From positions 434,001-498,000 of the forward strand of contig NZ_RYZR01000007.1 in assembly GCF_003977615.1 (NCBI RefSeq): DNA of 64,000 nucleotides, in the 5' to 3' direction. A program made the position numbers and the translations under genes. The notes under the pieces are model-generated. The model was given only the letters and a program-made list of their open reading frames with translations. It ran no database searches and was not told where the DNA came from. The DNA comes from Dyella dinghuensis. GTDB taxonomy: Bacteria > Pseudomonadota > Gammaproteobacteria > Xanthomonadales > Rhodanobacteraceae. Shown here one piece after another: positions 1 through 64,000 of the stretch. The stretch's first letter is position 1; every line of letters starts with the position of its first letter.

Positions 1-79
1 CGCTAGCGGGTATCCTCTCGGGTGCGATGCGCCCTCGTCGGCGCGCCTGACCGTATTTACGACATAACGGAGTGCATGC

Positions 80-598
80 ATGACATCGTTTGAAGATCTG
101 ATTCGCGCGGTGCCGGATTTTCCGAAGCCTGGCATTGTGTTTCGCGATATCACACCGTTGCTTGCCGATGGCGCTGCGTTTGCGCGTTGCATTGATGCCA
201 TGGCCGAACCGTGGTTGCAAAGCAACGTGCAAGCCGTGTGCGGCGTCGAATCGCGCGGATTTATTTTTGCCGCGGCACTCGCACAAAAATTGAAAGCCGG
301 TTTTATACCGCTGCGCAAACCCGGCAAGTTACCACCGCCTGTCATGCATGCTGATTACAAGCTCGAATACGGTACCGATCGTCTCGAAGCACGTGAAGGG
401 ACGATTCGCAAAGGTGAACGCATTCTTCTTGTCGATGATGTTCTGGCGACAGGCGGCACTTTAGGTGCTGCACGTAACTTATTGGAACAACTGGGTGCCG
501 ATTTGGTAGGCGCATCCGTTGTTATCGAATTATTAGCGTTACAAGGACGTGCCCTTTGGCCGGAACGCGTACCGTTGCGTACTGTGCTGCACTATTGA
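80..598 (+). CDS. apt: Adenine phosphoribosyltransferase
   Basis: Converts adenine and PRPP to AMP and pyrophosphate in cytosolic purine salvage. The 172-residue product has the normal APRT length. The PRPP-binding loop is clear at residues 115-127 (ILLVDDVLATGGT), and the N-terminal PDFPKPGIVFRDITPLL region is typical of bacterial Apt. The ATG at 80 follows a GGAG ribosome-binding site at 69-72 with 7-base spacing. It lies 33 bp upstream of msrA on the same strand and may be cotranscribed with it. The identification is secure from the motif and length. Confidence 0.95.
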   Translation: MTSFEDLIRAVPDFPKPGIVFRDITPLLADGAAFARCIDAMAEPWLQSNVQAVCGVESRGFIFAAALAQKLKAGFIPLRKPGKLPPPVMHADYKLEYGTDRLEAREGTIRKGERILLVDDVLATGGTLGAARNLLEQLGADLVGASVVIELLALQGRALWPERVPLRTVLHY

Positions 599-631
599 TT
601 CACTGTAGTTCCTGAAAGTGGAGGTTCGACC

Positions 632-1288
632 ATGCTTGGCATCGGTGCTTGGAAACAGCGCTTGCCTCATCGGGACGACGCCTTGCCTGGACGCGAGCAA
701 CCGATCATTCCCGCTGACGAACATCATGTTCACGGCCGTGCGTTGCATCCCGAAGCTTTTCCAAACAGCGAAAGCGTGTTGTTGGGCATGGGCTGCTTTT
801 GGGGTGCCGAAAAGAAGTTTTGGAACATTCCTGGCGTGCTGACGACGGCGGTGGGTTACGCCGGAGGCTACACGCCCAATCCCAGCTATCGCGAAGTATG
901 TTCGGGTATGACCGGACACGCGGAAGTGGTGCACGTGGTTTATGACCCGGTACGCGTGTCGTTCGATACGCTGCTGAAAACGTTCTGGGAAAACCATGAC
1001 CCCACGCAAGGCATGCGTCAGGGCAACGATACGGGCACGCAATACCGTTCGGCCGTCTATACGTCCAGCGTAGCGCAACTGTCCATTGCGCAAGCTTCAG
1101 CGAGGCGTTTTCAGGCCGAGCTGGCGCGCAAGGGCTACGGCAACATCACGACGGAAATTGCAATGGCTGGACCGTTCTATTTTGCCGAAGACGACCATCA
1201 GCAATACCTGTCTAAGAATCCGGAAGGTTATTGCGGTCTCGGCGGAACCGGTGTGACGTGTCCTATTGGACTTGCGGCAAACGCTTGA
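632..1288 (+). CDS. msrA: Peptide-methionine (S)-S-oxide reductase MsrA
   Basis: Reduces methionine-S-sulfoxide in proteins, repairing oxidative damage. The catalytic motif [11 protein letters not shown] starts at residue 54, with nucleophile Cys55. Two candidate resolving cysteines, Cys201 and Cys210, lie near the C-terminus in the [11 protein letters not shown] segment. The 218-residue length, with about 45 residues before the motif, matches the long-type MsrA of gammaproteobacteria. The ATG at 632 follows a GGAGG at 619-623. The gene converges on oxyR with only 27 bp between the stops, so it sits at the edge of an oxidative-stress cluster. Confidence 0.95.
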
Positions 1289-1315
1289 GAGGGCACCTGT
1301 TCGACGTCGACGCGC

Positions 1316-2263
1316 TTAGGCGAGTTTGCGGCGTCTTGGTGTTGAAGCAGTTGCCGCGCTGTGCGGATCGAGCAAGTCGCGCGGCAGATCCTTGAACACG
1401 CCAGCAAGCTGTTTCAGAAAGCCGCTCATGGCCGAACTCTTTCGCCACACCATCGCGATACGGCGGCTGGGTGCGTGCCCGCTGAATTCCACCAGCTGCA
1501 GATTGGGCGCTTGTGCAACGGGCGGCTTCACAGCCAGCGTCGGTAGCAACGTAATGCCCACGTTTGACGCCACCATCTGGCGCAAGGTTTCCAGACTGGT
1601 CGCGCGAAAACCGCTCTTCTCGCCCGCGCCGGCCATATGGCAAACCTCCAACGCTTGATCGCGCAGGCAGTGGCCATCTTCCAGCAGCAGCAAACTCTGA
1701 TCGGAAAGATCGGCGAGCTTCAGGGCAGGGTGCTTGGCTAGCGGGTGCGATTGCGGCACGGCAAGCAGGAACGGCTCCTCGAACAGGAATTCGGTGTGCA
1801 GGCTGTCGTCGTGAATCGGTAGCGCAAGAATGCCGACATCGAGTTTGCCTTCGCGCAGGCGATGCAGCACCGTCTCCGTTTTTTCCTCGACCAGCAAAAG
1901 TTCGAGCCGCGGGAAACGTTCGCGCACCATCGGTATGACGTGCGGCAATAAATAGGGCCCAAGCGTGGGAAAGATGCCCAGACGCACCGTGCCCGATTCC
2001 GGATCGATCGTGCGCCGTGCAACGCCCTTGATCTGCTCGACCTCGTTCAGCACATCGCGTGCGCGATTGGCGATATCGCGGCCTACATCCGTCAGCAACA
2101 CCTTGCGCGGCGTGCGCTCCACCAGGGACACACCCAGTTCGTCTTCAAGCTTCTTGATCTGCGTGGACAGGGTGGGCTGGCTGACGAAGCACGCCTCGGC
2201 GGCTCGGCCAAAGTGCCGATGCTCAGCCAGGGCTACCAGGTAATGAAGGTCGCGCAGGTTCAT
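1316..2263 (-). CDS. oxyR: Hydrogen-peroxide-sensing LysR-type regulator OxyR
   Basis: LysR-family transcription factor of 315 residues. An N-terminal winged helix-turn-helix (about residues 1-60, with FGRAAEACFVSQPTLSTQIK) is followed by a LysR substrate-binding domain. The two redox cysteines lie at exactly the E. coli positions, Cys199 in EDGHCLRDQ and Cys208 in LEVC, so peroxide sensing by a disulfide switch is expected. It is divergent from ahpC, and the shared 146-bp spacer carries an OxyR operator beginning 13 bp upstream of its start codon. That placement fits activation of ahpC and probable autoregulation of oxyR. Confidence 0.95.
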   Translation of the reverse strand: MNLRDLHYLVALAEHRHFGRAAEACFVSQPTLSTQIKKLEDELGVSLVERTPRKVLLTDVGRDIANRARDVLNEVEQIKGVARRTIDPESGTVRLGIFPTLGPYLLPHVIPMVRERFPRLELLLVEEKTETVLHRLREGKLDVGILALPIHDDSLHTEFLFEEPFLLAVPQSHPLAKHPALKLADLSDQSLLLLEDGHCLRDQALEVCHMAGAGEKSGFRATSLETLRQMVASNVGITLLPTLAVKPPVAQAPNLQLVEFSGHAPSRRIAMVWRKSSAMSGFLKQLAGVFKDLPRDLLDPHSAATASTPRRRKLA

Positions 2264-2276
2264 GGATGATCCGATT

Positions 2277-2313
2277 ATAGGCGCCGTCTATGAACATTAT
2301 GATAATAATCGAT
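2277..2313 (+). promoter_or_regulatory. OxyR operator between oxyR and ahpC
   Basis: Four tetranucleotides with exact 7-base spacing read ATAG-N7-CTAT-N7-ATGA-N7-CGAT (2277-2280, 2288-2291, 2299-2302, 2310-2313). The known OxyR consensus is ATAG-N7-CTAT-N7-ATAG-N7-CTAT. The first half matches perfectly and the second half at 5 of 8 positions. It ends directly against the ahpC -35 element, the usual activating position for OxyR. Confidence 0.9.
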
Positions 2314-2342
2314 TTGAACAATGCAAGAAGAGCCTCTATCTT
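2314..2342 (+). promoter_or_regulatory. ahpC promoter (-35 TTGAAC, -10 TATCTT)
   Basis: TTGAAC at 2314-2319 and TATCTT at 2337-2342 are separated by exactly 17 bp. The OxyR site abuts the -35 hexamer. Transcription would start near 2349, giving an ahpC leader of about 60 nt. Confidence 0.7.
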
Positions 2343-2409
2343 TGGTCGGGTTAGCGCCGCAGGCAGCGGCGTGACCTTCCCGAAAGCCTTCAAAAACAGG
2401 ATCAACTAC

Positions 2410-2949
<540 letters not shown>

Positions 2950-3011
2950 TTCCAGTACTTGCACTCCGCGCCGCTCACCCCCTCCCCCATCGGAGCGCGC
3001 GGAGTCATCCT

Positions 3012-3042
3012 GGCGGCGAAGTCCGCTTCGCCGCCTTTTTTT
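3012..3042 (+). terminator. Rho-independent terminator after ahpC
   Basis: A perfect 10-bp stem (GGCGGCGAAG at 3012-3021 with CTTCGCCGCC at 3026-3035), a 4-base TCCG loop and seven T residues at 3036-3042. It lies between ahpC and ahpD, so ahpD depends on read-through or its own promoter. Confidence 0.9.
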
Positions 3043-3111
3043 ATTCTGCTGATGCATTGAGTCCGCGCATGGACTGCGTGCTCGTGCGTCCTCCATTCGA
3101 AGAGATGTCCC

Positions 3112-3651
3112 ATGAGCCTTGCCGACCTGAAAGCCCAATTGCCCGATTACGCGAAGGACCTGCGCCTGAATCTCGACTCCGTGTTGAGCGAAGGTGGTGC
3201 GCCGGGTTTGACGAACAAGCAGATTTTCGTGATCGCGCTCGCGTCGGCGATTGCCTCGCGCTACAAGCCGCTGACGGCAGCCATCGCAGAAGAAGCGGCG
3301 AAGCACGCTAGTGCGGAAGAACTCAACGGTGCTCGCGTCGCCGCGGCGATCATGGGCATGAACAACATCTACTATCGCTTTCTGCATCTGGTTGAAGAGC
3401 CCGAGTACGGCACGCTGCGCGCCGGTTTGCGCATGAATGCGATGACGAATCCGGGTGGCGACAAGATCGATTTCGAACTTGCATCGCTGGCGGTCTCTGC
3501 GGTGAACGGTTGCGGGAAATGTCTGGAATCGCATGAGAAGACGCTACGCAAACATGGGTTGTCGGCGCAGCCGATCCAGAGTGCTGCGCGCATTGCCGCG
3601 GTGATTCACGCAGTGGCAGTTGCAATCGAACAGGCCGACGTTGCCGGTTGA
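3112..3651 (+). CDS. ahpD: Alkyl hydroperoxidase AhpD (carboxymuconolactone decarboxylase family)
   Basis: Thiol-disulfide partner that regenerates AhpC, with weak peroxidase activity of its own. The 179-residue protein is of normal AhpD length. The redox CxxC motif is in NGCGKCLESHE (Cys134, Cys137), with proton-relay His141 nearby. The ATG at 3112 follows an AGAGATG-type ribosome-binding site. It is the second gene of the peroxide-defence pair behind ahpC and is separated from it by a strong hairpin terminator. A bidirectional terminator follows the stop. Confidence 0.95.
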   Translation: MSLADLKAQLPDYAKDLRLNLDSVLSEGGAPGLTNKQIFVIALASAIASRYKPLTAAIAEEAAKHASAEELNGARVAAAIMGMNNIYYRFLHLVEEPEYGTLRAGLRMNAMTNPGGDKIDFELASLAVSAVNGCGKCLESHEKTLRKHGLSAQPIQSAARIAAVIHAVAVAIEQADVAG

Positions 3652-3673
3652 AACACGCAACGACACGCTAAAC

Positions 3674-3706
3674 AAAAACCCCGGCACATGTACCGGGGTT
3701 TTTTTT
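3674..3706. terminator. Bidirectional terminator between ahpD and the S8 protease gene
   Basis: Stem AAAACCCCGG at 3675-3684 pairs with CCGGGGTTTT at 3693-3702 around an 8-base loop. T residues follow on the plus strand (3699-3706) and A residues precede it at 3674-3678. It can serve the convergent genes on both sides. Confidence 0.85.
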
Positions 3707-3724
3707 GCAACGTACAAACACCGA

Positions 3725-5695
3725 TTACTGGTTGTAGTCAGCCAACACCGAGATGTTGTTGAAGCTGCCTTGTGGCGCAGTGACAAGGATGTAGTACGTG
3801 GTCGCTTGCGGTTGCGGAATAACCACCGCTTCGCTGGTGCCCGGTTTGATCGAGCTGAAATCGGCATTGCTGCCGTTTGCGGACGGAGCACTGCCAGCCT
3901 TTACATACAAACCTACGTTGCCCGAACCGCCCAGCGTGCGGATGTTCAACGTGGTGGCGCCTGCGGGAACAACAATCGAGTACAGGTTGCCGGTGCTCGT
4001 GGAGTTCTGACCTGACAACAACACGCCCTTGGTCAACGGGGTGGCATCGTCGCCTGGGCTCGGCGGCGGGTTGTCATTGTTCAAAGCCAGATTAACTGCA
4101 GCATTCGCATCGACGATGCCGGCCCCGATCGGGTGATCCTCGGTGACGGGAAATGCACGAGCCGACTTCACCAGCACATTGGTCATATCGGCTGGAGACA
4201 GTGCCGGCAGACCGGCTTCCTTCAATGCACCTACGACTAGCGCTACCGTGCCAGCAACGTGCGGGGATGCCTGCGAGGTGCCCGCCATGCCGCCATAAGC
4301 CTCAGTCGGATCGGCAGGATAAGTGGGCGTCGTTGTACCTTCATTGATGGCCTGCCAGACGAAGCCGTTGTCGACTTCGGTGCCCGACGACGCATCGTTC
4401 GCATAGATGCCGCCACCCGGCGCTGAAATCGTCACGCCCTTGCCGTAGTTGGAGTAGAACGCGCGCTTGCCCGTGATGCCGTTGGACGCCACGGCGACAA
4501 CGCCCGGACAGCTTGCCGGCGTGAAGTTGGAAACATCCGCCGTGCTGTTACCGGCAGCGACTACTACCGTGGTGCCGCGGCTGATCGCATCCTTGATCGC
4601 GGTGTATTCGGGCACGCTGGCGTCGCACGTTCCCTGGCCGCCTAGACTCATGTTGATGACCTGCGCGGGTTGCGCGAGATCCGGCACGCCGTCGATGTGA
4701 CCGCCGGATGCCCATTCGATCGCATCGGAAATGTCGGAATCGTAGCCGCCACAATGGCCCAGCACGCGTACTGGCAACACCTTGGCGTTGTACGCAACGC
4801 CGGCCATGCCCAAACCATTGTTCGTGAGTTCCGCGACTTCGCCTGACACCACCGTACCGTGCCAGCTGCTCGGTTCACCGTCGTTGGGATTGTTCGACCC
4901 GTAGCACTCCTGCAGATAGGGCTGCGTATTGTCCCAGTCGCCAAGATCCCAGCCGCCAGGGACGCGATCGTCCGTCGTGCGGCCAGAGACGAACGAATCG
5001 GTGATGAAGTCATATCCGATATTGTTGGTGGCGAGCGAGTAGTCCAGATCCGGGTGCTGCGTAATGCCGGTGTCAATGACGGCAACCGTCACGCCACTAC
5101 CGTCGGCGATGTCCCATGCGTTGTTGACGTCGGCGCCACCAGTCGCATTGAAGAAATTCCACTGGTATTGCTGGTAGTAGGGATCATTGGGCGTGAATGC
5201 CTGGGGTTGCGCCGCAGCCAGCATCGTCGCCTGCAACGAAGCCGGTGCAGCGAAGTCCTTCACCGCATACCGCTTGTAGTCGCGCTGCACGGAAGCAACC
5301 GCCGGATCGGCTGCAAGCTGCGCGACGAGTGCATCCGCTTCACTTTGACTGAGCTTGCGCGAGGTGCGCACCAGATCCGAACCCACCGCAAGTTTGCGCT
5401 TGTACGACACCGACAGCGATGCCGTGGTGGCGCCCGTGGACGACTTCGTTGCACGGTCCAGTCCCGCACGGCTGACGGCGGCTTTCACGTTTTGCAGCAC
5501 GGCGTCTTTGTTGCTGCGCTCGGTCGAGCCGTTTTTATAGGTGATGATGAAGCGATCGAAGCTCTGCTCACCCGCCTGGCCCACGCCAATAAATCGGGGA
5601 GAAGATTTAGATAGGTCCGCAGCGTGAAGGGCCGGAATGGCCAACACCATAGCGGCAGCGAGCGCGCCGATTCGAAAAGAGTGAAGTGACTTCAT
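3725..5695 (-). CDS. Secreted subtilisin-like S8 serine peptidase with C-terminal PPC domain
   Basis: Extracellular endoprotease of 656 residues. Order of parts: Sec signal peptide (about 1-25, ending ALHA); a propeptide with a FIITYKNGS inhibitor-like segment; the S8 catalytic domain with Asp208 (AVIDTGI), His279 (SWHGTVVSG), oxyanion Asn383 (AAGNS) and Ser474 (GTSQASPHVAG); and a C-terminal beta-sandwich of pre-peptidase (PPC) type from about residue 560. The start was moved inward to ATG 5695, where AAGGA lies about 8 bases upstream and the signal peptide begins. It is downstream of the autotransporter gene on the same strand with a 140-bp gap. Confidence 0.92.
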   Translation of the reverse strand: MKSLHSFRIGALAAAMVLAIPALHAADLSKSSPRFIGVGQAGEQSFDRFIITYKNGSTERSNKDAVLQNVKAAVSRAGLDRATKSSTGATTASLSVSYKRKLAVGSDLVRTSRKLSQSEADALVAQLAADPAVASVQRDYKRYAVKDFAAPASLQATMLAAAQPQAFTPNDPYYQQYQWNFFNATGGADVNNAWDIADGSGVTVAVIDTGITQHPDLDYSLATNNIGYDFITDSFVSGRTTDDRVPGGWDLGDWDNTQPYLQECYGSNNPNDGEPSSWHGTVVSGEVAELTNNGLGMAGVAYNAKVLPVRVLGHCGGYDSDISDAIEWASGGHIDGVPDLAQPAQVINMSLGGQGTCDASVPEYTAIKDAISRGTTVVVAAGNSTADVSNFTPASCPGVVAVASNGITGKRAFYSNYGKGVTISAPGGGIYANDASSGTEVDNGFVWQAINEGTTTPTYPADPTEAYGGMAGTSQASPHVAGTVALVVGALKEAGLPALSPADMTNVLVKSARAFPVTEDHPIGAGIVDANAAVNLALNNDNPPPSPGDDATPLTKGVLLSGQNSTSTGNLYSIVVPAGATTLNIRTLGGSGNVGLYVKAGSAPSANGSNADFSSIKPGTSEAVVIPQPQATTYYILVTAPQGSFNNISVLADYNQ

Positions 5696-5772
5696 ATATG
5701 AGTCCTTGAAGTGAGGCCCGGGGCTGTCCGCGCCCCGGGTGGAAGGGCGAACGATGTGCATCGTCCTGTTCT

Positions 5773-5825
5773 CGCCATGCCGCGAACGGCATGGCGATGT
5801 GCAAAGCGCCTCTTGCGAGAAGAGG
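5773..5825 (-). terminator. Two hairpins after the autotransporter gene
   Basis: CGCCATGCCG (5773-5782) pairs perfectly with CGGCATGGCG (5787-5796) around a CGAA loop. CCTCTT (5809-5814) pairs with AAGAGG (5820-5825). Neither is followed by a clean T tract on the minus strand. They could be weak terminators or part of the leader of the downstream protease gene. Confidence 0.45.
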
Positions 5826-5835
5826 ACGCGATTCG

Positions 5836-8800
5836 TTACCAGCCGAAGCTGACGCCGACCGTGCCGCTGGATTCACCGCCGCCAGAGATCGAGCCGCCGA
5901 TCAGCACGGCACCGTTATCCGAAATGCGATGAGCGAGGCCGACAGCCAACGCTGCCTGACCGGCATAAGTACCGGCCGCCGCACTGACGCGGTTGTCGGT
6001 GCCCGGCGCCGCAGCGATGGCGCCGGCCATGCCGGCCATGGCCGTGCCCATGGCGCCAACGCGATTCAAGCGAGTGTTGACGGTATGGAACTGGTTGTTC
6101 ACCTGATCGCGGAACGCATTGAAGTTATCGCTGCTGACGAGGCCAGCGGTCTTCTGATCGGTGTAGGCATTGGCGTTGCTCAGCGTTTCTGCACTACTCG
6201 CATCGGTATACGCGTTTGCAGCGGTGACCGCGGTTTGTGTAGCAGCCGTCACTTGACCGACGTTGGCAGCATCGGTCGCATTGACACCCGTCGCTACATT
6301 GGTGATTTGACGTTCCGCACCAACGCTACCCACCGATACGGTGTTGGCCTGATCGGCGACCGATCCTGCACCGATGGCAACAGCGTTCGATGCAGTGACC
6401 TGGCTGCCTTGACCAACGGCGGTACCGGACGATGCGGTGACATTGCTGCCTGCACCCACTGCCGTGGCATTCGAAGCAGTACCGGTGACTTGTGCGTTCG
6501 TGCCCGCGATGGTGTTTGTATCGGTCGTGCTTGCAGCCAGTGTTGTAGTGGTGCCTGTCGTATTGTTGTTTGCGGGTGGTACAGGCGTGCTGGTGCCGAG
6601 GCTGCTTACCTGAGTTTCGAGACTTCCGACGCGTCCATTCAACGAATTGATGCTGTTGAGTGCGCCCGTCATCGCACCATCCAACGCACTGAATGCACTA
6701 CTCACGTTGTTGAACATATTGCCCTGGATGCTGAACTGCGGCAGGCCCATCATGCCGTTGGCGTCCATGGCGACATTGCCGCCAATGACCGAGGCCAGTG
6801 ATTTGTACTGGCTCACGTTCACCGCATCGTTGTTGTTCAGGCCGGCTGCCAGGTTGGACAGTGTCGTTCCGCTCTTACCGCCAAACGTGATCGAGCCTTG
6901 ACTGCTGCCCGCGTCGTAAGTGATGGCCGAAAGAGTGTTGCCGTTGGCATCCACCAAACCCGTTTGCTTGAGCTGAGCAACGTTGACCGCATCGGTATCC
7001 TGGGTGCCGGCTGCAACATTGGTGATCTGACGTTCGCCACCCACGCGGCCGACGGAGACCGAGTTGTCGCGATCGGCAAAGCTACCATTGCCAAGTGCCA
7101 CACTGTTGTAGCCCATGCTCATGCTGTTCGCACCCAACGCCATGCTGGCATTGCCTGCGGCGGTGGCATTGAAGCCGAGCGCAGCGCTCTGCACGCCGTT
7201 TGCGGTGCTCGATGCACCCATGGCCACCGATCCGTCGGCAGTTGCTTTGGCGTTAGCGCCGCTAGCTACCGATTGCGTGCCGCTGGCCTTGGCGTCGTCG
7301 GTGCCATCGTTTTTGCCGTTGGCCTTGAAGTAGCGATTGGTTTGAGCTCCCGCATTCGCGACTGAATCCAACTGCGACTTGTTCACCGCATCGGTGGCTT
7401 GCGTACCCGCAGCGACGTTGGTGACCTGACGCTCGTTGCCGGCTGAACCCACCGAGATCGTGTTGTCGCGATCGGCGACGGACGATGCGCCCAAGGCTAC
7501 GGCGTTGTTGCCCGTGACAGAGCTCATCGTGCCGATAGCAACGCTTGAGTCGGTGATGCCATTGAGGCCTGCACCTGCACCGACTGCCACCGAACGTGAG
7601 CCCGGCGAACGCGAGGCGATGCCAACAGCCACGCTTTCGTCTCCCGCTGCGATGGCATTGCCGCCCAGCGCCACGGATCCCACGCCAGTTGCCAAGGTTT
7701 GGCCGTTCACGCCAAACGGCTGGCCGTTGTCAAAGGTGGCGAAACCGCCAATGGCGGTAGCGAAATTCTGCGTAGCGTAGGCGCTGGTGCCGATTGCGAT
7801 GGCATTTTGGGTATTGCCGAATACGGATGCGGAGGTGCCTATGGCCACGCCATTGGAGGCATTTGCGCCGACACTCGCAATCGTGCCCATGGCAACGCTG
7901 TTTTGCGCATTCGCGCCAACCGTGGCGAACTGGCCAAGACCCATGCTGAAGTTGCCGCCGTCCTTGACGGTCGCACCATTCAAGGCCATCGAACCTGTAC
8001 CGTTGGCCGTCGTGTTGGCACCAATGGCCATGGCAGCTTGTGCATTGGCTTGCGCATTGTTGCCAATGGCTGCGCTCGAATCGCTCAGGGCGGTGCTGCT
8101 GTAGCCCATGGCAATACTGTTCGCGCCGATCGCATTGGCGCCACTACCGAATGCGGAAGCACCATCGCTCATCGCGAAGCTGCCCGAGCCTGCGGCCGTA
8201 CTGTTCTGACCCGCAGCAATGGCATCGTCGTTACCCTGACCGGTAGCGGCGAAGTAATGGCTGGCTGAGCTGGTGCTACTGGTCACCGCATCCAACTGCG
8301 ACTTGTTCACCGCATCGGTGGCTTGTGTGCCAGCGGCCACGTTGGTGATTTGACGTTCTGCGCCAGCGCTACCGACGGAAACAGTGTCGTCGCGGTCGGA
8401 CACGGAGCGTGCACCCAGTGCCACCGAGTTGGTGGATGTGGCCTGTGCGGCATAGCCCAGAGCGGTGCTCGCATTGGACTGAGCTTCGGCTTGACTGCCC
8501 AGAGCGACACTGCCGCCAGCATATGCACCGCTTTGAGCACCGATAGATATGCTGGCGTTCCCTGAGGCATAACTGTTGTGACCCTCTGCAACACTATTGT
8601 TGCCGGTGGCCCAACTGTTGTTGCCAATGGCGACGCTGCTGTTGCCGAAAGCAAACGTGTTGGTGCCGATAGCGATGCTGTTGGTGGCGTACGCGTAGCT
8701 ACCGAAACCGCTGGCGATGCTGGCGTCGCCTTGCGCGTAGCTGTTCGCGCCGCTAGCGACTGCTTTGCGTCCATCTGCCTGCGCATCATCGCTGCCATCG

Positions 8801-11800
8801 CCGCGACCATTAGCAGCGAAGTAATGGCTCGCGGCATTAACGCTACCAGCCAAACCATCCAGCTGCGATTTGTTCACCGCATCCGTTGCTTGTGTGCCAG
8901 CCGCTACGTTGGTGATCTGACGTTCGGCGCCCGCACTACCTATCGAGACGGTGTTGTCACGATCGGCAACGGAGTTGGCGCCAAGGGCCACGCTGTTATT
9001 CGCGATCGCGGCGCTGCCATAGCCGATGGCACTGCTGAAGCTACCAATCGCATTGGCACCGCTACCGAACGCCGAGGCGCCATCACCCATCGCAAAGCTG
9101 CCCGAACCTGCAGCGGTGCTGTATTGACCGGACGCTATGGCGTCATCATTGCCTTGACCGTTGGCGGCGAAGTAGTGGTTAGCGTCGAGTGCATCGAGCT
9201 GCGCCTTGTTCACCGCATCGGTGTCTTGTGTGCCGGCTGCCACGTTGGTGATTTGTCGTTCATTGCCAACGCTGCCTACCGAAACGCTGTTGTCGCGATC
9301 GGCATAAGCATTTGCACCCAGCGCCACGCTGTTAACGCCGTCCGCCCAGGAACCTTCACCGATTGCGCTGGACATATCGGCGTTGGCCACCGCCGTCGAA
9401 CCGATCGATGTCGAGCCATCTCCGAAGGCCTTGGCCCAGGAGCCATAGGCCGTCGATTGAATGCCGCTGGCGGTGGAGATCATGCCGGCCGCCGTGCTCG
9501 CATCGCCCGTGGCCCAGGCTCCGCTGCCAAGTGCAGTCGAACCGTCACTGCTGGCTGTAGCGGTTCGTCCGAGCCAAATAGTCCCCTCAATGGGATCAAT
9601 GGCGAATGCGGCGCCACCCATAGCGGTGCTGTAGTTACCGGTTGCGGCTGCACCAATGCCACTGGCCAGCGAAAACACACCCGATGCATTGCTGAGATAG
9701 CCCACCGCGGTAGCGTCTATGCCAGCTGACGCCTTTGCACCAATGGCTGAAGCACCTAGCCCAGACGCCGACGCATCGTAGCCCGTTGCGATCGCGTAGT
9801 CGCCTTGCGCAATCGCACCGCTGCCAAGCGCCGCGCTACCTTCGCCACTGGTTTGGCTATTGGCGCCAAATGCTGAGCTGTAATCGCCGAGCGCGACACT
9901 TCCATAACCGGAAGCAAGACTGTACTGACCGATTGCATTCGCTCCGCTACCGAATGCCGACGCACCATCGCTCATCGCAAAGCTGCCCGAACCCGCAGCA
10001 GTGCTGTATTGACCCGCAGCAATGGCGTCGTCGTTGCCTTGGCCATTGGCCGCGAAATAGTGAGAAGCGTCACCAACGGCGCTGGCCAAGTCATCAAGCT
10101 GCGACTTGTTCACTGCGTCTGTACCTTGCGTGCCGGCAGCAACGTTGGTGACCTGACGTTCGTGACCTACGCGGCCTACCGATACCGAGTTGGCACGATT
10201 GGCGATGGAGTTTGCGCCCACCGCGACGCTGCCCAGAGTAAGCGCTTGTGCGTTGTAACCCAGCGCTGTGGCATTGCGCGCCTGCGCGTAGCTGTCGTTA
10301 CCGAGTGCGGTGGCGTTGATGCCGTTAGCGAAGGCTTCGTTACCAACCGCGGTCGAACCGTTGCTCCATGCAAAAGAATTCGTGCCGACGGCCGTGGTGT
10401 AGTCCCCGTAGGCAAAGCTATCCGCACCCAATGCGGTAGCGCCACTCCCATTGGCCCAGGCATAGGTGCCTTGAGCCAACGACTGAATGCCGTCGGCTTC
10501 AGCGCCAAAACCCGTGGCAGTGCTGTAGTCGCCAGTAGCCGTGCTGTATGCACCGGCTGCCGTCGCGTACGAGCCCGTTGCGCTGGCATCATCGCTGCCA
10601 TCATTGGCGCCGTTGGCCTTGAAGTAATGCTGAGCATCGCTCACGCTGCTGGCCAAGCCATCTAACTGTGATTTGTTGACGGCATCAGTCGCCTGCGTGC
10701 CCGCTGCGACGTTGGTGATCTGACGTTCCGCGCCGTTAGTGCCTACCGAGACAGTGTTGTCGCGATCGGCGACAGAGTTGGAGCCTAGCGCCACGCTGTT
10801 GTTAGCGATGGCAGCACTGCCGTAGCCCACCGCACTGCTGAAGTTGCCAATCGCATTCGCGCCACTGCCAAAGGCCGATGCGCCGTCGCCCATCGCGAAG
10901 CTGCCCGAGCCGGCGGCTGTACCGTAATCGCTGCTGGCGATGGCGTCGTCGTTGCCTTGACCGTTGGCGGCGAAATAGTGAGCGGCGTCGTCAACGCTGT
11001 TCGTCAAATCATCCAGCTGCGATTTGTTCACCGCATCCGTAGCCAGCGTGCCGGCAGCCACGTTGGTGATCTGACGTTCCTGACCTACACGGCCTACCGA
11101 TACAGCGTTGGCACGGTTCGCGACAGAGTTGGCACCCAGTGCAACGCTGCCTGCGGTGAGCGCTTGCGCGTTGTAGCCCAGTGCCATGGCATTGCGCGTC
11201 AGCGCGAAGCTGTCCGTGCCCAGTGCCGTGGAATTGGCGCCATTGGCGAAGGAAAGACTGCCGACTGCCGTGGCGTTTTGACCGTACGCGAAGGACTCTG
11301 CACCAACGGCTGTCGTATCGTCACCCGAAGCAAGACTGGATGTGCCCAACGCCGTAGCGCTATTCCCTTGAGCCCACGCATAAGAACCTTGTGCTAGAGA
11401 TTCGCTGCCATCGGCCTCAGCACCAACACCGGTAGCAGTGCTGTAGCTGCCATTGGCAGTGCTGTATGCGCCCGCTGCCGTCGCGTACGTGCCCGTTGCA
11501 TTGGCATCGTCGCTGCCATCGCGGGCGCCATTGGCTTTGAAGTAATGCTGCGCATCGCTCACGCTGCTGGCCACGGTGTCCAACTGCGACTTGTTGACCG
11601 CGTCGTGGGCATCGATGCCGTCGGCAACATTCGTGACACGGCGCTCGTTGCCTGCGCTACCCACGGAGACGACGTTATCGACATCGGCAACCGATCCGTT
11701 GCCAAGCGCCACGCTGTTGTCGCCCGATGCGACGCTGTCTTGCCCAAGCGCGATGCTGCTGATGCCAGAGGCAAAAGCGTCATGCCCAATCGCGACGCTG

Positions 11801-12162
11801 TTGCCGCCGCGTGCGGTCGACATATAACCCAGTGCCGTCGAGTAATCGCCCATCGCCAACGAACGATTGCCCAACGCGGTGCTGTAGTTGCCCAGTGCCG
11901 ACGCGAGCGAACCGCAGGCGAACGCGTCGCTCAGTGCAGAAGGCTGATTGGCGGGAGCAAACGAACCCGAACACACATCGGCGCGCGCAGACTTTGGCGC
12001 CAACGCCATAGCCAGCATGATGGCGGCAGAAATGCCGACGAGCCGAAGGCTGGAGCGTTGTTGTTTGCGGCTGTCGACGACAGCGTCGCTGCTGGCCAAT
12101 TCCGACGCCACCACGACAGCGCCTAGCGATGCGTTCCAGACTTTGCTGTAGATCCTGTTCAT
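5836..12162 (-). CDS. Giant YadA-like trimeric autotransporter adhesin
   Basis: Surface adhesin of 2,108 residues (type Vc secretion). It begins with an extended signal peptide region ([20 protein letters not shown]) and a hydrophobic segment ending KSARA. The passenger is a very long head of G-x-x-S-x-A-x-G left-handed parallel beta-roll repeats. About ten neck modules of the form [23 protein letters not shown] interrupt it, plus one divergent neck ([16 protein letters not shown]). A short coiled-coil/stalk precedes the YadA anchor (about the last 75 residues, ending VGVSFGW with a terminal aromatic). The ATG at 12162 follows GGAGG. A longer frame to 12216 was rejected because the ESPR starts here. 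Confidence 0.93.
6270..11660 (-). repeat. Neck-module repeats inside the autotransporter gene
   Basis: About eleven copies of a DNA segment encoding the ERQ(I/V)[19 protein letters not shown] neck occur near 6270, 6820, 7000, 7380, 8290, 8870, 9200, 10090, 10660, 11020 and 11580. They are spaced 0.2-0.9 kb apart and are similar enough at base level to recombine. Confidence 0.85.
8131..10979 (-). repeat. Four near-identical head modules in the autotransporter gene
   Basis: Segments of about 135-140 bp at roughly 8131-8261, 9037-9177, 9928-10062 and 10844-10979 encode the same block. It runs from [13 protein letters not shown] to [11 protein letters not shown] and [13 protein letters not shown]. 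The copies differ mostly at third codon positions, which points to internal duplication with later drift or gene conversion. Confidence 0.85.
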
Positions 12163-12551
12163 GCTTGCTATTTCCTCCATGCGGATAAGGAATGCAGGAC
12201 GCGCACGGCAACGCATGCGTGCGTCGAGGCAATGGAAGCCGGAAAGGAGTTCCCCTCGATCCTGCTATTCGTGTATGGCCGCTGCCGATGGTCTGTTTGT
12301 GTCGAGCCTGGGCAGGTGGCGCATAGCGAGCATCACGATTCGCGGAAAGAACTGTCACGCACGGAAAACCACGAAAATTCACCTCTTTCACACTTACTCA
12401 CGTTTCCTCACACACGCGTCAGCGATGCCTGTCGCAGGAAACATGCGGCGTTGCAGCCTTACGAATGCGTATGGTGTGTGGATCGATGACGGGCGCATGG
12501 TCCGCACGTCCGGCGATGAAGTGCGGTGAATGACCGTAGCGAGGTGCGTTG
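12163..12551. other. 389-bp intergenic region upstream of the autotransporter gene
   Basis: It separates the autotransporter start (12162, minus) from the response-regulator stop (12552, minus). GGAGG at 12174-12178 (minus strand) is the autotransporter ribosome-binding site. I see no convincing gene, terminator or sigma-70 promoter. The adhesin promoter must lie here unless transcription reads through from the regulator. Confidence 0.5.
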
Positions 12552-13322
12552 TTATCCGACGGCCATTGTCGGCTTATGCCATGCGTCACCTGGCAGCATG
12601 TAGCCCTTGTTGCGCACGGTGAGCAGCGGCAGCATTTCCTTGGTCTGCGTATGCACTTTTCGGCGAAGCCGATGGATGATCATCTCGAGGCTATGCGGAT
12701 CGGAGTCGTAGCGGTTGTGGTTCAACGCCTGAATCAGGGATTCGCGCGATACCGGCTCGTCGCTTGCGCTCGTCAGCGTTGTCAGCACGCATTGCTCGAT
12801 AGCGGTAAGCGCAACGATCTTCCCGCGTGGCGATACGAGCCGCCACCCGTCGGCCTCCAATCGCCAACGAGGTGTGGGCGCTTGATCGGCAACCATGCCT
12901 TGCGGAAACGGTGCCATGCGGCGTGCAAGGCTGTGCAGCGCAGCGGCGAGTACGTCCAGGTCGATAGGTTTTATCAGGTAACCGTCGGCGCCGCTGTGCA
13001 AGGCCTGGATTTGATGTTGCCGATCCGTCGATCCGGTCAGCATGACGATGCCGATGTCGGACATCGTGCGCAGATGCCGCGCGACAGTAAGGCCGTCCTC
13101 ATCAGGAAGACCGATGTCCAGAACCACCATGTCGAATTGCTGCGACAACATATGGCGGTAAAGATCGGCCGCCGAGGCGGCGCCTTGTGTGCTGAACCCG
13201 TAGTCGCTCAGTGCGGGCAACAAAATTTCTTCGCGCAATGCGTCGTCGTCTTCGAGTACGGCGACGCGAATCGGTGGTGTAGACACGTATCCGGCCAAAT
13301 GCCGGTGACCCCTCATTGACAT
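12552..13322 (-). CDS. OmpR/PhoB-type two-component response regulator (orphan)
   Basis: 256 residues. The N-terminal receiver domain has acidic pocket residues Glu24-Asp25-Asp26, phosphoacceptor Asp69 in VVLDIGLPDEDG and Lys118 in GYLIKPID. A C-terminal winged-helix DNA-binding domain follows (about 155-245, with LTAIEQCVLTTL and VRNKGYML). No sensor kinase gene is adjacent. It lies immediately upstream of the adhesin gene on the same strand and is divergent from the M1 aminopeptidase. Control of the adhesin or protease is a guess from position only. ATG 13316 is an alternative start. Confidence 0.9.
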   Translation of the reverse strand: MSMRGHRHLAGYVSTPPIRVAVLEDDDALREEILLPALSDYGFSTQGAASAADLYRHMLSQQFDMVVLDIGLPDEDGLTVARHLRTMSDIGIVMLTGSTDRQHQIQALHSGADGYLIKPIDLDVLAAALHSLARRMAPFPQGMVADQAPTPRWRLEADGWRLVSPRGKIVALTAIEQCVLTTLTSASDEPVSRESLIQALNHNRYDSDPHSLEMIIHRLRRKVHTQTKEMLPLLTVRNKGYMLPGDAWHKPTMAVG

Positions 13323-13463
13323 GTCGCGCTCATCCCTTAGCTTTCCCTGGTACTAGCTTAGGGAGCGGGCGCCGCTTACATCAGAGGACTATGCCTTTTG
13401 GCACTGTGGCAGAGTACCTACACCGCCTAGCGTGAACGCTTTTCGTTGCCGTAGGAAGCCACC

Positions 13464-16142
13464 ATGCACCGTTTCGCTCGTCCATTTGCCTTGACCGTCC
13501 TTGCCATGTGTTGTGGCGCAGCATTAGCGTCCACGCCGGCCGATCAGGCGCCGCATGGGACGCTGCCGCGCTGGGCGGTGCCGGAGTCTTACCAGCTGTC
13601 GTTCAAGGTCGATCCGAAGCAGCAGGATTATTCGGGCACGACCACGATCAAGGTCGACTTGAAGCAAGCCGCCGATCATCTGTGGTTGGACGGACGCGAT
13701 CTGAATGTGAGCAAGGTGACGATCACCGACGCGAGCGGCACTGCGCATGATGGCAAATACGTGGCCGTCGCACCGAACGAAGGTGTGTCGCGCATCGATT
13801 TCGGCAGTACGCTGAAACCGCAGCAGCTCACGCTCACGATCGAATACACCGCACCGCTCAATCAGCAATTGCAGGGTCTGTACAAAGTCAGTCACGCCGG
13901 TGTGCCGTATGCGATGACGCAGATGGAACCGATCAGCGCGCGCTACGCGTTCCCCGGTTTCGACGAGCCCGGTTTCAAGACACCGTATGACATCAGCCTG
14001 ACCATTCCGTCGGATGTCACCGCTGTCGCCAATACCAAGCAGACGGGTGAAGCCGCTGCTGGCGCTGGTTGGAAGACGCTGACCTTCGCAAAAACGCAGC
14101 CGCTTCCTACCTATCTTGTGGCGTTCGCAGTCGGTCCGTGGGATATCGTCAATGGTCCCGATATTTCGCCCGATGATTACCGCACTGACGTGCTGCCGTT
14201 GCGTGGCATTGCTGCGCATGGCGAAGGCCATCGCATGCAGCATGTGCTGAGCGAAACGCCGAGCATCATCCACACGCTGGAAAACTACTACGGCTTCGGT
14301 TATCCGTTCGGCAAACTCGATCTGCTTGCCGCGCCGGATTTCTCGGCAGGTGCGATGGAGAATCCGGGCCTCGTTACATTCCGCGACTGGCTGTTGCTGC
14401 TCGATCCGGATTCGCCGGCGAAATACGTGCGCGGTTCGTTCAACGTCACAGCGCATGAGCTTGCGCACCAGTGGACCGGCGACACCGTCACGCTTGCCTG
14501 GTGGAACGACATCTGGCTCAACGAAGCGTTCGCGACGTGGATGCAGCAAAAAGTCACCATGAAGGTGCATCCGGAATACCGCGCCGACCTCGATCGCATT
14601 CACGGCGCCGAAGGTGCCATGCAGAACGACAGCCTGACGTCGGCACGCCAGATTCGCCAGCCGATCACGGGCAACGGCGATATCGAAACCGCATTCGACG
14701 GCATTACCTATCAGAAGGGTGCCGCCGTCATCGGCATGTTCGAAGGTTATGTCGGTGAAGACACTTTCCAGAAGGGCATGCGTGCATATATCCAGGCGCA
14801 CAAGTTCGGCAACGCCAAGGCGGATGATCTGGTCGGTGCGATCGCGACCGCTGCAAATCAGGGCGAAACGTTCAAGCACGCCTTCAACAGTTTCCTCGAC
14901 CAGTCCGGCGTGCCTTACGTGCAGGCACAGCTGGATCAGAAGAACGGCAAGACCATTCTTCACCTGACGCAGAGTCGTTACCTGCCGACCGGCAGCACCG
15001 GCAATGCGAATCGCGTCTGGGGTATTCCGGTTTGCGTGCGTTACGCCACGAGCGATGGCACCAAACAAAGCTGCGAGCTGCTCGACAAAGCCACCGCCAG
15101 CATGGTGCTTACTGATGCCAGCACGCCGACCTGGGTGATGCCCAACGCGAACGCACGCGGTTACTACCGCTTCAGCCTGAGCAAGAAAGACTGGGCCAAT
15201 CTCACGCAGCACGTTGCAGCGTTGAGCGACACCGAACAACTGGCTTACGCAGACAGCATCGATGCCGGTTTCCGTCACGGCGACTTGAATGCCGGCGACG
15301 TCATGACCGCATTGAAACCGCTCACCAGTGTGGCGACGCGCGAAGTGGCCGTGGCACCGCTGGAAACGATCGAGTGGATCTACAGCAACGAAGCGACGAC
15401 CGATGCGCAACGCGCCAAAGTCGAAGCATGGGTAAAAGACGCCTACCTGCCGCGCATGGAGCAGTTGGGTTATCAGCGCAAGTCCGGCGAACCGGAAGGC
15501 GATTCACTGCTGCGCAGTGCGCTGGCCGAAGTGCTTGCGCTCGACTTCAAGTTGCCGGAAGTGCGCACGGCGTTGCTCAAGCAGGGTGATGCAGCGCTGG
15601 CGAAGAAGGCCGATGGCCATCTCAATCTGACTGCTGCCGATCCCGATCTGCTTGGCGTAGCGCTGGCCGTTGCGGTGCAGGAACGTGGCGAACCGGCACT
15701 CGACGCGCTGATTGCCGAATTGCCGCAGACCACCGATCCGGCACTGCGCAACGCCATGCTGCAGGGCTTGAGTGCCACCGATACGCCTGCGCTCGCCGAC
15801 AAGGCCCGTGACTTTGCCTTGACCAAGCAGGTGAAAGTGGGCGAGATGGCCGCGATCCTGCGCGGTGGCCACGACACACCGGCGGCACGCGACGCGCTGT
15901 GGAACTGGTTCACCGGTCACTATGACCAGGTGATTGCGCGCACGGGCAGCTTCGCTGGCGGACGTCTGCCTTCGCTCGTCGGCGGCGACGGTTGCTCGAA
16001 GGCGGAAGCGGATCGTCTGCAGGCCTACTTCGAGCCGCGCCTGAAGGACGTGACCGGTGCCGATCGCGGTCTGGCGCAAACCCGCGAGCAGACGCTGCTG
16101 TGCACGGCGCTGAAAGCCAAGCAGGATCCTTCGAAGATCTAA
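13464..16142 (+). CDS. M1-family zinc aminopeptidase, exported
   Basis: 892 residues. A Sec signal peptide (about 1-22, ending GAALA) implies export to the periplasm. The M1 hallmarks are complete: exopeptidase motif GAMEN at 296-300; zinc site His331-Glu332-x-x-His335 (HELAH) with third ligand Glu354 in WLNEAF, giving the H-E-x2-H-x18-E spacing. A C-terminal ERAP1-like helical domain occupies roughly residues 560-880. It removes N-terminal amino acids from peptides. AGGA at about 13452 precedes the ATG. A strong terminator follows. Confidence 0.94.
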   Translation: MHRFARPFALTVLAMCCGAALASTPADQAPHGTLPRWAVPESYQLSFKVDPKQQDYSGTTTIKVDLKQAADHLWLDGRDLNVSKVTITDASGTAHDGKYVAVAPNEGVSRIDFGSTLKPQQLTLTIEYTAPLNQQLQGLYKVSHAGVPYAMTQMEPISARYAFPGFDEPGFKTPYDISLTIPSDVTAVANTKQTGEAAAGAGWKTLTFAKTQPLPTYLVAFAVGPWDIVNGPDISPDDYRTDVLPLRGIAAHGEGHRMQHVLSETPSIIHTLENYYGFGYPFGKLDLLAAPDFSAGAMENPGLVTFRDWLLLLDPDSPAKYVRGSFNVTAHELAHQWTGDTVTLAWWNDIWLNEAFATWMQQKVTMKVHPEYRADLDRIHGAEGAMQNDSLTSARQIRQPITGNGDIETAFDGITYQKGAAVIGMFEGYVGEDTFQKGMRAYIQAHKFGNAKADDLVGAIATAANQGETFKHAFNSFLDQSGVPYVQAQLDQKNGKTILHLTQSRYLPTGSTGNANRVWGIPVCVRYATSDGTKQSCELLDKATASMVLTDASTPTWVMPNANARGYYRFSLSKKDWANLTQHVAALSDTEQLAYADSIDAGFRHGDLNAGDVMTALKPLTSVATREVAVAPLETIEWIYSNEATTDAQRAKVEAWVKDAYLPRMEQLGYQRKSGEPEGDSLLRSALAEVLALDFKLPEVRTALLKQGDAALAKKADGHLNLTAADPDLLGVALAVAVQERGEPALDALIAELPQTTDPALRNAMLQGLSATDTPALADKARDFALTKQVKVGEMAAILRGGHDTPAARDALWNWFTGHYDQVIARTGSFAGGRLPSLVGGDGCSKAEADRLQAYFEPRLKDVTGADRGLAQTREQTLLCTALKAKQDPSKI

Positions 16143-16167
16143 GCCTAAGCATCTCTTATCGACAGCT

Positions 16168-16198
16168 GCCGGGTAGTGCGAACTACCCGGCTTTTTTT
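16168..16198 (+). terminator. Rho-independent terminator after the M1 aminopeptidase gene
   Basis: A perfect 10-bp stem (GCCGGGTAGT at 16168-16177 with ACTACCCGGC at 16182-16191), a 4-base loop and seven T residues at 16192-16198. Confidence 0.92.
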
Positions 16199-16286
16199 GT
16201 GTCCGCCGCAGCCTGGAAAGGGCCGGCCTTTCCGCGCCATCGATTCCCTCTAAACTGGCTCGAACGCCACCGAGGGGGAGAGCCGC

Positions 16287-19200
16287 ATGCGTCGATGGAT
16301 AGGGATGTTCGGTCTGCTGTGGATGGTCGCTCCGTTATTTGCGCAGGAGATTCCGCCTGCGTTGCACGATTGGCAGGATTGGGTGCTGCACGATGTGCCC
16401 GAGCATGCCTGTCCGTTCCTGGCCAATCGCACGCCGGGTGTCGGCAATTACCAATGCATCTGGCCGGGCCGTCTTGGTCTGGAAGCCAACAAAGATGGCG
16501 GTCGCTTCAGCCTGAGCGTGCACGTCGATGCGGCAGGCTGGGTGAGTGTGCCGGGCGATGAACATAGCTGGCCGCAGCAAGTCTCCGTCAATGACAAAGC
16601 CGTGCCCGTGCTGTCGCAGCAAGGCCATCCCGCGTTATGGCTGGAGCCTGGCGATTACACCGTGCGTGGCGTGCTGCCGTGGGAGGCGCGCCCGGCGCGT
16701 TTGAGTGTGCCCAACAGCATCGGGCTGGTGTCGCTCAGCCTCGACGGGCAGCCGGTCGATCGCGTCGAACGAAACGGCGACCAGCTCACGCTTGGCGAAG
16801 CCGCTGCGGCGCAACGTCAGGCCGATGCGCTTTCCGTGCGCGTCTACCGGCATCTTTCCGATGGCATGCCGGCCATGCTCGATACGCAATTGCAGTTGAA
16901 TGTCACCGGCAGCTCCCGCGAGCTGGTGCTTGGGCCTGCATTGCCGAAAGGATTTGTCGCCACCGCGCTCACCAGCGATTTGCCCGCGCAACTGGACAGC
17001 GATGGACGGCTGCGCGTGCAGTTGCGCCCGGGCTCCTGGACGTTGCAGCTCGCCGCACGCGGTGTCGATACCTTGCAACAGGTAACGCTTACGCTGCCGC
17101 CCGAGCCGTGGCCGCGTCAGGAAATCTGGAGCTATTCGGATGATCCCGGGCTGCGCAGTACGCACGTCGATGGCCACGCTACCGATGCCGCACAAGCGGA
17201 TGTGCCGGAAGACTGGACCAGCTTGCCAGCCTATGCCCTCGATGCCGGCAACGGCCTGACGGTGGAGCAGGGCACGCGCGGCAATGAAGGTGGTGCGGCA
17301 GACCACCTTCAGTTGCAGCGTGACATGTGGGTGGATTTCGATGGCGAAGGCTTAAGCATCAGCGATCATCTGACCGGCAAGCTGCAGCGTACGCAGCGGC
17401 TTGATGTGGACAGCCCCTGGCAGTTGCAGCGCGTATCGCAAGGCGACGATCCACTGCTCGTTACGCAAACCGGCAACGGCCGCAGTGGCGTGGAATTGCG
17501 CGGGACGGATCTGGACCTGCAGGCGGGGTTGCGTATTGCCGATCGCAGCGGCGCGTTGCCTAGCACGGGATGGCAGGCATCGCTGGAAAGCATCGATGCG
17601 ACGTTGCATCTTCCTTACGGCTATCGGCTGATCGGCGCGAGCGGTGTCGATCGTTCGCCGGATTCATGGATCGCGCAATGGAGTTTGCTGGATCTGTTTG
17701 TCGTTGCGTTGATTGCACTGCTGGCGGGACGTTTGTTGGGATGGCGCTGGGCACTCGTTGCGATTGTTTTCCTCGCGCTCTCGCAACATGAGGGTGGAGC
17801 GCCGCGCTGGACGCTGGGTTTGGCGCTTGCGTTCGCGCTGTTGAAAAAGGCGTTGCCGCAAGGCCGACTGGAACGTGCGGCGCACCTCGCTGCCGGAACT
17901 GCGCTGGCATTGGCCGTGCTGTGGACGTTGCCCTTTGCATTGACGCAATTGCAGAGCGCTTTGCATCCGCAATTGGAAGCGCGTGGTGGTGCAACGCTTC
18001 TCGATCAAGTACAAGCCGTCAAGCCAATGCGAGCCGACAAGGTGGTCGAAAACAGGGCATATAGGCAGGCGCCTCCATCGCCTCCCGCTGTAGAGGAACA
18101 AGCCGCTTACGCGCCCGCCCCAGCACCTGCTGCGCCAGCTCCCCGTGTCCAGGAATCATCGTCGAGTGTCGTAGCCAGTGGAGGCGCTCCGAAACTCTTT
18201 TCTGTGGCTGTTACGGGTAGCCAGATTACCGGTGCGATGTATGCCGACGAGACGGACAACCACAGCGTGATTCAAGCAGGTGCCGGCGAACCGGCGTGGG
18301 ATGTGGACAACAACTATCGGCTCGGTTGGTCGGGCCCGGTTACGCCGCAACAAACCATGCGGCTGGTGATTGCGCCCGCGTGGCTGGTGCGTTGGTTGCG
18401 CGTGATCATGCTGGGCTTACTGGTCGTGTTGCTCGCGCGCATGGTCCAAATCCTGATCAAACCGTTGTATCCATCCTGGCGTAGCTGGTGGCCGGCCCGC
18501 GCCACCGCGGCGTTGCTGATCGTGGTGTGCTTGCCGCACATGGCCCACGCACAGTCGACACCGAACCAAAATGTGTTGAATCAACTGCAGGCGCGACTGA
18601 CCGAAGCGCCCAAATGCGCGCCCGATTGTGCCGTCGTTGCAGCTGCAACGGTGCAGGCCAAAGACGATCAGGTCACGCTCGATATGGAAGTGCACGTAGG
18701 TGCGCCGGTCGCATTGCCGATGCCGCAAACGGATGGCGGTATGCAGCTGGTCGGCGTGAGTGTGGATAACAACGCCAATGCCTCGATCGGCAGAAACGAA
18801 GAACAGCTTGTGGTGCGGCTTGTCCCGGGTATCCATCATGTTGATCTGAGTTATCGCGTCAAACCAGTCGACAGCACGACGTTGAACTTCACCTTGCATC
18901 CGCAGTGGATATCGTTCAGCGGACAAGGCTGGTCGCTCGATGGGGTCGACGCCGGGCGCATGCTCGGCGACAGCGTTACGTTCAATCGTCTCAAGGTGGC
19001 CGAGGATGGCAAGCAGGCACCTTTGCCGCAACAGACGTTTCCGCCTTATGTGCGCGTCACGCGTGACCTGGGTCTCGGTGTTGACTGGATGGTCGTCAAT
19101 ACGGTCGAGCGCATCGCACCGAGCGACGGCGGGTTCACGCTAGACGTGCCGTTGCTTCCCGGCGAACATCCGCTGGGTGACAACGCACGTGTACAGAATG

Positions 19201-20426
19201 GCCGTATCAGCGTCACATTCAATGCGGGACAAAACAGCGTCACGTGGACCAGCCGGCTTGATCAAGTCGAAAGCTTGCAACTGAAGGCCCCGCAGCTCGA
19301 TGAGCGCGCGGAGATATGGCAATTGCACGCCGGCAAGATATGGCATGTCGAGACAAACGGCGTGCCGCTCAGCGGTAGCAGCGATGGCTTGCGTTTTGAG
19401 CCGCTGCCGGGTGAAACGTTGTCGCTTGCCATAACGCGTCCCAAACCGATGGAAGGCGACAGCCTTGCGTTTGATGACGTGAGTGCAAGCAGCAGCGTTG
19501 GTGATCGTGCGACCGAGACGTCGCTTGAACTGGTGGCACGCAGTACACGCGGCGGCGAGCATGCCATCGCGTTGCCGCCAGACGCGGAACTGCTGGATGC
19601 CATGCGCGACAACGTTTCCCTCAGCATTGCCGTCAAGGATGGCAAACTCAGCTTGCCGCTATTGCCCGGCAAACATAACTACGTGCTCCATGTACGCGAG
19701 CCACGCGGCGCGAGCCTGCGTTCGATCACGCCCGCCTACGCCTTTGCCGCACCTTCGGCCAATATCTCCCTGGAGCTGAAATTGCCGGAAGATCGCTGGG
19801 TGCTCTGGACCTGGGGGCCACGCATGGGACCCGCCGTGCTGTATTGGGCGCAATTGATTGTGCTATTGCTGGCCGCTTGGCTTTTGTCCCGCTATGCACC
19901 GACACCGCTGCGCTTGCGCCATTGGTTGCTGCTCGGTTTGGGTTTTTCCGCCTTCGCGTGGAGTGCGTTTGCGTTTGTCGTGGTGTGGTTGATTCTGCTT
20001 GGCCTGCGCGCACGCTACGAAGCATCATGGACCAAGTTGGGCAATCGCCGCTTCAATCTTTTGCAAGCAGGTCTCGCGGTCGTGACCGCGCTTGCGCTAT
20101 GCATGCTCGTGTCGGCAGTACCTACGGGACTGTTGGGGCTGCCAGACATGCATGTCACTGGGAACAATTCCACCGCATGGGATTTGAGCTGGTTCGCCGA
20201 CCAGGCCAAGGATGCGCTGCCGGAAGCGGGCGTGTTCAGCGTATCGCTCTGGTTCTATAAGATCGCCATGTTGGCGTGGGCATTGTGGCTGGCCAACGCA
20301 CTGATCGGCTGGTTACGCTGGGGCTTCGACGCGTGGACGCGCGGCGGGTATTGGCGCAGGCCCGAACCGAAGTCTGTGGCACCGGCAAAACCTGCGTCGA
20401 ACGAGAGCACATTGGGTGATGCCTAA
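16287..20426 (+). CDS. Large exported/membrane protein of unknown function (1,379 aa)
   Basis: I do not recognise a named family. Visible architecture: signal peptide (1-19, ending PLFAQ); a periplasmic beta-rich region to about 460; four hydrophobic segments at about 465-555; an Ala/Pro-rich linker at about 600-640; a membrane segment near 700-720; then a second signal-like stretch (about 737-757, ending HMAHAQS) before another beta-rich region; and four or five C-terminal membrane segments (about 1179-1345). Each periplasmic half begins with a Cys pair (HACPF...QCIW, and KCAPDCAVV). GGGGGAG precedes the ATG. The stop overlaps the start of prmC, so translation of the two is probably coupled. 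Confidence 0.85.
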
Positions 20427-21246
20427 GGTACGTGAAGCATTGATGGTGGCCACACAGCAGCTCGGCGATCGCGTCGACGCCGAGGTGCTGCTGGTCCATG
20501 CGCTGAAGAAACCTCGCAGTTGGTTGATCGCTCATGCCGACGACGCTCTTTCGGTGGCGGATGCGTCGGCGTACAACGCGCTCGTCGAAAGGCGCGCGAA
20601 CGGTGAACCCGTTGCGTACATCACAGGGCAGCGGGGTTTCTGGTCGCTGGACCTTGAAGTAACGCCAGCGACATTGATCCCGCGGCCGGAAACAGAATTA
20701 CTTGTTGAACTGGCGCTCGAGCGCTTGCCACCTGACGAACCAGCACGTGTTCTCGATCTCGGTACGGGGAGCGGCGCCATTGCATTGGCGATAGCCAGCG
20801 AGCGACCTCAAGTTCAGGTCACAGCAACAGATGCAAGTCAGGATGCACTTGTCGTGGCGCAACGCAATGCGCGTCGCCACAACATCGCGAACACAGACTT
20901 TCTGCATGGTGATTGGTACGCGCCGTTAAACGAGCAGCGCTTCGACGTTATCGTTTCCAATCCCCCCTATATAGAGAACGACGATCCGCACCTAAAGCAA
21001 GGGGATCTGCGTTACGAACCCATCAGTGCATTGGCGTCAGGTGTGGATGGGCTTGACGATATTCGGCGCATCGCACGCGAAGCGCCTGCGCATCTTGCAC
21101 AAGGTGGCTGGCTGATGTTCGAGCACGGCTGGAATCAAGGTCACGCTGCGCGCTTGTTGTTGGGCGGCTTAGGTTTTGTCGACGTCTTCACGGCGCAGGA
21201 TATGGAGCAACGCGATCGGGTGACTGCGGGCAAATTTATTAGTTAG
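20419..21246 (+). CDS. prmC: Peptide chain release factor N5-glutamine methyltransferase PrmC (HemK)
   Basis: Methylates the GGQ glutamine of release factors RF1 and RF2 using S-adenosylmethionine. The protein has about 275 residues. An N-terminal helical domain is followed by a class I methyltransferase fold, with SAM motif DLGTGSG at about 113-119 and the substrate-glutamine motif NPPY at about 181-184 in [15 protein letters not shown] 20419 is preceded in frame by GTG 20416, and either may be used. The start lies inside the last codons of the upstream gene (stop 20424-20426). Confidence 0.95.
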
Positions 21247-21324
21247 CGCGTTAGCATTTTTGATGCAGCTGTCAGCACCCGGAACAGTAGGCGTGCCCGT
21301 CAACGTGCCATTCTTATGCGAATA

Positions 21325-21353
21325 CGAAGCTCCTCTCATCAAGAGGAGCTTCG
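21325..21353. terminator. Perfect hairpin between convergent prmC and the RND exporter gene
   Basis: A 12-bp stem (CGAAGCTCCTCT at 21325-21336 with AGAGGAGCTTCG at 21342-21353) and a 5-base CATCA loop. No long T tract follows on either strand, so termination strength is uncertain, but the location between two stops suits a shared terminator. Confidence 0.65.
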
Positions 21354-21358
21354 TTGCA

Positions 21359-23959
21359 TCAATGTCCCGTGCCGCTCAATTTTGATGGCGGCTTGATCGC
21401 GTAAAGCAGCGCAGGCAGAAAGACAAAGGTGGCCAGCAATACCGCCACCAGACTGACCAACAGCATGCGTCCCATGCTTGCCATGCCCAGATCATGCGAA
21501 AGTGCGAGCGAGCCGAATGCAGTGCCCGTGGTGAGCGCGGAGAACAGCACGGCACGCGCTGATGCGGAGCTGACGAAGCGGCGCATACCTGCACGCCAGT
21601 TCATTACGAAGTACACATTGAACGAGACGCCTACGCCAAGCAGCAGCGGCAGCGAAATGATGTTGGCGTAGTTCACGGCCATGCCCATCGAGCGCGCAAG
21701 CAACGCCGTAAGCAGTGCGGACATGCCCAGCGTCAACAGCACGAGGCCAACATCGCGCAGACGGCGAATTGCGATCAGCAACACGATGGCAATGGCGATC
21801 GTGGCAAGCACGGCAGCTTGCTGGAACGCGCGCATGATCGTGTCGGCAGAGGCAATCGTCGTGACCGCGGGGCCGCCTGCATCCGGCGCGATGCGCTGCA
21901 CGGCTTCGACGAAGCGGCGCAATCCTGCCGTGTCTTCTTCCTTGACCGTGGGCGATACCTGGATACGGACGTCGCCGTTTGGACTCACCCAATCGCGCTT
22001 GATCGACTCCGGTAGCGTTTGCAGCGTCACCGGCTTGGCATCCAGCGCGTCGCGCAAGCTGTCGAGCTGATTGGGAAGGAAGCGGCTGACTGCCGCGTTC
22101 ATCGCCATCAGGCGATCATCGGACACTTTGGATAGCTTTTGTAATGCCGCATCGATACCGCGCAGGGGCGAATCGGGTGGCATCTCGGCATCCGCCTGAA
22201 CGATGGCATCGTGCGTGTCAGCAATTTCTGCGCGCAGTGCGGCCGCGGTCAGCGGTGGTGCAGAGGGGTCAACGTTGAGCGACGGCAACATCAATACCTG
22301 CGCCTGATCGAGCTGATCGAGCGAGGCTTGCTGATCCGGCGGCACGAAGGTCGCTGCCGAAATCACGGTGGAAACTTCCGGCAGCTTATCCAGCTTGTCA
22401 CTCAACTCGCGCGCGGTTTTCAGGTCCGGCACCATGATGTTGATGTTGAACGGGTTGGTGACTGGATTGTCGGCCAGGCTGCGCAGCGTGCGCATCGGCT
22501 CCGAATTCGGATCCTGCGTATTCAGCGGATTCGCATCGAACGGCAATCGCACCGCGCATACCAGGCCGATCAGCCCCAGCACCGCAAAGACCATCAGCAC
22601 GGGCTTGTTGTGATCGTGTAGCCACGAATCCAGGCTCGGGCCGAACGGCAACGCCATTTCCTTGCTCTGGCGCTTGGGCTTCATCAGGATCAGCAACGAA
22701 GGCAGCAGCGTGAGCGTGCAAACCAGTGCAATGCCCATGCCTACGCCAGCAATGGTGCCAAGTTCCGCAACGCCGACGAAGCTGGTCGGAGAGAAGGCAA
22801 GAAAGCCGCAAGCTGTCGCTGCTGCGGCAACGGCGATCTGCACACCCGACACGCGCGCGCCTGATGCAAGCGCCTGGGTGATTTCCGGATGACGCATGCG
22901 CTCATCGCGCAAGCGCACGGCGAACTGAATCCCGAAATCCACGGCCAGACCGATAAACAACACCGCAAACGCAACCGAGATAACGTTCAACGTACCGACG
23001 GCGAGCGCGGCAAAGCCGATGGTCAATGCAAAGCCGATCAGCAGCGTGATCAGAATCGGAATGATGCGGCGGAACGAATGCATCGCCAGATACAGCCACA
23101 AGGCGAGCAGCAACAGACTGACGACGGTGCTCAGCACGATACCTTTTGTCAGCGCGCCGAACTGCACATCGGCCAGGGCAACGGAGCCTGTGTAGTCGAT
23201 ACGTACACGGCCGCTCTTCACGTCGGGCAAACTGTCGCGAATACGTTCGAGTGCCTTGGTGGCTGCGCGGCCGGGTTGCAGTGAACCGTCTTCCAGCACC
23301 GGGTGGCTCAGCACCATGCGCACGTTGCCCGCTTGCTGCGTGACATCCGAGCCCAGCAGGTTCTGCCACGAGAGCGGAGTGGGATGCCCGTCGGCGGCGT
23401 CGTTGAGCACCGTCTGTAGCTGATCGAGCGCTGGTTTGTAGGGACTCAGGTCGGCGTGCTGAATGCGTACGCCGGCCGCCATTAGCGAAACGCCGTTGAG
23501 CAATCCGCGCGCCGAAGGATCGGAAGCGAGCGGCCCCAGCAGCGGTTGAGCATTCATCAGCGAATTGAGCAGCTTGCTCAGATCATCCGGACCAAGGAGC
23601 AGCAGACCTTCGTGACGGAAGAAGGGGTCGGCGTCGGGCCGGTAGACATCGATGAAGTGCTTTTTGTCCGCTTCCATCGCCTTGGCGAGTTGCGCCGCGG
23701 TTTCGTCGGATTCCTCCGGTGTTGCACCGCGCACCACGGCGACGAGCACATTGTTGAATTGCGGAAACTCGCGATCGAACGCCATCGCGTGTTGACGCCA
23801 CGGCAGTGTGCTGGCGAAGAGGTTGTCCGTGTTGGTATCCACGCTGAGGCGATCAGCGGCGATCCACACGCTGACTCCCGCCAGTGCGAAGAAGAAAATG
23901 ACGACAAAGACGGCGTAGCGCCGGCAGAAGTCGACAACGCGGACAATAAACTCAGTCAC
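21359..23959 (-). CDS. MMPL/RND-family transporter, HpnN-like
   Basis: Inner-membrane exporter of 866 residues. An N-terminal membrane helix (about 14-36) precedes a large periplasmic loop. A first block of about five helices includes the sterol-sensing-like LFIGLAVDFGIQFAVR segment. A second periplasmic loop and a final helix block end the protein, the classic duplicated RND/MMPL layout. The sequence most resembles HpnN, the hopanoid carrier to the outer membrane, but no hopanoid synthesis genes are visible. The start is placed at GTG 23959, 11 bases after GGAG. An upstream GTG at 23968 would leave only 2 bases. Confidence 0.8.
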   Translation of the reverse strand: MTEFIVRVVDFCRRYAVFVVIFFFALAGVSVWIAADRLSVDTNTDNLFASTLPWRQHAMAFDREFPQFNNVLVAVVRGATPEESDETAAQLAKAMEADKKHFIDVYRPDADPFFRHEGLLLLGPDDLSKLLNSLMNAQPLLGPLASDPSARGLLNGVSLMAAGVRIQHADLSPYKPALDQLQTVLNDAADGHPTPLSWQNLLGSDVTQQAGNVRMVLSHPVLEDGSLQPGRAATKALERIRDSLPDVKSGRVRIDYTGSVALADVQFGALTKGIVLSTVVSLLLLALWLYLAMHSFRRIIPILITLLIGFALTIGFAALAVGTLNVISVAFAVLFIGLAVDFGIQFAVRLRDERMRHPEITQALASGARVSGVQIAVAAAATACGFLAFSPTSFVGVAELGTIAGVGMGIALVCTLTLLPSLLILMKPKRQSKEMALPFGPSLDSWLHDHNKPVLMVFAVLGLIGLVCAVRLPFDANPLNTQDPNSEPMRTLRSLADNPVTNPFNINIMVPDLKTARELSDKLDKLPEVSTVISAATFVPPDQQASLDQLDQAQVLMLPSLNVDPSAPPLTAAALRAEIADTHDAIVQADAEMPPDSPLRGIDAALQKLSKVSDDRLMAMNAAVSRFLPNQLDSLRDALDAKPVTLQTLPESIKRDWVSPNGDVRIQVSPTVKEEDTAGLRRFVEAVQRIAPDAGGPAVTTIASADTIMRAFQQAAVLATIAIAIVLLIAIRRLRDVGLVLLTLGMSALLTALLARSMGMAVNYANIISLPLLLGVGVSFNVYFVMNWRAGMRRFVSSASARAVLFSALTTGTAFGSLALSHDLGMASMGRMLLVSLVAVLLATFVFLPALLYAIKPPSKLSGTGH

Positions 23960-24069
23960 GGGCCACACGGCTCCTTACTAGGTGGCAAAACAGTTGTTGC
24001 ATGGGCGCGTTGTCTCGCGTGAGTCAAACGCATGCAACCCTCACAGTCATTTGTGCCTGCTGTTTTTAA

Positions 24070-24106
24070 GGGCTGTAGGTGTCAATCGGCTTTCGCCTTA
24101 CAGCCC
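24070..24106 (-). other. Structured hairpin in the dxs-exporter spacer
   Basis: Read on the minus strand, GGGCTGTA pairs with TACAGCCC (24070-24077 with 24099-24106), enclosing a small GGC-GAAA-GCC hairpin. It lies about 110 nt upstream of the exporter start, between the dxs terminator and that gene. It could be a leader structure. I could not match it to a known riboswitch. Confidence 0.4.
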
Positions 24107-24111
24107 CGCCA

Positions 24112-24153
24112 TAAAATCAAACGGCCAGCGTGCAGGTATTTGCATGCTGGCCG
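24112..24153 (-). terminator. Rho-independent terminator after dxs
   Basis: On the minus strand, a 13-bp stem with one G-T pair (CGGCCAGC-type arms at 24122-24134 and 24141-24153) and a 6-base loop is followed by the T-rich TTTGATTTT. It lies 20 bases beyond the dxs stop. Confidence 0.8.
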
Positions 24154-24172
24154 CGTCGCAATACCTGACGCA

Positions 24173-25966
24173 TCACGCGCTCGCCTGGCTCAGCGAGCCC
24201 GCTTTGGGAAATCGGGTAAGAATGGCTTGACGTATCCCCGGCAGATCCAGGCCCGCCTCGCTCAAAACCTCTTCGCGCGTGCCATGTTCCAGATACACGT
24301 CGGGGAGTCCCAGGTGCAGGATGGGCAATGTTACACCGTGGGCGGCCAGACATTCGGCTACGGCGCTGCCCGCGCCACCGGCCACGGCGTTGTCTTCGAT
24401 TGTGACGAAACCGTCATGATCCTTGGCAAGCTCAAGGATCAGCGCTTCGTCGAGCGGTTTCACAAACCGCATATTGACCAAGGTGGCGTCGAGTTCGGCC
24501 GCCACTTCGGCAGCGGGTGCCAGCATCGCGCCGAAGCTCAGGATGGCGATGCCGCGACCGCGCCGGCGCATATCGGCTTTGCCGATGGGCATCGTTTCGA
24601 GGTTCTTGTTGATGACGGCACCTGGGCCTCCGCCGCGCGGATAGCGAATGGCCGCCGGGCCGTTGTGACGAAACCCGGTCGTCAACATCACGCGGCATTC
24701 GTTCTCATCGGCGGGTGCCATGATCACCATGTTTGGCAGGCAGCGCAGAAAGGTGAGATCGAAACTGCCTGCATGTGTGGCGCCATCCGGGCCTACGACG
24801 CCGGCGCGATCGATCGCGAACGTCACGTCGAGATTTTGCAGCGCGACGTCGTGCACTGCTTGATCGTAGGCGCGCTGCAGAAACGTGGAATAAATCGCCA
24901 CCACGGGTTTGCCGCCTTCGCATGCCATGCCCGCAGCAAGCGTGACCGCGTGTTGCTCGGCAATCGCCACATCGAAATAGCGATCGGGATATTCCTTGGA
25001 AAATCGCACCAGTCCCGAGCCTTCGCGCATCGCGGGCGTAATGCCGAACAGCTGCGGATCGTCCGCCGCCATGTCGCACAGCCAATCGCTGAAAACGTCG
25101 GAGTAGGTGGGTTTGGACGCGCCCGTTTTCTTCACCACGCCTGCGTTCGGATCGAATGGACTGACCGCGTGATATTCGATCTGCGCCTGTTCTGCCGGCG
25201 CGTAACCTTTGCCTTTGGTCGTGATCACATGCAGAAGTTGCGGACCCGGTACGTCTTTCAGTGTGCGCAACGCTTTCAGCAATTGCGCCATGTCGTGGCC
25301 ATCGATAGGGCCGGTGTAATGGAACCCTAAGTCTTCGAACACAGTGCTCGGCACCGATACATCGGCAGATGGCGCGCGACCCGTCATGCGTGCCAATGCG
25401 CCGACGTTTTCGCTGATCGACATGCCGTTGTCGTTGAACACGACCAGCATGTTCGCACCGACATTGCCACCGTGATTCAGGGCTTCGAACGCCATGCCGG
25501 CGGTCATTGCGCCATCGCCGATCACAGCAATGAATTTGCGTTGATCGCCTTTGCGTTGCGCGGCAATCGCCATGCCCAATGCAGCGGAAATCGAGGTGGA
25601 AGAGTGACCGACACCGAACGTGTCGTACTCGCTTTCCTCGCGCCGCGGGAAAGGAGCCAGGCCATCTTTTTTCTTGATGGTGGTGATGCGATCGCGCCGG
25701 CCGGTGAGGATCTTGTGCGGATAGCACTGGTGGCCCACGTCCCAGACCAGCCGGTCGTGTGGCGTGTCGAAAACATGATGCAACGCAACAGTCAGCTCGA
25801 CGACACCCAGCCCAGCCCCGAAATGGCCGCCAGAACTGGCTACGGCCTCGATCAGATAGCCACGCAGCTCGTCGGCCAGCACGGGAAGTTCTTCATCGGG
25901 GAGGCGGCGCAGGTCTGCCGGGGAGTCGATCGTGGACAGATGCGGGTAGCGAGACAAATCAATCAT
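24173..25966 (-). CDS. dxs: 1-deoxy-D-xylulose-5-phosphate synthase
   Basis: Thiamine-diphosphate enzyme that condenses pyruvate and glyceraldehyde-3-phosphate, the first step of the MEP isoprenoid pathway. The 597 residues cover the transketolase-type N-terminal domain (catalytic His in [11 protein letters not shown]; ThDP/Mg motif [10 protein letters not shown] to FNDNGMS), the pyrimidine-binding domain (AIAEQHAV) and the C-terminal domain (VTIEDN). The start is ATG 25966 ([10 protein letters not shown]). The open frame reaches 26083, but the extra residues come from a palindromic intergenic repeat. The ribosome-binding site is weak. It neighbours an HpnN-like exporter, a link through isoprenoid/hopanoid metabolism that is only suggestive. 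Confidence 0.94.
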
Positions 25967-25989
25967 CTGGGTATTGTTGGCCCTACGCC

Positions 25990-26152
25990 GGAGAGGGGCA
26001 AGGGCAGCGCGGTAAGCCCCTCTCCCTCCGGGAGGGGTTGGGGTGCGGGTGCGCTCAGAGCGAGAAGTGCATAGCTTGCGCAAGACTTCAACGCGCCCGC
26101 TTCGCCCGAACCCTTACCCGCCTGCCGGGCACCCTCTCCCAGTGGGAGAGGG
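25990..26152. repeat. GC-rich palindromic intergenic repeat (REPIN-like)
   Basis: Two imperfect palindromes face each other. One is a GGAGAGGGG...CCCCTCTCC block with CCTCCGGGAGG at 25990-26040. The other is CCCTCTCCCA-G-TGGGAGAGGG at 26132-26152. About 90 bp separate them. It lies between dxs and the HNH gene and resembles the short non-coding palindromic elements of many gammaproteobacteria. Confidence 0.65.
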
Positions 26153-26172
26153 ATCAGTCTGGAAAGTCTTTC

Positions 26173-26772
26173 TCAGGCCATTGCGTCGCGACGATTGCGC
26201 GGCAGATGACTGACCAGGAATTCCATTTGGTCGGCAAGGATATTGCGGTTGGAGAGAATCAAATGCTCCACCCAGCTCGGTCGATAAGGCACCGCCAGCA
26301 GCGGCATGTTCGCTTCCTGCGGCGTGCGGCTGCCCTTCTTCAAATTGCAGTGCAAACACGCGCTCACTACGTTTTCCCATTCGTCACGACCGCGCTTGGA
26401 AATCGGCAGGACGTGGTCGCGTGTAAGCTCTCCACGGCTGAAGCGTTCACCGCAATACAGGCACAGATAACGATCGCGCCCAAAAAGGGCGCTGTTGGTA
26501 AGGGCTGGGGCGGGGTCGATCGCGTGATCTCGACAGTGACCGGTACTGGCGACGATCGGATGAAGATGGATCTGGCTCTGCTTGCCCAGCACGCGGTTAT
26601 GGCCGCCGTGCACAGTGAGGCACGGTGCGCCGAGGGTCCAGGCCACCGCTTCGCGAACGTAGAGGCAAACGGCATCTTGCCAGCTGATCCAGTCGAGAAT
26701 CCTGCCGGCGGCGTCCAGCGACAGCACGCGGGTCGAGTTCAGATCGGCCCGATTAGGCACTTCCATAAGCAT
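26173..26772 (-). CDS. HNH endonuclease-domain protein
   Basis: 199 residues. The C-terminal half carries a zinc-stabilised HNH nuclease fold: CLYC (Cys104, Cys107), the DH pair in LTRDHVLPISKRGRDEWENVV (His120, Asn135) and CLHC (Cys139, Cys142). The N-terminal 95 residues have no motif I recognise. ATG 26772 has GGA about 8 bases upstream. No restriction-modification or phage genes are adjacent, so this is probably the chromosomally conserved stand-alone HNH type. Its biological substrate is unknown. Confidence 0.85.
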   Translation of the reverse strand: MLMEVPNRADLNSTRVLSLDAAGRILDWISWQDAVCLYVREAVAWTLGAPCLTVHGGHNRVLGKQSQIHLHPIVASTGHCRDHAIDPAPALTNSALFGRDRYLCLYCGERFSRGELTRDHVLPISKRGRDEWENVVSACLHCNLKKGSRTPQEANMPLLAVPYRPSWVEHLILSNRNILADQMEFLVSHLPRNRRDAMA

Positions 26773-27028
26773 GCGTTTCGTCCTTCACCCTATAGCGAAA
26801 GAGCGCCCGATCCATGCAGCGGTGCTCGGTTGAGCCCGAGCATAGACCAAATTGATTGCAAATCGCATGCAAATAGCGGCTGCGGCCCACAAAAAAGCCA
26901 GTTTTCTTGGCTATTCGCCCCTGGAACCGGGCGCTGATATAGTGGTTATTCATCTATAGACCCGGCGCCGGGTTTGGGAGGGGGAGCCTGGGTGGCGACC
27001 CCGGCACGGCGGGGCAGAGGTAAGTAAC
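26773..27028 (+). promoter_or_regulatory. Upstream region of the SapC-family gene with palindrome and direct repeats
   Basis: It contains a perfect 14-bp palindrome ACCCGGCGCCGGGT at 26960-26973 and two TGCAAAT direct repeats 11 bp apart (26857-26863 and 26868-26874). An extended -10-like TGATATAGT occurs at 26935-26943. These are candidate operators; no matching regulator is identified. The opposite strand carries the HNH start region. Confidence 0.45.
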
Positions 27029-27790
27029 GTGGCTGAAGTACTTTTCTACGAGCGTCCTGTGCCGCTCAATCGCACCGCTCACAAGGATCTGCGCATCAAG
27101 GCGTTGCAGAACCTCAAGTTCACGCATAACGTGCACTCGGTGCCGTTGACGAGCTCGGAGTTCCCGGCGGCTGGGCGCGACATTCCGATCTTGTTCGCCG
27201 GTCCCGACATTGCCAATTCAGGTCCGATGGCACTGCTGGGTCTGCGCGCAAGCGAAAACCTTTTTGTGGATATCGATGGCCAGTGGGCGCCGGGTGTGTA
27301 CATCCCCGCCTTCGTGCGCCGCTATCCGTTCGTGCTGGCGGAAAAGCCGGCCGGCACCGAAGGCGATGACTTCACCGTGTTCCTCGACGAAGCCTATGAA
27401 GGTTTCGACGACAAGGAAGGTGAGCGCCTGTTCAAGGAAGACGGCACCGAAACCGAGATGCTGAGCAACGCCGTGCGCTTCCTCGGCGAATTCCAGCAGC
27501 ACGTCGCACGCACCAAGCAATTCATGGACGATCTGCGCAAGTACGAACTGCTCGAACCCCGCAACATTCGCATGGAGCGCAACGGCAACGTGCTCAACCT
27601 CAACGGCCTGTTTGTGGTCAACGAAGAAAAGCTGCGCAAGCTCGATGCCGAGACCGTGCACAGGTTCGTCGCCGACGGCACGATGGCATGGATCTATGCG
27701 CACCTGCTGTCGTTGGGCAATATCGACCGCGTGGGCCAGCGTCTTGCCCAGCGTGAAGAAGCCGAAGCGGCGAACAAGACCAAGAACTAA
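27029..27790 (+). CDS. SapC-family protein
   Basis: 253 residues, soluble-looking. The start is GTG 27029, 8 bases after an AGAGG. Sequence features (YERPVPLNRTAHKDLRIK, VPLTSSEFPAAGRDIPI, NLFVDIDGQWAPGVYIP, FRRYPF-like VRRYPFVL) match the SapC domain family of proteobacteria. The name comes from a peptide-resistance locus, but this family is distinct from ABC-type SapC permeases and its biochemical role is unestablished. In related bacteria it often lies beside TonB-dependent receptors; none is adjacent here. A terminator follows. Confidence 0.85.
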   Translation: MAEVLFYERPVPLNRTAHKDLRIKALQNLKFTHNVHSVPLTSSEFPAAGRDIPILFAGPDIANSGPMALLGLRASENLFVDIDGQWAPGVYIPAFVRRYPFVLAEKPAGTEGDDFTVFLDEAYEGFDDKEGERLFKEDGTETEMLSNAVRFLGEFQQHVARTKQFMDDLRKYELLEPRNIRMERNGNVLNLNGLFVVNEEKLRKLDAETVHRFVADGTMAWIYAHLLSLGNIDRVGQRLAQREEAEAANKTKN

Positions 27791-27810
27791 TCGCCTTTCG
27801 TGCGATGGTG

Positions 27811-27837
27811 AAAAAGCCGCCCAATGGGCGGTTTTTT
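27811..27837 (+). terminator. Rho-independent terminator after the SapC-family gene
   Basis: CCGCCC (27817-27822) pairs with GGGCGG (27826-27831) around a 3-base loop. The stem is extended by A residues on the left and T residues on the right (T run 27832-27837). Confidence 0.85.
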
Positions 27838-27891
27838 CTTTTCAATGGCGCAGGCCTAAGATGAAGACGCCCACCTCATATGGAGGTCTTT

Positions 27892-28239
27892 ATGCGCTAT
27901 CACGGCAGCTGTCACTGCGGACGCATCGCGTACGACGTCGAAGGCGAGCTGACGCAAGTCATCGAATGCAATTGCTCGCACTGCAGCAGAAAGGGATTCT
28001 TGTTTTGGTTCGTGCCGCGCGAACAATTGACGCTCACGACGCCCGAATCCGATATGTCCCAATACACCTTCAACAAACATGTGATCCGGCATCAGTTCTG
28101 TCCCAGCTGCGGATGTGCACCTGTCAGTTTCGGGACAGGGCCGGACGGCAAGGCCGTGGCCGCAGTGAACGTTCGGTGCCTGGAAAATGTGGATGTTGAC
28201 GGTCTGGAACACGTGCCGGTCGATGGGCGTAGTTTCTGA
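27892..28239 (+). CDS. GFA-family (glutathione-dependent formaldehyde-activating-like) zinc protein
   Basis: 115 residues. Cysteine pairs in GSCHCG, ECNCSHC and CPSCGC match the zinc-binding core of the GFA/CENP-V family. Members range from Gfa-type glutathione binding to unknown functions, so no reaction is assigned. The start is ATG 27892 because GGAGG at 27882-27886 lies 5 bases upstream. An ATG at 27880 would overlap that site. Confidence 0.85.
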   Translation: MRYHGSCHCGRIAYDVEGELTQVIECNCSHCSRKGFLFWFVPREQLTLTTPESDMSQYTFNKHVIRHQFCPSCGCAPVSFGTGPDGKAVAAVNVRCLENVDVDGLEHVPVDGRSF

Positions 28240-28330
28240 TACGGAATACGTTGACGGGCTTCACAACTGCCCGGGCGCTTAAACCTGCTACCTTTCATTC
28301 CAACATCCCGCGAGAGGTAGGAGTGTCTGC

Positions 28331-31102
28331 ATGAGCCTTCACCGCACGACCCGCGTTGTGGCATGGCTGATTGCCACGTCTGTTTCACTATCGCTCGTGT
28401 CGTGCGTGGAGACCCAGCCCAAAGGGGGTGTGCCGGGGGATGCGCGCTTTGAATTTTTGACGCCCTCGCTCGTGCGTATGGAATATTCGCCCAGCGGCAC
28501 ATTTGTCGACGTGCCGACGGCGGTGGTGCAAAAGCGTGATTGGCCGGCTGTACCGGTGACGTCGACCAAGAAAGACGGTTGGCTGATTCTCGACAGCAGT
28601 GCGATGACGTTGCGTTACAAACTTCATTCCGGCCCGTTCACCGCCGATAATTTGAAAGTCACCTGGAAAAACGCTGGCGGTGCACATAACTGGCAGCCGG
28701 GTGACGTCGACACGCAAAACCTCGGCGGACTCACGTATTCGCTCGATCACGTCAGTCAGGACAATTTGCCGAAGGACGATCGGGACAGTCCCGTCAACGA
28801 CATTATTCCCGGTATCGCGATCCCGCTGGAAAAAGCCAAGCCGGGTTTGTTGAGCCGTAGCGGCTATGCCTTTATCGACGACAGCCATACGCCCTTGTGG
28901 AACGCGCAAAAAAACTGGATACAACCCCGCGCGCAGCCTTACGGCCAGGACTGGTATCTCTTCACCTACTATCACGATTACCAGAGCGTCTTTAACGAGT
29001 ACGCACAACTGTGCGGCCCGATTCCGATGATCCCGCGTTACACGTTGGGCACATGGATCACCGATTTCAATTTCGAATATTTCCCGAACACGGCCGAATC
29101 GCGGCAGCCTGACTTTGAGCGTTACAACCAGCAGCATCTCGAAGAGGAGCTATCACGGCTGCGCGAAAACCACATTCCTTTCGACACGCTGGTGCTGGAC
29201 TTCGCATGGCACAACTACGGTTGGGATGGCGGCTACGACTGGAGTCCGCTGATTCCTCATCCGGACAAATTCATGAAGTGGCTGCACGATCGCGGCATCA
29301 AGGTGAGCCTCAACGATCATCCGGGCTACGCCGGTACCGAGGAGAGCATTCTTTCCCATAGCGACAGTCATGCATCGGAAGTGCTGCAGGATATGGGGCG
29401 GCCGCAACCGCTCACGCCAACGGTCGATATCGATATTGGCAAGACGTGGAAGTTTTCCACCGACCCACAAGATCAAGGCATGAGCGAGCAGTGGTACGCC
29501 GTCGATCATAAGGACGGCCGCTGGAAACACATTCGCACCGACGAGCCATGGCAGGCGCAGGGCTTCAAGAGTTACGACGGCGTGGCGTGGTACCGCACTT
29601 CGTTCAAACTGCCGGCATCTGCCAGTGGGTCGCTTTATCTGTGGCTGGGCGAAGTCGGTAAATCGTATCGCGTGTTCGTCAACGGGCAGGAGGTCAAGCA
29701 CAGCGAGGTGCAGTGGCCCAATCGTTTGACGTATGCCGACATCACGCCGTTAGTGAAAGCTGGAACCAAGAACGAAATCGCGTTGCGCGTGGAGTCGGGT
29801 GAGCAGGGCGGCGGCATTCTGGGCGGCCCGGTAGCCATTCGCGATGTCGCGCCGCCCGGCCGCATTGCTTTCGATCTGTCCGATCAGAAGCAGGCCGACG
29901 TTTTCATGCGTGATCTGCACGCGCCGCTTATGCAGGCCGGCGTAAACGTGTGGTGGGTCGACGGCGGCGGCGGTGCTGCCGACATGCCCGGTCTCAATAA
30001 GCAGCTGTGGACCAACAAGGTTTTCTACGACTTCACTCAGCAAGTTTCCGGGCAGCGCGGTTTTATTCTCAGCCGATACGGCGATTGGGGCAGCGAACGG
30101 TATCCCGCCTTCTTCACCGGCGATACGTATTCGGAATGGCCGGTGCTTGCGTACGAAGTCGCTTTCACGGCGCGTGGTGGCAACGTGCTGGTGCCTTATA
30201 TCAGCCATGACATTGGCGGATTCCACGGCGCGAAAATCGATTTCGATCTCTATGCGCGCTGGATCGAATTCGGCACCTTCAGCCCCATCCTGCGCATGCA
30301 CAGCGCACACGCCAATCCCAAGGAAGGCAATGTGCGCATGCCATGGGAATACGGCAACAAGGGCGTTGCGCTGATGAGGAAGTACTTCACGTTGCGCACG
30401 CAGCTGATTCCGTACGTCTACAGCTATACGTGGCAGGCGCATACGCAATCCATGCCGTTGTTGCGGCCGCTTTATCTGGAATATCCCGATCTGGAAGAGG
30501 CCTACCAGCAGTCGCATGAATATTTCTTTGGCGATGACATGCTGGTTGCGCCCGTGCTCGATGCAAGCGGCAATCGCACCGTGTATTTGCCACCGGGCGA
30601 ATGGATCGATTTCTTTACCGGCAAGCACCATGACGGTGGCGCGTCATTCACGACGCACTACGCTGTGGACGAGACGCCAGTATTTGTCCGCGAAGGCGCC
30701 ATCGTTCCAGAGCAGCCGGTGAGCGATTATTCCAACGCGAAGCCGCTCGACACCGTTATCGTCAATGTCTACGGCTCAGGACACGGTGACTTCAATCTAT
30801 ACGAAGACGACGGCATTTCGCTTGCGTACGCGCAAGGCCAGTATGCGACGACGGCGATGCACTACGTCACCAACAAGGATGGGACGCATCAGCTTGTCAT
30901 TGCGCCGACCAAGGGCACGTATGCGAACCAGCCGCAGGCACGTGCTTACGAACTGCTCATTCATGCGACGGAAAAACCGCAGTCGATCACTGCTGACGGT
31001 CAGACGATCTCGCACTGGACCTGGTATCCCGAGGATGGGACTACACTCGTGACGCTGCCTTCGCAAAGCATACGCAATGGTGTGAGCGTTTCCTGGCAAT
31101 AG
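28331..31102 (+). CDS. GH31-family alpha-glycosidase lipoprotein with an inserted beta-sandwich domain
   Basis: 923 residues. The signal peptide ends in a lipobox (LVSC, Cys25), so the enzyme is probably a periplasmic or outer-membrane lipoprotein. An N-terminal beta-sandwich is followed by a GH31 (beta/alpha)8 barrel. Candidate nucleophile Asp544 is in VWWVDGG and acid/base Asp627 in ISHDIGGF. Between early barrel strands (about residues 370-506) sits a GH2-like sugar-binding jelly-roll (WYRTSFKLP...VFVNGQEV). The C-terminal part (about 730-923) has a DUF5110-like beta domain. Substrate could be an alpha-glucoside or alpha-xyloside; specificity cannot be read. It converges on the cytochrome gene with a 9-bp gap. 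Confidence 0.88.
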   Translation: MSLHRTTRVVAWLIATSVSLSLVSCVETQPKGGVPGDARFEFLTPSLVRMEYSPSGTFVDVPTAVVQKRDWPAVPVTSTKKDGWLILDSSAMTLRYKLHSGPFTADNLKVTWKNAGGAHNWQPGDVDTQNLGGLTYSLDHVSQDNLPKDDRDSPVNDIIPGIAIPLEKAKPGLLSRSGYAFIDDSHTPLWNAQKNWIQPRAQPYGQDWYLFTYYHDYQSVFNEYAQLCGPIPMIPRYTLGTWITDFNFEYFPNTAESRQPDFERYNQQHLEEELSRLRENHIPFDTLVLDFAWHNYGWDGGYDWSPLIPHPDKFMKWLHDRGIKVSLNDHPGYAGTEESILSHSDSHASEVLQDMGRPQPLTPTVDIDIGKTWKFSTDPQDQGMSEQWYAVDHKDGRWKHIRTDEPWQAQGFKSYDGVAWYRTSFKLPASASGSLYLWLGEVGKSYRVFVNGQEVKHSEVQWPNRLTYADITPLVKAGTKNEIALRVESGEQGGGILGGPVAIRDVAPPGRIAFDLSDQKQADVFMRDLHAPLMQAGVNVWWVDGGGGAADMPGLNKQLWTNKVFYDFTQQVSGQRGFILSRYGDWGSERYPAFFTGDTYSEWPVLAYEVAFTARGGNVLVPYISHDIGGFHGAKIDFDLYARWIEFGTFSPILRMHSAHANPKEGNVRMPWEYGNKGVALMRKYFTLRTQLIPYVYSYTWQAHTQSMPLLRPLYLEYPDLEEAYQQSHEYFFGDDMLVAPVLDASGNRTVYLPPGEWIDFFTGKHHDGGASFTTHYAVDETPVFVREGAIVPEQPVSDYSNAKPLDTVIVNVYGSGHGDFNLYEDDGISLAYAQGQYATTAMHYVTNKDGTHQLVIAPTKGTYANQPQARAYELLIHATEKPQSITADGQTISHWTWYPEDGTTLVTLPSQSIRNGVSVSWQ

Positions 31103-31111
31103 TGATCGACG

Positions 31112-31576
31112 CTAGGATTTTGGCTTCGGTTGCGCGTCCTGCGGATGCATCGCCTTGATGTCATCCGCAGTGATGCTGTCGGTGTAGTGATTGCCAAAAT
31201 GCGTGCGCACATAGTTGATGACATCGGCGATCTGCGCATCCGTCAACATGACGCCGCCAGCGAAACCGTCGCCGCGTGTTGGTTTCGTGACAAACGAAGG
31301 CATGTCGTGCCGCCCGAAAAGAATCACCGCTGCCATGTATGGCGCTGACACCAGCTTCGGATTGCCAGCGAGAGCGGGGTAGGTACCGGCTCCGGTGGCG
31401 CCTTTGGCATCGGGCATGTGGCAGCCCTGGCAGATGTTGTGGAAGATCGCCTCGCCGTTGGCATTTTTCAGCGTGTCTCGCGTATAGAGCACGCTATCTG
31501 AAGATTGAGCGTATGCGGCGCTGATGCAACCGAAAAGACACGCCGCGCCGAGTAGCCGTGCACATAACGACTTCAT
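31112..31576 (-). CDS. Secreted class I c-type cytochrome
   Basis: 154 residues with a Sec signal peptide (ending AAYAQ at residue 24). There is one haem c site, CQGCH at 49-53, and a probable axial Met92 in RHDMPSF. The start (ATG 31576) overlaps the stop of the upstream FAD oxidase by 4 bases. The two are therefore translationally coupled, and the cytochrome is the likely electron acceptor or partner of that enzyme. A longer frame upstream to 31711 lies wholly inside the oxidase gene and was rejected. Confidence 0.9.
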   Translation of the reverse strand: MKSLCARLLGAACLFGCISAAYAQSSDSVLYTRDTLKNANGEAIFHNICQGCHMPDAKGATGAGTYPALAGNPKLVSAPYMAAVILFGRHDMPSFVTKPTRGDGFAGGVMLTDAQIADVINYVRTHFGNHYTDSITADDIKAMHPQDAQPKPKS

Positions 31577-33183
31577 ACCGCGCCTCCAGCCATCACTCGC
31601 TGATGCAGGCGCTCGATCAAATCCAGCGCCGAAGTAACCGCACCCTCCTGCCACGCCGGCAGATACGAAGCGTGTTCGCCCGCGAGCGCGATACGTCCAT
31701 CGATCTGGCAAAGATTGTCATAGTGCTTGTCGCGCAACTCATCCGACCACGCTGCAAAGCAGCCTAGCGTGAAAGGTGAACGATGCCATGCGACCGCGAC
31801 GCCGTTGTCGAATTCCGCCTTGTATTGCGGATGGATTTGCGCGCCGTATTCGACCGTTCGGCGGATGCGTTCGGCCGGGTCCATCGCCGTAAATTCGTAG
31901 GCGTTGAGTCCCCACAGGTAGCCACCCAACAGCACACCCTTGCCGCTGCTGTTGAAGTCGCAACTGGGGTAACTGATGTTGTTGATGGGAAGATCGGTAG
32001 CCGTGATGCCACCGAAGATATCGTCATCTTCTTCCCAGAAGCGGCGCTTGAATTGCAGGCCGACCTTCACGGTGCCCGCATAGGGCACCGCAGCAATCGC
32101 CTCCGCCATCGCGGGACCAACGTTGATGGGAAGTTGACTGAGAATGGAAAGTGGAATCGTGCAGATGCACCAGTCGGCACGCGCTTTTTGCGTGCTGCCG
32201 GGATGATGTGAATCTTCATAAGTCACGCTGACGCCATGTTCATCTTGCTGGATGGCGGTGACCTTTGCGTTGTAGCGAATCACGCCGTGCAGCTCGCGGC
32301 CGAATGCTTCGCCGATGCGTCCCATGCCGCCCACGGGTTGGAGCAGCGTGGTTTGGAATTCGTAGTTTTCGCCTTCCGTCAGGCCCTTCCAGAGATGCGA
32401 GCTCAGGACATCGTGAAACTGCAAAGGCTGTGATGAGATGGGCTTGCCGGAGAGACCGCCACCGGGTGCCTTGTCGAACCCGCGCCGATTGCTCGTTTGC
32501 GGACTCGATACGTACGCGTAGTTTTTATCGAGCGCACCCCAATCGCGCAGCGAATCCAGCAGGATGGCCTGATCGTCCTTGCTCAGTGGCGTATCGAGCT
32601 TGCCTTGCTGCGTGGATTTGGCCAGAAGCTCCGCGGTGTAGCCGCGATAGTCGGCATTGATGGTGCGATAGCGTTGCGGCTTGCCGTCAAAGGCGTTGCT
32701 GTTGTGCACGTACGCGTTGTGATTGATCTGCACGAACGGTTCGAGCGGTACCCCGAGCTTCTTGCAGTAATCGAGGATGCCGCGATGGTGGTAGGGAATA
32801 CGCCACGGACCGGGGTTGAAGTACAGGCCGCGATCGAACTGGCAATGCTGCGTACGACCGCCCAGTTCCGTGTACGTATCGCCGCCGCGCAGCGACCAGT
32901 TGCGGCCGCCCGGACGAGCGTTGTACTCCAGCACGCTCACCTTGTAGCCAGCCTTGCGCAATTCGTAGGCGACCACCATGCCGGCCAGCCCGGCGCCAAG
33001 AATCAGCACCGATGCGCCCTGCGGCGCACCTTCCAGCTTCGGCGTGCCCTTGTACGGCGACTGTGCGGCGAAGCCAAGGCTGCTCATGGCCTGATACATC
33101 ACCGCGCCACCGGCGCTCAGTCCGATCATGCGCAGCAAATCGCGGCGCGTCATCGTCGATTCGGAACCTTCCCCTTGCATCAC
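31573..33183 (-). CDS. Tat-exported flavin monoamine oxidase / L-amino-acid-oxidase-like protein
   Basis: 536 residues. A twin-arginine signal (TRRDLLRMIGLSAGG, about 12-26) implies folded export with FAD bound. The Rossmann motif is VLILGAGLAGMVVAYEL, followed by LEYNARPGGRNWS (about 59-97). The C-terminal FAD-binding GRIALAGEHASYLPAWQEGAV motif is typical of the amine oxidase superfamily. The substrate is an amine or amino acid by family; which one is not visible. Pairing with a c-type cytochrome suggests it may work as a dehydrogenase feeding electrons to the respiratory chain rather than as an O2-using oxidase. ATG 33153 is a possible alternative start just before the Tat motif. Confidence 0.88.
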   Translation of the reverse strand: MMQGEGSESTMTRRDLLRMIGLSAGGAVMYQAMSSLGFAAQSPYKGTPKLEGAPQGASVLILGAGLAGMVVAYELRKAGYKVSVLEYNARPGGRNWSLRGGDTYTELGGRTQHCQFDRGLYFNPGPWRIPYHHRGILDYCKKLGVPLEPFVQINHNAYVHNSNAFDGKPQRYRTINADYRGYTAELLAKSTQQGKLDTPLSKDDQAILLDSLRDWGALDKNYAYVSSPQTSNRRGFDKAPGGGLSGKPISSQPLQFHDVLSSHLWKGLTEGENYEFQTTLLQPVGGMGRIGEAFGRELHGVIRYNAKVTAIQQDEHGVSVTYEDSHHPGSTQKARADWCICTIPLSILSQLPINVGPAMAEAIAAVPYAGTVKVGLQFKRRFWEEDDDIFGGITATDLPINNISYPSCDFNSSGKGVLLGGYLWGLNAYEFTAMDPAERIRRTVEYGAQIHPQYKAEFDNGVAVAWHRSPFTLGCFAAWSDELRDKHYDNLCQIDGRIALAGEHASYLPAWQEGAVTSALDLIERLHQRVMAGGAV

Positions 33184-33280
33184 TCACCCCAGCAACAACC
33201 AAGCCTTCAGCACATCGCATCTGGCGTACTTGCAACAGTGACGAAAGGCATGCTGGACGCGACCAGATTCATCGTGCGCC

Positions 33281-33754
33281 TCAATGCGTCGGTTTGGCGA
33301 GCCTCAGCAGATCGACGTGGTAACCGGCCGCTTCATAAAGCGCCCGTGCACGCTCATTGCCCGGAAAAACCGCCAGCGTCACCAGCTGACATTGATGTTC
33401 GCGCGCCCAGTCTTCGGCGTGGGCGATCAGCGCCTTGCCGACACCCTGACCTTCGTGGCGTGGCGAAACGGCCAGATCGGAAATGTGGCAGTTGATGCGG
33501 CCGTTGAAGTAATCCTGCGTCTTCTGCAGATGAATGAACCCGACACGATCGCCATCGTCATTTTCGGCGACGAACACGTAACTGTTGGCGGGTTGTTCGT
33601 CCAGCTGGCGGCTTAAATCCTTGCGAATGCCGTCGATGCATTCATGTCGCTTGCGCCATTTGGGCAGTGAGAAATCCACGAAACGTGGAACCAGGGCAAG
33701 GATGAAGTCGTCGTCATCCTCGGCGAGACGGATAAGAAAATGAATGTCGCTCAT
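33281..33754 (-). CDS. GNAT-family N-acetyltransferase
   Basis: 157 residues with the acetyl-CoA-binding core of the GNAT fold: strand 4 ISDLAVSPRHEGQGVGKALI (about 91-110, with the Q/R-x-x-G-x-G/A loop) and the late FPGNERARALYEAAGY motif. The substrate is unknown. It lies between the secreted oxidase and the CocE gene on the same strand with gaps of about 100 and 150 bp. Confidence 0.9.
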   Translation of the reverse strand: MSDIHFLIRLAEDDDDFILALVPRFVDFSLPKWRKRHECIDGIRKDLSRQLDEQPANSYVFVAENDDGDRVGFIHLQKTQDYFNGRINCHISDLAVSPRHEGQGVGKALIAHAEDWAREHQCQLVTLAVFPGNERARALYEAAGYHVDLLRLAKPTH

Positions 33755-33905
33755 CGTCGAACGGGGAATGTGAGAACGGGTAGCCCCGGTTCTACACCCA
33801 AGCGGGTTCGCGAGGGAAGTACCGAATGGATATCGCTTCGATTTTTCGTTGGCCTACACGATCTTCCTCCCCTCGTGATGAGGAGAGGAAGTGAACATGA
33901 TGTCA

Positions 33906-35879
33906 TCAATGGCTGATGACGGGCAGTGCGATGTAACTGGCCTGTGCGGGCGCGTGATAAATGCGCTGCGTGGCTTTCTGATAGTCACCCGGCTTGGCCC
34001 AGAAGATATTCGGCACAAAGGTCTGCGGATTGCGGTCGTAGAGCGGGAACCAGCTCGACTGCACCTGCACCATCACGCGATGACCCGGCAGAAAAACGTG
34101 ATTGGCCGCGGGAAGATTGATGCTGTACGCCAGCGGCTGATTCGCGGCGATCGGTTTGGGATTGTCAAAACCTTCACGATAACGGCCGCGCAAAATATCC
34201 ATCGAAATCGCCAGCTGATAGCCGCCCATCTCCGGTTGAGCGGATACCTGATCGGGATACACGTCGATCACTTTCACGACCCAGTCGCTGTCGGTGCCGC
34301 TGGTGGATGCGACCAGATGCGCAACCGGCGCACCGCTGATCACAAGCGGCTCGGTCAGCACATCGGAAACATAGGTCACGACATCCGTGCGGCCCGACGC
34401 TTCGCGTTGATCGTCCACCAGCCACTGCGGCCATGTCAGGCCACCGTCGTAGCCAACCGGCTGGATCGGTCGTGCACGGAACGGCACCGGGTGCGCAGGA
34501 TCGGAGACGTATTCGTCATACGCCGAGCTGCCAGCCGGTGCGCTGAAGCCGAGCTTGTTGTCCGGCAGCAGATACAGCGCACGACTCTTCGTTGCGCAAC
34601 CATCCTCGCAGGCGAGCGGCCAACGACTCAAACGTTGCCATTGATTGGCGCCCGTTTGATAAGCCGTGACCGGTGCAATGTCCGCTTTAGGCGCACCGTC
34701 CTTGAGATATTGCGCGAGGTACGGACGCAGGATGTGCTCGCGGAAATATTTAGATGTGTCGCTGCCGAATCGAATCGCGCCCAGCGAACTGCCTTCCTCG
34801 ATTTCCTGACCGTGATGCCACGGGCCCATCACCAGCTTCACCATGTCGCCGTTCTTGTCTTTCGGCTTGATCGCGCGATACACCGCAAGCGCGCCGTAAA
34901 TATCTTCCTGATCCCACAGGCTGTGCACGAGCATGGTGGGTACTTTCAATGGCTGCGCGGCAAGTATCTTGTCGACCGCCTGATCGCTCCAGAACGAATC
35001 GTACGCCGGATGCGCGATCGTCTTCTGCCAGAAACCAAGTTGTTCCATGCCGTACTGACGGCCGAGTTCGCCCACGGAACCGGCCTGCATGAACAGGTCG
35101 TATTCATCGTGATAACTGGTCCACCACTTGACGCTGTTGTCGCGCGTGGCTACCTGTTCGTAGATGTAAGACATGTTCTGCGCGCGGAACGCGCCTTGAT
35201 GGAACCAGTCGTCGCCCATCCAGCCGTCGACCATCGGATTCATCGGCACGGCGACTTTCAGCGCAGGATGTGGATTCACCAGCGACATCAGCGGTTCGAA
35301 ACCGTCGTACGAAATGCCGATGGTGCCGACTTTTCCGTTCGATTCGGGAATGTTTTTCACGAGCCAGTCGATGGTGTCGTACGTATCGGTGGCATCATCG
35401 ACAGGCGTGGGATTGAGCGGCCCATGCACGGGCCGGTTCATCACGTAATCGCCGCCGGAGCCGTACTTGCCGCGGATGTCCTGAATCACGCGGATATAGC
35501 CGTCCTCGACAATCACATCGGTCGCGTTGTCGTAGCCTTCGAGCATCGGACCAAGGTGACCGCTCATCACGTGATGCGTGAGCTCTTTCGCATCGTACGG
35601 CGTGCGCGTGAGCACGATACCCTCGTGCTTGGCGCTTTTCGGAATCAGGATGACGGTGTTGAGCTTGACGCCGTCACGCATCGGGATCATCACGTCGCGT
35701 TCGACGTAATCGTAGCTACTGGTGACCGGCGTGAATTTGGCGGGTGTTTCGCTTGGGTAGTTGGGGTATTGCGGAGGAGGCGTATCCGTCGCCATGGCAG
35801 TGCTGCTCAAGGTCAGCAGCAGGGTAAGCAATGCAGGCTTCCGCCCGCACCATGCGATCACGGCACGACTCGACTTCAT
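33906..35879 (-). CDS. Secreted CocE/NonD-family alpha/beta hydrolase
   Basis: 657 residues. The start is ATG 35879 with GGGGAG 6-7 bases upstream and a Sec signal peptide ending SSTAMA (about residue 32). The alpha/beta-hydrolase domain has nucleophile Ser190 in the GISYDGF elbow, later LVHSLWDQEDIYGA (candidate Asp) and MGPWHHGQEIEEG (candidate His). A C-terminal jelly-roll of the X-Pro dipeptidyl-peptidase type follows. Family members cleave esters, beta-lactam esters, amides or X-Pro peptides. An open frame reaches 36239, but it runs through a palindromic repeat and was rejected. Confidence 0.9.
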   Translation of the reverse strand: MKSSRAVIAWCGRKPALLTLLLTLSSTAMATDTPPPQYPNYPSETPAKFTPVTSSYDYVERDVMIPMRDGVKLNTVILIPKSAKHEGIVLTRTPYDAKELTHHVMSGHLGPMLEGYDNATDVIVEDGYIRVIQDIRGKYGSGGDYVMNRPVHGPLNPTPVDDATDTYDTIDWLVKNIPESNGKVGTIGISYDGFEPLMSLVNPHPALKVAVPMNPMVDGWMGDDWFHQGAFRAQNMSYIYEQVATRDNSVKWWTSYHDEYDLFMQAGSVGELGRQYGMEQLGFWQKTIAHPAYDSFWSDQAVDKILAAQPLKVPTMLVHSLWDQEDIYGALAVYRAIKPKDKNGDMVKLVMGPWHHGQEIEEGSSLGAIRFGSDTSKYFREHILRPYLAQYLKDGAPKADIAPVTAYQTGANQWQRLSRWPLACEDGCATKSRALYLLPDNKLGFSAPAGSSAYDEYVSDPAHPVPFRARPIQPVGYDGGLTWPQWLVDDQREASGRTDVVTYVSDVLTEPLVISGAPVAHLVASTSGTDSDWVVKVIDVYPDQVSAQPEMGGYQLAISMDILRGRYREGFDNPKPIAANQPLAYSINLPAANHVFLPGHRVMVQVQSSWFPLYDRNPQTFVPNIFWAKPGDYQKATQRIYHAPAQASYIALPVISH

Positions 35880-36018
35880 GGTGACTCCCCGTTGGATATG
35901 CCGGCTTAGCGTAATGGGTATGTGCCGGTAGTGGGGGGAAACAGTCACCGTGACTTTCGGCACCGCGCGGCCACGAGCCGACTCGCTGCCGTCAAATCCC
36001 TCATCGTCATCAAGTCTC

Positions 36019-36171
36019 CTCACCGTCATTCCGGCGAAGGCCGGAATCCAGTGACTGTCGCGCCTGCCAATGTCATTTCGCCTGAAACTCGTTGACTGAC
36101 AATGCACGAATGTCTCGCACATATCGGCCATAACGCCACTGGATTCCGGCCTTCGCCGGAATGACGGTGAG
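36019..36171. repeat. REPIN-type element: perfect 35-bp inverted repeat
   Basis: The 35 bases at 36019-36053 are the exact reverse complement of 36137-36171, with 83 bp between. Each arm contains the small palindrome TTCCGGC-GAAG-GCCGGAA and GTCATTCCGGCG. These are hallmarks of REP sequences mobilised by RAYT transposases. Two REPs in inverted order form a REPIN. Confidence 0.9.
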
Positions 36172-36194
36172 GGTGCGGTGAGGTGATGAGGCAT

Positions 36195-36225
36195 AAAAAA
36201 CGCCCGGGCTAGCCGGGCGTTTTTT
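36195..36225. terminator. Terminator after the acyl-CoA dehydrogenase gene
   Basis: ACGCCCGG (36200-36207) pairs with CCGGGCGT (36213-36220) around a 5-base loop. Six A residues lie on one side and six T residues on the other, so it can work in both directions. It lies 20 bases past the stop of the minus-strand acyl-CoA dehydrogenase gene. Confidence 0.9.
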
Positions 36226-36244
36226 GTTACATGTAACAAGCGGA

Positions 36245-38017
36245 TCAGGCAATCGCAGGCAGCGTCGCAACACCCGCTTCAATCGCTGCTTTGTGCAAAT
36301 GCGTACGTGGCAGAACGCGTGCGAAGAAGAACGCCGCCGTATCGCGCTTGGCTTGCTTGAACGCTGGCTGTTGCGAGCTCTTCTCTGCCGCAGCCACCGC
36401 GCGCGCCCAGAAGTAGGCGAGCGTGATGTAACCGCTGTAGTAGAGATAATCGTTGGCCGCCGCGCCGAGTTCTTCCGGATTGGTTTGAATCAGCTGCGCC
36501 AGCTTCATCGTCAACTCGCCCCATTCCTTCGCCAATGCACCGAGCGGGCCGATATACGGGCGCAGCGCCTCGTCCTGCGCATGCGCTTTGCAGAACGCGC
36601 CGACTTCGGCGAGGAAGTGCTGCAGGCCAACGCCCTTGAGCTGAAGAATTTTGCGGCCGAGCAGGTCGGCCGCCTGAATACCGGTGGTGCCTTCGTACAG
36701 CGTGATGATGCGTGCATCGCGAACGAACTGCTCTACGCCGTTTTCCACGATAAAGCCGTGGCCGCCGTAGACCTGCAGGGCTTCCTTCGTGCATTCCTGC
36801 GCGAGCTCGGTCACCACGCCCTTGGCAATCGGAATCAGGAAGGCAAGTAATTCGCTGGCTTTCTGACGCGTTGCTTCATCGGCGCCACGCGCTTCGATGT
36901 CGGTCTGCAGGGCCGAATACAGCAGCAACATGCGCGAGCCTTCCACCAGGGCACGCTGCGTCAGCAGCATGCGGCGCACGTCCGGCTGCACCAGCAGATT
37001 GTCGGCGGGTTTGTCGGGGAATTTCGGGCCGGAGAGCGAGCGCGACTGCAGACGCTCGCGCGCGTAGTTGAGGCTGTTCTGCCATGCGCGCTCCGATAGC
37101 GCGAGACCTTGCACGCCCACCGAAAGACGCGCGGCATTCATCATGGTGAACATCGCAGCCAGGCCCTTGTGCGGCTGGCCAATCAGAAAACCTTCGGCCT
37201 CATCGAAGTTCATCACGCAGGTTGCCGAACCGCGAATGCCCATCTTGTGTTCGATCGCGCCGGCGTAAACATTGTTGCGCTCGCCGGGCTTGCCGTCTTT
37301 CACCTTGAACTTCGGCACGATGAACATCGAAATGCCACGGCTGCCCGCTGGCGCATCGGGCAGGCGCGCAAGCACGAGGTGAATGATGTTTTCAGCCAGA
37401 TCATGATCGCCCGCGCTGATGAAGATCTTGGTACCGGTGATCTTGTAGCTGCCATCGCCAACAGGTTCGGCGCGTGTCTTCAGCAGACCCAGATCCGAAC
37501 CGGCCTGCGGTTCGGTGAGACACATGGTGCCCGTCCACTCGCCGGCTACGATGGGCTTCAGATACGTGTGCTGCTGGTCCTCGGTGCCGTGCATTTCCAG
37601 TGCATGGCAGGCGCCTTCCGAGAGCAACGGGTACAGGCTCCAGGAAAGATTGCCCGACTGGAAAAATTCGGTGGTCGCCACACCCATCACCGACGGCAAT
37701 GCCTGACCACCGAACGCTTCCGCCATCGTCAGGCCGGCCCAGCCGCCCTCGGAGAACTGGCGGAAGGCTTCCTTGAAGCCTTTCGGTGTGGTGACGCTGC
37801 GCGTGGCCTTGTCGTAATGACAGCCTTCCTCATCGCCCGGCGAGTTGGTGGGCGCAAGCACCTGCTCGCTGAGCTTGCCTGCTTCTTCCAGCACCGCATC
37901 GAGCAGATCGCGCGTGTGACCGTCACCCCCTTGCAGCTTGGTGAGCACGGTTTCGGCATCGAGCACATCGAAAAGCGCAAAGCGCTGATCGTCGAGGGGG
38001 GCTTTGTACAGAGTCAT
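36245..38017 (-). CDS. Acyl-CoA dehydrogenase with C-terminal extension
   Basis: FAD-dependent acyl-CoA dehydrogenase of 590 residues, about 200 longer than the classical enzyme. The extra length is a C-terminal domain as in the DmdC-like branch. Visible motifs: CLTEPQAGSDLG and GTKIFISAGDHD (FAD/substrate loops, about 166-205), VYGGHGFIVENGVEQFVRD and the catalytic Glu in ITLYEGTTGIQA. It probably oxidises medium or long acyl-CoAs in beta-oxidation. It is the second gene after a lipoprotein gene (36-bp gap), with a PsrA-like operator in front of the pair. Confidence 0.92.
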   Translation of the reverse strand: MTLYKAPLDDQRFALFDVLDAETVLTKLQGGDGHTRDLLDAVLEEAGKLSEQVLAPTNSPGDEEGCHYDKATRSVTTPKGFKEAFRQFSEGGWAGLTMAEAFGGQALPSVMGVATTEFFQSGNLSWSLYPLLSEGACHALEMHGTEDQQHTYLKPIVAGEWTGTMCLTEPQAGSDLGLLKTRAEPVGDGSYKITGTKIFISAGDHDLAENIIHLVLARLPDAPAGSRGISMFIVPKFKVKDGKPGERNNVYAGAIEHKMGIRGSATCVMNFDEAEGFLIGQPHKGLAAMFTMMNAARLSVGVQGLALSERAWQNSLNYARERLQSRSLSGPKFPDKPADNLLVQPDVRRMLLTQRALVEGSRMLLLYSALQTDIEARGADEATRQKASELLAFLIPIAKGVVTELAQECTKEALQVYGGHGFIVENGVEQFVRDARIITLYEGTTGIQAADLLGRKILQLKGVGLQHFLAEVGAFCKAHAQDEALRPYIGPLGALAKEWGELTMKLAQLIQTNPEELGAAANDYLYYSGYITLAYFWARAVAAAEKSSQQPAFKQAKRDTAAFFFARVLPRTHLHKAAIEAGVATLPAIA

Positions 38018-38053
38018 GGCGTCATCTCTCGTGGAACAGGTGCGATGAATCGG

Positions 38054-38551
38054 TCACCGGAATGTGTTGGGTATCCCGGGTACCGGCGAAAGGTAATCGT
38101 TGTGGCTAAACGCGAAATCGCGCGGATTCTTGTTGTCCGGGCGATCTTCAAGATTCGGGGCGCAATGGATCGTGCCTTCGATGTCGTAGGCAATCTGTCC
38201 GGCGCTGCCCTTGCCGGCGATGGCTTGCAAGGCCTGCGTCATCGGCGGGGTCGGCAGCACATCGATCTGCAGGACATCGCCGGCGAACGAAGGAATATCC
38301 GTGCTGAAGACCGAATGCAGCCGCACGGGAATACCGTTCGCCACCTGGAAGCTGCCCTCGATGGACTGGTAATTCATGCCGGTGTAGCTGTTGTTCTGGA
38401 TGCGCAGGGTGAGTTGCCAGGTGCCATCCGGCTGCACATGCATCTGCTGGATCGAGATCGTCGGCGGAAACACGCTCTGGCGCGGCGGACCGCACGCCGC
38501 CAACCCGCAAACCAGCAGAACAAGGGCCAATCCGTGGAGCAGTCGTTTCAT
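38054..38551 (-). CDS. Small lipoprotein, LEA-14-like beta-sandwich
   Basis: 165 residues with a clear lipoprotein signal peptide (lipobox LAAC, Cys20). The rest looks like a single beta-sandwich (WQLTLRIQNNSYTGMNYQSIEGSF) of water-stress/LEA-14 character; the role is unknown. GAGGTGATC precedes the ATG. It is transcribed ahead of the acyl-CoA dehydrogenase gene, and the operator at 38561-38576 lies only 10 bases upstream of its start codon. Confidence 0.82.
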   Translation of the reverse strand: MKRLLHGLALVLLVCGLAACGPPRQSVFPPTISIQQMHVQPDGTWQLTLRIQNNSYTGMNYQSIEGSFQVANGIPVRLHSVFSTDIPSFAGDVLQIDVLPTPPMTQALQAIAGKGSAGQIAYDIEGTIHCAPNLEDRPDNKNPRDFAFSHNDYLSPVPGIPNTFR

Positions 38552-38560
38552 GGGATCACC

Positions 38561-38576
38561 TCAAACGATTGTTTGA
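38561..38576 (-). promoter_or_regulatory. PsrA-like palindromic operator
   Basis: TCAAAC-GATT-GTTTGA is a perfect 6+6 inverted repeat. The described PsrA (fatty-acid-responsive TetR regulator of Pseudomonas) motif is G/CAAAC-N2-4-GTTTG/C. It overlaps a -10-like TATATT on the minus strand (38576-38581) and precedes the lipoprotein/acyl-CoA dehydrogenase operon, as expected for a fatty-acid-relieved repressor site. Confidence 0.7.
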
Positions 38577-38745
38577 ATATATCAGGGAATGAAGCCGGTG
38601 GAAGGGACATTTTGAAGCCCTAACGTTTGAAACTCTCGGCGAGATACATCCATAGACTGACCTCGCAACCGGCGCCGAGTGCGATTCCCATCGTCACGCA
38701 GAACGGGCATGATTAGTGGTTACGTCCCTCTGATCCCGGTAAGCC

Positions 38746-39222
38746 ATGTCACGTCGCATCGTCGCTCGTCGTTCGCCCATCCATGGAAATGGTGTTTTCG
38801 CTGTCGCCCCGATCAAAAAGGGCGAGGAAATCATCGAATACAAGGGCACCCTGATGACTCACGACGAGGCCGACGAAATGTATGGCGACGGCGGCGAGAC
38901 CGGTCATACGTTCCTGTTCACCCTCAACGATGAGTACATCATCGACGCTAACCGCAAGGGCGGTGTTGCGCGCTGGATCAATCACAGCTGCAACCCCAAT
39001 TGCGAGGCCTTTGTCGAAGAGCACGAGGGCGGCAATCGCCGTAAGGATCGCGTGATCATCGAGGCCAAGCGCAACATCAAGGCGGGCGAAGAGCTCACCT
39101 ACGACTACGGCATCGTGCTCGAAGTGCCGCACACGGCCCGTTTGAAGAAGAAGTGGGTGTGCCTGTGTGGCTCGCCCAAGTGCACCGGGACGCTGCTCAA
39201 GCCTAAGCGCGCCGCCAAGTAA
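38746..39222 (+). CDS. SET-domain lysine methyltransferase-like protein
   Basis: 158 residues forming a compact SET plus post-SET unit. The SAM-binding HGNGVFA is at about 13-19, the signature NHSCNPNCE at 79-87 and the catalytic Tyr segment ELTYDYG at about 116-122. A post-SET zinc cluster follows in CLCGSPKC (Cys139, Cys141, Cys146). All catalytic residues of protein-lysine methyltransferases are retained. Bacterial targets are mostly unknown; candidates include histone-like or ribosomal proteins. The ribosome-binding site is weak. It stands alone, followed by a broken DJ-1 gene. Confidence 0.92.
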   Translation: MSRRIVARRSPIHGNGVFAVAPIKKGEEIIEYKGTLMTHDEADEMYGDGGETGHTFLFTLNDEYIIDANRKGGVARWINHSCNPNCEAFVEEHEGGNRRKDRVIIEAKRNIKAGEELTYDYGIVLEVPHTARLKKKWVCLCGSPKCTGTLLKPKRAAK

Positions 39223-39255
39223 AGGGCGCCACGCCGGTCTCACTGCCTGCATACT

Positions 39256-39495
39256 TTGTCTCTATCGCAGGCCGTTCACACTGCTGATTGCCACGGTCCC
39301 TGGACCCTGGTCGACGCCGAGCGGGTTAAAGGCCGTAAGGTTACGTCGCTGCCTTCCATTCGCAAGAATCTGGAGAACGCCGGCGCGCGCTGGGGAGATA
39401 TTGAGGTCGTTCAGGATGGCAATCTGATTACAAGCCGTAGGCCCGACGACATAGCTGCCTCCAGTCGCACGCTCACCGATGCGCTAAGCACCTGA
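39256..39495 (+). pseudogene. C-terminal remnant of a DJ-1/PfpI-family protein
   Basis: The 79 codons from TTG 39256 match only the last half of a PfpI/YhbO-type protein. The nucleophile-elbow segment [12 protein letters not shown] is followed by [18 protein letters not shown] and [12 protein letters not shown]. Full proteins have about 170-190 residues, so roughly the first 100 are missing and no good start or ribosome-binding site is visible. It begins 33 bp after the SET gene stop. A short expressed protein cannot be excluded, but a deletion remnant is more likely. Confidence 0.75.
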
Positions 39496-39561
39496 TCCTC
39501 AAGCGGCCGCCAGCATCGTTACAGCTGCTAAAACGACCTGCAGGGAGAAGGGTGCAGCGCC

Positions 39562-39592
39562 TTGCATCGGCCGTCTTTGTTGCTTCTATACT
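39562..39592 (+). promoter_or_regulatory. Candidate promoter of the RDD/SpoIIM/MoxR gene cluster
   Basis: TTGCAT at 39562-39567 and TATACT at 39587-39592 are spaced by 19 bp, 47 bp before the first RDD start. GGGGGAAG precedes that ATG. The spacing is slightly long, so this is moderate evidence. Confidence 0.45.
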
Positions 39593-39638
39593 GGGACGTA
39601 GCACCAGCGAGGGGTTGGTGCTCGGATAGGGGGAAGCC

Positions 39639-40163
39639 ATGGAAGCAAATCCGTATGCCGCGCCCGGCGCGGTCGTGGAAGATAGATATGCGTTCGACGC
39701 CAACGATCTTGAGGCGCGCAAAGCGTCGAGATGGCAGCGATTAGGGGCCGCTTTTCTGGACGGCATCGTCATTGCGTTGTGCATGATGCCGGTTTTCTTT
39801 CAGAGCTTCGCAACCTATAACGCACGCGTTCACGGTACTGTGCCGCCGGCGTTTGCGCTCAGCGGCTATATGTTCTTCTGCCTCTTCCTGGGGCTTGCCG
39901 TCATTGTCGTCAACTGCATATTGCTCAGTCGCAATGGACAGACGATTGGCAAGAAGCTGTTGGGTATCAAGATCGTTCGTACGGATGGCAGCCAGGCTAC
40001 GCTGGGCCGCATTTTCCTTACGCGCTATCTGCCCATCCGGCTTTTTGGTTTCATTCCGTTCGTCGGCCCCATCATCGCGCTTGTCGATGTTCTGATGATT
40101 TTCGGCGACGAGAAACGCTGCATGCATGATCGAATCGCGGACACCATCGTCATCAACGACTGA
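39639..40163 (+). CDS. RDD-family membrane protein (first copy)
   Basis: 174 residues. An acidic, Pro/Ala N-terminus leads into the RDD domain. The RWQRLGAAFLDGIVIAL segment carries the conserved Arg and Asp residues. Three membrane segments follow (about 39-55, 73-95, 130-155), with NGQTIGKKLLGIKIVRTDG between them. The function of RDD proteins is mostly unknown; a few have been linked to transport. The stop TGA overlaps the ATG of the next RDD gene by one base. Confidence 0.88.
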   Translation: MEANPYAAPGAVVEDRYAFDANDLEARKASRWQRLGAAFLDGIVIALCMMPVFFQSFATYNARVHGTVPPAFALSGYMFFCLFLGLAVIVVNCILLSRNGQTIGKKLLGIKIVRTDGSQATLGRIFLTRYLPIRLFGFIPFVGPIIALVDVLMIFGDEKRCMHDRIADTIVIND

Positions 40164-40843
40164 TGCTCGACACGGTACGCGAAATCGAAACGCCAGAAGG
40201 CGTTAGCCTGCGCTTGCGTGCGGCCGGTGCATTCGGCCGCGCGCAGGCGTGGCTGATCGATTTACTTTTACGCGCGGCTTTTTTCTTTATCGGTGCGGCT
40301 TTTTTCGGTGTCTTCGGAAAAGGCGGCGCCGGTCTCGGCATGTTGTTGCTGTTTGCGATCACCTGGGTTTATTCGGTGGTGTGCGAGGTGTGGTTCGGCG
40401 GCCAGACTATCGGCAAGCGCAGCATGAAGTTGCGGGTGGTGTGTGCCGATGGCACACCCGTCACGCTGATTCCATCGGTGGTGCGCAACCTGCTGCGTGT
40501 GGTCGACGCATTGCCGGGTCTGTACGGCGTGGGCCTTGTGTGTACGATGATCGATCCGTCGGCGCGCCGCATCGGCGACATCGTGGCGGGCACCATTGTT
40601 GTTCATGCCGATGCTTTACCTGCAGGCAGCAAGGTTCCGATGGTGCCGTCGCAACTATTGCCAGTGCCACTGGATCCGGATGAGCAGGCGGCGCTGATCG
40701 ATTTCGCCGAGCGCGCCGGGCACCTTACCGTGCAGCGACAGGAAGAACTTGCCGATATTCTCGTGCCGCTCACCGGGCGAGAAGGCACCGCCGCGGTAAC
40801 GCAACTCACCGCCTATGCAAACGGATTGCTGGGAAGGCCATGA
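40163..40843 (+). CDS. RDD-family membrane protein (second copy)
   Basis: 226 residues. The RDD domain (RAQAWLIDLLLRAAFFFIG, then GGQTIGKRSMKLRVVCADG) occupies about residues 20-150. A cytoplasmic tail of about 75 residues (DPDEQAALIDFAERAG) is absent from the first copy. It starts within the stop of the first RDD gene and overlaps the SpoIIM-like gene by 4 bases. Tight coupling suggests a stoichiometric membrane complex. Confidence 0.88.
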   Translation: MLDTVREIETPEGVSLRLRAAGAFGRAQAWLIDLLLRAAFFFIGAAFFGVFGKGGAGLGMLLLFAITWVYSVVCEVWFGGQTIGKRSMKLRVVCADGTPVTLIPSVVRNLLRVVDALPGLYGVGLVCTMIDPSARRIGDIVAGTIVVHADALPAGSKVPMVPSQLLPVPLDPDEQAALIDFAERAGHLTVQRQEELADILVPLTGREGTAAVTQLTAYANGLLGRP

Positions 40844-41817
40844 AACAGGAGCAGTTCGTCGCGCTGCACGCTGAAGAATGGGACGCACTGCGTTTCTGGC
40901 TGGCGCAGCTCGACCGGCAGCCTAAAGCGGCGCTGCGCTCGGAAAAAACGGTGGATTTTCCCGAATCGTATCGGCGCGTCTGCCATCATCTTTCGCTGGC
41001 GCAGGCTCGCGGATACAGCCGTGAAGTGACCGATCGCCTGCAACACATCGTGGAGATGGGGCATCGCCAGCTGTATCGTCCGCCCGCGCCCCGCTGGTAC
41101 AAGGCGGCCACGTTCCTGCTTGCCGAATTTCCAAGACTCGTGCGCGAGAACTGGCGTTACATGCTGGCGGCGACGGTGTTGCTTTATGTGCCGGCCATCG
41201 CGACCTATGTGTTGCTGCAATGGCGGCCGGATCTCGCGCATAGCTTGTTCAGCGCCACGCAGCTCAAAGAATTCGAAAAGATGTATGACCCGTCCAATCC
41301 GAAGATCGGCCGCAGCAGCGGTACGGATCTGCAGATGTTCGGCTACTACATCATGAACAACGTCGGCATCGCGTTTCGCACTTTTGCATCGGGGTTGTTG
41401 CTCGGTGTCGGTGCGATTTACGTGCTCACGGCGAACGGTGTGATCATGGGCGGCGTGGCGGGGCACCTCAACGCTATCGGCTACGGCGCGCCATTCTGGC
41501 GTTTCGTCGTGGGGCATTCGGGTTTCGAACTCACGGCCATCGTGATTGCTGGCGGCGCAGGTTTGCAATTCGGTTTGAGCTTGCTTGCGCCTGGCCGTCT
41601 GCGTCGTGAGACAGCGTTGCGTGAGGCAGCATGGAAAGGTGCGCGACTCGCGCTCGGCGCGTTTGCGATGCTGGTGATGGCGGCTTTCATCGAAGCGTAT
41701 TGGTCGTCGATGTCGATGTTGCCGGATGTCGTGAAGTACGGCAGCGGCGCCGCCATCTGGTTGCTTGTCGCGACGTGGCTCACGTTCGGCGGCAGAGGGC
41801 GCAACCATGCAGCTTGA
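40840..41817 (+). CDS. SpoIIM-like (stage II sporulation protein M family) membrane protein
   Basis: 325 residues. A helical cytoplasmic N-terminus of about 95 residues precedes membrane segments near 105-125, 175-205, 215-245 and 265-310, the DUF95/SpoIIM arrangement. The organism is not a spore former by its gene content; proteobacterial members occur with RDD, MoxR and DUF58 genes. It starts in a 4-base overlap with the RDD gene and its end overlaps the next start by 11 bases. Confidence 0.85.
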   Translation: MKQEQFVALHAEEWDALRFWLAQLDRQPKAALRSEKTVDFPESYRRVCHHLSLAQARGYSREVTDRLQHIVEMGHRQLYRPPAPRWYKAATFLLAEFPRLVRENWRYMLAATVLLYVPAIATYVLLQWRPDLAHSLFSATQLKEFEKMYDPSNPKIGRSSGTDLQMFGYYIMNNVGIAFRTFASGLLLGVGAIYVLTANGVIMGGVAGHLNAIGYGAPFWRFVVGHSGFELTAIVIAGGAGLQFGLSLLAPGRLRRETALREAAWKGARLALGAFAMLVMAAFIEAYWSSMSMLPDVVKYGSGAAIWLLVATWLTFGGRGRNHAA

Positions 41818-43327
41818 GCGCATTGGTGTTGCGCTGCGTCCGCGCACGACGCTCGAAGCGATGGATCTGGGTGCGGTGATGCTGCGTGCGCATGCGCGTC
41901 AGGTGTGGTCGGCGTGGTTCGCGTTCACGCTACCTATTTTCATCGTCTGTCAGCTGATTGCCTGGCTGACGGGCATGCCGTGGCTCGGTTTGTTTCTGCC
42001 CTGGTGGCTGCGTCCGTTGTTCGATCGTATTCCGCTGTATGTGCTTTCACACGCGGTGTTCGAGCGAACTCCTGCATGGCGCGAAACCTTGAAAGGCCAG
42101 ATGCGCTGGCCGTGGGTGCGCACCATCGCTGCGTTGACGTGGCTGCGCCTGGATACGCATCGCTCGGTGCGCATGCCGATGGAATTGCTCGAAGGCGTGT
42201 CCAAGCAACAGCGCTCGGCACGTTGGCGAGTGCTCAGCAGAACATTGGGTGGACAGGCGAGTGGCCTGACATGGACAAGCCTGCTGTTCGAACTGGTAGT
42301 GTTCATCAGCATTTGCACATTCACGCTCTGGCTGCTGCCCGGCGAAGCGTTGCCAGACTCCATGCGCAATCTGACTCAGGCATTTCAGTTGCCTGCTTTC
42401 AAACATGCGCTGATCTGGATCGCATCGTTTGTCACGTATGTGTCGATGAGTATGATCGAGCCGCTGTACGTGGCTTCGGGATTTGCTCTGTATCTCAATC
42501 GGCGCACGCAGCTGGAAGCGTGGGATATCGATCTGATGTTCCGGCGTCTTCGTCAACGTTTGCTCGATGCCGGCCTCGCAGCGGTACTTTTGATTTGCCT
42601 CGGTGGTTTCGGTACCGCAGTGCATGCGGCGGAGGCCACACCTGCGGGAGCATCATCGTCCGCGCAGGCAGGTATCGCAGAAGCCTTCCATCAACCGCTG
42701 GACGACAAGGATGCGTCGTTCTCGCGCGAGGCGAACGTCGTCTATCTGGATCCTCGCTTCGGTACCAAGCACGTCGTTACGCACTGGGTACCCAGGCTGA
42801 CACCCAAGAAGATCGATGAACCGCTGCCCTCGTCATCATTCGTGTTTGCCGACCTGGTTGCCGGATTGGTCAATGTGCTCATGTGGGCATTGCTCGGTGT
42901 TGCGATCGTTGCACTGATCATCTTCATTGTCCGCCGTGTTCGCTTTTCGGGCGTCGTGCTGGAACGGCCCGAACGCACGCTTTCGGCGTTAAAGACGAGC
43001 ACCGTCCAGGAATCCGCGTTGCCTGACGACCTTGCCGCCACTGCGAGGGAGTTGTGGCGTGACGGCCATCGTCGTGAAGCGCTATCGCTGCTTTATCGGG
43101 GCAGCATGCAACGCGCGGCGGCGGCATTGCACATTCAGGTGCCGGTCGATGCAACGGAATCGGACTGGCTGCGTCATGCAAAGGCGCTCGACGATCCTTC
43201 CCGTCGCGATCAGCTCGTCAGCATCGTACGCACATGGCAGCTCGCTGCGTACGCGGATCGTTATCCCGGCGATACGGAATTTGCGTCGCTTCTATCCGGC
43301 TGGCCGGTACAGCGAGTGCCGTTATGA
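41807..43327 (+). CDS. Membrane protein with C-terminal DUF4129-type domain
   Basis: 506 residues. Five or so membrane segments lie in the first 280 residues, followed by a periplasmic segment (about 285-355). Another membrane helix near 360-385 leads to a cytoplasmic DUF4129-like helical domain (ARELWRDGHRREALSLLYRG). The start was moved to ATG 41807, where AGAGGG lies upstream; the longer frame from 41765 lies inside the SpoIIM gene. It ends in a 4-base overlap with the next gene. Confidence 0.82.
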   Translation: MQLERIGVALRPRTTLEAMDLGAVMLRAHARQVWSAWFAFTLPIFIVCQLIAWLTGMPWLGLFLPWWLRPLFDRIPLYVLSHAVFERTPAWRETLKGQMRWPWVRTIAALTWLRLDTHRSVRMPMELLEGVSKQQRSARWRVLSRTLGGQASGLTWTSLLFELVVFISICTFTLWLLPGEALPDSMRNLTQAFQLPAFKHALIWIASFVTYVSMSMIEPLYVASGFALYLNRRTQLEAWDIDLMFRRLRQRLLDAGLAAVLLICLGGFGTAVHAAEATPAGASSSAQAGIAEAFHQPLDDKDASFSREANVVYLDPRFGTKHVVTHWVPRLTPKKIDEPLPSSSFVFADLVAGLVNVLMWALLGVAIVALIIFIVRRVRFSGVVLERPERTLSALKTSTVQESALPDDLAATARELWRDGHRREALSLLYRGSMQRAAAALHIQVPVDATESDWLRHAKALDDPSRRDQLVSIVRTWQLAAYADRYPGDTEFASLLSGWPVQRVPL

Positions 43328-44451
43328 ATCGCAACACCATCGTCATCGCATCGATTGTGCTGGCGGTTGTGGCCATTTGCGTAGGCGGCTTCCTCATGCT
43401 GTTCAAACGCGAGTCCACCATCGTGTCGGGATATCCAACGGGGGAGCCTGCGTACAACAGGTTCTACGCGTTGGAACGAACGCTCGCCGATATGGGACAA
43501 GCGTCCACTGGAAACGTCAACCTTGCGCAAGTTCTTCCGCTGCTGCGACGTGGCGACACGGTGGTCATCGGCGAGGATGTGAGCTTTATCAAATATGACG
43601 AGGCAAAAAAGCTGGCGGATTGGGTGCGACGTGGCGGTCATTTGGTTTTTTCGCCGATGGGGCACGACGGAAGCGATGTGCCTCTGCTGCAACAGCTCAA
43701 TATGTTTGCCGCATCGAAGAATACGTATAACTGCACGAAGTTGTGGACGAACGTGCCTGCTGGAAAGGGTTACGATCTGCAATTCATGTCGTTGTGCGGC
43801 GTGGGATTCAAGCTGCAACCGTCATTTCTCGGCAGCGCGCAGGTCGCCATTCATGATCGTAACGGTGACCTGGCGTTTGCACGCGTATCCAATGGCGAAG
43901 GCACGGTCAGCGCGATCAACGACCTCAACGCCATTTCCAGCGACAAACTCAGGAACTATCCCGAGCAGGAATTTGCGTGGCGCGTGCTTGAACCGAACAT
44001 GGGGCACGGCCACTTCTATTTCTTCTACGAGCTGATCGGTACATCGTTCTGGATCAACCTGTTTCTGCGTGGCTGGCCTGCCTTGCTGGCGTCGCTGTTG
44101 CTCGCCATTGGCTGGATGCTGATGCGCAGCCAACGCTTTGGGCCCTTGATGCCGACACCGCCGGCGCATCGCCGTGCGTTGCTCGAACACATTCAGGCGG
44201 TTGGTGAGTTTCTATTCCGTCGCGATGGCGGCCGCAGCTTGCATCGCCTTGCATGTGACGCCGTGATTGCGCGCCTTCGCCGCCGCGATCCCGCCGGTGC
44301 GATGCTCCAAGGCACCGAGCTGTATGACTGGCTTGCTCAGCGCAGCAAGCTTGAACCGGCACGCATCGAAAGTGCTTTTCGTTCTCCCGCAAACGCCGCG
44401 GCGTTTCGCGTATGCATAACCACTCTGGCGCGTATCAGGAGCCATCTATGA
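43324..44451 (+). CDS. DUF4350-containing membrane protein
   Basis: 375 residues. An N-terminal membrane helix (about 5-27) is followed by an extracytoplasmic alpha/beta domain (DTVVIGEDVSFIKYDEAKKLADWVRRGGHLVFSP, a GATase-like fold) and a second membrane helix near 243-262. The C-terminal part is cytoplasmic and helical. ATG 43324 overlaps the preceding stop by 4 bases. It is probably a structural partner in the MoxR/DUF58 membrane module; no enzyme residues are evident. Confidence 0.82.
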   Translation: MNRNTIVIASIVLAVVAICVGGFLMLFKRESTIVSGYPTGEPAYNRFYALERTLADMGQASTGNVNLAQVLPLLRRGDTVVIGEDVSFIKYDEAKKLADWVRRGGHLVFSPMGHDGSDVPLLQQLNMFAASKNTYNCTKLWTNVPAGKGYDLQFMSLCGVGFKLQPSFLGSAQVAIHDRNGDLAFARVSNGEGTVSAINDLNAISSDKLRNYPEQEFAWRVLEPNMGHGHFYFFYELIGTSFWINLFLRGWPALLASLLLAIGWMLMRSQRFGPLMPTPPAHRRALLEHIQAVGEFLFRRDGGRSLHRLACDAVIARLRRRDPAGAMLQGTELYDWLAQRSKLEPARIESAFRSPANAAAFRVCITTLARIRSHL

Positions 44452-45449
44452 CCACAGACACCCTCGCGCCCGCACCGGCGCCGGCACCCATGCCGGTGGA
44501 GGCGATCCATGCGCGCGTCGCGGCACTTCGGAAACAAGTGGGGCATGCATTCATTGGCCAGGTCGATATTTTCGATCAGGTGCTGATGTCATTGCTGGCC
44601 GCCGGACATGTGTTGATCGAGGGCGTGCCAGGTTTGGGTAAGACGCTGCTGGTGCGCGCGCTGGCGGCATCGGTGAGCTGCACCTTCGGCCGCATTCAGT
44701 TCACGCCCGATCTGATGCCGACCGACGTCACCGGTCACGCGATCTACGACGTGAAGGCGGAGCGCTTTCAGGTGCGGCGCGGTCCCGTGTTCGCCAATCT
44801 GCTACTTGCCGACGAAATCAATCGCGCGCCGGCCAAGACTCAGGCGGCGTTGCTCGAAGCGATGCAGGAAGGGCAGGCGACCATCGAAGGCCGGCGCTTT
44901 CCGTTGCCCGCACCGTTCATGGTAGTCGCCACGCAAAACCCGATCGAGCAGGAAGGCACCTATCCGTTGCCCGAAGCGCAGCTGGATCGTTTTCTCATCA
45001 AAGTGTTGATCGGTTATCCGACACTGGAAGACGAGAAACGCATGGTAAGCAATGTGCTTGAGGGCCGCGTTGCGGCAGACCTGGATGTCTCGCGCGTGCA
45101 ACAGGTGCTTAGCCAGCAGGAATTGCTCGCCATGCAACAGGGCGTTGCCGCCATGCGCATGGATGCTGCGGTGACCGATTATGCCGTGCGCATCGTTCGC
45201 GCCACGCGCGAATGGCCCGCAGTGGTCAACGGCGCCGGGCCGCGCGGCGGATTGGCGCTGGCGCGATTGGCGCGCGCACATGCCGCGATGGATGGTCGCG
45301 ATTTCGTCACGCCCGACGATGTACGTGAAGTAGCGCTCCCTGCGCTTCGCCATCGCTTGATGCTGGCGCCCGAAGCGCTCGTCGAACGGCAGCGTCCAGA
45401 CGACGTCATCCGGGCGTTGCTGCACAAGGTTCCCGCGCCACGCCAATGA
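44448..45449 (+). CDS. MoxR-family AAA+ ATPase
   Basis: 333 residues. Walker A GVPGLGKT at 59-66, Walker B LLLADE at 118-123, sensor-1 region VVATQNPIEQEGTYPLPEAQ and a C-terminal helical lid with sensor 2. MoxR ATPases act as chaperones that remodel or insert cofactors into partner complexes, usually with a von Willebrand-type protein. The ATG overlaps the DUF4350 stop by 4 bases, and its own stop overlaps the DUF58 start. Confidence 0.93.
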   Translation: MTTDTLAPAPAPAPMPVEAIHARVAALRKQVGHAFIGQVDIFDQVLMSLLAAGHVLIEGVPGLGKTLLVRALAASVSCTFGRIQFTPDLMPTDVTGHAIYDVKAERFQVRRGPVFANLLLADEINRAPAKTQAALLEAMQEGQATIEGRRFPLPAPFMVVATQNPIEQEGTYPLPEAQLDRFLIKVLIGYPTLEDEKRMVSNVLEGRVAADLDVSRVQQVLSQQELLAMQQGVAAMRMDAAVTDYAVRIVRATREWPAVVNGAGPRGGLALARLARAHAAMDGRDFVTPDDVREVALPALRHRLMLAPEALVERQRPDDVIRALLHKVPAPRQ

Positions 45450-46756
45450 TGCGACCCGGTCCGCTACTGTTGTGGCTATTGTTCGGCTGGGTCGTGCTCG
45501 GCGCGCTGACCAGTTTTGGCGTGCTTGCACTGAATGTGTGGCTGGCTTACGGCGGCCTGCTCGCGCTGGGTTTGATGTTCGACGCGTGGCAACTCGCGCG
45601 TCAGCCATCGCCGGAAGTGCAGCGGGATGTGGCGCCTGTCGTGCCGCTGGGATTGGAAACGCTGGTGCGTCTGCGCTTGCGCTCGGCCGACAAACGCAAG
45701 CGGAACGTCGATATTCACGATCTGCATCCGGGCGGCTGGGCGGTACGCGGTCTGCCACATCGTGTGCGCCTAGCGCCGCGTGAAGACTACGCGTTCGAGT
45801 ATGCGTTGATGCCCGATATGCGCGGGCTCGCCACGTTCGATGGTTGCCACCTGCGGTTTCGGTCGGCATGGCGTTTGTGGACGCAGCGCCGCACGTTGGA
45901 TGTCACGAACGCCGTACGCGTGTATCCCAATTTTGCGCCGCTTGCCGAAATGGCCGGATTGAGTGTCGAGCTGGCATCGCACAACATCGGTGCGCGATTG
46001 CAGCGACGCCGCGGCGAGGGCACCGAGTTTCAGGAGCTGCGCGACTATCGCGTCGGCGACAGCATGCGCAAGATCGACTGGAAGGCGACCGCGCGTGTCG
46101 GCCACTTCATCTCCCGCGAATATCGCGAGGAACGTAATCAGCAGATTGTGCTGCTGATCGATTGCGGCCGGCGCATGCTGGCTAAAGACGGGGCGATCTC
46201 GCACTTCGATCACGTGCTGAATGCGTCGCTGTCGCTCGCTTATATCGCGATGCGCGAGGGCGATTCGGTCGGCATGCTCGCCTGCACCGGGCGCACGCAA
46301 CGCTGGTTGCCGCCCACCTCGGGCAGCGGCGGCATGGACATGCTGCTCGGCACGGGCTACGACCTGCAGGCAACGGCGTCACCGACCGATTATCTGGCCG
46401 CGACCAACGCGTTGCTGGAACGTCAACGCCGTCGTGCGCTGGTCGTGCTCATCACCAATGTGCGTGATGAAGACGATACCGAGCTGGCCATGGCCGTCAC
46501 TGTGCTCGCACAGCGTCATCTGGTGCTGGTCACAAGCTTGCGCGAACAAGCCGTCGAAGACGCGGCGGTCGATACGGGTAATACGCTGGACAGGGCGATT
46601 CGCAGCGCCTCGGCCATGCACTACCTATCGGACCGGGAACGCGTGCATGACAGTCTCAATCGTCGCGGTGTGATGACGATGGATGTCGGGTGTTCCGAGC
46701 TATCCGGAGCGCTTATCGAACGGTATCTGCGTTTGAAGCGAGAGAGCAGGTTGTAG
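45446..46756 (+). CDS. DUF58 (von Willebrand A-like) membrane-anchored protein
   Basis: 436 residues. Two N-terminal membrane helices (about 5-50) precede a beta-rich domain. The DUF58 signature follows (EFQELRDYRVGDSMRKIDWK, about 192-211), leading into a vWA-like fold (IVLLIDCGRRM). It is the standard partner of MoxR ATPases and is coupled to it here by a 4-base overlap. It is the last gene of the cluster and converges on greB with only 3 bp between stops. Confidence 0.9.
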   Translation: MMRPGPLLLWLLFGWVVLGALTSFGVLALNVWLAYGGLLALGLMFDAWQLARQPSPEVQRDVAPVVPLGLETLVRLRLRSADKRKRNVDIHDLHPGGWAVRGLPHRVRLAPREDYAFEYALMPDMRGLATFDGCHLRFRSAWRLWTQRRTLDVTNAVRVYPNFAPLAEMAGLSVELASHNIGARLQRRRGEGTEFQELRDYRVGDSMRKIDWKATARVGHFISREYREERNQQIVLLIDCGRRMLAKDGAISHFDHVLNASLSLAYIAMREGDSVGMLACTGRTQRWLPPTSGSGGMDMLLGTGYDLQATASPTDYLAATNALLERQRRRALVVLITNVRDEDDTELAMAVTVLAQRHLVLVTSLREQAVEDAAVDTGNTLDRAIRSASAMHYLSDRERVHDSLNRRGVMTMDVGCSELSGALIERYLRLKRESRL

Positions 46757-46759
46757 ACG

Positions 46760-47269
46760 TTAAGCGCCACCATCGGTGTACTCGATCTTCACTACTTCGA
46801 TCGTCAGATCACCCGCTGGTCGGTGCCAGCAAACCTCGTCGCCGACACGCGCTCCCAGCAACGCTTGAGCAAGCGGTGAAACGTAGCTGACCAAACCATG
46901 CTCCACGTCCGCTTCGTCTTCGCCGACGATCTGCCAACGGTGTTCGCCGTCTTCGCTTTCGACGGTGACGGTCGCACCGAAAGCCACGCTATCGCGCGGC
47001 TGCTTGGAAAGATCCACTTCAATCGCGTTGGCAACGCGTGCGCCCAGCCAGCGCAATTCGCGTTCCAGCGATGACAACTCATGTTCCGGCGCAAGCGTGT
47101 CGTCCTGCGCAGCTTTAAGGGCATCGAGGCGCGCTTGCATCGCGAGCCAACGATCGCGCAACAGGGCAGCGCCGTGTGGCGTGACGTAGTTGGGGTTGTC
47201 GCTCAGCGGCAGTTCGGGCAATGCGTCATCGGCATCGCCTTCATAATCTTTGACGAAGGCACGATTCAT
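46760..47269 (-). CDS. greB: GreB-type transcript cleavage factor
   Basis: 169 residues. Like GreB, it has an N-terminal antiparallel coiled coil (about 28-95) reaching into the RNA-polymerase secondary channel and a C-terminal FKBP-like domain (GATVTVESEDGEHRWQIVGEDEAD, SPLAQALLGARVGDEV). It rescues backtracked RNA polymerase. The N-terminal NYVTPHGAALLRDRW motif supports GreB over GreA. It shares the minus strand with the EF-G paralogue, 166 bp downstream of it. Confidence 0.88.
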   Translation of the reverse strand: MNRAFVKDYEGDADDALPELPLSDNPNYVTPHGAALLRDRWLAMQARLDALKAAQDDTLAPEHELSSLERELRWLGARVANAIEVDLSKQPRDSVAFGATVTVESEDGEHRWQIVGEDEADVEHGLVSYVSPLAQALLGARVGDEVCWHRPAGDLTIEVVKIEYTDGGA

Positions 47270-47435
47270 ACGGCCCTCCGCGGTGAAAGTGTTTATGTTC
47301 TCAAGGTCCAGATGGCTCGCGCCAAGAGGCCGGTGGGGCGTGCGCTAAGACACTGTCTTCTACGACATGGAGACGTGGCCGGGAGACTGCAACGTCGCCC
47401 GGCCGTTAGGTGTCATTGGTGTGCGGGCGGTGTGG

Positions 47436-49475
47436 TCAGTCCTCGTCCAGTTTGGGCTTCCATGCGTCGCTGAGCTGCCGCTGGACGGGCGGCGGTACCG
47501 GTTCGTAATGGCTCAAATCCAGACTGTAGCGACCTCGTCCGCCCGTCATGGCTTTGAGTTCGGTGGGATAGTCGGTGAGTTCGGCCAGCGGCGCCTGCGC
47601 CTTGATGACGATCTCGCCACCGTGCTTGGCGTCGGTGCCCATGATGCGCGCGCGTTTGCCTGCCAGTCCGCCGGTGACATCGCCGACGTTCAATTCGGGA
47701 ATCGACACTTCGACATCGACGATGGGTTCAAGTACGACAGGCCGCGCCTTGTTCACCGCATCGAGAAACGCTTTCTTGCCGGCGCTGACGAAGGCGACTT
47801 CCTTCGAGTCGACCGGATGATATTTGCCGTCGTACACGGTGACGCGCAAATCCTGCATGGGAAAGCCGGCAATCGCACCGGTTTCCATGGCTTGCCGCAC
47901 GCCTTTCTCAATCGCGGGCAGGAATTGGCCAGGGATCACGCCGCCTTTCACCGCATCGACGAATTGAAAACCCGTACCGCGTTCCAATGGTTCGACGCGC
48001 AAAAAGACTTCGCCGAATTGTCCTGCGCCACCGGTTTGTTTCTTGTGCCGATGATGGCCTTCCGCAGAGCCGGCAATCGTTTCGCGATAGGCAATGCGTG
48101 GCGGATGCGTTACGACCTCCACACCGTACCGATCTTTCATGCGCTCCAGCATGATTTTCAGATGCAGATCAGACAGTCCTCGCACGACGGTCTCGTTCAG
48201 TTCCTTGTGATGCTCCATGCGGAAGCACGGATCTTCTTCCGACAATCGCGACAGGGCGTTGGAAAGCTTCTGCTCCTGACCCTTGTGTTTGGGCTCCAGC
48301 GCAAGACCGAACATCGGTTGCGGGAAATGCATGGGATCAAGATGGATGCCGTCTTCGTCGTGCGAATCGTGCAGGACCGCATCGAAGTGAATGTCCTCGA
48401 CTTTCGCGACGGCGGCAATATCGCCCGGAATCGCCTGATCGACTTCGACATGCGTCTTGCCATTCAAGCGAAACAGATGGCAGACCTTGAACGCTTTGCG
48501 GTTGTCGTCGATGTATAACTGACTATCGCGGCGGACCGTGCCTTGCCATACGCGGAACACGCCAAGCTTGCCCACGAACGGATCGTTGATCACCTTGAAG
48601 ACATCGGCGACGACATGCGATGACGGGTTCGGTTCGACCGAAATCTGCACGTCGTGATCATCGCGGAAGGGCGGTGGATTGGCTTCGTTGGGATTGGGCA
48701 GCAGGCGATCGCAAATCTCGAGCAGTTCAAGCACGCCCGCACGGGTGCGCGCGCTGACGAAGCAGATCGGTACAAGATGCCCTTCGCGCAGGCATTGTTC
48801 GAAGGCTTCGTGCAGTTGCTGCGGCGTCAGGGCTTCTTCACCGTCTTCGAGGTAAGCGCCCATGGTGGCTTCGTTGATCTCCACCACTTGGTCGAGAATC
48901 TGCTGGTGCGCTTCGGCCAGCGACGAAAAATCGGTTTTGCCGTCCTTGTGAAAGAAACAGTCGAGCACGCGATTGTTGTTGTCGGCAGGAAGGTTCACCG
49001 GCAAACACTCGTTGCCGAATTCGTCGCGTATCGCGCGCACCAGTTCGGCCAGATCCACGCCATCGGCGTCGATCTTGTTGATCACGATCACGCGTGCCAG
49101 ACCGCGCTCGCGCGCGTGCTCCATCATGCGGCGCGTGCCGTGTTCGATACCGTTGGAAGCGTTGATGACAATCAGCGCCGTTTCGACTGCCGCGAAGGCG
49201 GAAAGGGTGGCGCCGCGAAAATCCGCGTAACCGGCGGTATCGAGCAGATTGATGTGGGAGCTTCCGTGATCGATGCCTGCGATGCAGCTATCGATCGAGT
49301 GGCCGCGTGCTTTCTCTTGCGTGTCGGTATCCGATTGCGTGGTGCCGCGCTCGACGGATCCGATTGATTGAATCACACCACCGGCATGCAGCATGGCTTC
49401 GAATAACGTGGTCTTGCCAACACCGGCGTGACCGGCGAGAGCGGCGTTGCGGATGTTTTCCGTGTTGTAGGACAC
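47436..49475 (-). CDS. EF-G-like translational GTPase paralogue (FusA2 type)
   Basis: 679 residues, all five EF-G domains present. G1 GHAGVGKT (15-22), G3 DTAGYADF (about 79-86), G4 NKID (133-136). Domain IV motifs include GAGQFGEVFLRVEPL and the domain V region ends in SLDLSHYEP. The catalytic His of canonical EF-G (DTPGHVDF) is Tyr83 here, as in FusA2-type paralogues that are poor translocases. No str-operon genes (rpsL, rpsG, tufA) are near, so this is not the housekeeping fusA. Confidence 0.88.
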   Translation of the reverse strand: MSYNTENIRNAALAGHAGVGKTTLFEAMLHAGGVIQSIGSVERGTTQSDTDTQEKARGHSIDSCIAGIDHGSSHINLLDTAGYADFRGATLSAFAAVETALIVINASNGIEHGTRRMMEHARERGLARVIVINKIDADGVDLAELVRAIRDEFGNECLPVNLPADNNNRVLDCFFHKDGKTDFSSLAEAHQQILDQVVEINEATMGAYLEDGEEALTPQQLHEAFEQCLREGHLVPICFVSARTRAGVLELLEICDRLLPNPNEANPPPFRDDHDVQISVEPNPSSHVVADVFKVINDPFVGKLGVFRVWQGTVRRDSQLYIDDNRKAFKVCHLFRLNGKTHVEVDQAIPGDIAAVAKVEDIHFDAVLHDSHDEDGIHLDPMHFPQPMFGLALEPKHKGQEQKLSNALSRLSEEDPCFRMEHHKELNETVVRGLSDLHLKIMLERMKDRYGVEVVTHPPRIAYRETIAGSAEGHHRHKKQTGGAGQFGEVFLRVEPLERGTGFQFVDAVKGGVIPGQFLPAIEKGVRQAMETGAIAGFPMQDLRVTVYDGKYHPVDSKEVAFVSAGKKAFLDAVNKARPVVLEPIVDVEVSIPELNVGDVTGGLAGKRARIMGTDAKHGGEIVIKAQAPLAELTDYPTELKAMTGGRGRYSLDLSHYEPVPPPVQRQLSDAWKPKLDED

Positions 49476-49891
49476 GATGCGACCCTCCTTTTGCGAAAGG
49501 CGCGGACTCGTGCGACAGCAGACCTGGCCGGCGCCGCACGGCCGCGCTTGGCGGCTGACAATGGCGGGCCGTCATGGTCGTCCTTCGCGTGCGGGACGCA
49601 GGGGCGGTCATGGCGGGAGGCGGCGCGAGCGCCGCAGTCCAAGATTTCTCCCATCGGCCGGATTGGTCAAGTTGCACTGCGAAGATCGGCGTTAACAAGA
49701 CGTGATTACTGGGGAACCGTGGGGCCGCCGAAAGGTCTGTGTGGCATCACTATCCGGGCGTGTAACTATCCGGGCAACGTAGCGAGGACGGCTTTATCGA
49801 ACGCCCCGACCAAGTCGAGCACCACCGCTGGTTTTCCCCGACGGACGAAAAAAACCGCGGTCTGGCCCACCTCGATGGCCCCACGCGCGCC
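49476..49891. other. Divergent spacer between the EF-G paralogue and TonB-like genes
   Basis: 416 bp. An 11-bp direct repeat ACTATCCGGGC occurs at 49749-49759 and 49765-49775, one and a half turns apart and operator-like. An open frame without ATG, GTG or TTG runs in phase with the downstream gene from 49766 (after TAA 49763-49765). It could encode a 42-residue extension if a rare start is used. No other gene is evident. Confidence 0.5.
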
Positions 49892-50755
49892 ATGCTGCAT
49901 GACATGCGTTGGCGCAAAGCTCCGCGCGACAACCGCCTCCTGTGGGTGGCGTTGACGATCGCGCTGCTTCTGCACGCCATTTTCGTCACCGCGCTTTGGT
50001 ATGAGATGAAACCGCATGCGCAGGAAGTGGCGGCCGTGTATGTGCCGGAGCGCGCGATGGAAGTGCGATTTATTTCCCGGCCCTCGTCACGTGCGCCGGC
50101 GCCGCCGCCTATCGCGCCACCGCCACCCCCGCCGCGTCCTTCCCACGAACCGCCCTCGAAAAACGCCATCGCGCTGCGTTTGCCAGAGCCGCCGCCACCT
50201 CCGGCCACTTCCGTGGCGCCGCCGGCGCCCCCGGTCTTGTTCGACCGCACAGGCCGAATCATTTTGCCTGCCAACGCCACGAGCGCGCCGCCTGCGCCCA
50301 CAGCCGATTACGTGCAGCGCGGTCCGCAAGGCGATACGCAGATCATGCGCGACAAGGACACGGTCAAATACAAAGCCACCAAACTGGATCGGTACTGGCG
50401 CAAGAATTCCAACGCGGTGGACGATGCGTTGCAGAAACTCGTCGACAAGACGACGGTGACGAAGACGATCAACTTGCCGAAAGGTATTCGCATTCATTGC
50501 GGCGTTTCGATCGCTGCGCTGTCCGGCGGATGCAGCGGCGATCCGCCACCACCGCCACCCTCAAACGATGGCGACGAACGTATGAACATGGCACCCGCCG
50601 CGTTGGTCAAGAACCAACCGCAACCACCGCCGCCGAGCGTGGCGACATGCATCGCCGACTACAAAGCGGGCAAGCCATTACCCAACGGTTGTCCGGTGGA
50701 CACGCCGGCGCGTGCGGTCGATGCGCAGAAGGCGTCGTCCACGCCGGGGCAATGA
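49892..50755 (+). CDS. TonB/TolA-like proline-rich envelope protein, paralogue 1
   Basis: 287 residues. A short cytoplasmic stretch leads to one membrane helix (about 16-39) containing ALLLHAIF, comparable to the S-x-x-x-H helix of TonB but with Ala for Ser. A Pro/Ala-rich linker follows (about 60-140). A C-terminal domain (about 145-287) carries KYKATKLDRYW, TVTKTINLPKGIRIHCGV and two Cys pairs (IHCGV...GGCSG and ATCIAD...NGCPVD). That domain is not TonB_C as I know it but is shared with the next gene. The role is probably trans-envelope coupling; the partner is unknown. Confidence 0.75.
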   Translation: MLHDMRWRKAPRDNRLLWVALTIALLLHAIFVTALWYEMKPHAQEVAAVYVPERAMEVRFISRPSSRAPAPPPIAPPPPPPRPSHEPPSKNAIALRLPEPPPPPATSVAPPAPPVLFDRTGRIILPANATSAPPAPTADYVQRGPQGDTQIMRDKDTVKYKATKLDRYWRKNSNAVDDALQKLVDKTTVTKTINLPKGIRIHCGVSIAALSGGCSGDPPPPPPSNDGDERMNMAPAALVKNQPQPPPPSVATCIADYKAGKPLPNGCPVDTPARAVDAQKASSTPGQ

Positions 50756-50838
50756 GGCGGCTCCCGACATCCAGCTGAAAGAAGGGTAGGTCGAACGGCC
50801 CAGCAGGAAATTCCGGTTGTCCGGCTACACTGGCGCAC

Positions 50839-52791
50839 ATGCCGCCACTGCCCCCCGATCAGCCTGCCCAACCCACTCGGGTCGTGATGATCAAGTCGCC
50901 GCGCGATGCGGCGACTTGGGCGATCGTCTATCGGCGCAAGATTCGCGATCGACCACGCGATCGGCTGCTGAAAGTGATCGCGATGTTCGGCGCTTTGCTG
51001 GTGCATGTGTTGTTTCTGCTGGGCATGGTGCTTGGTCCTGCGTATATCTTGCCGCCAGCGCCACCCGAGCCGAAGGGCAATGCGTTGCTGGTGAAGCTGA
51101 TCGAAAAGAAACCGCAGCCACCGCCGCCGCCGCCACCGATTCGCGGCATACCGCCGAAGGAACACGGGCCGACGCATCGCGGCAACACAAGTCAAGTTGC
51201 GCATGTGACGCACGAAGCGTCGACGGCTGCACCTGTCGCGGCGGTACAGCAGCCACCTGCGCCAACACCCAAGCAGCAACCGGTGGTGTCGCAGGCAAAG
51301 CAGACGATCGCGCAAAAGGCACGGCCACCCGCCGCGCCATTGCCGCCCATCACGCTGCCGAAAACGGCGCCGGTCACGCTTGAACAGCCAAAGTTGGTTG
51401 GCACGCCTCCACCCGCACCCACGGTACCGGCAACGCCTGTGCCGCAACCCGTGCCGCCACCCTTCCAGCCCGAGCCGCCGCGCAAACCGCAGGTGGAAGG
51501 CACGCAGCCGATGCCGCCGCTGCCATCGCTGGCGGTCCCGACACAACCAGCGCAATCGCCGCTGACCGCAGCGCCGCCCCAAATTGCGGTGGAGAAACCT
51601 TCCATCGCGCCCATTCCGATCCCCAACGTGGCGCCCGCCGCGCCTGCACCAACACCCGCTTCGCCGCCATCGCCGCCGCTTGAACCGATTCCGATGCCCG
51701 CACAACAAGCGCCGACGGTGAACTTGCAACCGTCCGAAGCGCCAGTGAAAGCGCCGATTGCGCCGCAATTGTCGCAACAACCGTTGGGGCCGATTGCGAA
51801 ACCGAGCGAACCGGAGCCGCAACTTGCGCCGATTCCACTGACGCCGATCACGACGCCCGCGCCGACCGTACCCCCGTCTGCGCCATCGCCTGTCGTGGCC
51901 GCGCCCAAGATCGCAGTACCTGCCGTGTCGGTTGCGCCGCTGCTGAGTCCGGCGCCTGCGCCATCGCCGTCGTCACCGCAAACCAAGACACCGCAATCGC
52001 CGTCCAATGAAAAGCCGACGGCGGAAGCACCGCCGTCGGCACCGAACAATCCGTCGCCGACATCGCCGGGCAATGAAGGCAACAACTCGGTGAGCACGGC
52101 GCCGAACGCTACGCCGCAGGGGAGTGACACGGGCAATCCCGGTTCGCCCAACGGCGGAACGAAACCGTCGGAAACCAACGGGCCGCCTAACGGGCAATCG
52201 ATACCGGTTCCGGGTAGCGGCAATGCGGGCGGTTCGCCGAACGGCGGCACACCGGGTACGCCCAACGGCACCTATATCCAGCTCAAGCCGAGCGGCGATA
52301 CGGAAATCATGTCGCACAACACGAATCTGCCGAAGTACAAGCCGACGGTGTTCGACAAGTACTGGACGCCAAAGGGTGAAAGCTCAGTCGATACGGCGTT
52401 GCGTCATGCGGTGGAAAAAACCACCGTCAGTCACACGTTCAATCTGCCGCAAGGCATACGCATCGAATGTTCGGTGATGCCGTTGTTGCCGTCGTCGCTG
52501 CTTGGCTGTCACAACCCCGATCCGCCGGCCGTACCGTTGCCCAAGAAGATTTACGACCGCCTGAATCTGCCGACCATCAACACATCGATACCCAAGACGC
52601 CTGCTCTTGCCGCAAGCGCACCGGCAGCCGCGTCGTCGGTGACGCTGAATAACGATGCGGAGTGCGCAGCCGCGCGCGTGAGTGGCGGCCCACTGCCGCC
52701 CAATTGCGGATCGACAGAAACGGTGAAGCCGCTGCATCTGCCGACATCGTCATCGAGTTCGTGGGTGCCTGCGAGCGATCAGTTCCATTGA
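50839..52791 (+). CDS. TonB/TolA-like proline-rich envelope protein, paralogue 2 (long linker)
   Basis: 650 residues. The N-terminus has one membrane helix (about 46-70, ALLVHVLFLLG). It is followed by a very long Pro/Ala/Thr-rich region and a Gly/Asn/Ser-rich part (about 72-475). The C-terminal domain matches the neighbour: KYKPTVFDKYW, TVSHTFNLPQGIRIECSV, and Cys pairs IECSV...LGCHN and AECAAA...PNCGS. The linker could span the periplasm. It begins 83 bp after paralogue 1. Tandem duplication with later linker expansion is the simplest reading. Confidence 0.78.
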   Translation: MPPLPPDQPAQPTRVVMIKSPRDAATWAIVYRRKIRDRPRDRLLKVIAMFGALLVHVLFLLGMVLGPAYILPPAPPEPKGNALLVKLIEKKPQPPPPPPPIRGIPPKEHGPTHRGNTSQVAHVTHEASTAAPVAAVQQPPAPTPKQQPVVSQAKQTIAQKARPPAAPLPPITLPKTAPVTLEQPKLVGTPPPAPTVPATPVPQPVPPPFQPEPPRKPQVEGTQPMPPLPSLAVPTQPAQSPLTAAPPQIAVEKPSIAPIPIPNVAPAAPAPTPASPPSPPLEPIPMPAQQAPTVNLQPSEAPVKAPIAPQLSQQPLGPIAKPSEPEPQLAPIPLTPITTPAPTVPPSAPSPVVAAPKIAVPAVSVAPLLSPAPAPSPSSPQTKTPQSPSNEKPTAEAPPSAPNNPSPTSPGNEGNNSVSTAPNATPQGSDTGNPGSPNGGTKPSETNGPPNGQSIPVPGSGNAGGSPNGGTPGTPNGTYIQLKPSGDTEIMSHNTNLPKYKPTVFDKYWTPKGESSVDTALRHAVEKTTVSHTFNLPQGIRIECSVMPLLPSSLLGCHNPDPPAVPLPKKIYDRLNLPTINTSIPKTPALAASAPAAASSVTLNNDAECAAARVSGGPLPPNCGSTETVKPLHLPTSSSSSWVPASDQFH

Positions 52792-52818
52792 AGCAAGCAC
52801 TGAGAGGAGTGTGGTGCA

Positions 52819-53313
52819 ATGAGCGACAACCATGCGGTGTATTTCGATGGCGGCTGCGATTGCAAAGCCGTTCGCTATCGCATGCTCGATACACCGATGT
52901 TTGTGCATTGCTGCCATTGCCGTTGGTGCCAGCGTGAAACGGGCACGGCCTTTGCGCTCAATGCATTGATCGAAGCGGATCGGGTTGTGATGCTCACCGG
53001 CGAAGTGGAAGTGGTGGACACACCTTCGTTGAGTGGCAAAGGACAGAAGATTGCGCGTTGTCCTGTGTGCCGTATTGCAGTGTGGAGCAACTACGCAGGC
53101 CTCGGCGATATTCAGCGCTTTATTCGTGTCGGAACGCTCGACGATCCCGATCGCTTTCCGCCCGACATCCACATCTACACGCAATCCAAGCAACCGTGGG
53201 TGCTTCTGCACACGGGTGTGCCAGCGATGCATGCGTATTACGAGCGCGAGCAGCATTGGTCAGCCGCAAGCTTGGAGCGGCGCCGCGCGATGCTTGAGAG
53301 GGCGGGGCGCTGA
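52819..53313 (+). CDS. GFA-family zinc protein (second)
   Basis: 164 residues with the GFA zinc core: GGCDCKAVRY, CCHCRWCQRETGTAF and RCPVC. It is longer than the 115-residue family member at 27892 and differs in sequence, so the two are not a recent duplication. AGAGGAG precedes the ATG. Members of this group are often annotated as formaldehyde-activating, but only a few have been shown to bind glutathione. Function is unassigned. Confidence 0.87.
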   Translation: MSDNHAVYFDGGCDCKAVRYRMLDTPMFVHCCHCRWCQRETGTAFALNALIEADRVVMLTGEVEVVDTPSLSGKGQKIARCPVCRIAVWSNYAGLGDIQRFIRVGTLDDPDRFPPDIHIYTQSKQPWVLLHTGVPAMHAYYEREQHWSAASLERRRAMLERAGR

Positions 53314-53323
53314 CCTGCTTTTT

Positions 53324-53435
53324 AGCTCCTCCCCCTGCTCGCAGGGGGAGGCTGGGAGGGGGTGATTGCAATTTGCCTCGAGGCGGGGATGTTTGACCCC
53401 TCCCCAGCCCTCCCCTGCTCGCAGGGGAGGGAGCT
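53324..53435. repeat. GC-rich REPIN-like element, copy 1
   Basis: Two palindromes face each other: CCTCCCCCTGC-TC-GCAGGGGGAGG at 53328-53351, and CCTCCCCTGC-TC-GCAGGGGAGG near 53409-53430. About 60 bp separate them, and the outer ends are AGCTC and GAGCT. The element reaches the stop codon of the downstream minus-strand gene. A related copy in the opposite orientation is at 63768-63876. Confidence 0.85.
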
Positions 53436-55687
53436 CATAGCAGGCGCATCAGCTCTTTCATCAGCGGCAAACGACGCACACGCACAGCGCTCACGCGAAA
53501 CACCGCGTTCGCAAGCGCGGGAACAGCAGTAGGCATCGCGAGGAAACTCGCGCCAGCCGGGTCGCCATCGCCCGGTACCGTGATCACTTCCACGGTCTTG
53601 GGCAACTGCGCCATGCTGGCGAGCGGATAATCCTTCCAACTGCTTTGCTGCACCTTGCCGTCTTTCACAGTGATGGCGAGATTCATCGCAGTGGATAGCG
53701 CATCCAACGTCGCACCGGCAATTTGGCCTTCCAGGCCTGTCGGGTTGATCACGCGGCCTACATCCACAGCGCACACGACACGTTCGATCGTGAGCTTCTC
53801 GCCTTGCATGGACACTTCCACTGCGTGTGCGACGTAGGCGCCATCCATGTACCAGCATGCAAGGCCAAGACCGTTGACGCTGTGCAGCCAGTCTTTCCAG
53901 CTGATGCGATCGGCGACGAGCTTCAGAACGTTTGCCAGACGCGCCGTGTCGATCGCACCGCCGCCGGTGAGCGGCACCAGCCGCGGATCGCCGATCATGC
54001 GCAGGCGTGTATCCAGCGGGTCTTCCTTGATCGCATGCGCGATTTCGTCGATAAAGCAGTCCACCGCAAATGCGTTAGCGGTGTGCGGCATGCCGCGATG
54101 CGGGCCGCGCGGTAGCGCAGACGTGAGACTGAACCAGTCGCTGCGATAATTCGGCACGAAGCCGGCGGGCAACTGGTTGGCGTCGACTTCCGATGTCCAC
54201 AACTGCTCGCTATGCACGCCACGGCCGTTTTGCGCAGAGGCACTGGCGACGCGTTGATTCCATGCGGAGATGTGGCGCTTCGCATCGACAACGGCACTTA
54301 ATTTGTGCACGAAGCCAGAGCGGTAATAGTCGTGTGTGAGGTCTTCGTCGCGCGTCCAGAACAGACGCAGCGGTTTGCTGACGGCTTTTGCGAGCAGCAC
54401 GGCCTCGGCCACGTAGTCGTGATCGAGACGTCGGCCATAACCACCACCGACGCGCGATAGACGAATGTCGATCTGGTCCGGCGCCAAGCCCGTCAAACGC
54501 TGCACCACACTCCACGCCTGCTGTGGCGCTTGCGTAGGTACATAGAGCGTGGCGCTGGTCTTGTCCAGGCGCACCAGGCAATTCATCGGCTCGTTGACGG
54601 CATGAGCCAACCACGGTTGGTAATAGGTAGCATCGAGACGACGCGCGGCTTTTTTGCCGGCTTTGTCGACATCGCCGTCGTCGCGCACGCGCGTGGTCGG
54701 TGCGCTGTCGCTGTTCAACAGCGAGGTAGCTTCCTGTTCGAGCGCAGCGGTGTCTTCCTTGCCGCTGGCGCCGGGCTTCCACGTCAGCTTCAACGCGCTG
54801 CGGCCTTGTAGTGCTTGCCATGTCGTTTCTGCAATCACCGCAACGGCAGGCGCGATCACCGTCTGGCCCGGCGGTACCTTGGGTTCGGGCTTCAGTTCGA
54901 TAACGTCGATCACGCCCTTAATGGCGAGCGTTGCGCTTTTATCGAGCTGCTGCAGTTCGCCATCCGGCCAGGGGCAGTGCGAAAGCACTGCAACCACTGC
55001 GTCGCCGAAGTGCTGGTCCAATGAATAAGGCGTTTGACCGGTGACGATGCCGTGTGCGTCCACATCGCCGACGCCCTGGCCGATCAGCGTGAAGCGATCA
55101 GGCGATTTCAGCGGCGGCGGATTTTGCGGCGGCGTGATTTTCGATGCGGCCGAGGCCAGTTCGCCGTAGCGCAGGCGACGGCCGTCCGGTGCAATCACGA
55201 CACCTTTTTCGGTGCGCAATCGATTGGCTTGAATGCCCAGTTGCTGTGCGGCGGCCTGCATCAACAGCCAGCGCGCCAACGCACCTGCGGAGCGCAAATT
55301 GATCCACGCACGGGGAATGGAATTGCCAGTGCCGCCCACTTGCTGCCCATAAAGCCACTGCGGCGAGCCATTGTTGTTGCCCACGCCAAGACCCAGCTGC
55401 ACCACGCGTACGCGCTGCCACTCGACATCCAGTTCGTCGGCGATGATCCGCGGTAATGACGTGGCAACACCGGTGCCGGTATCCGGGTCGCGTGCACCGA
55501 TCACCACATCGCCATCGGGGTTGATACGCACGTACATGCCGAGCGGATAAAGCGCATCGCCCAGCATATCCATCGGCACGGGCGCATCGGCAGCATCGGC
55601 GATGCCCACACCGACGATCAACGCGCCGGTGGCGCTGGCGAGCACTTGCAGAAAACGGCGGCGTGAAAGTCGTACGTCGCCGCTCAC
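53435..55687 (-). CDS. Isoquinoline 1-oxidoreductase beta-subunit-like molybdenum hydroxylase, catalytic Glu missing
   Basis: 750 residues, molybdopterin-binding large subunit of the xanthine dehydrogenase superfamily. A Tat signal (SRRRFLQVLASATG) is at the N-terminus. The pterin motif RVGGGYGRR is at about 410-418. The C-terminal motif, normally GxGEPxxPP before a PALANAVF-type segment, reads GASFLAMPT here. The expected catalytic Glu is Phe715. The start is GTG 55687, overlapping the alpha-subunit stop by 4 bases with AAGGA upstream. Normal substrates would be N-heterocycles or aldehydes, but activity is doubtful. Confidence 0.85.
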   Translation of the reverse strand: MSGDVRLSRRRFLQVLASATGALIVGVGIADAADAPVPMDMLGDALYPLGMYVRINPDGDVVIGARDPDTGTGVATSLPRIIADELDVEWQRVRVVQLGLGVGNNNGSPQWLYGQQVGGTGNSIPRAWINLRSAGALARWLLMQAAAQQLGIQANRLRTEKGVVIAPDGRRLRYGELASAASKITPPQNPPPLKSPDRFTLIGQGVGDVDAHGIVTGQTPYSLDQHFGDAVVAVLSHCPWPDGELQQLDKSATLAIKGVIDVIELKPEPKVPPGQTVIAPAVAVIAETTWQALQGRSALKLTWKPGASGKEDTAALEQEATSLLNSDSAPTTRVRDDGDVDKAGKKAARRLDATYYQPWLAHAVNEPMNCLVRLDKTSATLYVPTQAPQQAWSVVQRLTGLAPDQIDIRLSRVGGGYGRRLDHDYVAEAVLLAKAVSKPLRLFWTRDEDLTHDYYRSGFVHKLSAVVDAKRHISAWNQRVASASAQNGRGVHSEQLWTSEVDANQLPAGFVPNYRSDWFSLTSALPRGPHRGMPHTANAFAVDCFIDEIAHAIKEDPLDTRLRMIGDPRLVPLTGGGAIDTARLANVLKLVADRISWKDWLHSVNGLGLACWYMDGAYVAHAVEVSMQGEKLTIERVVCAVDVGRVINPTGLEGQIAGATLDALSTAMNLAITVKDGKVQQSSWKDYPLASMAQLPKTVEVITVPGDGDPAGASFLAMPTAVPALANAVFRVSAVRVRRLPLMKELMRLL

Positions 55688-56217
55688 GCTTTGGATCCTT
55701 GCTTCATGGCTGCGGCGGCGCGCTTGATGGCGCTGCGCACGCGGGTCTGGCAACCGCAGCGGCAGAGATTGGGCAGGGTGTCGATATCGCTATCGGAAGG
55801 GTCCTTGCGGCGATTCAGCAGATCCATCGACGCGATCAGCCAGCCCGGCGTGCAATAGCCGCAGCCGATGGCGTCTTCATCGATAAAAGCCTGCTGCAAG
55901 GGGTGCAGGTTGCCCTTGCTATCGGCGAGACCTTCGACCGTGATGATGGGCTTGCCGACGAGTTTGCTCATCGGCACCCCGATGGCCGAGGTCGACTTGC
56001 CGTCCACCAGCACCAGATCCGCGCCGCCCACGCCGTTTTCACCGCTGTATTTGGTGCCGTCGAGCTGCAGCACGTCGCGCAAATACCAGAGCAGCGGCAT
56101 CTGCGGATCGCCGGTGTGGCGGTAGTGCTCGCCGTTGATTTGCACGTCGATGCCGGGACGAACCGCAATCGAGGTGATTTCGACCCCGCTGATGGCCCGG
56201 GCGTGGTCTTGCGCCAT
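55684..56217 (-). CDS. Isoquinoline 1-oxidoreductase alpha-subunit-like [2Fe-2S] protein lacking one cluster's cysteines
   Basis: 177 residues, small electron-transfer subunit. The C-terminal four-helix [2Fe-2S] site is intact (Cys119, Cys122 in GCGYCTPG; Cys152, Cys154 in LCRCGC). The plant-type N-terminal site should have four Cys with spacing 5, 3 and 12. These positions are Ser58, Val63, Ala66 and Ala78 (KYSGENGVGGADLVLVDG). The start is ATG 56217, 8 bases after AGGAGG. It is coupled to the large subunit by a GTGA overlap. Confidence 0.88.
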   Translation of the reverse strand: MAQDHARAISGVEITSIAVRPGIDVQINGEHYRHTGDPQMPLLWYLRDVLQLDGTKYSGENGVGGADLVLVDGKSTSAIGVPMSKLVGKPIITVEGLADSKGNLHPLQQAFIDEDAIGCGYCTPGWLIASMDLLNRRKDPSDSDIDTLPNLCRCGCQTRVRSAIKRAAAAMKQGSKA

Positions 56218-56268
56218 CGGTAAAACCTCCTGATACCTAGCGCCACATTGTGGCATTGCCGCAGGAAA

Positions 56269-57588
56269 TTAGGGGCGCGTGGGGCTGAACAAGCGTCGCC
56301 AGATGTAATAAACCGGGACACCGGCCGCCATGATCAGGAGCCCCATGCCCGTATTGACGAGGCTGCTCTGCAGGCTTTCCACCACCACAAGGCCGATCGC
56401 GGCAATGAAGATAAGCGGCAGCAGCGGGTAGCCGGGCACGCGGAACGGCACCTCGCCATGCTGCTGGCGCCGGTACCAGAACAGTGTGCTGACGCCGATG
56501 GCGCAGGCAAGCCAGTCGCCGAAGGTGGCGTAGTCGAGCAATTGGCCATAGCTGCCCGACAGCACCAGCACGATGGACCATCCCGTCAGCAGCACCAGGG
56601 CGATGTTGGGCGTGTGGTAGCGCGGATTGAGGCGCGCCACCGTGCTGAAGAACAGGCCGTCGTCACCCATTACCTGCAAGACGCGAGCACCCGACACCAG
56701 CGTGATGTTGCAGAAGCCGAAGGTGGAAATGGCGATACCGACGGCGATGAGCTTTGCGCCCGCGGAGCCAAACACCTTGCCCATCACATCGGCCGCAGGC
56801 GCGTGGCTGTGCGCGAGCCCGTCATGGCCGAGCACGGCCAGATAGGCGACGTTGATCAGTGCATACGCGACGATCACGCCCAGCATGCCCACGAACAGCG
56901 CGCGCGGCAGCGTGCGTTGCGGCTGGCGCACTTCACCGGCGAGATTGTTGAGATAGGTGAAACCCGAGTAGGCGAATAGAACCGGCAACGACGCGCTCAT
57001 GAAACCGACGCCGCTGCGCGCCGGATCGGTCGCCAATATCGGCGTACTGCCCGCGCCCGCGAAAAAGAGTCCGCATACCACCAGCACGGCGACCGCCAGC
57101 AGCTTCAGCAGGGTGAAAAGGTTCTGCAACTGCGCACCGAACTTCAACCCGAACATGTTGAGGCCTGCCACCAGCACCAGTGCGCCCACCGCGAGCGGCG
57201 TCACCAAAGTCGCCGGCAGACCGAATACGGACGCAGCGTAACTGGCGAAGATGGTGGCGACCGCCGCGGTGGAACCGGAGTAGATCACCAGCAGCATCGT
57301 CCAGCCGAACAGGAAACCCGCCAGCGGACCAAAGGCTTCACGCAGATAAACGTACGTGCCACCCGCGTGCGGGCGCCGGGCGCCAAGCTCCGCATAACAC
57401 AGCGCGCCGATCAGGGTGAGGACACCGGCACCGATCCACATCATCAACAGCGCAAGCCCGGATTCGGTTCGCTGCGCCACGATGTACGGATTGAGAAAGA
57501 CGCCGCCGCCGATAATGCCGCCGATCACGACCAACGCCGCATCGCGCAGACGAAGGCTGCGTTGGTAGCCGGTAACCGGTGACGTCAT
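56269..57588 (-). CDS. APC-family amino-acid permease
   Basis: 439 residues, about twelve membrane helices. The first-helix motif ALVVIGGIIGGGVFLNP is the APC signature (GGIIG), followed by GARRPHAGGTYVYLREAFGP. It resembles serine/threonine exchanger-type members of the L-type/APC superfamily, but the substrate is unknown. The start is ATG 57588 with AGGGGTG upstream; the extension to 57684 has no such signal. The gene lies 51 bp upstream of the Ior-like pair on the same strand, so a common transcript is possible. Confidence 0.88.
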   Translation of the reverse strand: MTSPVTGYQRSLRLRDAALVVIGGIIGGGVFLNPYIVAQRTESGLALLMMWIGAGVLTLIGALCYAELGARRPHAGGTYVYLREAFGPLAGFLFGWTMLLVIYSGSTAAVATIFASYAASVFGLPATLVTPLAVGALVLVAGLNMFGLKFGAQLQNLFTLLKLLAVAVLVVCGLFFAGAGSTPILATDPARSGVGFMSASLPVLFAYSGFTYLNNLAGEVRQPQRTLPRALFVGMLGVIVAYALINVAYLAVLGHDGLAHSHAPAADVMGKVFGSAGAKLIAVGIAISTFGFCNITLVSGARVLQVMGDDGLFFSTVARLNPRYHTPNIALVLLTGWSIVLVLSGSYGQLLDYATFGDWLACAIGVSTLFWYRRQQHGEVPFRVPGYPLLPLIFIAAIGLVVVESLQSSLVNTGMGLLIMAAGVPVYYIWRRLFSPTRP

Positions 57589-57844
57589 GGCAACACCCCT
57601 GGTGGAAAACCCAGAGCATGGCAATCGCGTTGCGATCCGGCAAGCGTGCCCTGACCGCGTGCGGGAGCGTGCGGCCGATGCCATTTGCTGCGTTTGCGCA
57701 TTGCATCACTGTTCTAACGATGTGCGGTCCGCTGATTTTCTGAGGGGCAGCAACAGCTTGCGGCGGAATTTCCGCGCAATCGAGGAGTGACACGTTCGGA
57801 CACCGTTTCTGAGCCGCACACTACTTCCGGTCAACGGCGTGACG

Positions 57845-57872
57845 GCAACGGCTGCTATGACGCGGCCGTTGC
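57845..57872. other. Hairpin beyond the phzF-like gene
   Basis: GCAACGGC (57845-57852) pairs with GCCGTTGC (57865-57872) across a 12-base loop, 14 bases past the phzF-like stop on the minus strand. No T tract follows, so termination is uncertain. Confidence 0.35.
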
Positions 57873-57886
57873 GGTTTGAGATGCGA

Positions 57887-58768
57887 TCAGCCGGGCAGAT
57901 GCAATTCGCCGCGAATGGTGACGACGCAATCGCCGCCGATGGTGATGGCGCCGCTGACGGGGTCTCGCACAACATCGACGTAGCCATCGCGTTCGATTTC
58001 CCGCCCCTGGCTCGCCCGATAGCGCGAGCCATAAACGCTGTCGCCACTGTCGGCAAGAAACGCCATGATCGCGGCATTGGCGCTGCCGGTGACGGGATCT
58101 TCCGGAATGCCGTCGGCGGGGCAGAAGGCGCGCACGGCCATCGAGGCATCTTTCATGTGCTCGTGCCCAAACACGCTCACGCCGATGGCGTTATGACGTT
58201 TGCACAGCATGGCGATGGCCGACAGATTCGGATCGAGCGCACGCACGTGCGCGGCTTCACGAAGATTGCAAAGCAGCCAATGCGGTCCGTTGATCACCAT
58301 GCGGACCTGCGTATCGTCCAGCACGTGATGCAGCGCGTCGCCGAGCGCATGCACGACGGGAGCGTCCACGCGATGCACGTCGGCGGGCGGTGCCTGCACG
58401 TGAATCGTCCGCGTTGCGTCTGAACCGTCGACGCGAACGGGCAATAACCCAGCGGCGCATTCCTGTATCAGGGCTTGTTTTCCGGCCGCAATCAAGCCGG
58501 CTTCGATGGCCGCGTAAGCGCTTCCAACGCTGGGATGCCCCGCAAAAGGCAGTTCGCGAGATGGCGTGAATATCCGGACGCGGTAATCCGCTTCCGTTTT
58601 CGTCGGCGTCAGTAGAAATGCCGTTTCGGAGAGATTCGTCCAGCGCGCCATGGCGCGCATGGTGGCTTCATCCAAACCGTCGCCATCGATGACGACGGCC
58701 AGCGGATTGCCTTTCAGGGGTTGGCGGGAAAATACGTCCAGCTGCATAAAGCGACGAATTGAAGACAT
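57887..58768 (-). CDS. PhzF-family epimerase/isomerase
   Basis: 293 residues. The two-domain diaminopimelate-epimerase-like fold is shown by NLSETAFLL (with the catalytic Glu of PhzF), FAGHPSVGSAYA and PEDPVTGSANAA. The related PhzF isomerises a phenazine precursor, but most family members have unknown substrates and no phenazine genes are nearby. The start is ATG 58768 (MSSIRRFMQLDVF). The open frame to 59083 overlaps the sedolisin gene and its terminator and was rejected. Confidence 0.9.
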   Translation of the reverse strand: MSSIRRFMQLDVFSRQPLKGNPLAVVIDGDGLDEATMRAMARWTNLSETAFLLTPTKTEADYRVRIFTPSRELPFAGHPSVGSAYAAIEAGLIAAGKQALIQECAAGLLPVRVDGSDATRTIHVQAPPADVHRVDAPVVHALGDALHHVLDDTQVRMVINGPHWLLCNLREAAHVRALDPNLSAIAMLCKRHNAIGVSVFGHEHMKDASMAVRAFCPADGIPEDPVTGSANAAIMAFLADSGDSVYGSRYRASQGREIERDGYVDVVRDPVSGAITIGGDCVVTIRGELHLPG

Positions 58769-58845
58769 GGGGACATCCGCGCGAATGATCCGTGCATCGT
58801 ATCCATGCGATGTTGCTTTTTGTATGCGCCAAAAGGTATGCACCA

Positions 58846-58884
58846 AAAAAGAAACGGCCCGCACGCCGAGCGTGCGGGCCGTTC
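58846..58884 (-). terminator. Rho-independent terminator after the sedolisin gene
   Basis: A perfect 14-bp stem (AACGGCCCGCACGC at 58854-58867 with its complement at 58871-58884), a 3-base loop and a T-rich tract on the minus strand (A residues at 58846-58851 on plus). It lies 18 bases past the stop. Confidence 0.93.
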
Positions 58885-58902
58885 GTCGAGCTGCAATCAG
58901 AC

Positions 58903-60819
58903 TCAGAAGCCGGCGTGCAAGAACGCGTCCAGATTGGTGACGTCCAGCGTGCCGATGCCCGCACCCGGGTTGTAATGCGGTGCACCCGCGTAGAACCAGT
59001 TGTCGCCGGCACGAACGCTGTTGAACGGCGAGAAGCGGCCATAGCCGAAGAAGTTCTGAATGGCGTAGATCTGCGGGTTCCACAAACCGATGCGATGGCC
59101 CGTGCTTTGCCGTAGCAGCGCGGTGATGCCGTTGAGCTGCGGCGCGACGAAGCTGGTGCCACCTTCGCCGCTGTTCAAGCCGCCGTCAAACGTCGACACG
59201 AAGATGTAGCCCGTTTCCGGATCTGCGTTCAACGAAATGTCGGGCACGTTGCGACCTTGGAAGTGAGCGGGCAGTTTCAGCAACGTGGTCGGACCGGCGC
59301 TGGGATCGTTGTAGACCAGCGATTGCTTCGCTTCGCTGGCGCGGACACCGAACGTGAATTGCTGATAGAAGGGTGTGCGCCAGTAAACGCTCACGCCGCC
59401 GCCGCCGCCGCTGGAGAACAGATCAATCACGTTCGGTCCGATGTACGTGTTGAAGTAGTTCTGGATGTAATCCCAGCCCCAAACGCTCTCCTGCGTGATC
59501 GATTCAACCGGGCCGGTGCCAAACGCGTAGCTGTAAGGCGTAGTGGTGCCACCTGCTGCGGTGATGAACGGGTCGGATGCCGGCGAATCCACGGTGAGTG
59601 GCGCGGTGAAGTCGCCCACGCCTGTGCCAGCGCCGAGTGAGCGAACGGTGTCGTACGCACCCGAATCGCCGGCGGCGGCGAACAAGGATTGTCCTTGCAC
59701 CGCCGCTTCCAGGAAGATTTCGTGGAACGCACGCAGATCACCCGCGTCGCTGGTATCGGTGTCGCTATCGCCATTGACGATGGCGCCGAAGTTGAAGATT
59801 TCCGGGCCGCCCCAGCTGGTCGAAATGCTGTCTGCCACGTTGTCCGACACGGCTTGCGCAAACGCGTCGATGTAGCCGTTACCTGCATTCGGTGCGTCGT
59901 ACACGATGATGTTGGCGAACGGTGCAACACCACCCGACTGCTCGACGTCGATCGACGTTTCGCCACTGCCGCCGTCAATCGCACCGCCACCATCCACGTG
60001 CACCTGTGTGATGCGGTTGGGTTTGGTCGTCAGGCCGATATCCGACCAGTAAGTCGTCGCATCGGCAGGATAGAAATTCGACAAAGTCACGATAGCGACG
60101 GTCGATCCCTTGCCGACAACGCCACGCTGATACAGAGGATTGATGTTGTAGAAGTTGGCGACGTCACCGACGGTGTATTCCCCTGGCTCGCCCGACGCCG
60201 TCGGGTTGCTGCCGGAGGATTTCGTCAATGCAGTGGCCTTGCCGTTCTGGCTTTGCAGCGACACGAACGCAGGCGTGGAGACGCGATGCGAGAGATACGT
60301 GCGCTCGTTGCTCAGGCCGCTCGCGATAGCCACGACATCGGCGATCGACGATGGGATCTGCGGTGTCGATGACGGCTTGTGGAAGTGGCGCCCCGTCTGG
60401 CTTGAGACGTAGTTGTGAACGGATGTACTGAAGAGCGCGTTGAACTGGCTCAGCGTGCCGCTCGTTTGGATGGCCAGATGGCTCGGCAATACCTGGGCGG
60501 TGATGCCTTGCTGTTTGAGAACCGACTGCACCCGCGCGATATCGGCGTCGGTTGCGCCATATTGCGCAGCAAACTGCGCGGTGGTCAGAAACTTCTGGTA
60601 GTTCGCACTACCGGGCGTGACGGTTTGCTTGATGTAATCTTCCAACGCCGCCTGGTTGTGTAGTTTCAACACCAGCGTGACTTGCAGATTCTGGTTTGTC
60701 GAAGCAGTACCCGTATCAACGGCAGGGGTGGCGCTGGCCGCCATGGCACCGGCACTCAGACCGGTCAACAACAAACCCAGAGACAGCGAAAGCGACGTGC
60801 GATGCAACTGCGCAATCAT
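58903..60819 (-). CDS. Secreted sedolisin-family (S53) serine-carboxyl peptidase
   Basis: 638 residues. Sec signal peptide (about 1-27, ending GAMA), then a pro-kumamolisin activation domain (about 40-190). The S53 catalytic domain has Glu287 and Asp291 (GETSIDVEQ) and Ser556 (GGTSFVAPQ). The C-terminal calcium site is in GDNWFYAGAPHYNPGAGIGTLDV. Such enzymes are acid-active endopeptidases released outside the cell. The start is ATG 60819 with AGGAG 7 bases upstream; a GTG at 60855 is less likely. Confidence 0.92.
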   Translation of the reverse strand: MIAQLHRTSLSLSLGLLLTGLSAGAMAASATPAVDTGTASTNQNLQVTLVLKLHNQAALEDYIKQTVTPGSANYQKFLTTAQFAAQYGATDADIARVQSVLKQQGITAQVLPSHLAIQTSGTLSQFNALFSTSVHNYVSSQTGRHFHKPSSTPQIPSSIADVVAIASGLSNERTYLSHRVSTPAFVSLQSQNGKATALTKSSGSNPTASGEPGEYTVGDVANFYNINPLYQRGVVGKGSTVAIVTLSNFYPADATTYWSDIGLTTKPNRITQVHVDGGGAIDGGSGETSIDVEQSGGVAPFANIIVYDAPNAGNGYIDAFAQAVSDNVADSISTSWGGPEIFNFGAIVNGDSDTDTSDAGDLRAFHEIFLEAAVQGQSLFAAAGDSGAYDTVRSLGAGTGVGDFTAPLTVDSPASDPFITAAGGTTTPYSYAFGTGPVESITQESVWGWDYIQNYFNTYIGPNVIDLFSSGGGGGVSVYWRTPFYQQFTFGVRASEAKQSLVYNDPSAGPTTLLKLPAHFQGRNVPDISLNADPETGYIFVSTFDGGLNSGEGGTSFVAPQLNGITALLRQSTGHRIGLWNPQIYAIQNFFGYGRFSPFNSVRAGDNWFYAGAPHYNPGAGIGTLDVTNLDAFLHAGF

Positions 60820-61447
60820 TGTGTTTCTCCTGATAGGCACAACGGTTTGCGACACCGGTCATGCATGGGCAAAGACGTAGAAGCACCCATGCCCAGCCGG
60901 CGTAGCCGTTGGGCGATTAGCTGAAATCTCTACTTCCCCGCGACGCTCCCTGTCTCCCCTGAAGACGGTGTGACGTAGCCCCCTCAGCCTATCGCGCCTT
61001 CCGGTGACGGGAAAGTGCCCGGAAGGCATGTCGGTCTGACTGAATTGCATGTAGGTGTAAATCGCTGATCTGTAGTCGATTCATGTGCGGCAGGCCTTGC
61101 ATGACGGGGTGACACGCATTGAAGGGATGGCGAAACAACGGGCGCATGAAAACACCCGCACTTCATGTCGCGATGCGGCAACGCGTTCCTCGACGGAATA
61201 GCGGTTTCAATCGATGTAAGTGATTTCTCAGGCACATCGTTGCTCGTACGGCGCCTCCATGTGCAAAGAACGGATTTGATGCATTGCATATCGCGAATCT
61301 TGTGCGCTTTCGCCTACGTGGCGCACGGAAAATTCCATATGCATCAATCACTTCTAAAAGTAACCTTCGCGCAAATTTTCAGCCAGCGTCACGGCGGTTC
61401 GCTCTGCGCTCGATGGAAACGACATACCAACCCTCAAGGAGTTTCTT
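60820..61447. other. Divergent 628-bp spacer between sedolisin and outer-membrane protein genes
   Basis: No supported gene. It holds the structured sedolisin leader (60863-60914), a small GTGCGC...GCGCAC inverted repeat (61302-61307 with 61321-61326) and the AGGAG site for the outer-membrane protein gene near 61437. Both divergent promoters must lie here, but no confident -35/-10 pair was found. Confidence 0.5.
60863..60914 (-). promoter_or_regulatory. Tandem hairpins in the sedolisin 5' leader
   Basis: GCATGGG (60863-60869) pairs with CCCATGC (60886-60892). GCCCA (60891-60895) pairs with TGGGC (60910-60914). The two stems share bases 60891-60892, so they compete slightly. They lie 45-95 bases upstream of the start codon on the minus strand. 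Confidence 0.4.
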
Positions 61448-62092
61448 ATGCGCAAGCTCGCAACCGTCGCTATCGCGATGGCGCTCGGTGCCGCCTCGGC
61501 GAGTGCATTCGCCGATAGCGGCAATGCATTCGTCAATGCCAACATCGGTAGCTCGAACTACAACATCGACGCGCCGGCCAACGTCGACGGCTACGATTCC
61601 TATCAGAACAGGTACGCCGCAGCGGGTGCATTGCGTGCCGGTTATCGCTGGAACAGTGTGGTCGATTACGGTTTTGAAGTCGGCTACGGCTACCTGGGCA
61701 ACGCGCGCACCAAGATCTACAACGATGACGGCGGCGCTCGTCTGAACCAGAAGAATCGTGGCTGGTTGCTCGGCGGCAACCTCAACTACAACATCACCGA
61801 CCACTGGTACGTTTCGGTGCGCACTGGCTGGTACCGCGCACGCAACACGTATTCGATGAGCGCGATGCCGTCGGGCACCTACGACGTACGCGGCAACTAC
61901 ACCGCGACCGGTGAGTACTTCGGTGTTGGCGCCGGCTACAACATCAACAAGAACCTCAGCGTCGGTCTGGCCTACGACAACTACCACACGCCGGGCGACG
62001 TCCTGCGCAGCAGCAGCCCGGATACCGATGGCACGGCCGTCAAGGGCACCCGCATCGGTATGTACTCCGTCCAGGCCGAATACCGCTTCTGA
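61448..62092 (+). CDS. Outer-membrane beta-barrel protein, OmpA/OmpW-like
   Basis: 214 residues. A signal peptide (1-22, ending ASAFA) is followed by alternating hydrophobic beta-strands (ALRAGYRWN, GFEVGYGYLG, WLLGGNLNYNI, YVSVRTGWYR, GVGAGYNI, SVGLAYDNY). It ends in YRF, the C-terminal aromatic needed for BAM-dependent insertion. The length suits an eight-stranded barrel. AGGAG precedes the ATG. No periplasmic peptidoglycan-binding domain is present. A terminator follows. Confidence 0.88.
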   Translation: MRKLATVAIAMALGAASASAFADSGNAFVNANIGSSNYNIDAPANVDGYDSYQNRYAAAGALRAGYRWNSVVDYGFEVGYGYLGNARTKIYNDDGGARLNQKNRGWLLGGNLNYNITDHWYVSVRTGWYRARNTYSMSAMPSGTYDVRGNYTATGEYFGVGAGYNINKNLSVGLAYDNYHTPGDVLRSSSPDTDGTAVKGTRIGMYSVQAEYRF

Positions 62093-62121
62093 TCCTCACG
62101 TCCTCCGTGTCGATCGCCTCT

Positions 62122-62147
62122 ACGGCCGCCTCGCGCGGCCGTTTTTT
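62122..62147 (+). terminator. Rho-independent terminator after the outer-membrane protein gene
   Basis: ACGGCCGC (62122-62129) pairs with GCGGCCGT (62135-62142) around a 5-base loop, followed by six T residues. Confidence 0.9.
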
Positions 62148-62237
62148 ATGGAGCGGCCCGATTGGGGCACAATAGAGGGGTTGTGCCCCGTGAGCGCAAG
62201 GCTCGCGGGGCTCCCCTAGCCAGTCGAAGCCATCGCC

Positions 62238-63752
62238 ATGACCACCATCAAGCAAGACGATCTGATCCAGTCCGTTGCCGACGCGCTGCAGTACATCAGC
62301 TACTACCACCCGGTCGACTACATCACTAATCTCGCCGCCGCTTATGAGCGCGAGGAGTCGGCCGCTGCGAAAGACGCGATGGCGCAGATCCTGATCAATT
62401 CGCGCATGGCGGCGGAAGGCCATCGTCCGCTGTGCCAGGACACCGGCATCGTCACGGTGTTCCTCAAGGTGGGCATGAATGTGCGCTGGGATGCCACGAT
62501 GTCGCTGGAAGACATGGTGAACGAAGGCGTGCGTCGCGCTTACAACGATCCGGACAACAAACTGCGCGCCAGTGTGCTCGCCGATCCGGCCGGCAAGCGC
62601 AGCAATACCAAGGACAACACGCCCGCGGTGATCAACGTTTCGATCGTGCCGGGCGATACCGTCGATGTGATCGTCGCGGCGAAGGGCGGCGGTTCGGAAG
62701 CGAAGTCCAAGTTCGTGATGCTGAACCCCTCCGATTCCATCGTGGACTGGGTGCTCAAGACGCTGCCCACCATGGGCGCGGGCTGGTGTCCGCCGGGCAT
62801 GCTTGGCATCGGCATCGGCGGTACGGCCGAGAAGGCGATGCTGCTGGCGAAAGAAGCGTTGATGGAGCCGATCGATATCCAGGATCTGATCGCCCGCGGT
62901 CCGTCGAATCGCGCCGAGGAATTGCGCATTGAGCTGTATGAGAAGGTCAACGCACTCGGTATCGGTGCGCAGGGTCTGGGTGGTTTGACCACCGTGCTCG
63001 ATATCAAGGTGAAGGATTATCCGACGCACGCGGCGAATCTGCCGGTTGCGCTGATTCCCAACTGCGCCGCGACGCGTCATGCGCACTTCACGCTCGACGG
63101 CTCCGGCCCCGTAATGCTCGATCCGCCGTCGCTCGAAGACTGGCCAACGCTCACCTACGACTCATCGAAGGGCCGTCGCGTGAATCTCGACACCGTCACG
63201 CGCGAAGAAGTCGCCAGCTGGAAACCCGGCGAAGTGCTGCTGCTCAACGGCAAGTTGCTGACGGGTCGCGATGCCGCTCACAAGCGCATGGTCGATATGT
63301 TGAACAAGGGCGAGCAGCTGCCAGTGGATTTCCACGGCCGCTTTATCTACTACGTCGGCCCGGTCGATCCGGTGCGCGATGAAGTCGTCGGTCCGGCGGG
63401 CCCGACCACGGCCACGCGCATGGACAAATTCACCGAGCAGGTGCTGGCGCAGACCGGGCTCCTCGGCATGGTCGGCAAGGCCGAGCGTGGCCCGGCGGCT
63501 ATCGACGCCATCAAGAAGCATCAGTCCGTTTATCTGATGGCGGTCGGTGGCGCGGCTTACCTTGTTTCCAAGGCGATCAAGGCTTCGCGCGTGGTGGGCT
63601 TTGCCGATCTGGGTATGGAGGCGATCTACGAATTTGATGTCAAAGATATGCCCGTCACTGTTGCGGTGGATTCCGCGGGCACGTCTGTGCACAAGACCGG
63701 GCCGCGCGAGTGGCAGGCACGTATCGGCAAGATTCCGGTTACCGTCGAATAA
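62238..63752 (+). CDS. Fumarate hydratase class I (iron-sulfur)
   Basis: Interconverts fumarate and malate in the TCA cycle using an oxygen-sensitive [4Fe-4S] cluster. The 504 residues fuse the alpha and beta parts. Cluster ligands are Cys66 (LCQDTG), Cys184 (GWCPPGMLG) and Cys276 (NCAATRHAHF). The C-terminal domain has GRDAAHKRM and YYVGPVDPVRDEVVGPAGPTTATRMD. The ribosome-binding site before ATG 62238 is weak. Gene symbol fumA/fumB is not given because the class I name varies between species. Confidence 0.95.
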   Translation: MTTIKQDDLIQSVADALQYISYYHPVDYITNLAAAYEREESAAAKDAMAQILINSRMAAEGHRPLCQDTGIVTVFLKVGMNVRWDATMSLEDMVNEGVRRAYNDPDNKLRASVLADPAGKRSNTKDNTPAVINVSIVPGDTVDVIVAAKGGGSEAKSKFVMLNPSDSIVDWVLKTLPTMGAGWCPPGMLGIGIGGTAEKAMLLAKEALMEPIDIQDLIARGPSNRAEELRIELYEKVNALGIGAQGLGGLTTVLDIKVKDYPTHAANLPVALIPNCAATRHAHFTLDGSGPVMLDPPSLEDWPTLTYDSSKGRRVNLDTVTREEVASWKPGEVLLLNGKLLTGRDAAHKRMVDMLNKGEQLPVDFHGRFIYYVGPVDPVRDEVVGPAGPTTATRMDKFTEQVLAQTGLLGMVGKAERGPAAIDAIKKHQSVYLMAVGGAAYLVSKAIKASRVVGFADLGMEAIYEFDVKDMPVTVAVDSAGTSVHKTGPREWQARIGKIPVTVE

Positions 63753-63767
63753 CGCGCCGCGCCCTTG

Positions 63768-63876
63768 CTCCCTCCCCTGCAAGCAGGGGAGGGCTGGGGT
63801 GGGGTCATTCAATCTCGCCGTGAGGCAAGCTCGTGCCACCCCCTCCCAACCTCCCCCTGCAAGCAGGGGGAGGAGC
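63768..63876. repeat. GC-rich REPIN-like element, copy 2
   Basis: CCTCCCCTGC-AA-GCAGGGGAGG (about 63772-63793) faces CCTCCCCCTGC-AA-GCAGGGGGAGG (about 63850-63873). The arms and the GCTGGGG/CCCCCTCCCAACC flanks match copy 1 at 53324-53435, read in the opposite orientation. It lies 16 bp after the fumarase stop. Confidence 0.85.
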
Positions 63877-63890
63877 AGATCTTCGAACTA

Positions 63891-64000
63891 TCACCATTTT
63901 CCGTTTAGCCATCCAAATGGCCGTCCATAGTCCCAACCGACGGTTGCATTCCAGCTGATGCAGCGCAACACTGACAGGATTGTGTCCCCCGCAACCCTGA
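63891..64000 (-). CDS. Possible 3' end of a gene entering from beyond the window
   Basis: A minus-strand frame open to the window edge ends at TGA 63891-63893, with a protein-like tail (ISWNATVGWDYGRPF then GWLNGKW). It is only about 35 codons, so this is weak. Another minus frame is also open here. The tail would suit a beta-barrel or secreted protein. The neighbouring REPIN-like element often sits just past a stop codon, which mildly supports it. Confidence 0.25.
   Translation of the reverse strand, partial: RVAGDTILSVLRCISWNATVGWDYGRPFGWLNGKW

Follow-up and report, generated by a model that had tools for sequence, protein, structure and literature searches.

A xanthine oxidase-family subunit pair in Dyella dinghuensis that is probably free of the molybdenum cofactor

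Introduction

The large subunit described here has its best PDB sequence match in chain C of 8gy3, the membrane-bound aldehyde dehydrogenase of Gluconobacter oxydans (residues 6-749, E 6.1e-55), and the best PDB sequence matches of the small subunit are 5y6q_A and 8gy3_B. A predicted model of the small subunit compares with 8gy3_B at TM 0.80/0.91, ranking third behind 1rm6_C and 5y6q_A. The small and large subunits of 8gy3 match the pair, but 8gy3 has the catalytic Glu motif and the cysteines of the plant-type [2Fe-2S] cluster (cluster II), and the pair has neither. A further comparison lies in the same genome: the IorAB-like paralogue L005 shares the domain order of the pair and, by eye, a Tat-like signal, but it has all eight Cys and a GLGE motif, with cytochrome c-like and XdhC-like neighbours (likewise named by eye).

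NuoG of complex I also keeps a molybdopterin-family domain without the molybdenum cofactor (Moco); it is DMSO reductase-like and part of complex I, and is a precedent rather than a relative. In both of the genomes checked (G012 and G045) among those termed Moco-negative here, with no match to any of three Moco-synthesis markers, the PF00384 protein was NuoG. A 2018 survey of Mo use (PMC6147048) classes NuoG as Mo-independent, and reports several hundred organisms with a partial Mo trait, mostly orphan molybdoproteins, which include xanthine oxidase (XO)-family proteins in genomes without a complete Moco pathway. The survey gives no sequence or residue feature marking the orphans, in which it differs from the clade described here, whose orphans share loss of Glu; it asks for tests of Mo use. 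Among the open-literature matches listed, no paper beyond this survey treats a Moco-free XO-family clade.

Results

The locus

The window is a stretch of 64,000 nucleotides from D. dinghuensis (contig NZ_RYZR01000007.1), in which the pair occupies the following positions.

55684..56217, minus strand: small subunit P0001, 177 aa (ORF and translation), a homologue of the [2Fe-2S] subunits of XO-family enzymes
53435..55753, minus strand: large subunit P0002/P0005, with MoCoBD_1 and MoCoBD_2 domains, start uncertain
55649..55666, minus strand: twin-arginine motif SRRRFL, residues 14-19 of P0002, a Tat-type signal

The only Pfam family listed for P0001 at E <= 0.001 is Fer2_2 (76.6 bits, residues 93-165). 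In the large subunit the Moco-binding domains are recognised at 98.9 bits (MoCoBD_1) and 76.5 bits (MoCoBD_2). Its start may be TTG 55753 or GTG 55687, with the end at 53435 on the minus strand, so that the two ORFs overlap or abut; this bears out the first-pass annotation, which had called both frames open and coupled. That annotation had also called the complex Tat-exported: the twin-arginine motif is indeed present on the large subunit, with R15, R16 and F18 invariant in 16/16 and 27/27 aligned large subunits (two alignments), and export would be expected from it. At the locus, promoter-like sites were about as frequent as expected by chance, and a terminator-like site was not detected.

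Loss of cluster II and of the catalytic glutamate

Five sites are considered below.

55981..56043, minus strand: former plant-type [2Fe-2S] loop, small-subunit residues 59-79, with Gly59, Gly64, Asp67 and Ile79 at the ligand positions
55756..55863, minus strand: retained [2Fe-2S] site Cys119, Cys122, Cys152 and Cys154 (cluster I; proximal, C-terminal)
53528..53554, minus strand: GASFLAMPT replacing the GxGE motif, Phe721 of P0002 at the catalytic Glu position
55864..55866, minus strand: Gly118 replacing Gln before CGYC in the small subunit (residue-table comparison)
55469..55483, minus strand: DTGTG replacing E[MIL]GQG in the large subunit, Thr78 for Gln (motif table)

Alignment to cysteine-bearing relatives finds no Cys at the cluster II ligand positions in any of the 80 named loci. 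The earlier reading of this cluster as lost was right in that all four Cys are absent, but it had placed the ligands at Ser58, Val63, Ala66 and Ala78; the correct register lies one residue downstream. Its second observation, an intact second cluster, holds throughout: Cys119/122/152/154 are present here, and the CCCC set is kept in 80/80 named loci and in all 34 Moco-negative genomes having the pair. An extra Cys156 (CRCGC) stands beside cluster I in 75/82 clade rows.

At the catalytic site, GLGEPGV of 8gy3 aligns to GASFLAM gap-free, which upholds the claim that GASFLAMPT keeps the length of the motif and puts Phe at Glu (Phe715 when numbered from the GTG, Phe721 of P0002). Glu is absent from all 77 readable C-terminal motifs (three of the 80 named loci were not readable), and Phe takes its place in 78/79 clade rows. 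Both losses are thus genuine, and as they extend over the whole clade they do not represent decay.

Putative Moco contacts

Further changes fall at putative contacts to the cofactor. We take the small-subunit Gln118 site to be Gln112 of xanthine oxidase, the large-subunit Gln78 site is presumably its Gln1040, and we assume that both of these, with Ser127, Gln392 and GGG[FY]GRR, are Moco-contact residues. Reference rows were selected by the presence of eight Cys and an intact Glu motif. Gln precedes CGYC in all 42 of them and in 12/12 paralogues, against Gly in 82/82 clade rows; large-subunit position 78 is Gln in 42/42 reference rows and Thr in 80/82 clade rows. GGG[FY]GRR (as GGGYGRR) and Gln392 are kept in the clade.

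These changes accompany loss of Glu. Small-subunit Gln118 is changed in 41/47 Glu-less vs 0/56 Glu-bearing rows, large-subunit Gln78 in 32/47 vs 0/56, and Ser127 in 41/47 vs 1/56; at least one of the five putative contact positions is changed in 47/47 vs 2/56. L162 and L166 retain Glu yet have altered positions. Gln392 is mostly kept, and change at Gln661 shows no association with Glu loss. An independent-pairs test had five pairs only (mean 4.5 agreeing, 0 opposing, p 0.06-0.125).

From hand-picked positions we had first argued for a rebuilt, newly fixed pocket. A full recount gave no fixation excess: changed formerly invariant positions were >=95% fixed in 12/30 cases in the large subunit (all columns, 312/754) and 6/11 in the small (all columns, 82/173). 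Fixation at the changed positions thus does not exceed that of the columns in general, and we dropped the rebuilt pocket as evidence; our confidence in a binding role, and in the clade-wide reading that closes the Discussion, was lowered accordingly.

Order of the losses

The tree comprised 105 rows, with the trait columns removed before building; 24 of the 80 named loci entered the trees, L136 and L144, whose large subunits are short or truncated, were left out, and the Glu/contact comparison above additionally left out L243 and L244 (long branches). The first-pass annotation had described a coordinated loss of the Cys and the Glu. We reject this, because the tree places Glu loss first and cluster II loss later: several Glu-less lineages retain all eight Cys, and in the L178 lineage it is cluster I that is gone, with the pair retained.

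Another possibility is that the pair carries electrons or senses redox state in the periplasm through cluster I, the iron-sulphur site left to it. The universal retention of that cluster's ligands among the named loci and the Moco-negative genomes is consistent with such a role, as are the additional Cys156 and the Glu-less, Moco-negative GAED lineages, which retain both clusters. But loss of the distal cluster takes away the usual electron exit, L178 keeps the pair despite having lost cluster I, and no redox partner was recognised among the 40 largest neighbour clusters; we consider this role unlikely, if the best placed of the alternatives to our own reading.

Relatives in genomes without Moco-synthesis markers

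We searched 147 family genomes for MoaC, MoaA_C and MoeA_N (genes MoaC, MoaA and MoeA). All three were without a match in 35, six of them single-contig. The pair is retained in 34 of these 35, where Glu is lost in 33/33 readable copies; in genomes with all three markers, Glu is present in 26/89 readable pairs. Cluster II is lost, as in the window, in 24 of the 34, and in 33 of the 34 the pair is the only MoCoBD_2 locus found. One of the marker-negative genomes, G075, holds an intact canonical Ior-type paralogous pair and a MocA-like gene, so its marker absence may be a false negative; the count of marker-free genomes with the pair is 33 without it. A Glu-bearing pair is present in three genomes with partial markers, G106, G122 and G138, whose assemblies are fragmented; of the markers, G122 has MoeA alone. 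In the genome of the window itself all three markers are present, as is an intact paralogue, and freedom from Moco is therefore deduced for this copy from its clade.

Those markers, the still recognisable MoCoBD domains and the kept GGGYGRR and Gln392 are what one would expect if the pair were still a Moco enzyme, working without Glu on an unusual substrate or by an unusual mechanism, with a short electron chain. Against this, like copies persist in the 34 marker-free genomes, and several positions have been lost together; we regard a surviving Moco enzyme as very improbable.

Neighbours

The following gene lies 51 bases upstream of the pair, on the same strand.

56269..57588, minus strand: LAT-type amino-acid permease P0003 (AA_permease_2)

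P0003 scores 253 bits against TIGR00911, under its cut-off. A same-strand permease lies upstream in 71/80 named loci (in one, 3.7 kb away) and in 24 further family loci, with none on the opposite strand. 4F2hc is the accessory subunit of eukaryotic LATs, and by analogy the pair might serve the adjacent permease in the same way; the consistent arrangement would fit. This reading is weakened because some genomes lack or interrupt the permease: nine named loci are without it as a neighbour, and elsewhere in those assemblies there is just a 55-58% paralogue; in G059 and G022 the neighbouring permease gene contains a stop and in G052 it is incomplete, while in all three the pair reads intact. The permease is a frequent but dispensable neighbour, and we give little credence to an accessory-subunit role.

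XdhC-like and MobA-like neighbours (named by eye) occur in 8/21 and 6/21 outside-family or distant loci and, within the flanks examined, in none of the clustered family loci. Some ORF picks in the neighbour analysis resembled antisense artefacts of GC-rich DNA and were disregarded.

Selection and retention

Summed over 18 independent pairs, dN/dS is 0.239 for the small and 0.219 for the large subunit, and group medians range from 0.07 to 0.30. In genus g6, all six sampled genomes of which are Moco-negative, the medians are 0.18 and 0.15. Matches are present in 141/147 family genomes, with no stop within any best small-subunit match. Gradual decay of an enzyme no longer needed might be read from the at least six changes of Glu state by parsimony, the varied replacements on deep branches and the single pairs that reach dN/dS 0.63, but given the summed and group dN/dS values, and with stop-free retention and identical replacements fixed clade-wide at the Glu and Gln positions, decay is hardly credible.

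Discussion

The pair is very likely a Moco-free, Tat-exported descendant of an isoquinoline 1-oxidoreductase/aldehyde dehydrogenase-type enzyme. We infer that the protein would hold no Moco and would not hydroxylate. Because its close relatives are in good repair in bacteria seemingly unable to make Moco, the pair probably has another task that does without the cofactor, and our best reading is that the pair is kept for a non-hydroxylase role that may be comparable, by analogy, to that of NuoG. The proposal made at first pass, of a repurposed or non-hydroxylating complex rather than random decay, is well supported by the clade-wide state, purifying selection and retention without the three Moco-synthesis genes. 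It had gone with altered electron transfer; loss of the molybdenum centre itself is a simpler reading of the same losses.

Gone from the sequences are the catalytic Glu, which the tree places as the first loss, the ligands of the distal [2Fe-2S] cluster and several putative Moco contacts. Purifying selection still acts on the proximal ligands and on both proteins otherwise. Copies of this type persist in the many genomes where the three genes were not found. What the pair now does is a guess: the emptied pocket could bind another ligand, and the complex could serve in the periplasm for binding or as a scaffold, its single [2Fe-2S] cluster being structural or redox-active, a suggestion we find possible but doubtful. 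For the large subunit, AF2 run on clade-only rows gave a model of low quality (pLDDT 63), which we did not rely on.

Judged by domain matches, proteins of this kind resemble Mo hydroxylases and would be scored as molybdoenzymes in surveys of Mo use. The natural series described here, which runs from the intact enzyme to a Glu-less form in marker-free genomes, makes orphan Mo use testable for one XO-family group. Tentatively, and at somewhat less than even confidence, a whole clade of XO-family complexes may now be free of Mo and work in the periplasm, the vacated pocket taking some other ligand or cofactor. It would be an XO-family counterpart of NuoG, and absence of Glu together with absence of the Moco-contact Gln would then be a sequence rule for separating Mo-free orphans from true enzymes. 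The clade would be a case of the XO fold retained for something other than molybdenum chemistry.

Residues lost and retained in the gene pair

The pair occupies two minus-strand frames:

56217-55684, minus strand: small subunit, open reading frame of 177 residues with a Fer2_2 domain
53435 up to 55687 (GTG) or 55753 (TTG), minus strand: large subunit with MoCoBD_1 and MoCoBD_2 domains

By sequence match, the closest solved structure to the large subunit is 8gy3, the membrane-bound aldehyde dehydrogenase of Gluconobacter oxydans, and the best matches of the small subunit are 5y6q_A and 8gy3_B. The small subunit AF2 model was good (pLDDT 86.8) and resembled its own family in structure comparison; the large subunit model was too poor for use. 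In the twin-arginine motif of the large subunit, Arg15, Arg16 and Phe18 do not vary among aligned relatives (16/16 and 27/27). Because Fe-S cluster insertion happens in the cytoplasm, as is established for Fe-S and Tat proteins, Tat export would still be sensible for a Moco-free pair.

Conservation was read across the best 80 of 211 confirmed loci from a single scan (hereafter the named loci, from Dyella, Rhodanobacter, Frateuria, Fulvimonas and metagenome bins), a set that overlaps the family genome set and is not independent of it. The first-pass annotation reported all four ligands of the plant-type [2Fe-2S] cluster (cluster II) missing; they are, but its register was one residue too low, and alignment to relatives places the positions at Gly59, Gly64, Asp67 and Ile79. 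No Cys occupies any of the four in 80/80 named loci. It was right that the other cluster (cluster I) is intact, with Cys119, 122, 152 and 154 present in the window and kept in 80/80 named loci, and that the catalytic Glu motif is replaced, reading GASFLAMPT in the window; Glu is absent from all 77 readable motifs, three of the 80 being unreadable. A fifth cysteine, Cys156 (CRCGC), adjoins cluster I in the small subunit (55684-56217); it is found in 75/82 clade rows and is missing from the Glu-bearing reference rows.

Small-subunit orthologues occur in 16/16 genomes of the genus (77-85% identity to the window copy in the 15 others), and matches at E < 1e-32 in 141/147 Rhodanobacteraceae genomes. 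The large-subunit profile hit 88/200 genomes of the order at 1e-120, many of these being other subfamilies by score, and at 1e-220 it hit 3/369 genomes of a class sample scored on the best two candidates per genome; two of the three belong to the family.

The pair in genomes without Moco synthesis markers

We sought three Moco-synthesis markers in the same 147 family genomes: MoaC (present in 109), the MoaA C-terminal domain (108) and the MoeA N-terminal domain (109). All three were matched in 105 genomes (Moco-positive) and none in 35 (Moco-negative), with seven partial. The pair is present in 34 of the 35 Moco-negative genomes, the exception being G082. Cluster I is intact in all 34 and cluster II in 10, the other 24 having lost cluster II, and Glu is lost in 33/33 readable pairs (the G097 copy is cut by a contig end). 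Among Moco-positive genomes, Glu is kept in 26/89 readable copies and absent from 63, with 11 motifs unreadable and five genomes in which the pair was absent or not read. The difference (0/33 versus 26/89) gives a Fisher's exact p of 1e-4, uncorrected for kinship. The partial-marker genomes hold three Glu-bearing pairs (G106, G122, G138; fragmented assemblies, but G122 gave MoeA only), two Glu-less and two unread.

Six Moco-negative genomes are single contigs at least 99% complete (G012, G037, G045, G052, G059, G080). Since the 35 spread over 12 genera, several of which also hold Moco-positive members, the pathway has probably been lost several times with the pair retained. In 33 of the 34 Moco-negative genomes with any MoCoBD_2 match, the pair is the only place where one occurs. 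G075 is the exception: it also holds a canonical pair (eight Cys, GIGEPP) beside a MocA-like gene, so the missing markers may reflect an assembly gap. With G075 left out, Glu loss stands at 32/32. That second locus (L308, G075:C12:22500-27000) is an intact Ior-type pair; MoaA, MoaC and MoeA all went unmatched in G075.

PF00384, a DMSO-reductase-type domain, is matched once in 34/35 Moco-negative genomes and not at all in G135, against 3-5 times each in five Moco-positive genomes; the three matches checked (G012, G045 and the window genome) are NuoG.

Order of the losses

We built a 105-row tree on the two subunits, leaving out the trait columns. On it, fully canonical rows of other families (eight Cys, G[VM]GE) branch outside the family, whose members begin as GAGE. 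The first-pass annotation proposed a coordinated loss, but the tree does not bear this out: Glu is lost throughout a 32-row clade (node value 99), in which six rows (GASV/GASI) retain all eight cysteines, whereas the loss of cluster II is restricted to a nested 26-row clade (node value 100) that contains the window. Glu state changes six times by parsimony, further Glu-less branches reading GAED, GAFA/GAFD, GLDD/SVDD and others. The L178 branch is a mirror image, with cluster I Cys119, 122 and 154 lost and four cysteines staying in the cluster II region. Given this nesting, the several Glu-less branches and L178, the losses look sequential and repeated rather than a single coordinated change. 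L178 itself (G019:C1:3131000-3137000, small subunit 4067-4597, minus strand) reads TGYAQPA and CRD at the lost cluster I ligands and has lost Glu too.

Putative cofactor contacts and selection

Among the residues invariant in 42 reference rows, which were selected for having eight Cys and an unaltered Glu motif, those replaced in the clade include small Gln118 by Gly (82/82 rows), large Gln78 by Thr (80/82) and large Ser127 by Gly (82/82). By motif, we take these to correspond to the xanthine oxidase Gln112, Gln1040 and Ser1080 region. A docking paper describes Gln112, Gln767, Gln1040 and Glu1261 as surrounding the xanthine oxidase centre (PMC11817512).

Five positions were scored in 103 rows: these three, large Gln392 and large Phe621, whose role is unsure. 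At least one is altered in 47/47 Glu-less rows versus 2/56 Glu-bearing rows (L162, L166); Gln392 alone is altered in 5/47 and 1/56. Gln661 showed no association with Glu loss (6/47 and 6/56). A phylogenetic pair test, underpowered at five pairs, gave a mean of 4.5 agreeing and 0 opposing.

Nei-Gojobori dN/dS, summed across 18 independent pairs taken from the named set, was 0.239 for the small subunit, 0.219 for the large and 0.214 for the permease, with values of up to 0.63 in single pairs. All six genomes sampled from genus g6 are Moco-negative, and among the five comparable ones medians were 0.15 (large) and 0.18 (small); genera g25, g18 and g3 (one pair) gave 0.07-0.30. Where Glu and Gln once stood, the clade is fixed for new residues: Phe721 (78/79), Thr78 (80/82) and Gly118 (82/82). 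Changed, formerly invariant positions reach at least 95% fixation at 12/30 (large) and 6/11 (small), against 312/754 and 82/173 of all columns; there is no excess in either subunit, and conservation alone is therefore no proof of a rebuilt pocket.

Neighbouring genes

A LAT-type amino-acid permease sits 51 bases upstream. A same-strand upstream permease accompanies 71/80 named loci and 24 other family loci, Glu-bearing and Glu-less alike; the assemblies of the nine permease-less loci, some of them metagenome bins, hold only a 55-58% paralogue. In Moco-negative G059 and G022 the permease is interrupted by a stop. The permease is a frequent companion of the pair, not a required one.

The palindromic repeat CTCCCCTGCTCGCAGGGGAG lies 3' of the large subunit (53410-53429), with an imperfect copy towards the end of the window (63772-63791) and none in 100 shuffles. 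Two tandem plus-strand proline-rich ORFs (49892-50755 and 50839-52791), apparently sharing a C-terminal stretch by eye, had no Pfam or NCBIfam match. Near the operon, 58906-60855 (minus strand) encodes a protein with a Pro-kumamolisin activation domain, of the S53 peptidase type. Elsewhere in this genome, L005 (G000:C6:223500-230000) is an intact Ior-like paralogue with neighbours named by eye as cytochrome c-like and XdhC-like.

Interpretation

As read from sequence, catalytic and probable cofactor residues are lost clade-wide, and the pair persists where the three Moco-synthesis genes are not found; we infer that it holds no Moco and does not hydroxylate. Since the Moco markers are present in the genome that carries the window, this extends to the window copy from the clade. 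The pair resembles XO-family hydroxylases overall, yet three defining features fail, and so we file it as probably a cofactor-free variant of them. In way of working we liken it to NuoG, a Mo-independent relative of molybdoenzymes. Our preferred guess, a tentative one, is a binding or scaffold protein; an electron carrier on cluster I ranks next and is rather unlikely.

A 2018 survey tabulates 13 + 292 bacteria holding molybdoenzymes without Moco synthesis (Table 2, PMC6147048); its main text names neither Dyella nor Rhodanobacter. As described there, residues marking orphan molybdoproteins were looked for, none were found, and tests were called for (PMC6147048). The clade provides such a sequence marker of orphan molybdoproteins for one group.
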